Shown in pieces: positions 1 through 39,435 of a stretch of DNA of 39,435 nt. A program made the position numbers and the translations under genes. Below the pieces are notes generated by a model. That model was not told where the DNA came from, searched no databases, and saw only the letters and a program-made list of their open reading frames with translations. Origin of the DNA: an uncultured Collinsella sp. (GTDB lineage: Bacteria; Actinomycetota; Coriobacteriia; Coriobacteriales; Coriobacteriaceae); the NCBI GenBank assembly GCA_958451615.1, contig CAUDQR010000022.1, forward strand, positions 1 to 39,435, in the 5' to 3' direction. Every line of letters begins with the position of its first letter. The stretch's first letter is position 1.

Positions 1-118
1 TCACAGTCCCCCCGGCCCCTCAGAGCATTATCGGTGCTCTTGGTGCGTGCTGGACTGCCCGCTGACGCGAGTAAAGGTATGAACGCCCCGCCCCAACCCA
101 GCTAACAAAGGAGCTGAT
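1..118. other. Upstream region of leuS
   Basis: This short stretch holds no gene that I can support. A 6-bp inverted repeat (AGAGCA at 22-27, TGCTCT at 35-40) lies in it with no T-run after it, so it is not a convincing terminator. I looked for a T-box (GGGTGG-type antiterminator) because leuS is a common T-box target and saw none. The window begins too close to judge the promoter. Confidence 0.4.
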
Positions 119-2695
119 ATGTGCGATTGCACAGATCATAAGGATGAGATCCCTGCCTACGACGCGCAGGCCATTGAGTCCCGGTGGATGAAGGCCTGGG
201 AGGACTCCAACCTCTTTGCCGTCGACACCGACGCCAGCAAGCCCAAGAAGTACGTGCTCGAGATGTTCCCGTATCCGTCGGGCGATCTGCACATGGGCCA
301 CGCGCGCAACTATACCATCGGCGATGCCATGGCCCGTCAGGCCCGCATGCGCGGCTACGATGTGCTGCACCCCATCGGCTTTGACGCCTTTGGCCTGCCC
401 GCTGAGAACGCCGCCATCAAGCACAACACGCAGGCTGCCGCCTGGACGTACAAGAACATGGACCAGGCTCTCGCCACGATGAAGCGTATGGGCTTTTCCT
501 ACGATCTGGATCGCATGGTCAAGACCTGCAGCCCCGATTATTACCGTTGGGGTCAGTGGATCTTTGAGAAGTTGTGGGAAAAGGGCCTGGTCTACCGCAA
601 GAAGAACCCGGTCAACTGGTGCCCCACCTGCAAGACCGTTTTGGCCAACGAGCAGGTAACCGAGGGCAAGTGCTGGCGCTGCGGCACCGAGCCCGAGAAG
701 CGCGACCTGGAGCAGTGGTACTTCAAGATTACCGAGTACTCTCAGGAGCTGCTCGATGACCTGGAGAAGCTCCCCGGCTGGCCCGAGCGCGTCAAGCAGA
801 TGCAGGCCAACTGGATCGGTCGTTCCGAGGGCGCCGAGGTCGACTTTACCCTGTGCGACCAGGATGGCGAGCCCATCGAGGGCGACGAGGGTAAGATCAC
901 CGTCTTCACCACGCGAGCCGACACGCTCTTCGGTGTCTCCTTCTTTGTCCTGGCTCCCGAGTACGCGCGTCTGCACGAGCTCGTCGAGGGTACGGAGTAC
1001 GAGGAGGCTGTGACCAAGATCGTCGAGGACTCCAAGCATATCTCCGCCGTCGAGCGTGCCCAGGGCACCCTCGAGAAGCACGGTGCCTTTACCGGCCGCT
1101 ACGTGGTGAACCCGGTCAACGGCGAGAAGGTCCCCGTGTGGGTTGCCGACTACGTTGTTGCCGACTACGGCACCGGCGCCGTCATGGCCGTTCCCTGCGG
1201 CGACCAGCGCGACTTTGAGTTCGCACGCAAGTATGATTTGCCGATCGTGCCGATCATCCTGGACGATGACGACCGCGCAGCCGTCGAGGCTAACGGTGAG
1301 ACCATCGATACCTTCCATGCCGAGACCGTCGACTGGGATTGCGCCCATGCTGCCGAGGGCACGCTGGTCCAGTCCGGCAAGTACACCGGTATGCGCGGCG
1401 GCAAGCACTCCGAGGGCGAGGCTGCGATCGTGGCCGACCTCGAGGCCATGGGCTGCGGTCGTCGTAAGGTCGAGTTCCGTCTGCGCGACTGGCTCATCAG
1501 CCGTCAGCGCTATTGGGGCAACCCCATCCCGGCAATCCACTGCGAGCACTGCGGCATCGTACCCGTGCCCGAGGACCAGCTGCCGGTGACGCTGCCCGAG
1601 AACCTGGACCTGGGCGCCGGCGAGACCCTCGCCGAGTGCAAGGAGTTCTACGAGACCACCTGCCCGGTCTGCGGCCGCCCGGCTAAGCGCGAGACCGATA
1701 CCATGGACACCTTCACCTGCTCCAGCTGGTATTACCTGCGCTATACCGACCCGCACAACACCGAGCTGCCCTTCTCCCGCGAGGCCGCCGACCGTTGGAT
1801 GCCCGTCGATAACTACATCGGCGGCATCGAGCACGCTATTCTGCACCTGCTCTACAGCCGCTTCTTTACCAAGGCGCTTCGCGACCTGGGCCTGCTGAGT
1901 GTGGACGAGCCCTTCACTAACCTGCTGTGCCAGGGTATGGTCAAGGACGAGAACGGCGACACCATGTCCAAGTCCAAGGGCAATGTCGTGCCCCCGAGCT
2001 CGGTCATCGAGCCCTACGGCGCCGACACCATGCGTCTGGCGATCCTGTTTATCGCCCCGCCCGAGAAGGATTTCGACTGGGACCCCAAGGCCGTTGAGGG
2101 CGCCAACCGCTTCATCAAGCGCGCCTGGCGTATCGTTTGGCAGCTCGTCCAGTCCGGCGACGCCAGCGTGGCTTTCGACAAGTCAGCGCTCGACGAGGTT
2201 GCGATGAAGCTCTATCGCGAGCGTCACCGCACCATCGCCAAGTGCACCGAGGACTTCGATCGCGGCCAGTTCAACACCGCCATCTCGGCCGTCATGGAGC
2301 TCGTCAACGCGGCGAGCGCCTACCTCAACGCCACTGAGGTCGCTTTCCGTGACAAGGCGCTGTGCTACGGCGTGGCTAAGGATATCGTGAGCGTCCTTGC
2401 CCCCATCTGCCCGTTCTGGGCCGACGAGCTGTGGCATGAGGCGCTCGGCTGCGAGGGCAATGCCTACACCGCCGCCTGGCCCGAGTTCGACTTGGCCGAG
2501 TCCATCGAGGACACGGTGCAGATCGTCGTCCAGGTGCTCGGCAAGGTCCGTGGCCGCATCGACGTCGCCCGCGACGCTTCCAACGAGGAGATGCAGGCTG
2601 CCGCCGAGGCCGCCGTCGCCAAGTGGCTCGAGGGCAAGACGGTCGTCAAGGCCATCTGCGTGCCCGGCAAGCTGGTCAACCTGGTGGTCAAGTAA
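119..2695 (+). CDS. leuS: Leucyl-tRNA synthetase
   Basis: Cytoplasmic class Ia aminoacyl-tRNA synthetase that charges tRNA-Leu with leucine. The 858-residue length is normal for bacterial LeuRS. The HIGH-type signature is HMGH at residues 58-61 within [15 protein letters not shown], and the KMSKS-type signature is MSKSK from residue 616. Between them lies the CP1 editing insertion, with TTRADTLFG and the downstream [10 protein letters not shown] segment. Two Cys pairs (168-171 CPTC, about 186-189 CWRC) form a zinc-ribbon-like module, and a second set (475-478 CEHC, 515-518 CPVC) lies before KMSKS. The start ATG is preceded by AAAGGAGCTGAT. It is a stand-alone gene followed at once by a strong terminator. 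Confidence 0.98.
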
Positions 2696-2724
2696 GCACT
2701 GCGCGCTTAACTGACGCATAAAAG

Positions 2725-2759
2725 ACGAGGGGCGATCCGGTTGGGTCGTCCCTCGTTTT
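2725..2759 (+). terminator. Rho-independent terminator of leuS
   Basis: Long GC-rich stem ACGAGGGGCGATCC paired with GGGTCGTCCCTCGT, followed by TTTT. It lies 29 bases after the leuS stop. Because the next gene converges on it from the minus strand, the hairpin could also serve that gene. Confidence 0.9.
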
Positions 2760-2799
2760 GTGTTGTATGACCTGCTTAGTCAGTGCGTCGCACCGTCTT

Positions 2800-3372
2800 C
2801 TACGGGATGTGTACCAGGTCCCTAAAGTAAACGTTGCCTGTTGCCTCTTCGAACATCCAAATGTTGAGGTAGATGTCGTTGAGGTCGTTGTTCACATCAA
2901 AGTCCGGGTCGTCGAAGGTGCCTACAAAGGTGAGCATGGCGGTCGCTTCTTCGCCTGCGGCGACGGGCTGGCGCATGCGTACGTCGCGGACGACACCGTT
3001 GACGTAGGCATAGGAGTCCACATCGCCAAACATCATGTCGACACCGGTATTGTTGGTCACCGTAAAGACGAGCGCGGCGTCGCCGTAGCCATCCGTGTCC
3101 TTGCCCACGCAGATAACATGGACGTTCTCGTCTGCCTCAAGGTCGATGGGGAACTGTTCTTGGGGGTCGGGACTCAGGCCCTGGGGATCGACGATGTCTT
3201 CGTTTATTTTGTCGAAGCTTTCCGATGGCGTCGTTTTCTCGATGGCTTTGGTGCTGCCAGGGTTCGGTTCGCATGTTCCGGTTTTGCCATTCGTGTTGCC
3301 GCAGCCTAACAGGGCCAACGAGCACGTTGCGATGGCGAGCGCAGTTATGCAGGGGGTGCCTAGACGTTTCAT
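2800..3372 (-). CDS. Putative lipoprotein with an Ig-like (DUF4352/DUF5067-type) domain
   Basis: A 190-residue secreted lipoprotein of unknown function. The N-terminus has Lys-Arg, a hydrophobic stretch and a lipobox LLGC with the modifiable Cys at residue 24, followed by a polar low-complexity linker. The rest (about residues 75-190) reads like a small beta-sandwich: ALVFTVTNNTG, then AGEEATAMLTFVG, which resembles the DUF4352/DUF5067 class of surface lipoproteins. That family call is by pattern only. The start is supported by AAGGAGG a few bases upstream on the minus strand. It is the only minus-strand gene in the first 30 kb and sits between leuS and the rimP operon, so it looks like an independent accessory gene. 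No clear promoter was seen. Confidence 0.75.
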   Translation of the reverse strand: MKRLGTPCITALAIATCSLALLGCGNTNGKTGTCEPNPGSTKAIEKTTPSESFDKINEDIVDPQGLSPDPQEQFPIDLEADENVHVICVGKDTDGYGDAALVFTVTNNTGVDMMFGDVDSYAYVNGVVRDVRMRQPVAAGEEATAMLTFVGTFDDPDFDVNNDLNDIYLNIWMFEEATGNVYFRDLVHIP

Positions 3373-3634
3373 GTGTGCCTCCTTGCCGTAGAGGATTTGG
3401 AATGGTTCGTCGTTGCGCGACTTGCTGGCTGGCTTGTTGCAGAATGCCCCTTAGCGTAAGACTGATCGATAGGGGCTCGGGGAGGAATGCCCTTGGGGTC
3501 CGAACGGGCCTGTGGAATGGGACGCATGGCCCGTTTTGGGGCTGTTGAGGGTGCGCCGCATGGGGTTCCTCGACCAATTGTCCTATTCTTGTGGAGAAGC
3601 TGTGCGCACGCTGACCTGCAGATTCGTACTGTGC
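3373..3634. other. Divergent intergenic region, lipoprotein / rimP operon
   Basis: No gene is supported here. A long + frame runs through it into rimP but lacks recognisable protein character and a ribosome-binding site. An 8-bp inverted repeat (AACGGGCC 3503-3510, GGCCCGTT 3528-3535, then TTTT) with a 17-base loop is visible. Its role is unknown, because no + strand gene lies upstream of it. The operon promoter follows at 3635. Confidence 0.4.
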
Positions 3635-3663
3635 TTGCACGTTTCCGCAGCTATTGGTATAGT
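3635..3663 (+). promoter_or_regulatory. Promoter of the rimP-nusA-infB operon
   Basis: The -35 box TTGCAC (3635-3640), a 17-base spacer and the -10 box TATAGT (3658-3663) form a near-consensus sigma-70 promoter, with an extended -10 TGG just before TATAGT. The predicted transcription start is near 3670, giving a leader of about 70 bases that contains the hairpin at 3692-3721. Confidence 0.8.
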
Positions 3664-3691
3664 TTGCTTGCAAATGAAGTTGTAATTGAAA

Positions 3692-3721
3692 GAAGTGGGG
3701 TTTCGGCCCCGCTTCTTTTTT
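3692..3721 (+). terminator. Terminator-like attenuator in the rimP-nusA leader
   Basis: Stem GAAGTGGGG (3692-3700) pairs with CCCCGCTTC (3707-3715), with a 6-base loop and then TTTTTT (3716-3721). It has the full form of an intrinsic terminator. It lies between the operon promoter and the rimP start, with no + strand gene upstream that it could end, so it most likely attenuates this operon. In Bacillus subtilis NusA is known to autoregulate through a NusA-dependent terminator in the leader of its own operon. The same logic here is inference. Confidence 0.75.
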
Positions 3722-3741
3722 GTATGGATGGAGGTGCCGCA

Positions 3742-4236
3742 ATGGTCAAGACCAAGACCGAGCAGGCGATCATCGACGCGCTCGAGGCCGTCGCTCCCCA
3801 GTACGATGTCGACATCGTCGACGTCGAGCTCGTGGGTGCCACCAAGGCCCCCTGCGTGCGCGTGCGTATCGAGGGTGCCGAGGGTCAGAGCCTGTCGCTC
3901 AATGACGTCACGGCCAACACCAAGTGGGTCGGCGATGTGATTGAGGAGCTCGATCCCATCTCTTCGAGCTATACGCTCGAGGTGTCGAGCCCGGGTATGG
4001 CGCGCCCGCTGCGCCGCCCGTGCGACTTTGCCCGCTTTGTGGGCGAGAACTGTGAGCTCACCTCCACCGCCACCGAGGGCCGTCGCAAGTACGCCGGCAA
4101 GATTGTCGCTGCGACCGAGACTGACGTGACCCTCGAGCTCGAGAACGGCGAGTCCGTCACCCTCGATTTCTCTGATGTTAAAAAGTGCAAGTTGAAGCCC
4201 ACCTACGACTTCAAGCCCGCGAAGGAAGGAAAGTAA
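3742..4236 (+). CDS. rimP: Ribosome maturation factor RimP
   Basis: A 164-residue RimP (YlxS/DUF150) protein that assists 30S subunit assembly. It shows the expected two-domain layout: an N-terminal alpha/beta domain with VDVELVGATKAPCVRVRIEG, the family signature YTLEVSSPGMARPLRRP, and a C-terminal SH3-like barrel ending LDFSDVKKCKL. I chose the ATG at 3742 because GGAGG (3730-3734) lies 7 bases upstream. An in-frame ATG at 3724 is possible but would sit directly after the leader T-run. It is the first gene of the operon, and nusA begins one base after its stop. Confidence 0.95.
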   Translation: MVKTKTEQAIIDALEAVAPQYDVDIVDVELVGATKAPCVRVRIEGAEGQSLSLNDVTANTKWVGDVIEELDPISSSYTLEVSSPGMARPLRRPCDFARFVGENCELTSTATEGRRKYAGKIVAATETDVTLELENGESVTLDFSDVKKCKLKPTYDFKPAKEGK

Positions 4237-4237
4237 G

Positions 4238-5485
4238 ATGGCAGCATCCGACATGATGTCCGCCCTGATGGAGCTTTGCCAGGAGAAGCACATCGACCAG
4301 CTCTACCTGATCGACCGCCTGGAGCAGTCGCTCGCCAAGAGCTATGCCGAGATCTTGCATCTTGAGTGGGGCGCCAAGGTGACCATCGACCGCACCACCG
4401 GCAAGATCTACGTCTACCGCCTGGAGCCGATCGACGATTCCATGGACGAGGAGGGCAACTTCACCGAGTTCGAGGAGATCGACGTCACCCCCAAGAACAC
4501 GAGCCGCATCGCCGCCCAGCACGCTAAGGCCGAGATCAACGCCATCGTGCGCAACTCCGCCCGCGAGCAGATCTACGAGGAGTTCTCCGGCCGCATCGGT
4601 GACCTCATCAGCGGTACCGTGCTGCAGTCCACGCCCGACTTCACGATCGTCAAGATTCGCGAAGGCGTCGAGGCCGAGCTTCCGCACTTCGATCAGCGCC
4701 GTTACGAGAACGAGCGCAACGAGCGTCCGATGGGCGAGCGCTACCTGCACAACCAGCATATCAAGGCCGTGATCATTGACGTTCGCGACCCCAACTCCAA
4801 CCTGCAGCCGGTTCGTGGCGAGCACAGCCGTCCGCCGATTGTCATCTCCCGTACCCACCCCGAGCTCATGCGTCGTCTGTTTGAGCAGGAGGTGCCCGAG
4901 ATCTATGAGGGCACCGTCCAGATCAAGTCGATCGCCCGCGAGCCCGGCCAGCGTTCCAAGGTCGCTGTCCACTCGCTCGACGACCGTCTGGATCCCGTGG
5001 GTGCCTGCGTCGGCCCCAAGGGCAGCCGTGTTCGCGCTGTCGTGGGCGAGCTCCGTGGCGAGCGCGTCGACGTCATCCTGTGGGATGCCGATCCTGCCGT
5101 CTACGTCGCCAACGCCCTGTCGCCCGCTAAGGTCACCCGCGTCCTCATCGACGAGGAGAAAGCCTACGCCGGCGTCATCGTGCCCGACGACCAGCTGTCC
5201 CTTGCCATCGGCAAGGAGGGCCAGAACGCCCGCCTCGCCGCGCGCCTGACTGGCTGGCACATCGACATTAAGTCCGAGACGCTTGCCGCCGACATCCTCA
5301 AGAACGTTCCCGTTCACGAGGAGCCCGCCGCCGACCTGATCGGTGACGAGGAGGACGAGGACGTCCGCCGCTGCGAGTACGTGTCCGAGGACGGCATCCA
5401 GTGCCGCAACCAGGCCCGTCCCGGCTCCCGTTTCTGCGGTGTCCACGACACCGACGCCTTCGATGATGCGGAGGACCTGATCTAG
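4238..5485 (+). CDS. nusA: Transcription termination/antitermination factor NusA with a C-terminal Cys/His motif
   Basis: Binds RNA polymerase and nascent RNA to modulate pausing, termination and antitermination. The 415 residues contain the N-terminal polymerase-binding domain (about 1-125), S1 (about 130-200, ISGTVLQ...TIVKI), KH1 ([24 protein letters not shown] and [14 protein letters not shown]) and KH2 ([21 protein letters not shown]). The last 35 residues carry C379-x9-C389-x10-C400-x2-H403, a compact zinc-binding-like motif not part of textbook NusA. Translation is coupled to rimP with a one-base gap, and AAGGAAAG lies in the end of rimP. The ylxR and L7Ae-like genes often found between nusA and infB are absent. 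Confidence 0.97.
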
Positions 5486-5494
5486 CGCGCGGTC

Positions 5495-5555
5495 GCGCCG
5501 GGCAGGTCCCGGCGCATCTCCCACGCTCGTTCAGTCTCTAGGCACCCAAGGTGCC
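5495..5555 (+). other. Two hairpins in the nusA-infB gap
   Basis: The 91-base gap contains a perfect 8-bp stem GCGCCGGG/CCCGGCGC (5495-5502 and 5508-5515, 5-base loop) and a second stem GGCACC/GGTGCC (5541-5546 and 5550-5555). Neither is followed by a T-run, so termination is unlikely. An mRNA processing or stability role is possible but not shown. Confidence 0.5.
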
Positions 5556-5576
5556 AGAAAGGGTAGGTGAAGTCAT

Positions 5577-8291
5577 ATGGCAAAAGTCCGTGTGTCCACC
5601 CTGGCCAAAGAGTTCGGCATGACCTCCAAGGAACTGATGGGTCATCTCGCCGATATGAAGATTCCCGCTAAGTCCGCTTCCTCCACCTTGGAGGACGCTT
5701 ATGTCGCCATGGTCCGCAAGCAGCTCGCCTCGGTGATCGAGGCCCGCGCTCAGGAAGTCGAGGCCGCCAAGCAGGCCGAGGAGCAGGCAGCTGCCGCCGA
5801 GGAAGCCGCACGCGCTGCCGAGGCCGAGCGCGAGCGCATCGCCGCCGAGAAGGCCCGCGAGGAGGAGCGCCGCCAGTTTGCCGCAGCCCAGGCTGCCGAG
5901 GAGGCTGCCCGCGCCGAGGCCGAGGCCAAGAAGAAGGCCGAGCAGGAGCGCCTTGCCCGCGAGAAGGAGGAGGCTGCCCGCGAGGCCCAGCGCCGCGCCG
6001 TTCCCGCTTCCGACTCCGGTTCGCGCTTCCGTTCGCTGCTCGACCAGATCGCCGCACAGGAGACCGTGCTCAAGGAGAAGAAGGACGCCGAGGACAAGGC
6101 CAAGGCCGAGCGCGCCGCCGAGCGCGGTAACCGTCGTGGCGGCAACAACGACCGCCGCGGTGGCCGTCGTAACGATCGCAACGCTTCCGACAACAACTCC
6201 GAGCGCAACGCCTCCGAGAGCCGTCCGCACAGCCATCGCACCAACGCCAGCAACAACGTCGCTGCCGGCATGGACTTCCCCAACCCCGATAAGCAGGGCA
6301 AGGGCAAGAAGCGCAAGGGCGGTCACAACAACGAAGAGGACCACTATAGCCGCATGGCTCGCGAGGCCGAGGAGTACAGCCGCGAGAAGGTGCTCGAGGA
6401 GGCTCGTGCTGCCGTCGAGGAGGCCTCTCGCGAGTCCACCGGTCGCCGCAAGAAGCGCAAGGAGAAGCGCGAGCGCGAGGCTGCCAAGGCTCAGGAGGAG
6501 CGCAAGATAGAGGAGGCGCTGGCCCAGGGCGTGAACCCCGAGGAGCTCGACGCCATCAAGGTCTCCCAGGGCGTTACCGTCCAGGAGCTCGCCGAGGCCC
6601 TCGACGTTCCGGCCAACGACATCATCAAGCGCCTGTTCCTGCTGGGCACGCCGCTCACCATGACGCAGTCCATGTCCGACGACCTTGTCGAGCTCGTTGC
6701 CGACGACCTGGGCCGCCAGATCAAGATCATCACCCCCGAGGAGGAGAACACCTTCTCGTTCTACGACGATCCCGCCGACCTTAAGCCGCGCGCCCCGGTC
6801 GTCACCGTCATGGGCCACGTCGACCACGGCAAGACGAGTCTCCTCGACGCCATCCGTCACACCGGCGTCGCTGCCGGCGAGGCGGGCGGCATTACGCAGG
6901 CCATCGGCGCTTCGCAGGTCATGATCAACGACCGCAAGATCACCTTCATCGACACCCCCGGCCACGCCACCTTTACGGCCATGCGTGCCCGCGGCGCCAA
7001 GGTGACCGACATCGTCATCCTGATCGTGGCTGCCGACGACGGCGTCATGCCCCAGACCATCGAGTCGATCAACCACGCCAAGGCCGCCGGCGTTCCCATC
7101 GTCGTCGCCGTCAACAAGATTGATAAGCCGGGTGCCAACCCCGACCGCGTGCGCCAGGAGCTCACCGAGTACGGCATCATCCCCGAGGAGTGGGGCGGAC
7201 AGAACATGTTCGTCAACATCTCGGCCAAGCAGAAGATCGGTATCGACGACCTGCTCGAGACCGTCCTGCTCCAGGCCGACGTGCTCGAGCTCAAGGCCAA
7301 CCCCGATACGTTCGCTTCGGGCAACGTCCTCGAGGCTAAGCTCGACAAGGGCCGCGGCTCGGTTGCCACGGTGCTCGTGACCCGCGGTACCCTGCACGTG
7401 GGCGATACGCTGGTCGCCGGCCTTACCTACGGCCGCGTCCGCGCCATGCTCGACCCCAAGGGCAACGCCGTCACCGAGGCCGGTCCCTCCGACGCCGTCG
7501 AGATTCTGGGCCTGCAGTCCGTCCCCAACGCCGGCGATGAGTTCCGCGTGTTCGAGGACGAGCGCGAGGCTCGCGCCCTGGCCGACGAGCGTTCGCTCAA
7601 GGCCCGCATCGAGGAACAGAGCCGCGTGAAGCATGTGACGCTCGAGAACCTCTTTGAGACCATCGCCGACGCCGAGGTCAAGGAGCTCAACCTGATCATC
7701 AAGGCCGACGTCCAGGGTTCTATCGAGGCCCTTCAGGACTCCCTCGACAAGATGGACCAGTCCGAGGTGCGCATCAACACGATCCACTCCGCCGTTGGCG
7801 CCATCAACGAGACCGACGTCGTTCTGGCCGACGCCTCCAACGCCATCATCATCGGCTTTGGCGTCCGTCCCGACGGCAAGGCCCGCTCCGCCGCCGAGCG
7901 CGAGGGCGTCGAGATCCGTTGCTACGACGTCATCTACAAGTGCCTCGAGGACCTCGACGCAGCCCGTATCGGCATGCTCAAGCCCACCGAGGTCGAGGTT
8001 TCCACGGGTACCGCGACCGTTCTGGACACCTTCAAGGTGCCCAAGGTCGGTATCGCCGCCGGTGTCCGCGTCGAAGAAGGAGAGATCGCCGCGACCGATT
8101 CCGTGCGCCTGGTGCGCGACGGCATCGTGGTCTTCAACGGTAAAATCGCCTCGATGCGCCACTACAAGGACGAGGCCAAGAGCCTCAAGAGCGGCTCCGA
8201 GGGCGGTATTGGCCTGGAGAACTTCCAGGACATCAAGCCTGGCGACACCATTGAGGGCTACCGCATCGACCAGGTTGCCCGTACCGAGTAG
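5577..8291 (+). CDS. infB: Translation initiation factor IF-2
   Basis: GTPase that positions initiator fMet-tRNA on the 30S subunit and promotes subunit joining. The 904 residues begin with an IF2_N module ([27 protein letters not shown]). A long charged Ala/Glu/Arg linker, predicted helical, runs to about residue 310, with an Asn/Arg/Gly-rich stretch near 180-225. A second IF2_N module ([22 protein letters not shown]) precedes the G domain. G motifs: GHVDHGKTS from residue 413, DTPGH, NKID and SAK. Domain IV closes the protein near [22 protein letters not shown], a typical IF-2 C-terminus. The SD is weak (AAAGGGTAGGTGA). rbfA follows after 11 bases. Confidence 0.97.
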
Positions 8292-8302
8292 GGGGTAGCG
8301 CT

Positions 8303-8713
8303 ATGAAGCAAACGCAGGCAACCCGCCGTTTGGGCGAGCAGCTTCGCGAGAAGCTCGGTTATATCCTGCTCTTTGAGGTTTCCGATCCGCGTCTCGACCT
8401 GGTCACCCTGACCGCGGTCGAGGTCGCGGTGGACCGTTCGTTCGCGCGTGTGTATGTGTCGTGCGACGCGAGCCGCTACGACGAGGTCATGGAGGCGCTC
8501 GCCAGCGCCAAGGGCCGCATCCGTAGCCTGCTGGCCCGCTCGCTCGATTGGCGCGTCACGCCCGAGCTCGATTTTCGCATCGATCGCTCGACCGATGAGG
8601 CCGAGCGCATCACGCGTGCGCTGGAAAACGTTCCCGCCACGCTTGCGATCGAAAAGGACGAGGACGGCTATCCAATTGCGGATGCCGCCCAGGAGGCAGC
8701 TTTAGATGAGTAA
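8303..8713 (+). CDS. rbfA: Ribosome-binding factor A
   Basis: Small KH-fold protein (136 residues) that binds the 30S subunit for late 16S rRNA maturation and cold adaptation. Typical features are TRRLGEQLREKLGYILLFEVSDPRLDLVTLTAVEVAVDRSFARVYVS and the C-terminal TPELDFRIDRSTDEAERI segment (family: P-x-L-x-F-x-x-D-x-S). The position right after infB is the classic one. Its stop overlaps the next start by 8 bases (ATGAGTAA), implying translational coupling. Confidence 0.95.
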   Translation: MKQTQATRRLGEQLREKLGYILLFEVSDPRLDLVTLTAVEVAVDRSFARVYVSCDASRYDEVMEALASAKGRIRSLLARSLDWRVTPELDFRIDRSTDEAERITRALENVPATLAIEKDEDGYPIADAAQEAALDE

Positions 8714-9749
8714 TTCCGCCGACCTTGCATCGTGCGAGTCTGCAGATATTCAGCGACGCATCCTTGAGCTCATCGAGGGTGCGTCCTCCATTGCGATTTC
8801 GGGACATACGTCTCCCGATGGCGACGCCCTGGGCTCCGTGCTGGGCCTGGGCCTCTCGCTTAGGAAGTTCTTTCCCAACAAGGACATTGCCCTGCTGCTG
8901 GCAGACGATGACCCGGTTCCGCGCATCTACCGCTTTATGGAGGGTGCCGACCGTCTGGTGCCGGCATCTGCGTATACCGGCAATCCGGACCTGTTCATCT
9001 CGGTGGACGTGCCGGTCGTCGAGCGTCTGAACAACTCAGCCGAGGTGCTCCGCCGCTCGTCGCATGTGGTGTGCTTCGATCACCATCCGGCGCGCGAGGA
9101 ATTTGCCGAGCTGAGCCTGAGGTGCGTCGATGCCGCAGCCTGTGCCATGATCATCGACCGCTTTTTGGACAATTGCGGCATTGTGGCTCGCGATGGTGTC
9201 GCGACCTGCTTGCTGTGCGGCCTGGTGACCGATACCGGTCGTTTTCAGTATCAAAACGCCGATGCCGCCGCGTTCCATGCCGCCTCGCGCCTGGTCGCTC
9301 ACGGTGCCGATCCGGCGCGCGTTGCGCTCGAGGTCTACCAGAGCATGCGCGTAGAGTTCTTACATCTCAAGTCCATCGTTATGGGCCGCATCAAGACAGT
9401 GGCGCACGGTCGCGTGGCATATAGCTACGCGTACCAGAGTGACCTTGAGGCCTGCGGCGTCACTTCGGACGAGTGCGACGGCCTGGTCGATGTTGTGCGT
9501 TCGGTGATGGGTGTGGAGGTCTGCCTGTTCCTGAAGGGCATTGAGGGCGATACCAAGGTACGCGGTAACCTGCGCTCCAAGGGCGACCTCAATGTTTCCG
9601 AGATCGCTGCTGCTTTTGGCGGTGGCGGACATCCCGCTGCCGCTGGTTTCTCTAACAACGGAACGATTCTCGAGACGCTCACCGCGGCACTCCCCATGCT
9701 GGCCGAGCTGGTAGGGGAGGATCCCGCTTCGGTGACCGTCGAGCTCTAA
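8706..9749 (+). CDS. nrnA: DHH/DHHA1 family phosphoesterase (NrnA-like oligoribonuclease / pAp phosphatase)
   Basis: Predicted metal-dependent phosphoesterase that degrades very short RNA oligonucleotides and, in NrnA homologues, dephosphorylates pAp. The 347-residue protein has SGHTSPDGDALGS (residues 32-44, metal-binding DGD), the DHH box CFDHHP near 123, TDTGRFQYQN near 177, and the C-terminal DHHA1 domain with GNLRSKGDLNVSEIAAAFGGGGHPAAAGF. rbfA-nrnA-truB-ribF is a common order in Gram-positive bacteria. The nrnA label rests on family and context. A c-di-nucleotide-linear-dinucleotide phosphodiesterase role is possible for close relatives. Confidence 0.88.
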   Translation: MSNSADLASCESADIQRRILELIEGASSIAISGHTSPDGDALGSVLGLGLSLRKFFPNKDIALLLADDDPVPRIYRFMEGADRLVPASAYTGNPDLFISVDVPVVERLNNSAEVLRRSSHVVCFDHHPAREEFAELSLRCVDAAACAMIIDRFLDNCGIVARDGVATCLLCGLVTDTGRFQYQNADAAAFHAASRLVAHGADPARVALEVYQSMRVEFLHLKSIVMGRIKTVAHGRVAYSYAYQSDLEACGVTSDECDGLVDVVRSVMGVEVCLFLKGIEGDTKVRGNLRSKGDLNVSEIAAAFGGGGHPAAAGFSNNGTILETLTAALPMLAELVGEDPASVTVEL

Positions 9750-9764
9750 CATTTTGGATGGTAC

Positions 9765-10697
9765 ATGGCTCGTCGTACGCCTTCTCAATTGAATATGCTG
9801 CTCGCCGTCGATAAGCCGGTGGGCTGTACGTCCCACGATGTGGTATCGCAGTGCCGACGCGCCCTCCATGAGCGACGCGTCGGCCATGCCGGTACGCTCG
9901 ACCCCATGGCCTCGGGTGTCATGGTGGTGGGCGTGGGCCAGGCGACCCGTCTGCTGGGCATGCTAACCCTCGATACCAAAAGTTATGTCGCCGACATTTC
10001 GTTTGGCGTCGAGACCAATACCGATGACGCGGAGGGCGAGGCCGTCCGCACGGTGCCCGTTGCCCCCGAGTTGCGCGATCTTGCTTACGCCCGTGAACAG
10101 CTGGCCGCTATGCTTGGCCCGCAGATGCAGGTGCCGCCAGCGTTTTCGGCCATTTCGGTCAATGGCGTTCGCGCCTATAAGAGTGCTCGCGAGGGCAATG
10201 CGGTTGAGTTGCCCCCGCGTCCCGTCGAGGTCTATGCCGCCGACCTGATCGCCGTGGGAGGCGAAGGTGATACGTGTGTGTGGACCGTGGCGTTCTCAGT
10301 GAGCAAGGGTACCTATATCCGTGCGCTCGCTCGCGATCTGGGTCGCGCCTGCGATAGTGCTGCGCATATTTCCGCGCTGCGCCGTACGGCCTCCGGCGTG
10401 GTTTCCATTGGCGCCTGTCATGCGGTCGAGGAGCTTTCTCCCGAGTCTGCGGCCGGCTTCGCCTTGGATCCCATCGCCGCCCTTGGTGCCACGCGTGTCG
10501 ATTTGCCGGGTAATCTTGCAGACGACCTGCTTTGTGGTCGCCGCATTCCCGTTGAACGCGCGCTTGCGGACTTCGATACGGTGAAGGCACCGTTCGCGCT
10601 CGTGCTCGATGGGGGATTGAAGGCGCTCGCCCGTATCGAGGGCGGCCGCTTTGTGATGGAGCACGTCTTTCCGCAGGCGATCGGCGGTGTTCGATGA
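9765..10697 (+). CDS. truB: tRNA pseudouridine-55 synthase TruB
   Basis: Converts U55 to pseudouridine in the T-loop of tRNAs. The 310 residues include the family opening LLAVDKPVGCTSHDVV, RRVGHAGTLDPMASGVM with catalytic D46, and VSKGTYIRALARDLG. The start at 9765 (MARRTPSQLN) has only a modest SD (GGATGG). A start at 9795 would also fit the family but lacks an SD. The stop overlaps the ribF start as ATGA (4 bases). Confidence 0.95.
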   Translation: MARRTPSQLNMLLAVDKPVGCTSHDVVSQCRRALHERRVGHAGTLDPMASGVMVVGVGQATRLLGMLTLDTKSYVADISFGVETNTDDAEGEAVRTVPVAPELRDLAYAREQLAAMLGPQMQVPPAFSAISVNGVRAYKSAREGNAVELPPRPVEVYAADLIAVGGEGDTCVWTVAFSVSKGTYIRALARDLGRACDSAAHISALRRTASGVVSIGACHAVEELSPESAAGFALDPIAALGATRVDLPGNLADDLLCGRRIPVERALADFDTVKAPFALVLDGGLKALARIEGGRFVMEHVFPQAIGGVR

Positions 10698-11701
10698 TGC
10701 TGGCGCCCCACGAGCTCGCGCGTATCTTTTTCGCGGGTGAGTTGGATGAGGCCCGTATCGTTTCTGCCGATGCATTTGATGGGTGCGAGTTCTTGGGTGC
10801 CGCGTCGATCGCCATTGGCGTGTTTGATGGCGTGCATCGTGGGCACCAAGAGCTGATTGACGCGGTTATTCGCGACGCACGTTTCCACGGCAGCAAAGCG
10901 GTCGTGGTCACCTTCGATCCTGATCCGGACGTCGTGGTGAGTCCGTCGCCCGCTCAAAAATTGATGACGACGGCTGACCGACTGCACGCACTGGCTCAAA
11001 CCGGGGTCGATGCGGTGGTGGCCGTTCCCTTTACGCCCGCCGTGGCGGCACTCGACCATGTCGGGTTTCTGGCGCTGTTGTCGCGCGTTGTCGACATTCA
11101 CTCCATTCGTGTAGGCAGCGACTTTAGACTCGGCCGCGGCGGCGCTTCGGGCGTTGCCGAGATGCGCGCCTGGGGTACTGAACGTGGGGTTGACGTTTAC
11201 GGTCACGACTTGCTCTGCGTTAACGGGCAGACCATCTGTGCCACGCGCATCCGCCATGAGCTGGCCCAGGGTCATGTGGAGCTGGCTGCCGAGCTTCTCG
11301 GCCGTCCCTATATGGTGCGCGGCGTTGTGGCGGCTGGCCGTCACGAGGGTTCCGACATGGGCTTTCCCACGGCAAACATCCAGGTGCCCGACGGCATTCA
11401 AGTGCCTGCCGATGGCGTCTATGAGGGTCTGGTGCTGGTCGATGATACCGTATGGCCTGCTGCTGTTAACGTCGGCCTGCCGCCGACCTATGCCGACGAT
11501 GCCGCCTCGGCGCATCTCGAGGCCAACTTGATCGGCTATGCGGGCGACCTGTATGGCGCTTCCGTGTCGCTGGCGTTTACGCGCTGGCTGCGTCCGTCTC
11601 GCGTGTTCGATTCCCTGGACGACCTGATCGCGACCGTCGAGGGTAATATCGACGATATCCGTCATAACTTGGGTGAGCAGGGGGTGAGTATCCGTGATTA
11701 G
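10694..11701 (+). CDS. ribF: Bifunctional riboflavin kinase / FAD synthetase
   Basis: Makes FMN and FAD from riboflavin and ATP. The N-terminal adenylyltransferase domain starts with AIGVFDGVHRGH (residues 40-51) and includes the IHSIRVGSDFRLGRGGASG motif and NGQTICATRIRHELAQGHVELAAELLGRPY. The C-terminal kinase domain shows GFPTANIQVPDGIQVPADGVYEG and ends around SRVFDSLDDLIATVEGNIDDIR. The 335-residue length is standard. It overlaps truB by 4 bases and dnaG by 8 bases, so expression is probably coupled to both. Confidence 0.95.
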   Translation: MMLAPHELARIFFAGELDEARIVSADAFDGCEFLGAASIAIGVFDGVHRGHQELIDAVIRDARFHGSKAVVVTFDPDPDVVVSPSPAQKLMTTADRLHALAQTGVDAVVAVPFTPAVAALDHVGFLALLSRVVDIHSIRVGSDFRLGRGGASGVAEMRAWGTERGVDVYGHDLLCVNGQTICATRIRHELAQGHVELAAELLGRPYMVRGVVAAGRHEGSDMGFPTANIQVPDGIQVPADGVYEGLVLVDDTVWPAAVNVGLPPTYADDAASAHLEANLIGYAGDLYGASVSLAFTRWLRPSRVFDSLDDLIATVEGNIDDIRHNLGEQGVSIRD

Positions 11702-13823
11702 CGATGAGGAAAAAGATCAGGTACGCGCGGCGTCGGACCTGGTTGCCATCGTGCAGGAAACGGTTGAGCTCAAGCCCCGCGGCCATGAGTTTTGGGGATG
11801 CTGCCCGTTTCATGGCGAAAAGACCCCATCGTTTCACATTATCCCTGCTACGCAGGTGTGGCACTGCTTTGGCTGCGGCGAGGGCGGCGACGTCTTTACC
11901 TATATCATGAAGCGCGAGAACCTGAGTTTTCCCGAGTCGATCCGCTATTTGGCTGATCGTGCGGGCATTGAACTGCACGATACCGGTGCGCAGCGCGATC
12001 GCGGCACCAAGCGTGCCCGCATCTATGACCTGTGCGCCGAGACGGCTCAGTTCTACCACACCATGCTTATGCGCGGTAAGGACAGCCGTCCGCGCGAGTA
12101 CTTTGCCAGCCGCGGCATGGGCGGAGATGTCTGTCGCCGCTACTGCCTGGGCTTTGCACCGGGTCGCAACGCGCTGGTATCGCACCTGTCGCAGGCGGGC
12201 TTTACCCCGCAGGAGATGATTGACGCCAATGTGGCCGTGAGCCGTGGGCGCGGACAGCTTGCCGACCGTTTTTACGACCGTGTGATGTTTCCCATCTTTG
12301 ATGAGCAGGGTCACAATATCGCCTTTGGCGGGCGCATCATGGGCGATGGACAGCCTAAGTACCTCAACACCGCCGAGACGAGCGTGTTTCATAAAAAACG
12401 AAACCTCTACGGATTTAACTGGGCCAAGGAGTTTATCGTTGCGCAGGATACCGCCATCGTGGTGGAGGGATATACCGACTGCATCGCCTGCTGGGAGGCA
12501 GGGATCAAAAACGTCGTTGCTACGCTGGGCACAGCACTCACGGAGCACCACGTTAAGACACTCACCCGTTTTGCCAAGCGCATTGTCTATATGTTCGATG
12601 GCGACGCCGCCGGTCAAAAGGCCGCTCGCCGCGCGATTCAGTTTATCGAGCAGGATTCGATGGACCTGCGCTGCGTGGTGCTTCCCGACGGCAACGACCC
12701 CATGGAGTTCATCACCGCACATGGTGGCGAGGCGCTGCAGGCGCGCATCGATGCCGCCGAGCCCCTCATGGACTTTGTGTACCGTTCGCTGCAGGAGTCG
12801 AGCGATATTACCACGCCGGGCGGTCGCGCCAAAGCGCTCGAGGACGCGCTGACGCTCATCTACCCGCTGCGCGACAGCTATATGATCGACACGTACTTTA
12901 TCCAGATTGCCGACCTGTTAGGTTTGGACCTGGAGACGGTGCGCGCGAGTTCGGGCCGTGTGTTTCGCGATGTCGCCAAGCGCGAAGATGCCGAGCGCCG
13001 ACGTGAGCAGAGCTATGAGCGTCAACGCGCGCAGGCCGAGCGTGCGGGCGGTTCGCAGGGACGAAGCTCGGGCGGCAGTGCGGCTGGTGCGCGCGGTGCC
13101 GGTCGCGGTGCCTGGGCCGCGGGTGCAACGTCGCCGGTGTCCGCACCGGTCGAGGAGGACCCGTATGACTACGTTCCGCTTGATGCCTATGGGGCCGCGC
13201 CGGTGGAGGTCGACGAGGATCTGCCGCCAATCGATGTGCCAGCGGGGATGGAAAGCGCTGCGCCCGTTGCCGATAGTTCAAGCACGGCGGCAGCTCCGTC
13301 GATGCCGATTGTTTTGACCGATCTGGAGCGGAAATCCCTGGCGGGGGAGCGCGAGCTGCTGACGATGCTCACGAGCTACCCCGACCTGTTCCGTACGTAT
13401 GCCGACCGCATCTGCTCGATCGAGTGGGTGGACCCGCGCCACGAGTCCATCGCGTGGGCCGTATTGGCCACGCCGCCGGGCACCGATCCCGCGGCGTGCA
13501 TGGATGCGGCGCGCGCGGTGTGTCCCGAGGCGGCGTCGCTTGTCAGCGCCGGGCGCATCTCGGCGACAAGCAAGCACCCCACCGAGACGAACATCGTCTT
13601 TATGCTCGATACGCTCGAGCTCTACACCATCAAACGTCGCATGCGAGCCGCGCAGGCCAAGTTGCGTCAGGACCGTTCACTCGACGATGAGGCCCGCCGC
13701 GTGCTGACGATGCAGGCGATGCAAGATTCGCAGCGCCAGCGCGAGCTTCAAAAGTCGATCGGTGGCGTGGCCGATCCGTTCCGTTTGATCGGTTTGGAGA
13801 CTGCGGACGCCGACCAGGCCTAG
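11694..13823 (+). CDS. dnaG: DNA primase DnaG
   Basis: Synthesises RNA primers at the replication fork. The start is GTG, inside the ribF stop region (GTGATTAG overlap). Domains: CHC2 zinc finger (C37, H40, C58, C61); RNA polymerase core with TOPRIM motifs VVEGYTD (256-262) and FDGDAAG (301-307); then a C-terminal helicase-binding region. At 709 residues it is longer than most DnaG proteins. The extra length is a low-complexity linker rich in Arg, Gly, Ala and acidic residues at about 420-540. Finding dnaG as the last gene of the infB operon and directly upstream of rpoD is notable: it joins two usually separate operons. Confidence 0.96.
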   Translation: MISDEEKDQVRAASDLVAIVQETVELKPRGHEFWGCCPFHGEKTPSFHIIPATQVWHCFGCGEGGDVFTYIMKRENLSFPESIRYLADRAGIELHDTGAQRDRGTKRARIYDLCAETAQFYHTMLMRGKDSRPREYFASRGMGGDVCRRYCLGFAPGRNALVSHLSQAGFTPQEMIDANVAVSRGRGQLADRFYDRVMFPIFDEQGHNIAFGGRIMGDGQPKYLNTAETSVFHKKRNLYGFNWAKEFIVAQDTAIVVEGYTDCIACWEAGIKNVVATLGTALTEHHVKTLTRFAKRIVYMFDGDAAGQKAARRAIQFIEQDSMDLRCVVLPDGNDPMEFITAHGGEALQARIDAAEPLMDFVYRSLQESSDITTPGGRAKALEDALTLIYPLRDSYMIDTYFIQIADLLGLDLETVRASSGRVFRDVAKREDAERRREQSYERQRAQAERAGGSQGRSSGGSAAGARGAGRGAWAAGATSPVSAPVEEDPYDYVPLDAYGAAPVEVDEDLPPIDVPAGMESAAPVADSSSTAAAPSMPIVLTDLERKSLAGERELLTMLTSYPDLFRTYADRICSIEWVDPRHESIAWAVLATPPGTDPAACMDAARAVCPEAASLVSAGRISATSKHPTETNIVFMLDTLELYTIKRRMRAAQAKLRQDRSLDDEARRVLTMQAMQDSQRQRELQKSIGGVADPFRLIGLETADADQA

Positions 13824-13875
13824 ATGTTGTGGTCAACCAGCGTATTCTCGCCTATATCCAGTCTGAATTTTGGGT

Positions 13876-13901
13876 ATAGACGTCTATGTGTGTGCTAAAG
13901 T
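13876..13901 (+). promoter_or_regulatory. Probable rpoD promoter with a 12-bp palindrome
   Basis: An extended -10 box TGC-TAAAGT (-10 at 13896-13901) lies 32 bases before the rpoD start. At the place where a -35 box would lie there is instead a perfect palindrome ATAGACGTCTAT (13876-13887). TTGGGT at 13870-13875 would need a 20-base spacer. The palindrome may bind a regulator. This is inferred from position only. Confidence 0.5.
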
Positions 13902-13933
13902 AATGAGTCCTGTGGACTACGAAGGGAGAATCT

Positions 13934-15277
<1,344 letters not shown>

Positions 15278-15279
15278 TA

Positions 15280-15307
15280 GTTACGGCGTTTTACCAAACG
15301 CCGTAAC
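15280..15307 (+). other. Perfect 12-bp hairpin directly after rpoD
   Basis: GTTACGGCGTTT (15280-15291) pairs perfectly with AAACGCCGTAAC (15296-15307) around a 4-base loop, starting 3 bases after the rpoD stop. No T-run follows, so it is not a canonical intrinsic terminator. It may protect the 3' end or act together with the larger hairpin that follows. Confidence 0.65.
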
Positions 15308-15320
15308 TGGCCGACGCTGC

Positions 15321-15420
15321 GCGGGCACCAGAGCGACAACTTGTCATTCAAAGAGGACGGCATGACCAGAAGGTCTATGCCGTCCTCTTTTCATGCCAAT
15401 TTGTTCGCTCTGGTGCCCGC
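15321..15420. repeat. 100-nt imperfect palindrome with an intrinsic terminator core
   Basis: The outer arms GCGGGCACCAGAGCGA (15321-15336) and its exact complement (15405-15420) enclose a partly matching segment. Inside lies a perfect 14-bp stem (AAAGAGGACGGCAT 15350-15363 with 15377-15390) whose loop has GACC/GGTC pairing. The inner stem followed by T is a good rpoD terminator. The full element could fold as a single long hairpin, like a small non-autonomous palindromic repeat. Confidence 0.8.
15350..15391 (+). terminator. Probable rpoD transcription terminator
   Basis: A 14-bp stem (AAAGAGGACGGCAT / ATGCCGTCCTCTTT) ends in TTTT at 15388-15391. It forms the core of the 100-nt palindrome and is nearly symmetric, so it could act on both strands. 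Confidence 0.75.
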
Positions 15421-15517
15421 TCGCTGGCATTCTCAAAACATCGGCGTTTCCGTTGCCGGTGCCGGCAGTTAGGCCGTCCCCAAGGGATCAAGGCGAGAAA
15501 ATTTCTTAAAAAAGTTC

Positions 15518-15545
15518 TTGCCCTTCGCCCAATCGTCCGTATAAT
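15518..15545 (+). promoter_or_regulatory. Promoter of the tRNA-Asn pair
   Basis: -35 TTGCCC (15518-15523), 16-base spacer, -10 TATAAT (15540-15545, perfect consensus). The first tRNA begins 30 bases after the -10 box, as expected for a stable RNA promoter with a short 5' leader. Confidence 0.85.
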
Positions 15546-15575
15546 AAACTTCGTTGCTTGAGAGCACGCACCTAT

Positions 15576-15650
15576 TCCTCGGTAGCTCAATGGTAGAGCA
15601 CGCGGCTGTTAACCGCGCTGTTGTAGGTTCGAGTCCTACCCGGGGAGCCA
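15576..15650 (+). tRNA. tRNA-Asn (GTT), copy 1
   Basis: The cloverleaf is complete: acceptor TCCTCGG pairs with CCGGGGA, the D-arm includes AGCTCAATGGTAGAGC, the anticodon loop CTGTTAA reads GTT, the T-arm contains GGTTCGAGTCC, and CCA is encoded. It is 75 bases long including CCA. It is identical to the second copy 34 bases downstream. A weak 5-bp hairpin with TTTT (15660-15680) lies between the two. Confidence 0.97.
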
Positions 15651-15684
15651 GAATTTCTCAGCCCATTTCGTAGGGCTTTTAAAT

Positions 15685-15759
15685 TCCTCGGTAGCTCAAT
15701 GGTAGAGCACGCGGCTGTTAACCGCGCTGTTGTAGGTTCGAGTCCTACCCGGGGAGCCA
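15685..15759 (+). tRNA. tRNA-Asn (GTT), copy 2
   Basis: It is base-for-base the same 75-base tRNA as copy 1, with anticodon GTT and encoded CCA. It is followed 6 bases later by a strong terminator. The identity extends a few bases into the 5' flank (ATTCCTCGG), in keeping with a recent tandem duplication or gene conversion. Confidence 0.97.
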
Positions 15760-15765
15760 GGTTGT

Positions 15766-15795
15766 AAAACCCGTCGCTTATGCGGCGGGTTTTTT
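15766..15795 (+). terminator. Terminator of the tRNA-Asn operon
   Basis: AAAACCCGTCGC (15766-15777) pairs with GCGGCGGGTTTT (15782-15793), with one G-T wobble and a 4-base loop, then a T-run to 15795. Confidence 0.9.
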
Positions 15796-15953
15796 CATGC
15801 CGCGATCGCTTGTGGCGAACGTTACCGTATCAACATTTCGTGTCGAGGATGTAATCGTGAACCCCGCCGCCTTAACATGGCGCGGTCGTTGTAAAATGTT
15901 GGAATGATTGCTCCCACGACATGGTGCCGCGAGCACCAGAAAAGGAGATTCTT

Positions 15954-16310
15954 GTGTCTGAGACCATTAACGGCAGCCTGAGCGTCTCGAACGACGTTAT
16001 TGCCGATATTGCCGGTTATGCCGCGATGACGTGCTACGGTGTCGTCGGTATGGCCGAACAGCTCCAGGGCGCCGAGAGCGTGCGCCTGCTTGCCGGCCAG
16101 CGCCTTCGCAAGGGCGTGCTTGTTTCCGCCGACGAGAACGGCCTTACGGTCGACCTTCACGTCGTGCTCGAGAACGGCGTCAATATGAAGTCCGTCTGCC
16201 ACAATCTTTCGAGCTCCGTTGCCTTCACCCTGCAGGAGATCGCACAGATCGATCCCGCCAGCCTTAAGATTGGCATCCACATCGACGCGCTCAAGAGCCG
16301 TCTGAACTAG
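15954..16310 (+). CDS. Asp23/Gls24 family protein (YloU-like)
   Basis: A 118-residue Asp23/Gls24 family protein of unclear biochemical role. Family members are often membrane-associated or envelope-stress linked. The family core is visible: GSLSVSNDVIADIAGYAAMTCYGVVGMA, then GVLVSADENGLTVDLHVVLENGVNMKSVCHNL and the closing IDPASLKIGIHIDALKS. I set the start at GTG 15954 because AAAGGAG lies 8 bases before it. An upstream ATG at 15921 has no SD. It is paired with the DAK2-domain gene downstream, exactly as yloU-yloV in Bacillus. Confidence 0.88.
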   Translation: MSETINGSLSVSNDVIADIAGYAAMTCYGVVGMAEQLQGAESVRLLAGQRLRKGVLVSADENGLTVDLHVVLENGVNMKSVCHNLSSSVAFTLQEIAQIDPASLKIGIHIDALKSRLN

Positions 16311-16337
16311 CATCCGAAAACGGAGATTCAAATACCC

Positions 16338-17999
16338 ATGATTGCAAAGACCATTCGCACCTGTTTTCCGATCGCTGCGGCTGCCGTTTCCGACAAGGCC
16401 GAGGAGATCAACAAGCTCAACGTCTTCCCCGTACCCGACGGCGACACCGGCACCAACATGTCGCTCACGCTCGCTTCGGTGACTAAGGAGCTTTCCGCCC
16501 TTCCCGCCGACGCCGACATGGAGGCCATTGCCGGAGCCATCACCCACGGCTCCCTGATGGGCGCCCGCGGCAACTCCGGCGTCATTACCTCGCAGATTCT
16601 GCGTGGTGTGGCCGAGGGCCTTGTTTCTGCCGACGAGCCCATCACGTCCGCCAATATCGCCTTCGCCTTCCGTCGTGCCGTCAAGGTTGCCTTCCAGGCT
16701 GTTCGTAAGCCCATCGAGGGCACGATTCTCACGGTTCTGCGTGATGTTTCGACCAAGGCAGACGAGTGCGAGAAGAAGAAGTTCTCGGCCGAGGACGCGC
16801 TCGATGCCATCGTCGTCGAGGCCTACCAGTCCGTCGCCCGCACGCCCGACCTGCTGCCCGTTCTGAAGGAGAACGGCGTGGTCGACTCCGGTGCCTTTGG
16901 CTTTGCCATCTTCTTGGAGAACTTTGTTGCCGCCGCGCTTGGCCGCAGCACCGTGGTCGAGGATTTCTCCGCCACGTTCGATTCCGCTGGCTCTGCCCGC
17001 GACGCGGCCCTCGATCGCGTCGAGATCGAGGCCAACGACGATTGGGAGGGTTCGGAGTTCCGCTACTGCAATGAGTTCCTCTTTAAGGCCGACGCCCCGT
17101 TTGACGAGGACGAGTGCCTTAAGTTCCTGGGCTCCATGGGCGACTGCGAGCTGCTCGTGGGTGCCTACCCCGACTACAAGATCCACGTGCACTCCAACAC
17201 CCCGAACTTGGTGCTTGAGCACATGCTGCAGCTTGGTCAGATCTACGAGGTCTTTATCCACAACATGGAGATGGAGGCCCACGACCGTACCGCTAAGATC
17301 CACGAGGACCAGGAGAAGGCCGCCGAGCCTGCGAAGGCCCTGGGCTTTGTCGCCGTTGCCGCCGGTTCCGGCGAGGCCGACATCCTCAAGTCCCTCGGCG
17401 CCGATGTGATCGTGTCGGGCGGTCAAACCATGAATCCCTCGACCGCCGACCTGCTGGGCGCCGTCGACCAGGTCAACGCGACCTCGGTCATCATCCTGCC
17501 CAACAACGGCAACATCCGCATGGCTGCCGAGGCCGCTGCTTCCGCCTGCACCGACAAGAAGGTCGCCGTCGTTCCCACCAAGACCGTCCCGCAGGCCTTC
17601 TCCGCACTGTTCGCGGTCCTGCCCGATTCTGAGCTCGAGGACGCTGTTGCCGCCATGGTCGACGCCATCAGCGAGGTCCGCGATGGCGAGGTCACCCGCG
17701 CCGTGCGCGACTCCAGCGCCTCCGACGGCTCGCCGATTCACTCCGGTGACGTCATGGGTATCATTGCCGGTTCCATCGACGTGGTCGGCTCCGATGTGAA
17801 GCAGGTCACGCTCGACTGCATCAACCGCATGCAGGAGGAAGAGGAGGGCGACTCGCTGACGATTTTGGCCGGCGAAGAGCTGTCCGATGAGGCCTTCCAG
17901 GAGATCGTCGACGCCATCGAGGAGGCTCAGCCCGATCTGGAGATCGACGCCCATCGTGGCGAGCAGCCGCTCTATCCCGTGATCTTCTCGATCGAGTAG
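16338..17999 (+). CDS. fakA: DAK2 domain protein, FakA/YloV-like fatty acid kinase
   Basis: Likely the ATP-binding subunit of fatty acid kinase, which phosphorylates exogenous fatty acids bound to FakB so that they can enter phospholipid synthesis with PlsX. The N-terminal DhaL/DAK2 domain shows NKLNVFPVPDGDTGTNM with metal-binding D34 and D36, then HGSLMGARGNSGVITSQILRG. The middle and C-terminal regions (EDAVAAMVDAISEVRDGEVTRAVRDS, then the end near 553) match the YloV layout. No fakB is in the window. plsX lies about 5 kb downstream in the same cluster, which fits the pathway. The fakA symbol is by family, not tested function. Confidence 0.87.
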   Translation: MIAKTIRTCFPIAAAAVSDKAEEINKLNVFPVPDGDTGTNMSLTLASVTKELSALPADADMEAIAGAITHGSLMGARGNSGVITSQILRGVAEGLVSADEPITSANIAFAFRRAVKVAFQAVRKPIEGTILTVLRDVSTKADECEKKKFSAEDALDAIVVEAYQSVARTPDLLPVLKENGVVDSGAFGFAIFLENFVAAALGRSTVVEDFSATFDSAGSARDAALDRVEIEANDDWEGSEFRYCNEFLFKADAPFDEDECLKFLGSMGDCELLVGAYPDYKIHVHSNTPNLVLEHMLQLGQIYEVFIHNMEMEAHDRTAKIHEDQEKAAEPAKALGFVAVAAGSGEADILKSLGADVIVSGGQTMNPSTADLLGAVDQVNATSVIILPNNGNIRMAAEAAASACTDKKVAVVPTKTVPQAFSALFAVLPDSELEDAVAAMVDAISEVRDGEVTRAVRDSSASDGSPIHSGDVMGIIAGSIDVVGSDVKQVTLDCINRMQEEEEGDSLTILAGEELSDEAFQEIVDAIEEAQPDLEIDAHRGEQPLYPVIFSIE

Positions 18000-18008
18000 G
18001 CTCTGCCT

Positions 18009-20186
18009 ATGTCCGAGCTGTGCTCCGTGCCGCGCGTCTCGGAGCGTTTTGCCCAGAGCAATGCGCTCGATGAGGATATCGCGCGACTCAAATATGTTTC
18101 GGGTAAACGTGAGGAGGCCCTTCGCCGTCTGGGAATTCGGACGGTGGGGGACCTCCTTCTCCATATTCCTCATCGCTACCTGGACTTCACTCGCTCGTGG
18201 TCCATCGAGATGGCGCCCATCGGTACCGTGTGTACCATCATCGCCACGGTCGATCGTATTGTCCAAAAGCAGCCCCGTCCGCGTATGCAGGTGACTGAGG
18301 TCTCGCTCGTGGACGAGACGGGCGTGCTGCAGGTTGCCTTTTTCCGTCAGCCTTGGATTGCCCAACAGCTTAAGCAGGGCGACCGCCTGGCCGTGATGGG
18401 CAAGGTCGAGTTTGCCTACGGTTTTAAGCAGATGGCCTCGCCCCACTTTGAAAAGCTCGAGGACGGGCGCGCCGCCGGCACCATTTTGCCGGTTCACTAC
18501 GTAAGTGACGGCGTGAGTCAGGCATGGATGCGCCGTATCGTGAGCGGTGCGCTCGAAGTGGCTGCTAATCCGTTCGATCCCATTCCCGCGCCGCTGCGCG
18601 CAAAGCGGAAACTCATGAGCAATGCCCGTGCGCTGCGCTCGATCCACTTTCCCTCGAGCATGGCCGAGCGCGACATCGCACGCCGGCGTCTTGCGTACGA
18701 GGAGTGTCTCTGCTTGCAGCTCGCACTGCGTCTGCGCAACGATGGCGGTATGGTCGACGTGGTGCCTTATGCGCATGCCGCGGGCGGGCACCTGGCGGCG
18801 CTCAAGGAGGCCCTGCCGTTTTCGCTGAGCGACGAGCAGGAGGCCGCGTTCCAAGACATCCTGCACGACATGTGCGATGGCGGGCGCGTGATGAACCGCC
18901 TACTGCTGGGCGACGTCGGTACCGGCAAGACGGCCGTCGCCGCTTGCGCGCTGGCCGTCGCGGCCGATTCGGGTACTCAGTCCTGCGTTATGGCGCCTAC
19001 GGGCGTGCTGGCGCGCCAATATGCCGATAAGACCGGCCCCTTGCTCTCGCAGGCTGGCATGTCCTGGGCGCTCCTGACGGGTGCCACGCCGGCGGCCGAG
19101 CGCGAGCAGATCCATGCGCAGCTGGAATCGGGCGAGCTCGACGTGCTCATTGGTACCCATGCGGTCCTTTCGGATGACGTGGCGTTTAAGCATCTGTCGC
19201 TTGTCGTCATCGACGAGCAGCACCGCTTTGGTGTGGGCCAGCGCAATGCCCTGCGTGCCAAGGGCCCGGGTGCCGACCTGCTCGTTATGACGGCGACGCC
19301 GATTCCGCGTACGTTGGCGCTTTCGGTCTACGGCGACCTGGACACGAGCATCATCCGCCATCGACCTGTTCCGGGGGCGGGCGTTACGACGCGCGTCCTC
19401 ACCGAGTCGAGTCGCGACCTGGCCTATGGCGCCATTCGTGAGGCGCACGAAAAGGGGCAGCAAGCCTACGTGATCTGTCCGCTCGTGGAGCCGAGCGATT
19501 CGGCCGATGAGCTCGAAGACGTGCCCGGCATCGCTCGCGACGACGAAGGCCGCGTGTCCGTGCCTGTGCCGTTGCACGACACGGCGACCGAGCTCGACCG
19601 ACTGCGCCTGGCATTGCCGGGGCTTACCATCGAGCGTCTTCATGGCCGCATGCCGGCGGGGGAGAAGGACCGCGTGATCGATGCCTTTAAGCGCGGCGAG
19701 ATCGATGTGCTCGTCTCGACCACGGTGGTCGAGGTGGGCGTCGACGTGCCCAACGCCACCGTTATGGTCATCGAGAACGGCGAGCGCTTTGGTTTGGCAG
19801 CCTTGCACCAGCTGCGTGGGCGCGTAGGCCGCGGCAGCGTGTCGGGTACGTGCCTGGTCATGACTCACTCCAAGGGCAACGGCGGCGCGTCGGCGGCACA
19901 GGAACGCCTCCAGTCGCTCGAGAAGACCTCGGACGGCTTTACGCTCGCCCAGATGGACCTGCGCTTGCGCCACGAGGGTGAAATCCTGGGTTACCGTCAG
20001 CATGGCGGCGTGACCTTGCACTTTGTTGACCTCGATGCCGACGAGGAATTGATCGGGTGGGCCCATTTGGACGCGGTCGAGCTCTTGCGGTATGCTTGCA
20101 ACCTTGACTCCGTGGCGACGCGCCCCTTGCGCGATGCGGTCGCCATGCGGTATCGACACATCTTTAAGGAGGTCAGCGGAGGATGA
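18009..20186 (+). CDS. recG: ATP-dependent DNA helicase RecG
   Basis: Remodels stalled forks and Holliday junctions. The 725 residues have an N-terminal wedge/OB domain (GIRTVGDLLLHIPHRYLDFTRS, then QVTEVSLVDETGVLQVAFFRQPW). The helicase core follows: Walker A GDVGTGKT (301-308), DEQH box (402-405, DEQHRFGVGQRNALR), TATPIPRTLALSVYGDLD, and motifs V-VI around STTVVEVGVDVPNATVMVIENGERFGLAALHQLRGRVGRG. It starts 9 bases after fakA and overlaps rsmD by ATGA. Confidence 0.96.
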   Translation: MSELCSVPRVSERFAQSNALDEDIARLKYVSGKREEALRRLGIRTVGDLLLHIPHRYLDFTRSWSIEMAPIGTVCTIIATVDRIVQKQPRPRMQVTEVSLVDETGVLQVAFFRQPWIAQQLKQGDRLAVMGKVEFAYGFKQMASPHFEKLEDGRAAGTILPVHYVSDGVSQAWMRRIVSGALEVAANPFDPIPAPLRAKRKLMSNARALRSIHFPSSMAERDIARRRLAYEECLCLQLALRLRNDGGMVDVVPYAHAAGGHLAALKEALPFSLSDEQEAAFQDILHDMCDGGRVMNRLLLGDVGTGKTAVAACALAVAADSGTQSCVMAPTGVLARQYADKTGPLLSQAGMSWALLTGATPAAEREQIHAQLESGELDVLIGTHAVLSDDVAFKHLSLVVIDEQHRFGVGQRNALRAKGPGADLLVMTATPIPRTLALSVYGDLDTSIIRHRPVPGAGVTTRVLTESSRDLAYGAIREAHEKGQQAYVICPLVEPSDSADELEDVPGIARDDEGRVSVPVPLHDTATELDRLRLALPGLTIERLHGRMPAGEKDRVIDAFKRGEIDVLVSTTVVEVGVDVPNATVMVIENGERFGLAALHQLRGRVGRGSVSGTCLVMTHSKGNGGASAAQERLQSLEKTSDGFTLAQMDLRLRHEGEILGYRQHGGVTLHFVDLDADEELIGWAHLDAVELLRYACNLDSVATRPLRDAVAMRYRHIFKEVSGG

Positions 20187-20812
20187 GAATCATCGGCGGC
20201 GAATGGCGCGGTCGTAAGATCGAGGAGCCCCGTGGTCGCGATGTCACCCGCCCCACGACCGATCGCGTGCGCGAGGCGTGCGCATCTATGGTCATGTCGG
20301 CATTCGACTTCGATCTGGACGAGGTCCGCGTGCTGGATGCCTTTGGCGGCTCCGGTGCCTTGGGCATTGAGATGCTCTCGCGTGGTGCCCGCTCGCTCAC
20401 CACGTTCGAGATCGATCGCAACGCTGCTCGTCTGATTACCAAGAATATCGAGTCGCTGTGCCGCGACCGTGCGCGTTGGCGTGTGGTGGGCGGCGACGTG
20501 CTGGCAAGCGCTTCGCGCGGCCGCGTGCCGGGCGGTCCCTTTGACCTGGTCCTGCTCGACCCGCCCTATGCTTATGGCGCCGAGCCGGTCGAGGAGCTGC
20601 TGCAAAACCTAGCGCAGCAAGGCTTGCTGGCGCAGGGTGCCTATGCGCTGTTTGAGCACGCTGCCGCCGATGCGGGTGCGCATCCGGCAGGTTTTGAGAC
20701 CGTGCGCGAGAAGCGCTACGGAATAACCTCGGTCGACCTGCTTCGTTGGGTTGGTAACGGCGAGGATGATGGCAACGATAGCGACGCACCCACGGAGGAT
20801 GCCGATGAGTGA
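20183..20812 (+). CDS. rsmD: 16S rRNA (guanine-966-N2)-methyltransferase RsmD
   Basis: SAM-dependent methylation of G966 in 16S rRNA. The 209-residue protein opens with the family hallmark MRIIGGEWRGRKI and RPTTDRVREA. The SAM-binding motif is VLDAFGGSGALGIEMLSRGA, and the catalytic DPPY motif is at residues 126-129. An acidic C-terminal tail (GEDDGNDSDAPTEDADE) extends beyond the core. It overlaps recG by 4 bases and coaD by 8. The rsmD-coaD pairing is very widely conserved. Confidence 0.95.
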   Translation: MRIIGGEWRGRKIEEPRGRDVTRPTTDRVREACASMVMSAFDFDLDEVRVLDAFGGSGALGIEMLSRGARSLTTFEIDRNAARLITKNIESLCRDRARWRVVGGDVLASASRGRVPGGPFDLVLLDPPYAYGAEPVEELLQNLAQQGLLAQGAYALFEHAAADAGAHPAGFETVREKRYGITSVDLLRWVGNGEDDGNDSDAPTEDADE

Positions 20813-21302
20813 CACCATTAACCGCGTAATCGTCCCGGGCACCTTCGATCCCATCACGTTTGGCCACATCGACGTGATTCGCCGTGCCCGCCGCATTTTC
20901 CCCAGCGTGATCGTGGCCGTTGCCGAGTCGCAGGGAAAAAACGGCGTGGGCACCACCTTTATGCTCGATGAGCGCGTGGCGCTGGCACGTGAGGCGCTCG
21001 GTGATATTGACGGCGTTGAGGTGCTACCCTTCACCGGCCTCTTGGTCGATTTTGCCCGCGAACAGGGAGCAGGAGCCGTGGTTAAGGGTCTGCGTGCCAT
21101 GACCGACTTTGAGTACGAGTTGCAGCAGGCCGACCTTAACTACCGCCTGGATAACGAGCTGGAGTCCATCTTCGTCATGAGTGCGCCGCAGTACGGCTAT
21201 ATCTCGAGCTCGGTGGTTCGCCAGATTGCCTCGCTCGGTAGTGACGTCTCTAATTTTGTTCCGCCCAATGTGGTCAAGGCGCTCAAACATCGCTTTTCGT
21301 GA
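20805..21302 (+). CDS. coaD: Pantetheine-phosphate adenylyltransferase CoaD
   Basis: Fourth step of coenzyme A synthesis: 4'-phosphopantetheine plus ATP gives dephospho-CoA. The protein is 165 residues, typical for CoaD. Motifs: PGTFDPITFGH with the (T/H)xGH site at 18-21, then RAMTDFEYELQQADLN and YISSSVVRQIASLGSDVSNFVP. I chose the ATG at 20805 since GGAGG (20793-20797) is 7 bases upstream. ATGs at 20799 and 20751 are in frame but less well placed. Confidence 0.96.
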   Translation: MSDTINRVIVPGTFDPITFGHIDVIRRARRIFPSVIVAVAESQGKNGVGTTFMLDERVALAREALGDIDGVEVLPFTGLLVDFAREQGAGAVVKGLRAMTDFEYELQQADLNYRLDNELESIFVMSAPQYGYISSSVVRQIASLGSDVSNFVPPNVVKALKHRFS

Positions 21303-21329
21303 CGTTTTTTAATGCCTGGTGGCATGTGG

Positions 21330-21335
21330 TAAACT
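21330..21335 (+). promoter_or_regulatory. Possible extended -10 promoter before the SepIVA-like gene
   Basis: TGG-TAAACT with -10 at 21330-21335 lies in the 68-base gap after coaD. The -35 position has only a T-rich stretch. A small inverted repeat ATGCC/GGCAT sits upstream. It resembles the rimP and rpmF promoters in having TGG directly before the -10. Confidence 0.45.
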
Positions 21336-21370
21336 AACACGATGATATGTTACCTATGAAAGGAGACCGG

Positions 21371-21868
21371 ATGCCGGGCGAGAATTTTCCTGGCGACAGG
21401 ATCGTGAGTCTTGTCGACGAGCTCGAGGGGCTCATCGAAGAGGCTAAGACGCCGTTCGGCAAGAACGCCCAGATGAAGGTTATCGACGCCGACGTCTTCT
21501 TTAACATCCTCGACGAGATCCGCATGAGCTATCCTGAGGAATGGCAGAAGTCCCGCCGTATCCTCAAGGAGCGCGAGGAGCTTATGGCTTCCGCCGCCGC
21601 TCAGGCCGATTCCATCATCGCCGATGCTCAGCAGCAGGCCCTCACCATTGCCGGTGAGCAGGAGATTGTCCGCTTAGCTCAGCAGCAGGCCGACGACATT
21701 CGCGACCGTGCCCAGCAGTATGAGCGCGAGACGCGCTATGCCGCCGAGGATTACGCCGAGCAGGTCTTTACGCACCTCGAGGAGAACCTCAAGAGCCTGA
21801 CCGGCACGGTGACCCGTTGCCGTCAGCAGCTCAACGAGGGTGCCGCCCAGCAGAATGGTCAGTGGTAA
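21371..21868 (+). CDS. DivIVA/SepIVA-like coiled-coil protein
   Basis: A 165-residue cytoplasmic protein that is mostly predicted coiled coil. It starts with a short segment (GDRIVSLVDELEGLIEEAKTPFG), then IDADVFFNILDEIRMSYPEEW. A long Ala/Gln/Glu-rich helix (about 55-150) follows with heptad-like spacing. No signal peptide or membrane segment is seen. The start is fixed by AAAGGAG at 21359-21365. In mycobacteria the DivIVA-domain septation factor SepIVA is encoded beside DUF177 and rnc near coaD/rsmD, so synteny supports a SepIVA-like role in division or envelope growth. Sequence alone would only say coiled coil, possibly resembling ATP synthase subunit b. Confidence 0.7.
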   Translation: MPGENFPGDRIVSLVDELEGLIEEAKTPFGKNAQMKVIDADVFFNILDEIRMSYPEEWQKSRRILKEREELMASAAAQADSIIADAQQQALTIAGEQEIVRLAQQQADDIRDRAQQYERETRYAAEDYAEQVFTHLEENLKSLTGTVTRCRQQLNEGAAQQNGQW

Positions 21869-22422
21869 TGGCTGAGTTCCCGAACGTTACCGTCGATCTT
21901 TCCGAGCAGCTCGAGTTTCCCGGAGACTCGTATCCGCTGACCGGTAAGGTCGATGTTGCCACCTATACGGTGGGCGAGAAGGAGTACCAGCTGCAGGACG
22001 GCATTGATTACGATGTGGTCTTTACCAATGCCGGCACCGGTGTTCTGCTTACGGGCATGGTCCGCGCGCATGCAACCGGTGAGTGCGACCGTTGCCTGGA
22101 GCCCGCTTCGTTTGATATTGCCGGTGAGATCGAGGAATTCTATCTCTTTAACGAGCCCGAGGATCCCGAGGCCTACGAAGACGGCTACGAGCTGCTGGGC
22201 GAGGATCGCATCGTCGATCTGGGTGAGCCCATCAACGACGCGGTTGTCATGGACACGCCGTTCGTTGTCCTGTGCAAGCCCGATTGTCGCGGCCTATGCC
22301 CCACCTGCGGCATCAATCTCAACGTCGAGCAATGCGATTGCGCCGCTCAAGCAGAGGCCGAATGGGCCGCTGCCACGGAAAATCCATTTGCAGCATTGAA
22401 GAATCTCAAGCTTGACGAGTAA
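21868..22422 (+). CDS. DUF177 (YceD) domain protein
   Basis: A 184-residue member of the YceD/DUF177 family, which is nearly always next to rpmF (L32) and is linked to 23S rRNA or 50S biogenesis. Cys pairs C73-C76 (CDRC) and C136, C140, C144, C147, C156 and C158 near the C-terminus (LCKPDCRGLCPTCG then CDC) suggest metal binding. The ATG overlaps the preceding TAA by one base. A longer upstream start is in frame but sits within the SepIVA-like gene. It is followed by rpmF. Confidence 0.88.
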   Translation: MAEFPNVTVDLSEQLEFPGDSYPLTGKVDVATYTVGEKEYQLQDGIDYDVVFTNAGTGVLLTGMVRAHATGECDRCLEPASFDIAGEIEEFYLFNEPEDPEAYEDGYELLGEDRIVDLGEPINDAVVMDTPFVVLCKPDCRGLCPTCGINLNVEQCDCAAQAEAEWAAATENPFAALKNLKLDE

Positions 22423-22430
22423 AACTGTGG

Positions 22431-22436
22431 TAGTAT
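22431..22436 (+). promoter_or_regulatory. Possible extended -10 promoter of rpmF
   Basis: TGG-TAGTAT (22431-22436) lies just after the DUF177 stop. TTGACG at 22412-22417 is near but the spacer is only 13 bases, so any activity would rely on the extended -10. Confidence 0.35.
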
Positions 22437-22486
22437 CGCTACTTGCGCGTAATCGCCACACTGGATAGTTCATAAGGAAGGTCACT

Positions 22487-22666
22487 ATGCCCGTACCTAA
22501 ACAAAAGCAGGGTCGTATCCGCACTCACACCCGCCGTTCCGCCAACATGAAGATCTCGGCTGCGGCTCAGTCCACGTGCCCCCGTTGCGGTGCTGTCAAG
22601 CTCCCGCACCACGTGTGCCCCAGCTGCGGTTTCTACAAGGACCGCGAGGTTATCGTTACCGAGTAA
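22487..22666 (+). CDS. rpmF: 50S ribosomal protein L32
   Basis: A 59-residue zinc-ribbon type L32. The sequence opens MPVPKQKQGRIRTHTRRS, and the two Cys pairs are CPRC (31-34) and CPSC (44-47), consistent with the zinc-binding (C+) form. The SD AAGGAAGG is 8 bases upstream. It follows DUF177, its usual partner, and precedes a terminator-like hairpin. Confidence 0.97.
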   Translation: MPVPKQKQGRIRTHTRRSANMKISAAAQSTCPRCGAVKLPHHVCPSCGFYKDREVIVTE

Positions 22667-22706
22667 CTGTATACTCTGGATGCGATGCCGTTCCAACTGG
22701 AACCAC

Positions 22707-22736
22707 AATGGCCGGCTCAATGAGTCGGCCATTTTT
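22707..22736 (+). terminator. Terminator-like hairpin between rpmF and plsX
   Basis: AATGGCCGGCTC pairs with GAGTCGGCCATT (one G-T wobble, 3-base loop), then TTTTT (22732-22736). It lies only 17 bases before plsX and 4 bases before its SD. plsX must therefore depend on readthrough or on an unseen promoter. The hairpin could set a high L32 : low PlsX ratio. Confidence 0.8.
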
Positions 22737-22753
22737 GTATAAGGAGTATGTAT

Positions 22754-23773
22754 ATGAGTAACGTTCGCGTTTGTGTAGACGTTGTGGGTGGAGACGAGAA
22801 GCCACGGGTTGTCCTCGACGGTATCGAGGCGGCGCTTGCGGCTGATCCCGATATCGAGGTCTTGGCCGTCGGTCCCGCAGAGATCGTGAACCCCTTTGCC
22901 GCGGCTCACGCTCGCGTTGAGGCCTTGGAGGCTCCCGATGTCATCGCCATGGATGACGATCCCATTCGAGCCGTGATGACCAAGCGCAAGTCCTCGATTG
23001 TGCTTGCCTGCCGCGCTATCAAGAAGGGTAACGCGGATGCCTTCTTCTCTGCCGGCTCCACCGGCGCCATGACCGCTGCCGCGACCGCCTACGTCACACC
23101 GTTTAGATATATGGCCGAAGGCAAGAAGCAGCCGGTGCGCCCCTGTTTGACCAATGCGCTGCCCAATCGTGCCGGCGGCCTGACGGTGCTGTGCGACATG
23201 GGTGCCAACCCCGATGTCGAGGTGGACGACATGGTGCGTTTTGCCCAGATGGGTAGCGCCTATGCCCGCGTTGTCCTGGGCATCGAGCATCCTCGCGTGG
23301 GCCTGCTTGCCAATGGCACCGAGGACGAGAAGGGTTCCAACTTTACCAAGGCCTGCTTCCCTGCCATGAAAGCCGCCGTTCCCGGCTTTGTGGGTAACTG
23401 CGAAGGCACCGATCTTACGTCGGGCAATTTTGACGTCGTGGTCGCCGACGGCATGTCGGGCAATATTGCGCTCAAGGCCACCGAGGGCGCTGCCAAGTTT
23501 TTGCTTCAGGAACTCAAGGGTGCCTTTATGGCCTCGCTCGGCACCAAGATCGCCGCGCTGCTCATCAAAAAGCAGATGCGCGAGATTAAGACCAAGCTCT
23601 CTGGTGATGCCAAGGGCGGCGCGATTCTTTTGGGCCTGCGTGGCGTAGTCCTGATCGGTCACGGTGCCACCTCGGTCGAGGCTGTTAAAAACGGTACGCT
23701 CGCGGCGGCCGAAGCCGTGCGCGCGGGGCTGGTCGAGAATGTCGCCAACTCTATGGACGGTATCGTTTTATAA
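22754..23773 (+). CDS. plsX: Phosphate acyltransferase PlsX
   Basis: Peripheral membrane enzyme that converts acyl-ACP to acyl-phosphate for glycerolipid synthesis, and in many Gram-positives also interconverts FakAB-derived acyl-phosphate. The 339-residue protein shows the family pattern VCVDVVGGDEKPRVVLDGI, then DAFFSAGSTGAMTAAA, VLCDMGANPDVEVDD, GLLANGTEDEKGSNF and VADGMSGNIALKATEGAAKF. I selected the ATG at 22754, which is 7 bases from AAGGAG (22741-22746). An ATG at 22748 is too close. The usual fabD-fabG genes between plsX and acpP are missing here. Confidence 0.94.
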   Translation: MSNVRVCVDVVGGDEKPRVVLDGIEAALAADPDIEVLAVGPAEIVNPFAAAHARVEALEAPDVIAMDDDPIRAVMTKRKSSIVLACRAIKKGNADAFFSAGSTGAMTAAATAYVTPFRYMAEGKKQPVRPCLTNALPNRAGGLTVLCDMGANPDVEVDDMVRFAQMGSAYARVVLGIEHPRVGLLANGTEDEKGSNFTKACFPAMKAAVPGFVGNCEGTDLTSGNFDVVVADGMSGNIALKATEGAAKFLLQELKGAFMASLGTKIAALLIKKQMREIKTKLSGDAKGGAILLGLRGVVLIGHGATSVEAVKNGTLAAAEAVRAGLVENVANSMDGIVL

Positions 23774-23820
23774 GAGCGAGTTAGGGCGTTGTTATGTGCC
23801 TCGCGGCGCACGTCGTGGGG

Positions 23821-23826
23821 TAGAAT
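23821..23826 (+). promoter_or_regulatory. Possible -10 box of an acpP promoter
   Basis: TAGAAT (23821-23826) lies 71 bases before acpP in the 124-base gap after plsX. No good -35 box is at the right distance, so this is weak. A leader of about 65 bases would result. Confidence 0.3.
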
Positions 23827-23897
23827 CAAAACCGTGTTTTGGTGCCGTCTGCGCGGTGCCAATCTTTTGGTATTCATGCACTATGAGAGGAAGCGCT

Positions 23898-24140
23898 ATG
23901 GACCGCTCCGAAATCTTCGACAAGATCGCCGAGGTCGCTGCTGACGTTCTGGGCGTCGATGTTGCCGAAATTAGCGATGAGACCACCTTTGACGACCTCG
24001 ATGCCAACTCGCTCGAGCGCCTGCAGCTGGTTACGGCTATCGAGGACGAGTTCAACCTCGAGATCGATGACGAGACTCTGCTCTCGCTCAACTCTGTCGC
24101 CGACGCCGTCGACGCGATCGAACACGCCAGGGAGGCCTAG
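23898..24140 (+). CDS. acpP: Acyl carrier protein
   Basis: An 80-residue acidic four-helix carrier protein for fatty acid synthesis; Ser38 is the expected 4'-phosphopantetheine site. The canonical D-S-L motif reads N37-S38-L39 (DANSLERLQLV), so the Asp before the modified Ser is Asn. The rest is ordinary: VLGVDVAEISDETTFDDL, then EDEFNLEIDDETLLSLNSVADAVDAI. SD GAGAGGAAG precedes the ATG. It lies next to rnc, as in many bacteria. Given its position between plsX and rnc it is probably the main ACP, but a specialised ACP cannot be ruled out. Confidence 0.9.
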   Translation: MDRSEIFDKIAEVAADVLGVDVAEISDETTFDDLDANSLERLQLVTAIEDEFNLEIDDETLLSLNSVADAVDAIEHAREA

Positions 24141-24143
24141 GTC

Positions 24144-24869
24144 TTGGCTTTGTCTGAACGACTTACGCGTGCCCAGGAAATCCTGGGCCACGAGTTCAAT
24201 AATAAGGTGCTGCTGCGCGCGGCGCTTACGCATCCCTCGGCAGTCGAGGGCCAGCCGGTTTCTGCCAGCTATGAGCGCCTTGAGTTCTTGGGCGATTCCA
24301 TTTTGGGCGCCGTCGTCGCCCGTTCGCTCTTTGAGTCCTATCCGGAGTTTGACGAGGGCAAGCTCACGCGCCTGAAGGTGTCGCTTGTCTCGGGCGCCAC
24401 GCTGTCCGAGGTTTCTCACGAGTTGGGCATCGACGACATCATCATCTTTGGTGCCTCCGAGACCGGTACCGGTGCGCGCGGCCTGCATTCGGCGCTCGAG
24501 AACGTCTACGAGTCGCTCGTGGGCGCGCTGTACCTGGACGCCGGCTGGGATGCCGCAGCGGAGTTTATCCACCGTACGCTTAAGCCGCATTTGGCTTCCG
24601 AGCGTGCCGAGCACCCCGCGAACCCCAAATCGTTCTTGCAGGAGTGCGTGCAAGCCGACGGCCACGAACCCCCGGCGTATAAGCTCGTTGGCTCCGAGGG
24701 CCCGGCGCATGCGCCCACCTTTACCGCCGTGGTGTTGATCGATGGTATTCGCCAGGGTCGCGGCTCCGGCTCCTCAAAGAAGGAAGCCGAGGGAGCCGCT
24801 GCACTCGAGGCACTTGACCGCATGGGCTACACCACCAACGGCGTGATTCTCAACAAGAAGCCTGTTTAA
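24144..24869 (+). CDS. rnc: Ribonuclease III
   Basis: Double-strand-specific endoribonuclease for rRNA and mRNA processing. The start is TTG (24144) with GGGAGG 9 bases upstream, and the gene begins 3 bases after acpP. The 241 residues have the RNase III signature YERLEFLGDSIL (E44, E47, D51) and a C-terminal dsRNA-binding domain (NPKSFLQECVQ to SSKKEAEGAAALEAL). The second catalytic segment reads ENVYESLVGALYLD: E123 is retained, but the position of the conserved Asp (E. coli D114) is N120. The rnc-smc-ftsY-ffh order matches Bacillus. Confidence 0.94.
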   Translation: MALSERLTRAQEILGHEFNNKVLLRAALTHPSAVEGQPVSASYERLEFLGDSILGAVVARSLFESYPEFDEGKLTRLKVSLVSGATLSEVSHELGIDDIIIFGASETGTGARGLHSALENVYESLVGALYLDAGWDAAAEFIHRTLKPHLASERAEHPANPKSFLQECVQADGHEPPAYKLVGSEGPAHAPTFTAVVLIDGIRQGRGSGSSKKEAEGAAALEALDRMGYTTNGVILNKKPV

Positions 24870-24879
24870 GCGAGGAACC

Positions 24880-27800
24880 GTGTATCTCAAGTCCCTCACG
24901 CTCAAAGGGTTCAAGTCGTTTGCCGACCGCGCCCATATGACGTTTGAGCCGGGCCTGACCGTCATCGTCGGTCCCAACGGCTCGGGAAAATCGAACATCT
25001 CTGACTCGATTCTGTGGGTCCTGGGCGAGCAGAGCGCCAAGCAGCTGCGCGGCCAGGCCATGGAGGATGTCATCTTCTCGGGCTCGTCAGCGCGCAAGCC
25101 GGTGGGTGTCGCCGAGGTCACGCTGGTGCTCGATAACTCGGACCATATGCTGCCCGTCGACTTTGACGAGGTCGCCATCACCCGTCGTATGTATCGCTCG
25201 GGCGAAAGCGAGTACCTCATCAACTCGAGTCCGTGCCGCCTGATGGACATTCAGGACATCCTGCACGATTCGGGCTTGGGCAAGGATACGCATTCCATCA
25301 TCAGCCAGGGCAAGCTCGACGCCATTTTGCAGAGCCGCCCCGAGGAGCGCCGTGCCCTCATCGAGGAGGCCGCCGGCATCTCCAAGCACAAGCGCCGCAA
25401 GGAGCGTGCGCTCAGAAAGATTAAATCGATGGACGAGCACCTGACGCGTGCCCGCGACATCAATAAGGAAATTGCCCGTCAGCTGCGACCGCTGGAGCGT
25501 CAGGTCGATCGTGCGCGCAAGTACAAAGAGCTGTCCTCGCGCGCGAACGAGCTTACGCAGATGCTGGCCGTCGACGAGCTGCGTTCGCTGCAGTCGCAGT
25601 GGAACGACTTGGAGAGCCGCTCCAAGGAAGGTGCCGCCGAGCTGGAGCTTGCGCAGTACCGCTTGGGCGAAAAGGAGCGCGAGCTCGAGAAGCTCCAGGT
25701 CATGCTCGAGGAAAAGGGCCTGTTTGTGGGCGATCTGGGCGAGCAGCGCCGCCATATGCAAGATGTGGTCGGTCGCATTAACTCCGATATGCGTCTGCTC
25801 GAGGAAAAGGGTCACAACATGGTGTCGCGCCTGTCCGACATGCGCGGGCAGATTTCGAGCTCCGAGCATCAGCGTCGTCGCGTGGTAGAGGAGCTCGAGG
25901 ATGCACGTGCGCAGCTTGAGGAAGTGACCGGCGCGCACATGCAGGCCCAGGAGGACGTTGACGCCGCCGGACCTGCCGCCGCCGAGCTCCACGAGCGTCG
26001 CGTTGCGCTCGACAATCAGATTTCGCAGCTTACGCGTGAGCAACGCGATGTGCAGCGTGTGGCCGATAACGCGGCGCTCGAACTCGCCAAGGTGAAGGAC
26101 TCGCTGAGCAACGCCGAGGTCGAGGACAACATGTACGCCTCACGCCTGGAGCAGATCGACGAGCAGCTCGAGGAAGTCACGGCCTCACTCGAGAGCCGTC
26201 GCGACCGCGCCGAGGAGCTCGACAGTGCACTTGATCAGGCCCGTCAAGCCCAGATTGATGCTCGCGAGGCTACCGAGGTCGCCCGTGCAGCCCTTAAGGA
26301 CCTGCGTGCCCGCGAGAGCGAGGCGCGCAACAAACTGTCCGAGGTGCGCTCGGAGCTTGCCAGCCAAAAGAAGCTCGATGCCCGCATGGCTGACAGCTCG
26401 CCGCTCGTGAGCCGTCTGATGGGTGCGCTGGGCGACGATGTCTCGGGTCGTCTGGGCGACGTGCTCGAGGCCCCGCGTGAGCTCGAGGGCCTGGTGGAGC
26501 AGCTGCTTGCCGGCGATATCGATGCGCTGCTGTTCGACGATACGTCCGCGCTTGAGCGTGCCGGTCGTGCCGCTCTGGACCAGAAGAAGGCCTCGGGCGA
26601 GGCGCTGCTGGTGGCGCGCGGTGCGAGCGCCTCTGCTGCCGCTAAGGGCGCTGCCGGTTCCCGCCTGGTCGATCGCCTGTCCGTACGCGCCGGCTATGGC
26701 CCGGTTGTCGAGGCGCTGCTCGGCGGCTATTACGTTGTCGACGACTTGGCGGCTGCGCTGGCCGCGCCTGTCGTTGACGGCGTGACTTACGTAACCCCCG
26801 ATGGCGCCCGCGTCGCCTGCGGCGGCCTGGTGCGTGTGGGCCTCGACGCCGGCGAGGCGTCGGGTGCCTTGGAGCGCAAGCGTCGCATTCGCGAGCTGGA
26901 GGGCCTGGAGCCCGATCTGACTGCTGTGTTTGAGCATGTGTCGGATCAGGTCGTCGAGGCAAATGCGGCCGTCGAAGAGGCGCGTGCCGCTGAGGGCGAT
27001 GCCGCCGGCGAGATTGCCCGTCTTGAGGGCGAGCGCCGCTCGCTGCTCTCCGAGATTGGCCGCCTGGAGCAAAGCGCCAACAACGCCGAGGTCGAGCGCG
27101 TGCGCATTTCCAAGCGCCGCGAGCAGGCCGCCGAGGCCGTTCGCGCTGCGCGCCCGCGCGTGGACGAGCTCACCCGCTCGCGTGACGAGGCCCGAGCGCA
27201 GGCAAGCGATCTTGGCCTTCAGATTGCCGAAGCCAACGACGAACTCGACCGCGTTCGCCGTGACGATTCCGAGGCCGCCGGCAAGCTCGCCGATGCCAAG
27301 GTCCGCCTGGCCCAGACGAGCGAGCGCCTTCGTTCTCTGAAGGGCCGAGTACCCGATCTGGAGCATCGCCTGGAGGGCATCGACCGCCGTATCCGCGGAA
27401 CACGCCAGGCCTCGCGCTCACTCGAGCTGCTGCGCCTGCGCGTCGATCCCATGCACGAGCGCTATTCGGCCCTGCTGGAGCGCGCGTCGGATTGGGCAGC
27501 GCGTCTGCGTGACCAGGCCTCTCTGGAGGAGGCGGACTCCGCTTCGCTCAAGAAGACCATCGAGGATGCCAAGGCAGAGGTTGCCCGCGCTAAGGAGAAG
27601 GTCGATACTGCCACCGCCACGCAAAACGAGTTTAAGGTTGCGCGTGGCAAGCTCGAGGTGCAGGTAGAGGCCGCCATTAGGGCCATTACCGCCGATGGCA
27701 ACACGGTACTCGAGGAAGCGCTCATGCTTCCCGCGCCCACGGACCGCGATGCCGCCGAGCGCGAGCTCAACCAGCTTGTGCGCCAGATCAACAACCTTGG

Positions 27801-28416
27801 TCCCGTGAACCAAGTTGCCATGGAGGAGTACAAGCAGCTCAAGCGCCGCGCCGATTACATCGAGGAGCAGCTGGCCGATCTGGAGAGCGCGCGTAAGGCG
27901 CTCACCAAGATCACGGTGGCTATTGATCGCAAGATGCGCAAGGCGTTCCTTGTGACGTTTGAGAAGGTCGACGCGAACTTCCGCGAGATCTTCGCTATGC
28001 TGTTCCCGGGTGGCCAGGCTCATCTGGAGATGACCGATCCTGAGCATCCGGCCGAGACGGGTATCGAGGTCGTGGCGCAGCCGCGCGGCAAGCGCATCAC
28101 CAAGATGATGCTCATGTCGGGCGGCGAGAAGAGTCTGACGGCACTCGCCCTGCTCTTTGCCGTGTACCGCACGCGCACGGTGCCGTTCTATGTGCTGGAC
28201 GAGGTCGAGGCGGCACTTGACGACGCCAACCTGTCCAAGCTCATCGGCGCGCTCGACGTGTTGCGTTCCGATACGCAGCTCTTGGTCATTTCGCATCAGC
28301 GCCGTACTATGGAGGACGCTGACGTTCTCTATGGCGTCTCGATGCAAGCCGACGGCGTCAGCCGCGTCGTCTCGCAAAAACTCGATCGCGAAACCGGAAA
28401 GGTCGTGAATGCATAA
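24880..28416 (+). CDS. smc: Chromosome segregation/condensation ATPase SMC
   Basis: ABC-type ATPase that forms the condensin core for chromosome organisation. It has 1178 residues, a normal size. The start is GTG with GAGG just upstream. Layout: N-terminal head with Walker A GPNGSGKSN (31-39) and Q-loop region; coiled coil from about 170-490; hinge about 490-640; second coiled coil to about 1000; C-terminal head with the signature SGGEKS from 1080 and Walker B VLDEVEAALDD (D1107, E1108). ScpA and ScpB are not in the window. Its stop overlaps the ftsY start by one base. Confidence 0.97.
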   Translation: MYLKSLTLKGFKSFADRAHMTFEPGLTVIVGPNGSGKSNISDSILWVLGEQSAKQLRGQAMEDVIFSGSSARKPVGVAEVTLVLDNSDHMLPVDFDEVAITRRMYRSGESEYLINSSPCRLMDIQDILHDSGLGKDTHSIISQGKLDAILQSRPEERRALIEEAAGISKHKRRKERALRKIKSMDEHLTRARDINKEIARQLRPLERQVDRARKYKELSSRANELTQMLAVDELRSLQSQWNDLESRSKEGAAELELAQYRLGEKERELEKLQVMLEEKGLFVGDLGEQRRHMQDVVGRINSDMRLLEEKGHNMVSRLSDMRGQISSSEHQRRRVVEELEDARAQLEEVTGAHMQAQEDVDAAGPAAAELHERRVALDNQISQLTREQRDVQRVADNAALELAKVKDSLSNAEVEDNMYASRLEQIDEQLEEVTASLESRRDRAEELDSALDQARQAQIDAREATEVARAALKDLRARESEARNKLSEVRSELASQKKLDARMADSSPLVSRLMGALGDDVSGRLGDVLEAPRELEGLVEQLLAGDIDALLFDDTSALERAGRAALDQKKASGEALLVARGASASAAAKGAAGSRLVDRLSVRAGYGPVVEALLGGYYVVDDLAAALAAPVVDGVTYVTPDGARVACGGLVRVGLDAGEASGALERKRRIRELEGLEPDLTAVFEHVSDQVVEANAAVEEARAAEGDAAGEIARLEGERRSLLSEIGRLEQSANNAEVERVRISKRREQAAEAVRAARPRVDELTRSRDEARAQASDLGLQIAEANDELDRVRRDDSEAAGKLADAKVRLAQTSERLRSLKGRVPDLEHRLEGIDRRIRGTRQASRSLELLRLRVDPMHERYSALLERASDWAARLRDQASLEEADSASLKKTIEDAKAEVARAKEKVDTATATQNEFKVARGKLEVQVEAAIRAITADGNTVLEEALMLPAPTDRDAAERELNQLVRQINNLGPVNQVAMEEYKQLKRRADYIEEQLADLESARKALTKITVAIDRKMRKAFLVTFEKVDANFREIFAMLFPGGQAHLEMTDPEHPAETGIEVVAQPRGKRITKMMLMSGGEKSLTALALLFAVYRTRTVPFYVLDEVEAALDDANLSKLIGALDVLRSDTQLLVISHQRRTMEDADVLYGVSMQADGVSRVVSQKLDRETGKVVNA

Positions 28417-29333
28417 TGGGATTCTTTGACGCTCTCTCGCGCGGACTTGAGCGCAGCCGCGAGGCCCTCAACGAGGTCTTCTACTTTGGCGGCGAGGTCG
28501 ACGAGGACTTTTGGGAGGACCTTGAGGATACCCTCGTTATGGGTGACATGGGCGCCGAGGTCGCCATTCAGGTCTCCGATGATCTGCGCGAGACGGCCGC
28601 CAAGAAGAACCTCAAGACCGCCCCGCAGCTCCGTCGCGCCCTGGCCGAGCAGCTCGAGCAGCATTTTGTGCCCGCCGAGCGCGATCCGTTCTCCGACACG
28701 CCGAGCTGCGTGCTGTTTGTAGGCATTAACGGCGCCGGCAAGACCACGACGGTCGGCAAGATCGCGAGCGCCATGGCCGCCCGCGGCAAGAATGTCGTGA
28801 TCGGTTCTGCCGATACCTTCCGCGCCGCCGCCATCGAGCAGCTCGATGTGTGGGGTCAGCGCGCCGGCGTCCCCGTCATCAAGCGCGATCGCGGCTCCGA
28901 CCCGGCAAGTGTTTGCTACGACGTGCTCGATGAGGCCGATAAGCGCGGCAGCGACCTGGTGCTGATCGACACCGCCGGCCGCCTGCACACGAGCCCCGAG
29001 CTCATGCGCGAGCTTGCCAAGGTGGTTAACGTGACGCGTAAGCGCGCCGCCAATATGGCCGCCGGCCCCATGCCCGTCTCGGTCGTGCTCGTGATCGATG
29101 CCGCCACCGGCCAGAACGGTCTGAACCAGGCACTCGAGTTTAACGAGGCGCTGGGTCTGGACGGTATCATCATGACGAAGCTCGACGGTACGGCAAAGGG
29201 CGGCATCGCCATGGCCGTGGCCGAGAAGCTCAAGCTCCCGATTCTGCGCGTGGGCGTGGGTGAGCAGGTCGATGACCTACAGGAGTTCAATGCCAAAGAT
29301 TTCTGCCGCGCCCTGGTGGGCGAGTCCAATTAA
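28416..29333 (+). CDS. ftsY: Signal recognition particle receptor FtsY
   Basis: Membrane-associated GTPase that receives SRP-ribosome complexes. The 305 residues comprise almost only the NG domain, with a short N-terminal amphipathic-looking segment (MGFFDALSRGLERSREAL) in place of the long acidic A domain of E. coli FtsY. GTPase motifs: GINGAGKTTT from 103, DTFRAAAIEQL, DTAGR (185-189) and TKLDGTAKGG. One-base overlap with smc; ffh starts 10 bases later. Confidence 0.96.
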   Translation: MGFFDALSRGLERSREALNEVFYFGGEVDEDFWEDLEDTLVMGDMGAEVAIQVSDDLRETAAKKNLKTAPQLRRALAEQLEQHFVPAERDPFSDTPSCVLFVGINGAGKTTTVGKIASAMAARGKNVVIGSADTFRAAAIEQLDVWGQRAGVPVIKRDRGSDPASVCYDVLDEADKRGSDLVLIDTAGRLHTSPELMRELAKVVNVTRKRAANMAAGPMPVSVVLVIDAATGQNGLNQALEFNEALGLDGIIMTKLDGTAKGGIAMAVAEKLKLPILRVGVGEQVDDLQEFNAKDFCRALVGESN

Positions 29334-29343
29334 GGAGTGACTA

Positions 29344-30819
29344 GTGTTTGATTCTCTGAGCGATCGCCTCAATGACACATTTGACCGCCTGCGCGGCAAG
29401 GGTAAGCTGACCGAGGCCGACATCACCTCGGCCATGCGCGATATTCGCATGGCGCTGCTCGAAGCCGACGTCAACTTTAAGGTTGTCAAGGAGTTCGTCG
29501 CCAAGACCAAGGAGCGCTGCATGACCGCAGAGGTCATGGAGTCGCTGTCGCCGGCGCAAAACGTCGTCAAGATCGTGCTCGACGAGCTCACTGAGATGCT
29601 CGGCTCCACCGAGAGCAAGCTCGTCTTTAGCAACCGTATCCCCAACGTCATCATGCTCGTGGGCCTGCAGGGCTCCGGTAAGACCACGGCGGCCGTAAAG
29701 CTGGCCTACCTGCTCAAGAAGCAGGGCCGCTCGCCGCTGCTCGCCGCGTGCGACGTCTACCGTCCCGCCGCAGCCGACCAGCTAGCCACGCTTGGCGGAG
29801 AGATCGGCGTGCCGGTCTTCCGTGGCGACGGTGCACACCCGGTCGACATCGCCAAGGGCGCTATTCAGGAGGCCGTCGACCACCTGCGTGACGTGGTCAT
29901 CGTCGATACCGCCGGTCGTTTGCAGATCGACGAGCAGATGATGCAGGAAGCCGTGGACATCAAGAAGGCCGTCAAGCCCGATCAGGTGCTGATGGTCGTC
30001 GATGCCATGACCGGCCAGGATATCGTCAACGTCGTCTCGACCTTCGCCGAGCGCACCGACTTTGACGGCGTGATCATCTCCAAGCTCGACGGCGATGCCC
30101 GTGGTGGCGGCGCGCTTTCCGTGCGCCAGGTGACCGGCAAGCCCATCAAGTTCGTGAGCATGGGCGAGAAGCCCGATTCGCTGGAGCCGTTCTACCCCGA
30201 CCGTATGGCCAAGCGAATCTTGGGCATGGGCGACGTCGTCGGCATCATCGAGAAGGCCCAGGAGGCCGCCGATGCCGAGCAGCTCGAGGCCGCCGAGCGC
30301 ATGCTGCGCGAGGGCTTTACCATGAACGACATGCTCGACCAGATGAAAGCCGTTAAGAAGATGGGCGGCATGAAGGGCATTCTCGGCATGCTCCCCGGTG
30401 GCCAGCGCGCGCTCAACCAGATGGGCGGCAACCTGGACGAGGGCATCTTCGACAAGAACGAGGCCATCATTATGTCGATGACCAAGGAGGAACGCCTGCG
30501 CCCCTCCATCATCAACGGCCAGCGCCGCGCCCGCATTGCCAAGGGAGCCGGCGTAACCCCCACCGAGGTCAACGGCCTTATGAAGCAGTGGGGCGAGATG
30601 AACAAGATGATGGGACGCATGCGCACGATGGCCAATCAGGCGCAGGCCGGCGGCAAGAAGGGCAAAAAGGGCAAGAAGGGCAAGAAGATGCGCATGCCCA
30701 ATATCCCTGGCCTGGACGCTATGGGTCTGGGCAGCATGGGCGGCCTGGGTACGGGCGGTCCCAAGTCCGATATGGAGCTGCTGCGCCAGATGGAAGCGCA
30801 GATGCGTAATAAGAAATAG
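29344..30819 (+). CDS. ffh: Signal recognition particle protein Ffh (SRP54)
   Basis: GTPase that binds signal sequences and SRP RNA. The start is GTG with AAGGAG 6 bases upstream. NG domain: GLQGSGKT (107-114), DVYRPAAADQL, DTAGR from 188, SKLDGDARGGGAL. The M domain follows from about 320 with Met-rich helices (MNDMLDQMKAVKKMGGMKGILGMLPG, RRARIAKGAGVTPTEVN). After it comes a run of repeated Lys-Lys-Gly units (about 436-446) and a Gly/Met-rich tail. ylxM, which usually sits before ffh in Firmicutes, and rpsP after it are absent. Confidence 0.97.
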   Translation: MFDSLSDRLNDTFDRLRGKGKLTEADITSAMRDIRMALLEADVNFKVVKEFVAKTKERCMTAEVMESLSPAQNVVKIVLDELTEMLGSTESKLVFSNRIPNVIMLVGLQGSGKTTAAVKLAYLLKKQGRSPLLAACDVYRPAAADQLATLGGEIGVPVFRGDGAHPVDIAKGAIQEAVDHLRDVVIVDTAGRLQIDEQMMQEAVDIKKAVKPDQVLMVVDAMTGQDIVNVVSTFAERTDFDGVIISKLDGDARGGGALSVRQVTGKPIKFVSMGEKPDSLEPFYPDRMAKRILGMGDVVGIIEKAQEAADAEQLEAAERMLREGFTMNDMLDQMKAVKKMGGMKGILGMLPGGQRALNQMGGNLDEGIFDKNEAIIMSMTKEERLRPSIINGQRRARIAKGAGVTPTEVNGLMKQWGEMNKMMGRMRTMANQAQAGGKKGKKGKKGKKMRMPNIPGLDAMGLGSMGGLGTGGPKSDMELLRQMEAQMRNKK

Positions 30820-30844
30820 AGCTGTAATTCCAGCTTGATATGGC

Positions 30845-30882
30845 AAAGGCCACTCGGAAGCTACCGGGTGGCCTTTGTTGTT
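30845..30882 (+). terminator. Terminator at the end of the asp23-ffh cluster
   Basis: AAAGGCCACTCGG (30845-30857) pairs with CCGGGTGGCCTTT (30864-30876), with a 6-base loop, then TTGTTG. It lies between ffh and the convergent minus-strand gene and may serve both. Confidence 0.85.
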
Positions 30883-30939
30883 GGCTTTGATTGTTGGGTT
30901 GCGTTTGGCGTCGCGCCCCGAGCTCGCGGTGCCGTGCCG

Positions 30940-31704
30940 TTAGTGGCAGCCGCAGCCCTCGTGGCCCTCGTGCTCGTGATGGCCGTGGCAGCCGCAGGAA
31001 TCGCCATGCTCGTGAGTGTGGTCGTGGCCGTGGCCATGGCAGTCGCAGGTGGCCTCGCCGGTCTGCGCGAGCGTGCCGGCAATGAGGGCCTCGACGCAAG
31101 CGTCGCAGCTGCCCTGGGCACCTGCGTATACTGTGATGCCGGCTTGGGCAAGCGCGTTGATAGCGCCACCGCCGATGCCGCCGCAGATGAGCGTGTCCAC
31201 GCCGCCGTTGGCGAGCAGGCCCGCAAGGGCACCGTGGCCGGTGCCGCCGGTGCCCACGACCTGCTCGTTGAGTACCTTGCCGTCCTGAATGTCGTAGATC
31301 TTGAACTGCTCGCTGCGGCCAAAGTGCATAAAGATGTTGCCGTTGTCGTACGTGGTTGCCACCCTCATGGTATCGATCTCCTTTGCTGGCCATACGGCCG
31401 TTGCCGTGGTAATGGGGGAGTACGCAATATTGCCGCCTTCGATGATGAGCGCCCGACCATTGACCAACGCGTTTGCCACCTTGCGATGCGCGCGGCTGCA
31501 AATAGCCGCCACCGTGGCGCGCGCGATACCCATCTGCTGTGCGACTGCCTCTTGGTTAAGGCCTTCCAGGTCGCACAGGCGCAGCGCCTCGAGTTCGTCG
31601 ACCGTCATGTCGATGGCGTCTCCGCTGGCTAGGCCGTCAGGGGTAAAGCCGCGGTATTCGGGGATGATCCCGACGCGGCGCAGTTTTTCGCGTCTTCCTG
31701 CCAT
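30940..31704 (-). CDS. DUF134 - NifX/NifB-type (dinitrogenase iron-molybdenum cofactor) fusion with a His/Cys-rich tail
   Basis: A 254-residue fusion. Residues 1-95 form a DUF134 domain: RRVGIIPEYRGFTPDG, then DELEALRLCDLEGLNQEAVAQQMGIARATV, which has a sigma-region-4-like helix-turn-helix. Residues about 110-215 form a NifX/NafY/MTH1175-like domain (MHFGRSEQFKIYDI; GGIGGGAINALAQAGITVYAG). The last 35 residues contain 12 His and 6 Cys, a strong metal-binding tail. No nitrogenase genes are nearby, so nitrogen fixation is not implied. A metal-sensing or metallocluster-handling regulator is more likely. The start is supported by AAGGAGA. Two palindromes flank its promoter. Confidence 0.85.
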   Translation of the reverse strand: MAGRREKLRRVGIIPEYRGFTPDGLASGDAIDMTVDELEALRLCDLEGLNQEAVAQQMGIARATVAAICSRAHRKVANALVNGRALIIEGGNIAYSPITTATAVWPAKEIDTMRVATTYDNGNIFMHFGRSEQFKIYDIQDGKVLNEQVVGTGGTGHGALAGLLANGGVDTLICGGIGGGAINALAQAGITVYAGAQGSCDACVEALIAGTLAQTGEATCDCHGHGHDHTHEHGDSCGCHGHHEHEGHEGCGCH

Positions 31705-31718
31705 GTGCTCTCCTTATC

Positions 31719-31730
31719 TGACATATGTCA
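31719..31730. promoter_or_regulatory. Palindromic operator candidate 1
   Basis: TGACATATGTCA is a perfect 12-bp palindrome centred on CATATG. It overlaps the predicted transcription start of the DUF134-NifX gene, which is a position for repression. It shares the CATATG core with the longer site at 31766-31789. Confidence 0.65.
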
Positions 31731-31735
31731 ACAAT

Positions 31736-31763
31736 AGAATAGCGAACGCGCAGATTTATGCAA
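31736..31763 (-). promoter_or_regulatory. Promoter of the DUF134-NifX fusion gene
   Basis: Read on the minus strand: -35 TTGCAT (31758-31763), 16-base spacer, -10 TATTCT (31736-31741). The SD AAGGAGA and ATG follow. Both CATATG palindromes abut this promoter, one at the start site and one just upstream of the -35 box. Confidence 0.7.
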
Positions 31764-31765
31764 TG

Positions 31766-31789
31766 AATTTCTGGCATATGACAGAAATT
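31766..31789. promoter_or_regulatory. Palindromic operator candidate 2
   Basis: A 24-bp near-perfect palindrome: arms AATTTCTG (31766-31773) and CAGAAATT (31782-31789) around G-CATATG-A. Only one pair of positions breaks the symmetry. It lies 2 bases upstream of the -35 box of the DUF134-NifX promoter and about 80 bases upstream of thyA, so it could affect either gene. Confidence 0.7.
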
Positions 31790-31870
31790 GTGGGCTTATG
31801 TTTGGGCTGTGGGGCCGCATGTGCCTGGGCTACAATGAATCTCGCTTATAGGCAACTGACAGGAGGGTCA

Positions 31871-32719
31871 ATGAGCAAGGCTGATCAACAGTTTGTAACC
31901 ATGTGCCGCGATATTCTGGACCATGGCACCACCACCGAGGGCCAAAAGGTCCGCCCGGTGTGGGAGGACGGCACCCCTGCCTATACCATTAAAAACTTTG
32001 GCGTCACGGCCCGCTACGACCTGCGTGAGGAGTTTCCGGCGCTTACCCTGCGTCGCACGGCCCTCAAATCTGCCATGGATGAGATCCTATGGATCTATCA
32101 AAAGAAGTCCAATAACGTGCATGACCTCAACAGTCATATTTGGGATGAGTGGGCCGATGAGACCGGCTCCATCGGCAAGGCCTACGGGTATCAGATTGGG
32201 CAGAAGAGCCATTATGCCGAGGGTGACTTCGATCAGATGGACCGTGTGCTGTACGACCTCAAGAACACGCCGTACAGCCGCCGCATTATGACGAATACCT
32301 ACGTGTTTAGCGACCTGTCCGAGATGCACCTGTATCCGTGCGCCTACAGCGTGACGTATAACGTGACGCAGCGCCCGCAGGATGATAAACCGACGCTCAA
32401 CATGATTCTCAACCAGCGCAGCCAGGACATTTTGGCTGCGAACAACTGGAATGTGTGCCAGTACGCCATTTTGCTGATGATGGTCGCGCAGTCGGTCGAT
32501 ATGATTCCCGGCGAGTTGCTGCATGTGATTGCCGATGCCCACATTTACGACCGTCATGTCGATATCGTCCGCGAGCTTATCGAGCGTCCGCAGTTTGCCG
32601 CGCCTAAGGTAACGCTTAACCCCGATGTGCATGACTTCTATGCGTTTACGACCGACGACCTGATTGTCGAGGGCTATGAGCACGGCCCGCAGGTCAAGAA
32701 CATCCCCATTGCGGTGTAG
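31871..32719 (+). CDS. thyA: Thymidylate synthase ThyA
   Basis: Makes dTMP from dUMP with 5,10-methylene-THF. The protein is 282 residues. The catalytic Cys is C157 in LYPCAYSVTYNV. This differs from the E. coli-type PCH context and resembles the Bacillus ThyA / phage phi3T type (PCVYETQW). Other motifs: LWIYQKKSNNVHDLN, the double Arg SRR at 136-138, and QRSQDILAANNWNVCQY in the dUMP-binding region. The start is fixed by AGGAGGG directly upstream of the ATG at 31871. A much longer frame extends upstream without an SD and overlaps the divergent gene. TACAAT at 31831 is a possible -10. folA follows at once. Confidence 0.95.
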   Translation: MSKADQQFVTMCRDILDHGTTTEGQKVRPVWEDGTPAYTIKNFGVTARYDLREEFPALTLRRTALKSAMDEILWIYQKKSNNVHDLNSHIWDEWADETGSIGKAYGYQIGQKSHYAEGDFDQMDRVLYDLKNTPYSRRIMTNTYVFSDLSEMHLYPCAYSVTYNVTQRPQDDKPTLNMILNQRSQDILAANNWNVCQYAILLMMVAQSVDMIPGELLHVIADAHIYDRHVDIVRELIERPQFAAPKVTLNPDVHDFYAFTTDDLIVEGYEHGPQVKNIPIAV

Positions 32720-32728
32720 GTGACGCGC

Positions 32729-33247
32729 ATGACGTGTAAGCTTTCTGCCATTGTCGCCGTGTGCGATGACTGGGGTATTGGGTGCGAGGGTGACATGGTC
32801 GTGTCCAATCGCTCCGATATGCGCCATTTTGTGGCGTGCACCAAAGGTTGCCCGGTCATTATGGGACGCAAGACGCTGCTGAGTTTTCCCGGCGGGCGTC
32901 CGCTTAAGAACCGCCGCAATATCGTGCTCACGCGCGATGAGGACTTTGCTCCCGAGGGCGTCGACGTGGTGCATAGCATCGACGAAGCGCTCGCCGCGGT
33001 AGCCGATGAGCCCGTTGCGTGGGTGATTGGCGGCGGCGATGTCTATCGGCAGTTTTTGCCGTATTGCGTCGAGGCCGAGGTCACGCATAACCATTGCGTG
33101 CATGACGTGGATACGTACTTTCCCGATTTGGATGCCGATTCCGCGTGGGAGATTGCGCGGCGTGACGGTGTTGCCACGATTGCCTCGGGCGAGGGAGACG
33201 AGGGTGTCGATTATGAGTTCGTGACGTATCGTCGCGTTGAGGCGTAA
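32729..33247 (+). CDS. folA: Dihydrofolate reductase
   Basis: Regenerates tetrahydrofolate used up by ThyA. The 172-residue protein has LSAIVAVCDDWGIG, MRHFVACTKGCPVIMGRKTLLSF, RRNIVLTRD and the NADPH-binding WVIGGGDVYRQFLPYC, with THNHCVHDVDTYFPD near the end. I chose the ATG at 32729, which has AGGTGA 5 bases upstream. A GTG at 32720, directly after the thyA stop, is also possible. thyA-folA is a classic functional pair. Confidence 0.95.
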   Translation: MTCKLSAIVAVCDDWGIGCEGDMVVSNRSDMRHFVACTKGCPVIMGRKTLLSFPGGRPLKNRRNIVLTRDEDFAPEGVDVVHSIDEALAAVADEPVAWVIGGGDVYRQFLPYCVEAEVTHNHCVHDVDTYFPDLDADSAWEIARRDGVATIASGEGDEGVDYEFVTYRRVEA

Positions 33248-33287
33248 ATCTCCTATTTGCCCACGGTATTATCGGGTTGGAATGATT

Positions 33288-33316
33288 GAGGGGCGGCGCT
33301 TGGCGTCGCCTCGTTT
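33288..33316 (+). terminator. Weak terminator after thyA-folA
   Basis: GAGG-GG-CGGCG pairs with CGTCG-CCTC, with a 2-base bulge and a short loop, then GTTTG. The T-run is short, so efficiency is uncertain. Confidence 0.5.
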
Positions 33317-33356
33317 GATATAGATGCTGCTGTAAGAAGGGTGCGGGCTGGCTACT

Positions 33357-34271
33357 ATGACTGATGCCGTTGAGGTGCTGCGAATCGATTCGCTCGAGGA
33401 CGAGCGGCTCGATGCCTATGTGCGACTGACCGAGCGTGAGCTGCGCTGCGTACTGGAGCCGCAGAAGGGCATCTTTATCGCCGAGAGCGCCAAGGTCATC
33501 GAGCGTGCGGTGCGTGCCGGATACGAGCCGGTGAGCTTTCTTTTGGGTGAACGCTGGCTCGACCAGATGATGCCGCTGTTTGAGCGCTTGGTTGTGCGCG
33601 AGGGAGCGGGTCCGGTCCCGGTGTTCGTGGCCTCGATGGAGCTCATGGAGCAGTTGACGGGCTTTAACGTGACGCGCGGTGCGCTCGCGGCGTTTCGTCG
33701 CCCGCGTCAGATTCCGGTCGATGAGTTCTTGGGTGGCGTTGTCGAGGCGGCGGGGGAGCGCCCTGTGCGCGTGTGCGTGCTCGAGGGCATTGTCGACCAC
33801 ACGAACGTGGGCGCGATTTTCCGCTCGGCTGCCGCGCTCAATGCCGACGGCATTCTGGTGAGCCCTACGTGCTGCGACCCGCTGTATCGTCGCTCGGCCC
33901 GCGTGAGCATGGGCACCGTGTTTCAAGTGCCGTGGACGCGTATTGGCAGTGAGGCTCGCGTGTGGCCACATGATGGCCTGGCCGCGCTTCATGATGCCGG
34001 TTTTTCGTGTGCCGCTATGGCGTTGACGGATGATTCCGTTTCGCTGGACGATCCTGTGCTGCAGAAGATTGATCGCTTGGCGATTTTTATGGGTACCGAG
34101 GGTGCCGGCTTGGGCGCCAAGACCATTGCCGGCTGCGACCGAGCCGTGCGCATTCCGATGGCGCACGGGGTCGATTCGCTCAACGTGGCCGCGGCGAGCG
34201 CCGTCGCCTTTTGGCAGCTGTGCCCGCACGTGAGCAACGAGTACCACTACCAGCCGGGTTTGTATCACTAG
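33357..34271 (+). CDS. SpoU/TrmH family RNA 2'-O-methyltransferase
   Basis: Predicted SPOUT methyltransferase acting on rRNA or tRNA. The 304 residues contain an N-terminal substrate-binding part (about 1-130). The SpoU catalytic domain has the three knot motifs: HTNVGAIFRSA, then IFMGTEGAGL, and IPMAHGVDSLNVAAASAV. The target nucleotide cannot be named from sequence; RlmB and TsnR-like enzymes share these motifs. The SD is weak (AAGAAGGGTG, rather far upstream). It is not tightly linked to its neighbours. Confidence 0.9.
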   Translation: MTDAVEVLRIDSLEDERLDAYVRLTERELRCVLEPQKGIFIAESAKVIERAVRAGYEPVSFLLGERWLDQMMPLFERLVVREGAGPVPVFVASMELMEQLTGFNVTRGALAAFRRPRQIPVDEFLGGVVEAAGERPVRVCVLEGIVDHTNVGAIFRSAAALNADGILVSPTCCDPLYRRSARVSMGTVFQVPWTRIGSEARVWPHDGLAALHDAGFSCAAMALTDDSVSLDDPVLQKIDRLAIFMGTEGAGLGAKTIAGCDRAVRIPMAHGVDSLNVAAASAVAFWQLCPHVSNEYHYQPGLYH

Positions 34272-34305
34272 GCAGATATTCCGCACCGCGCTCTGATTCG
34301 GGGTG

Positions 34306-34334
34306 TTTCGGTCGCCGCCAGTCGGTGCTAAGCT
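34306..34334 (+). promoter_or_regulatory. Possible promoter of the MATE transporter gene
   Basis: TTTCGG (34306-34311), 17-base spacer, TAAGCT (34329-34334) with TGC just before the -10 (extended -10). The start codon is about 62 bases after the -10. Box matches are moderate. Confidence 0.45.
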
Positions 34335-34396
34335 GGTTTTGGCTTTGGTTTTAAATTGCTGTTTTGTCGGTTGACGTGCGCTTTTGGGGAGGGCGT

Positions 34397-35746
34397 GTGG
34401 CTAAGAAATCTACGTCTATCGATGTAACGCAAGGTGTCATTTGGCAGCAATTGCTGTCGCTGTGCGTTCCCATCTTTTTTAGTTCGTTTTTTCAGCAGGC
34501 TTACACGCTTATCGGCACCTATATCGTCGGTCAGTTTGGCGGCAAGCTTGCGCTTGGCGGCATTCAAGCCACGATGGTGCTCACCGAGCTCTGCATTGGT
34601 TTTTGCGTTGGCGTTGGCGCTGGCTGCGCGGTCATTACCGGTCAGTATTTTGGTCAGCACGATGATGAGCGATTGAGTCGTTCGGTCCATACGGCCATGA
34701 CGCTCGCGCTGGTGGGCGGTATCGTTTTCTCGATTCTTGGCATAGTGTTCGTTGAGCCCATGCTGGTACTTATGAACACGCCGCATGAACTATTGGCCGA
34801 GGGCGTGGCCTATGCTCGTTGCTATTTTGCCGCCATGGTTGCGGCGCTGCTGCTCAATATGGGAACGGCGCTGCTGCGTGCCGTGGGGGATACGCGCGGT
34901 CCCGCTGTGATCATTGCCTCTGGCTGCCTTGTTAACGTGGTGCTGGATATCATCTTTGTTGCTGTGTTGCATATGGAGGCGCTGGGCTGCGGCATCGCGG
35001 TAGCGCTGACCATTTGCTCCAATGCAACGATGATCGTGTTGCGCATGATGCGCGCTCCGGGTGCATGGCGTCTTTCGCTGTCTAAGCTCGGCATCGATCG
35101 CGGTATTTGTAAGAGTATGATCTCGTGCGGTCTGCCACTCGGTTTTCAATCGGCTGCCTATTCGATCTCGAACGTGCTGATCCAGATGTCGGTCAACTCG
35201 TTTGGTGCCGATGTCACCACGGCATGGGGTCTATCTGGGCGCCTGGATGGCATTATCTGGATGGTGACCGAGGCGCTCGGCGTATCGATCACTACGTTCT
35301 CGGCGCAGAACTTTGGCGCGCGTAATTACGAGCGCATGCGCAAGGGCTACCACACGTCGCTCGTGCTTTCGTTTGCGCTGATCGGTGGCCTCTCTGCCGT
35401 GCTGATGGTGTTCTCGGGCCCGTTGTCGCGTCTGTTTGTCGACGATGCTTCGATTTCGGCGTACACCACGACGATTCTTCATTTCATCGCGCCGTTCTAC
35501 GCGATCTTCTCGATTATCGAAAATGCGTCGGGCTCCATTCGCGGCGCCGGCGTGAGCTTGCAGCCCATGCTGCTCACGATTTTTGGCACCGTCGTGCTCA
35601 GGGTGATCTGGGTGTTTGCGATTATGCCGTTCGATCCGTCGCTTGAGCACCTGCTGCTGGTTTACCCCGTAACCTGGCTCATCACGGCCACGATGTTTAC
35701 CATCTACCACCACAGCGGCAACTGGCTCGGCCGCGCCACCGCCTAA
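34397..35746 (+). CDS. MATE family efflux transporter
   Basis: Inner-membrane cation-coupled multidrug/toxin exporter. The 449-residue protein has about 12 hydrophobic segments in two homologous halves. The first opens with QQLLSLCVPIFFSSFFQQAYTLIGTYIVGQFGG; the second opens near ICKSMISCGLPLGFQSAAYSISNVLIQ. The substrate is unknown. The start is GTG 34397 with GGGGAGGG 5 bases upstream. A TTG further upstream is in frame but unsupported. The stop codon itself is the first part of the downstream inverted repeat. Confidence 0.9.
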   Translation: MAKKSTSIDVTQGVIWQQLLSLCVPIFFSSFFQQAYTLIGTYIVGQFGGKLALGGIQATMVLTELCIGFCVGVGAGCAVITGQYFGQHDDERLSRSVHTAMTLALVGGIVFSILGIVFVEPMLVLMNTPHELLAEGVAYARCYFAAMVAALLLNMGTALLRAVGDTRGPAVIIASGCLVNVVLDIIFVAVLHMEALGCGIAVALTICSNATMIVLRMMRAPGAWRLSLSKLGIDRGICKSMISCGLPLGFQSAAYSISNVLIQMSVNSFGADVTTAWGLSGRLDGIIWMVTEALGVSITTFSAQNFGARNYERMRKGYHTSLVLSFALIGGLSAVLMVFSGPLSRLFVDDASISAYTTTILHFIAPFYAIFSIIENASGSIRGAGVSLQPMLLTIFGTVVLRVIWVFAIMPFDPSLEHLLLVYPVTWLITATMFTIYHHSGNWLGRATA

Positions 35747-35832
35747 TGATCCGTAGGGGACGGAGGAAAACGGATCATTGACCTGGCAATAAGGCAAAAT
35801 GATCCGTTTTCCTCCGTCCCCTTCGGATCATT
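35745..35832. repeat. 35-bp inverted repeat filling the MATE-cobO gap
   Basis: Left arm 35745-35779 and right arm 35798-35832 are complementary at 34 of 35 positions, with an 18-base loop. Each arm is itself bounded by AATGATCCG and CGGATCATT, so four copies of that word are present. The core includes GGGGACGGAGGAAAACGGA. It touches both convergent stop codons and probably acts as a bidirectional terminator. The nested symmetry suggests a dispersed genomic repeat. Confidence 0.9.
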
Positions 35833-36317
35833 TAGTATTCGATGCCTTGGCGGGCTAGGAGGCCTTCGTCGAAGTAATGTTTGACGGGGCGCATTTCGGT
35901 GACCAGGTCTGCCAGATCGGCGAGGGGCAGCAGACCGCGGCCGGTGAGCACGAGCTCCGTGGTGGCGGGCTTTGTCGCGATCAGCGCTTCGACATCCACG
36001 CGCGTCACAAATCCACGGCGCATGGCCTCGCCAAGTTCGTCCAGAATCAGAACGTCGACTTGGCTAATCTGCTCGCGCGCCAGCTCCATGATCTGTGCGG
36101 CACAGGCTTCGGGCGTGTCGCGGTCGGCTTGTACGATGCGCAGACCTAAACGGGGCGCCGCATCATGCTCGGCGCAGTGCAGCTTCTTGGCAAACTGCAG
36201 CATAAGCACGTTAAGTCCATAGCCCGTGGCGCGCAGTGCAAGCCCCAGCGCAGCCGTCGTCTTGCCCTTGCCGTCGCCCGTGTAGATCTGAACCTTGCCG
36301 ACTTCCAGTGATGCCAT
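35832..36317 (-). CDS. cobO: Cob(I)yrinic acid a,c-diamide adenosyltransferase
   Basis: Transfers the adenosyl group from ATP to cob(I)alamin or its precursors in B12 synthesis or salvage. The 161-residue CobO/BtuR-type protein has the P-loop GDGKGKTT (14-21) and VDVLILDELGEAMRRGFV. It ends with the typical C-terminus VKHYFDEGLLARQGIEY. It is slightly shorter than E. coli BtuR (196). SD AAAGGACAG lies upstream on the minus strand. It stands alone here, with no other cobalamin genes in the window, so salvage is as likely as synthesis. It is divergent from ftsH. Confidence 0.92.
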   Translation of the reverse strand: MASLEVGKVQIYTGDGKGKTTAALGLALRATGYGLNVLMLQFAKKLHCAEHDAAPRLGLRIVQADRDTPEACAAQIMELAREQISQVDVLILDELGEAMRRGFVTRVDVEALIATKPATTELVLTGRGLLPLADLADLVTEMRPVKHYFDEGLLARQGIEY

Positions 36318-36364
36318 CTCTGTCCTTTCGTGCCCGGCGTCGGTTTATCGTCGCTCGGGTTGGG

Positions 36365-36370
36365 TATTCT
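36365..36370 (+). promoter_or_regulatory. Possible -10 box of ftsH, overlapping a divergent -10
   Basis: TATTCT (36365-36370) on the + strand overlaps TAGAAT read on the minus strand (36367-36372), within the palindrome TTCTAGAA. ftsH and cobO may therefore share overlapping divergent promoters. The -35 boxes are poor on both strands. Confidence 0.35.
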
Positions 36371-36409
36371 AGAAAGCATTATCAACCCCAGTAGATGGAG
36401 TTCAAGCAG

Positions 36410-38302
36410 ATGGAGATGGATGACAACAAACGTAGACGGAATATGATCCTCTACGTGCTCATCGCCTTCGTCGTCTACCTCGTGCTCTCGACCGTTCTGT
36501 TCCCCAACATCGGTCACACGCAGCAGATTACGAAGACCGATTACTCGACCTTTGTCAAAGCGCTCGATAAGAAGAGTGTCGACAAGGTCGAATACAATAC
36601 GGACGATTACACGATTTATTACACCAAGAAGGGCGAGGACGAGAACATCGCCTACAAGACGACCGGTGTGCCAAACGATGCGGGCTTTACCGATCGCGTG
36701 CTTGAATCCGGCGCCTCGCTGGAATCTGTTGTCCCCGATAAGAACTCGGGTCTGATGACTTACTACCTGCTTACGCTCATTCTTCCCATGGCTATCTTCT
36801 TCCTCATCGGTTGGTGGCTCAATCGTCGCATGAAGAAGGCCATGGGCGATGACGGCCCGTCGATGAACTTTGGCGGCGGTGGTTTTGGCGGCGGCGGACT
36901 GGGCAAGTCCGGTGCTCGCGTTATCGCTTCCAAGGATGTGGGCGTGACCTTTAAGGACGTTGCTGGCCAGGAAGAGGCCAAGGAATCCCTTAAGGAGGTC
37001 GTCGACTTTCTGGAGAAGCCGCAGCGCTACGAGGAGATCGGCGCCAAGCTGCCGCGCGGTGCTCTTCTTGTCGGCCCTCCGGGTACCGGTAAGACCCTGC
37101 TTGCCAAGGCTGTGGCCGGCGAGGCCGGTGTTCCGTTCTTTAGCATTTCGGGCTCGGAGTTTGTTGAGATGTTTGTCGGTCGCGGCGCTGCTAAGGTGCG
37201 TGACCTGTTTAAGCAGGCCAAGGAAAAGGCCCCGTGCATCGTTTTTATCGATGAGATCGATACCATCGGCAAAAAGCGTGACGGCGGCGGCTTTAGCGGC
37301 AACGACGAGCGCGAGCAGACGCTCAACCAGCTGCTGACCGAGATGGACGGCTTCGATAACCACAAGGGTATCGTCGTCCTCGCTGCGACCAACCGACCCG
37401 ACAGCCTTGACCCGGCCCTGTTGCGCCCCGGCCGTTTTGATCGTCGCATCCCCGTTGAGCTGCCCGACCTGACCGGCCGCAAGAACATCCTTGAGCTCCA
37501 TGCCAAGAGCGTGAAGACGCAGCCCCCGATCGACCTGACTGCGATCGCCCGTGCCACGCCCGGCGCCTCGGGTGCCGACCTGGCCAATATCATCAACGAG
37601 GGCGCCCTGCGCGCCGTTCGCGAGGGTCGCAAGCGTGCAACCCAGGACGACTTCGAGGAGTCGGTGGAGGTCGTCATCGCCGGTCAGCAGCGCAAGTCCA
37701 CGGTGCTGTCCGATCACGAGAAGCAGGTCGTTTCCTACCACGAAATCGGCCATGCCATCGTTGCCGCTCGCCAGAAGGGCTCTGCGCCGGTTACCAAGAT
37801 CACGATCGTTCCCCGTACGAGCGGCGCTCTGGGCTACACCATGCAGGTCGAGGAGGACGAGCGCTTCCTGACCACGCGCCAGGAGGTCTTGGACAAGCTC
37901 GCCGTCTATTGCGGCGGACGTGCTGCCGAGGAGCTCATCTTTGGTGAGATGACGACCGGCGCTGCCAACGATATCGAGCAGGCCACCAAGCTCGCTCGCA
38001 ACATGGTGACGCGCTTTGGTATGTCCGATGAGTTTGGCATGATGGCACTCGGCACCGTCCAAAACGCGTACCTCAACCAGGACACGTCGCTCACCTGCGC
38101 TCCCGGTACTGCCGAGCGCGTGGATGCGATCGTGGCCAAGCTGATCGAGGATGCGCACGATCGCGCTCTGCAGATCCTGAAGGAGAACAAGTTCAAGCTT
38201 CACGAGCTGGCTCGTTATCTGTACAAGAAGGAGACGATCACGGGCGAGGAGTTCATGAATCTTCTCACGCGCGAGAATCCGCTGATGCCAAAGCAGCAGT
38301 AA
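36410..38302 (+). CDS. ftsH: ATP-dependent zinc metalloprotease FtsH
   Basis: Membrane-anchored AAA+ protease for quality control of membrane and regulatory proteins. With the start at 36410 (GGAG 9 bases upstream) it has 630 residues. An ATG at 36395 is an alternative with no SD. Segments: TM1 about 10-30, a periplasm-facing domain to about 115, TM2 near 118-138, and a Gly-rich linker. The AAA domain has Walker A GPPGTGKT (222-229), Walker [10 protein letters not shown] and the [24 protein letters not shown]. The zinc site is HEIGH (444-448). The third ligand is probably in [12 protein letters not shown]. It is a monocistronic gene with its own terminator. Confidence 0.97.
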
Positions 38303-38321
38303 GGCTGGCTGCGCAGTGTCG

Positions 38322-38364
38322 AACGCCCCATTTGAGTGTCCATCTCAAATGGGGCGTTTGGTTT
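38322..38364 (+). terminator. Terminator of ftsH
   Basis: A perfect 15-bp stem AACGCCCCATTTGAG (38322-38336) / CTCAAATGGGGCGTT (38344-38358) with a 7-base loop, then TGGTTTGG. The stem is strong, but the T-tract is interrupted. Confidence 0.8.
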
Positions 38365-38377
38365 GGGGATGATGTAT

Positions 38378-38839
38378 ATGAAGATCGTGGTGAGCGCCTG
38401 TTTGATGGGCGAGAGCTGTAAATATAACGGGCTCGATAATTACCATCGCGAGTTGGTCGAGGCTTGCGAACGTACGGGGACCGAGGTCCTGCTAGTGTGT
38501 CCCGAGGTCTTTGGCGGCCTGCCCACGCCGCGCAGGCCGTCCGAGATTGTGGATGGTGAGGTCCGCACCCGCGAGGGCATCTCAGTCGATCGCGAGTTTC
38601 GCCTGGGTGCTCAACGTGCGCTCGATATGTGCGAGCAGGCGGGCGGGCCGTCCGAGATCGTTGCGTGCATTTTGCAGGACCGCAGCCCCTCGTGCGGTAC
38701 GGGTCACGTCTACGATGGCACCTTTAGCGGTACGCTCACCGCGGGCAACGGCGTTTTCGTCGACCTGCTGCTGCGCCATGGGTACCGCGTGATTCCCGCA
38801 AGCGAATTCGATCCCAGCATGCTGGAACATTGTCCATAG
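38378..38839 (+). CDS. DUF523 family protein (TudS-like thiouracil desulfidase fold)
   Basis: A 153-residue DUF523 protein. The start MKIVVSACLMGESCKYNG is the family hallmark, with C9 and C15. A third Cys is in DRSPSCGTG, and CPEVFGGLPTPRRPSEI is the other conserved block. Characterised DUF523 members (TudS) bind a [4Fe-4S] cluster through three Cys and desulfurate 2-thiouracil; activity here is inferred. I chose the ATG at 38378 to match the family start. In-frame ATGs lie at 38372 and 38369. The stop marks the border with mobile-element debris. Confidence 0.88.
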   Translation: MKIVVSACLMGESCKYNGLDNYHRELVEACERTGTEVLLVCPEVFGGLPTPRRPSEIVDGEVRTREGISVDREFRLGAQRALDMCEQAGGPSEIVACILQDRSPSCGTGHVYDGTFSGTLTAGNGVFVDLLLRHGYRVIPASEFDPSMLEHCP

Positions 38840-38945
38840 CACTCGAACCCAACACTTCCTCACGGGTGACCGTTTTGGCATCATCCGTGAAGTTGATATT
38901 GAGTACGACCCGGTCATCAAGGACGTAGACCGAGTTGACAGGCGC
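38840..38945 (-). pseudogene. C-terminal remnant of a recombinase (serine recombinase-like)
   Basis: Read on the minus strand, about 35 residues (VNSVYVLDDRVVLNINF then TDDAKTVTREEVLGSS) resemble the extreme C-terminus of large serine recombinases, which often end with a V-Y-V-x-D-D-x-V-V-x-x-x-x-F strand and a short polar tail. No catalytic part is present upstream. The fragment begins precisely at the DUF523 stop. The call rests on pattern memory and is tentative. Confidence 0.4.
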
Positions 38946-39041
38946 CGCACCCAGGCAGCCCCTCCCCGCGGCCCTCGCGCAGGAACGCGTACACGGTCCT
39001 CTCGTCTCTTGCGCCCCCCGGAACTGTCCACATCAGTGTAG
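38946..39041. other. Unassigned stretch between mobile-element fragments
   Basis: No intact gene. Minus-strand reading gives a short open segment (RDERTVYAFLREGRG) that I do not recognise. It is GC-rich and lies between the recombinase remnant and the IS3-type fragment, so it is probably scrambled mobile-element DNA. Confidence 0.3.
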
Positions 39042-39271
39042 CCAATCCAGTCCGCCAAGGGCTGCAGCCCGGACAACGCGGCGATGGAGGGCTTCTTCGG
39101 CCTGCTCAAGAAGGAGTTCTGGCATGGCAGGGACTGGTCGGACTGGACCCCGCCCGCTTCATCGAGGAGCTCGGGGGCTGGATCAGCCGATACAATACGG
39201 AGAGGCGCAGCGATGCGCTCGGTGGCCGCACGCCGGCCGAGTTCCGCTCCGCGCTGGGAAGGGCCGCGTAA
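39042..39271 (+). pseudogene. IS3-family transposase (OrfB, DDE integrase) 3' fragment, frameshifted
   Basis: The translated fragment reads SAKGCSPDNAAMEGFFGLLKK then EFWHGRDWS in one frame. After a frameshift near 39140-39145 it continues LDPARFIEELGGWISRYNTE, RRSDALGGRTPAEFRSALGRAA and a stop at 39269-39271. This is the C-terminal third of an IS3-type rve integrase: SPDNAAMEGFFG carries the last stretch of the DDE domain with its Glu, and RYNTERR plus TPAEFR are typical. The N-terminal part is missing: an in-frame stop lies at 39039-39041. It is non-functional. Confidence 0.8.
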
Positions 39272-39435
39272 CGGTCCAAGAAATCGTCCGCAGTTCCCAT
39301 TCCTGCCCCTTTGGGACAGCTTCTTGTTGGGGCTTGCCCGCCCCAAACCCTGCTAGGAACGAGTACAGCAAACTGGAATTATCAAATTAGTCTTTGCAAA
39401 TAACCTTTGAACCTTCACCATCAATTACAATTCCC
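39272..39435. other. IS right-end candidate and AT-rich flank
   Basis: Just after the transposase stop, GTCCAAGAAATCGTCCGCAG followed by TTCCCA resembles an IS3-family terminal repeat (ending CA), but the left end is not present to confirm it. From about 39360 the DNA becomes clearly AT-rich (for example GGAATTATCAAATTAG), unlike the rest of the window. No gene is visible before the window ends. Confidence 0.4.

What the first reader, a model, noticed from the sequence alone, without database searches (positions are those of the whole stretch)
30940..31704. DUF134 HTH fused to a NifX-like domain and a 12-His/6-Cys tail
A DNA-binding-like domain, a cofactor-binding domain and a metal-chelating tail lie in one protein, with no nitrogenase genes nearby. 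The layout suggests a one-component metal or metallocluster sensor that regulates its own gene, or a storage/chaperone protein with autoregulation. The domain identities come from family patterns; the regulatory role is inference.
Basis: partly seen in the sequence, partly recalled or inferred. Interest (0 to 1): 0.72.

Follow-up and report, generated by a model that had tools for sequence, protein, structure and literature searches.

The report
Self-repressing metal-protein gene with two products
A gut Collinsella gene joins a DNA-binding-type domain to a metal-cluster-binding-type domain, carries conserved palindromes in its own promoter that look like repressor sites, and has a conserved start signal inside it that predicts a second, shorter protein.

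Summary
ORF 30940-31704(-) is DUF134 (E 3e-22), then Nitro_FeMo-Co/NifX (E 5e-21), then a predicted-disordered tail with 12 His and 6 Cys. The fusion itself is not rare: many Clostridia have it. In the window's order it was found only in its own genus (17 of 35 genomes; 0 of 23 others).

Two further findings. (1) Operator: the promoter holds a palindrome, GACATATGTC, that recurs (at most 2 mismatches) upstream of 85 of 87 fused genes from Actinomycetota, Bacillota, Spirochaetota and a Synergistes MAG; shuffles average 4.3. Copies overlap the -35 box or follow the -10, as for an autorepressor. Of 35 perfect sites in 36 genomes, 33 lie in the gene's own promoter. (2) Internal start: a Shine-Dalgarno sequence plus ATG/GTG lies at the start of the NifX domain (31366-31383). 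SD matches of 5 nt or more occur in 77 of 85 genes, where synonymous recoding predicts 30, and in 7 of 7 fused genes chosen by DUF134 alone. It predicts a second product, NifX plus tail.

Best reading: one gene encodes an autorepressor and a free metallocluster carrier. DNA binding, the second product, the metal and the sensing are inferred, not shown.

The parts
30940..31704 (-). DUF134-NifX-tail fusion gene, 254 aa (full-length product)
   Evidence: ORF, Pfam
31426..31698 (-). DUF134 domain, residues 3-93, sigma-70-region-4-like HTH
31378..31383 (-). internal Shine-Dalgarno AAGGAG
31366..31368 (-). internal ATG (Met113), predicted start of the second product
30940..31368 (-). predicted short product: NifX-like domain plus tail, 142 aa (inference)
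31081..31344 (-). Nitro_FeMo-Co (NifX-like) domain, residues 121-208
30943..31047 (-). His/Cys tail, residues 220-254, predicted disordered from about 224
31720..31729 (-). operator-like O2 core GACATATGTC (perfect palindrome), just after the -10-like box
31773..31782 (-). operator-like O1 core GTCATATGCC (2 mismatches), just upstream of the -35-like box
31736..31741 (-). -10-like TATTCT
   Evidence: read by eye; context; inference
31758..31763 (-). -35-like TTGCAT (16-nt spacer)
   Evidence: read by eye; inference
31710..31715 (-). Shine-Dalgarno AAGGAG of the full-length start

Best explanation
The gene is an autoregulated, two-product metallocluster-protein gene. Full-length protein (DUF134 + NifX-like + His/Cys tail) binds the GACATATGTC palindromes in its own promoter through the sigma-4-like DUF134 HTH and blocks RNA polymerase (sites shown; binding and repression inferred). 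Ribosomes also start at the internal AAGGAG...ATG and make the NifX-like + tail protein alone (signal shown by conservation; product inferred), which acts as a soluble carrier or buffer of a metal or metal-sulfur cluster (inferred). Loading of the shared NifX/tail part by metal or cluster changes the repressor's DNA affinity, so the supply of carrier follows demand (inferred; sign unknown).
For: Operator: at most 2 mismatches to GACATATGTC within 110 nt upstream in 85 of 87 genes (window plus 86 loci), against shuffle mean 4.3 (max 10 in 200 shuffles), 4 of 86 in-gene and 7 of 83 downstream controls; 49 of 87 perfect; 66 of 68 after removing similar upstreams. It is the commonest perfect 10-bp palindrome there; the next occurs in 2 upstreams. 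Commonest positions: core starting 7 nt after a -10-like start (35 site/box pairs) or 21 nt before it, on the -35 (32 pairs); in 44 of 46 sites classed by position as -35-overlapping the operator's left half is TTGACA. In 18 of 18 same-genus copies (window plus 17) both sites are recognisable, one letter changed in O1 of L008 and O2 of L013, even where the flanking DNA differs. Specificity: 33 of 35 perfect TGACATATGTCA sites in 36 genomes lie in an own promoter (31 by fetched sequence, 2 by coordinates). Internal start: ATG (100) or GTG (2) in the 102 of 104 genes where the motif was found, SD >= 5 in 91% against 9% before all codons; 77 of 85 against 29.7 expected from synonymous recoding, other internal ATGs 30 of 334; Met in 110 and Val in 9 of the 119 (of 120) proteins that matched; 7 of 7 fused genes picked by the DUF134 HMM. 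On an E. coli plasmid the two domains are separate genes overlapping by 4 nt behind similar palindromes. Carrier role: three operator-bearing stand-alone DUF134 genes sit beside a NifX-like frame (L041) or frames with the GKGGVGK motif of Mrp/NBP35-type ATPases (L042, L046, read by eye); in Selenomonas the one further operator lies before an Mrp/NBP35 gene. A related domain in MrpORP binds Fe-S clusters (PMC6345978, passages).
Against: No binding, expression, proteomic or metal data were available. The operator is tied to DUF134 by position only; most stand-alone DUF134 genes lack it (8 of 28 loci in the class of G361 have it; 3 of 23 parsed loci of the window's phylum, 7 more not parsed), and 3 of the 4 stand-alone loci with an Mrp-type motif downstream (L211, L221, L223; not L218) lack it. 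Two of 87 genes (L066, L126) have no site by this rule; in the DUF134-selected set L241 has 4 mismatches and L240 a different palindrome. One of the two patterns of the scan required Met at the internal start, so Met invariance in that set is partly built in. SD-like sequence could serve pausing. Two genes (L125, L131) have the internal ATG three codons earlier. The loci are related, so counts overstate independence. The window copy sits alone, between ffh- and thyA-type genes, and its genus has no CHR transporter (0 of 35). One of the 120 listed homologues has no His in its last 45 residues.
Confidence: 0.6

Rival explanations
1. Autoregulator only: the operator works as described, but the internal SD/ATG is a leftover of an old gene fusion and is not used.
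For: The split E. coli plasmid arrangement shows how a fusion could leave a start site behind.
Against: The site is kept across proteins 45-55% identical to the window's, above synonymous expectation, with the SD encoded by different residues and in all three frames (66, 14 and 4 genes).
Confidence: 0.2
2. Storage or detoxification protein first: the tail and NifX domain buffer a metal or an oxyanion product and DUF134 merely limits its amount by metal-independent negative feedback. This overlaps with the other readings on the operator and the short product.
For: His/Cys-rich ends (median 8 His and 4 Cys, minimum 4 and 3, in the last 45 residues of 86 genes); CHR-family transporter near 24 of 86 loci, 9 divergent across an 81-130 nt spacer and 11 within 150 nt downstream.
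Against: Mrp/NBP35 and C_GCAxxG_C_C neighbours point to redox or Fe-S chemistry; the tail is variable apart from its start (C220 and H223 invariant in 60 of 60).
Confidence: 0.25
3. The CATATG palindromes bind another, more general regulator and DUF134 does something else.
For: No direct binding data; most stand-alone DUF134 genes lack the site.
Against: Perfect sites are nearly confined to this gene's promoter in 36 genomes and absent from 9 of 9 same-genus genomes searched that lack the gene.
Confidence: 0.1
4. Nitrogenase cofactor chaperone, as the NifX name suggests.
For: Nitro_FeMo-Co domain.
Against: No PF00148 match in 35 of 35 same-genus genomes; far below the NifX equivalog cut-off, 15.6 of 112 bits.
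Confidence: 0.02

Closest known systems
MrpORP / Mrp-NBP35 iron-sulfur carriers (Desulfovibrio; PMC6345978, passages seen)
   Same: A NifX/ORP-type (Di-Nase) domain fused to another domain; the abstract passage reports Fe-S binding by both domains; the ORP part is a sub-cut-off NCBIfam hit.
   Different: The partner there is a P-loop NTPase, here DUF134; the orp operons there are sigma-54 controlled. No His/Cys tail was compared.
NifX / NafY / ORP small proteins (PDB 9ian, 1p90, 2wfb, 2yx6)
   Different: Single-domain chains of 112-141 residues in that table; no nitrogenase match in this genus.
Stand-alone DUF134 (UPF0251, name recalled) proteins
   Same: Same domain; a minority share the operator.
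   Different: Not fused; function unknown. A whole-word search for DUF134 found 2 papers, with the term in neither title nor abstract (listing only).
Sigma-70 region 4
   Different: Below the Pfam cut-off (22.8 against 24.1 bits); no other sigma region found; the site is a palindrome.
Bacterial genes with an internal in-frame start giving a short isoform (e.g. CheA-short, IF2; recalled, no call)
   Same: SD plus start codon inside the reading frame.
   Different: Here the site separates a DNA-binding-type domain from a cofactor-binding-type domain in a gene with its own operator.

Membership tests
DUF134 (PF02001) | Pfam score over gathering cut-off | tested here: met
   79.4 vs 27 bits
Nitro_FeMo-Co (PF02579) | Pfam score over gathering cut-off | tested here: met
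   75.1 vs 26.3 bits
NifX equivalog (TIGR02663) | NCBIfam score over cut-off | tested here: not met
   15.6 vs 112 bits
MrpORP (NF041136) | NCBIfam score over cut-off; P-loop NTPase domain | tested here: not met
   72.4 vs 450 bits, only the ORP part aligned; no NTPase family among the 15 Pfam hits
Sigma-70 factor | Region 4 over cut-off | tested here: not met
   22.8 vs 24.1 bits
One-component autoregulator | DNA-binding-type domain plus conserved palindrome in its own promoter | tested here: met
One-component autoregulator | Protein shown to bind that site | not testable with these tools
   needs purified protein
One-component metal/cluster sensor | Ligand-dependent DNA binding | not testable with these tools
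   needs protein and metals
Internal-start two-product gene | Conserved SD and start codon beyond coding constraint | tested here: met
Internal-start two-product gene | Short protein detected | not testable with these tools
   no proteomics or ribosome profiling at hand

The most novel reading that the evidence does not exclude
A widespread anaerobe gene family in which one reading frame makes both a sigma-4-like repressor and, from a conserved internal start, a free metallocluster carrier that shares its sensing domain. In many promoters the repressor's operator is built on the -35 hexamer (TTGACA-TA-TGTC), so it competes with sigma factor for the same letters, and the ratio of long to short product and its cluster load sets expression. 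Where a CHR-family transporter is adjacent, the sensed species is a group-6 oxyanion product (Mo, W or Cr).
Probability: 0.35. Interest if true: 0.78.

Novelty: new variant of a known kind. Interest (0 to 1): 0.62.

Why it matters
DUF134 is a domain of unknown function present in bacteria and archaea (control genomes). These data give part of the family a concrete candidate DNA site, a promoter architecture and a testable role as repressor of metallocluster-carrier genes. The conserved internal start suggests how a regulator and its cargo protein can be made from one gene, and NifX-like proteins in non-nitrogen-fixing gut anaerobes gain a regulatory context.

Tried and rejected
Nitrogenase link: rejected for the genus. 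A wider regulon: in 1.2 Mb of fetched loci (86 loci, forward-strand scan with near-palindromic patterns) one further site, before Mrp/NBP35 in Selenomonas. In 36 genomes (those of 36 of the 80 genome-contig loci, chosen by me), 2 of 35 perfect sites are not in an own promoter: one (R. albus 8, L157) lies inside a 440-aa open frame, one (G348:C44:9646) was not examined. Sites of the TGACATAAGTCA type without a known own gene were read for 6 loci (L146, L156, L158, L160, L161, L162): L162 is the promoter of a further fused gene in that genome, L160 precedes a 156-aa open frame, the others gave no pattern; other such sites were not fetched. Helical phasing of the two operators: spacings 28, 32-34, 41, 53; 28 does not fit whole turns, so not claimed.

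Mutual exclusion in the genus: 17 of 35 genomes have the fusion, 11 have instead a stand-alone NifX-family gene of another type without a His/Cys tail, 7 have neither, none has both (hypergeometric 7.6e-5). It is confounded by relatedness, so it is not used as evidence. One same-order genome (G053) has a NifX-like frame resembling the fused type cut by its contig end (L207), so a fusion there cannot be excluded although DUF134 was not found.

CHR transporter as universal partner: no match in the window's genus (0 of 35), so it cannot explain the window copy. Papers: the word-start search for DUF134 gave 22 papers; in the three opened, the hits shown were DUF1349 or DUF1345 (passages). UPF0251 gave one paper with one mutation-table line (passage). 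COG1342 gave one listing (not read). The operator string gave none. Further word searches listed nothing on this fusion that I recognised beyond MrpORP (passages). PMC11633334: one table passage naming a C. difficile NifB/NifX gene, not used.

Weak steps: gene starts were chosen by a heuristic. One search failed on locus orientation and was redone. One search lost the centre gene in 24 of 86 loci and was superseded. The synonymous control used small per-gene codon counts; 2 of 87 genes (L125, L131) did not fit the motif and were left out of it, as they were (2 of 104). In one search two of seven loci (L239, L240) were not caught by the pattern and were read. mRNA folding at the internal start (-11.7 kcal/mol, gene mean -17.9, sd 6.4) is only mildly open.

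Full report

Where it occurs. A protein search counted 6250 relatives at E <= 1e-3; the 120 listed all carry DUF134 plus Nitro_FeMo-Co by precomputed Pfam, and one bears the name Collinsella aerofaciens. Named Collinsella contigs encode it at 94% identity. DUF134 is over cut-off in 17 of 35 same-genus genomes and 0 of 23 same-order others. A capped genome-contig scan kept 80 loci: three Collinsella, most of the rest titled as Clostridia or Bacillota, with Treponema, Spirochaetales, Selenomonadales and Synergistes among them. Plasmid records added Subdoligranulum, Selenomonas, Pusillibacter, Roseburia and Treponema. Among 196 genomes from the class of a Butyrivibrio genome (G361) 81 have DUF134 over cut-off, but most open frames are short, i.e. 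stand-alone. So the fusion is an established architecture, not a one-off. PF00148 has no match in 35 of 35 same-genus genomes; PF10609 (Mrp type) matches in 35 of 35.

The operator. Aligning the upstream DNA of the window gene and 17 same-genus copies shows two conserved palindromes in otherwise variable DNA, including one copy (L002) with a different upstream sequence; O1 of L008 and O2 of L013 have one letter changed. The same core, GACATATGTC, stands before fused genes of distant lineages. On 87 upstream regions (window plus 86 loci; L052 left out because L051 has the same gene) 49 hold it perfectly, 77 with at most 1 mismatch and 85 with at most 2; 200 shuffles average 0.01, 0.34 and 4.3. 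In-gene and downstream controls give 4 of 86 and 7 of 83 at 2 mismatches. After removing similar upstream regions 66 of 68 remain. A stricter pattern gave 62 of 86 with 27 double, against 5 of 86 downstream (83 of them with 100 nt or more), 1 of 86 in-gene and a shuffle mean of 1.4. In sites classed by position as overlapping the -35 the left half is TTGACA in 44 of 46; in sites after the -10 it is in 21 of 58. The window has O2 (31720-31729, perfect) just after a TATTCT -10-like box and O1 (31773-31782, 2 mismatches) just upstream of a TTGCAT -35-like box. This is the geometry of a repressor. That DUF134 is the binder is inference from its HTH, its co-occurrence with the site and the scarcity of sites elsewhere.

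Specificity. In 36 whole genomes of carriers (of 36 of the 80 genome-contig loci), 35 perfect TGACATATGTCA sites were found in 24 genomes, 33 of them in an own promoter: 31 shown by fetched sequence, 2 (G368) by coordinates matching L107. Twelve of the 36 genomes have no perfect site. Among 21 same-genus genomes searched, 10 of 12 carriers have one perfect site, each beside the gene, the other 2 carry one-letter variants, and 9 of 9 non-carriers have none. One perfect site lies in a same-order genome without DUF134 over cut-off (G037). The one extra operator in 1.2 Mb of fetched loci precedes an Mrp/NBP35 gene directly upstream of the Selenomonas fusion. In the window's genus the regulon is therefore probably the gene itself; the divergent thyA, whose apparent start is 31871 (read), shares the spacer and could be affected (inference).

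Stand-alone relatives. Three of 23 parsed DUF134 loci of the window's phylum (30 fetched, 7 not parsed) carry the site (L041, L042, L046); beside them lie a NifX-like frame (L041) or frames with a GKGGVGK motif as in Mrp/NBP35 proteins (L042, L046), read by eye. In the class of G361 8 of 28 stand-alone loci and 2 of 2 fused ones have it at 2 mismatches; of 4 stand-alone loci with that motif downstream only L218 has the site. The operator thus belongs to part of the DUF134 family, and the Mrp link is not tied to it in every case.

The internal start. In the window AAGGAG (31378-31383) precedes ATG 31366-31368 by 9 nt, and this ATG opens the NifX-like domain. In 102 of 104 genes where the domain start was found the codon is ATG (100) or GTG (2), and an SD match of 5 nt or more is present in 91%, against 9% before all codons, 6% nearby and 80% at the chosen gene starts. 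The two left out (L125, L131) have ATG three codons earlier behind GGAG. Resampling synonymous codons for the same peptide predicts 29.7 of 85 genes with such an SD; 77 have it; among 334 other internal ATGs 30 do. The SD is carried by different residues and frames (66, 14 and 4 genes). Among 119 matching proteins of the 120 listed homologues the residue is Met in 110 and Val in 9 (their DNA was not read); the two Val cases read in DNA elsewhere, L012 and L097, are GTG. Because one of two scan patterns contained this Met, I tested genes chosen only by the DUF134 HMM: the seven over-cut-off frames of 240 aa or more other than G361's own (L212, L214, L238-L242) are all fused and all 7 have ATG with AAGGA or AAGGAG, including L240, whose NifX half is of a different type. 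On an E. coli plasmid the two domains are separate genes overlapping by 4 nt, with palindromes of the same kind upstream. I conclude that an internal start is under selection; that it yields a protein remains to be shown.

Neighbours. In the fetched loci the commonest recurring partner is a CHR-family (chromate transporter, PF02417) gene, in 24 of 86 loci, 9 divergent and 11 within 150 nt downstream; MBL-fold proteins occur in 13 and C_GCAxxG_C_C redox proteins in 11. Relatedness of the loci inflates these counts. The window's genus has no CHR match (0 of 35), so the metal question is open.

Mechanism and verdict. Best-supported: an autorepressor and a metallocluster carrier from one gene, the carrier also made alone from the internal start. 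Shown: domains, palindromes, internal start signal and their conservation. Inferred: that DUF134 binds the palindrome, repression, the short product, cluster binding, ligand control. The nearest characterised system seen here is MrpORP, where a related domain binds Fe-S clusters (PMC6345978, passages only). In the searches made, no paper was seen that links DUF134 to an operator or an internal start (a library of open-licence papers only, and most hits were seen as listings).

Noticed in passing
L058:3962-4845 (E. coli plasmid pKTa005_1): DUF134 and a NifX-like gene with His/Cys-rich end as two overlapping genes behind TTGGCATATGCCA-type palindromes; 168 plasmid records match the query, mostly Enterobacteriaceae, and in most of the 40 listed only the DUF134 part matches.
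   Followed up: partly
same-genus genomes G006, G009, G014, G016, G017, G018, G020, G022, G030, G032, G035 (L195-L205): Genomes lacking the fusion carry instead one stand-alone NifX-family gene of another type without a His/Cys tail; no genome of the 35 has both.
   Followed up: partly
L064, L073, L074, L077, L080, L083, L084, L086, L101: CHR (chromate transporter) genes start 81-130 nt away, divergent across the DUF134-NifX operators.
   Followed up: partly
L240: A divergent DUF134-NifX fusion with a different perfect palindrome (TGTGCATATGCACA) before the gene and the same internal AAAGGAG..ATG, perhaps a separate fusion event.
   Followed up: no
L162 (genome of L074): A second DUF134-NifX fused gene in a genome that already has one, with TGACATAAGTCA-type sites in its promoter.
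   Followed up: no
L207 (G053): A NifX-like frame resembling the fused type, with a His/Cys-rich stretch, cut by the contig end in another family of the order.
   Followed up: no
window 31705-31870: The divergent thyA (start about 31871) shares the spacer with the operators and might be co-regulated.
   Followed up: no
window 15576-15759: Two tandem tRNA-Asn (GTT) genes.
   Followed up: no
window 15822-18866: A 1014-aa minus-strand open frame without Pfam match at E 1e-5, opposite plus-strand frames; probably not coding as called.
   Followed up: no
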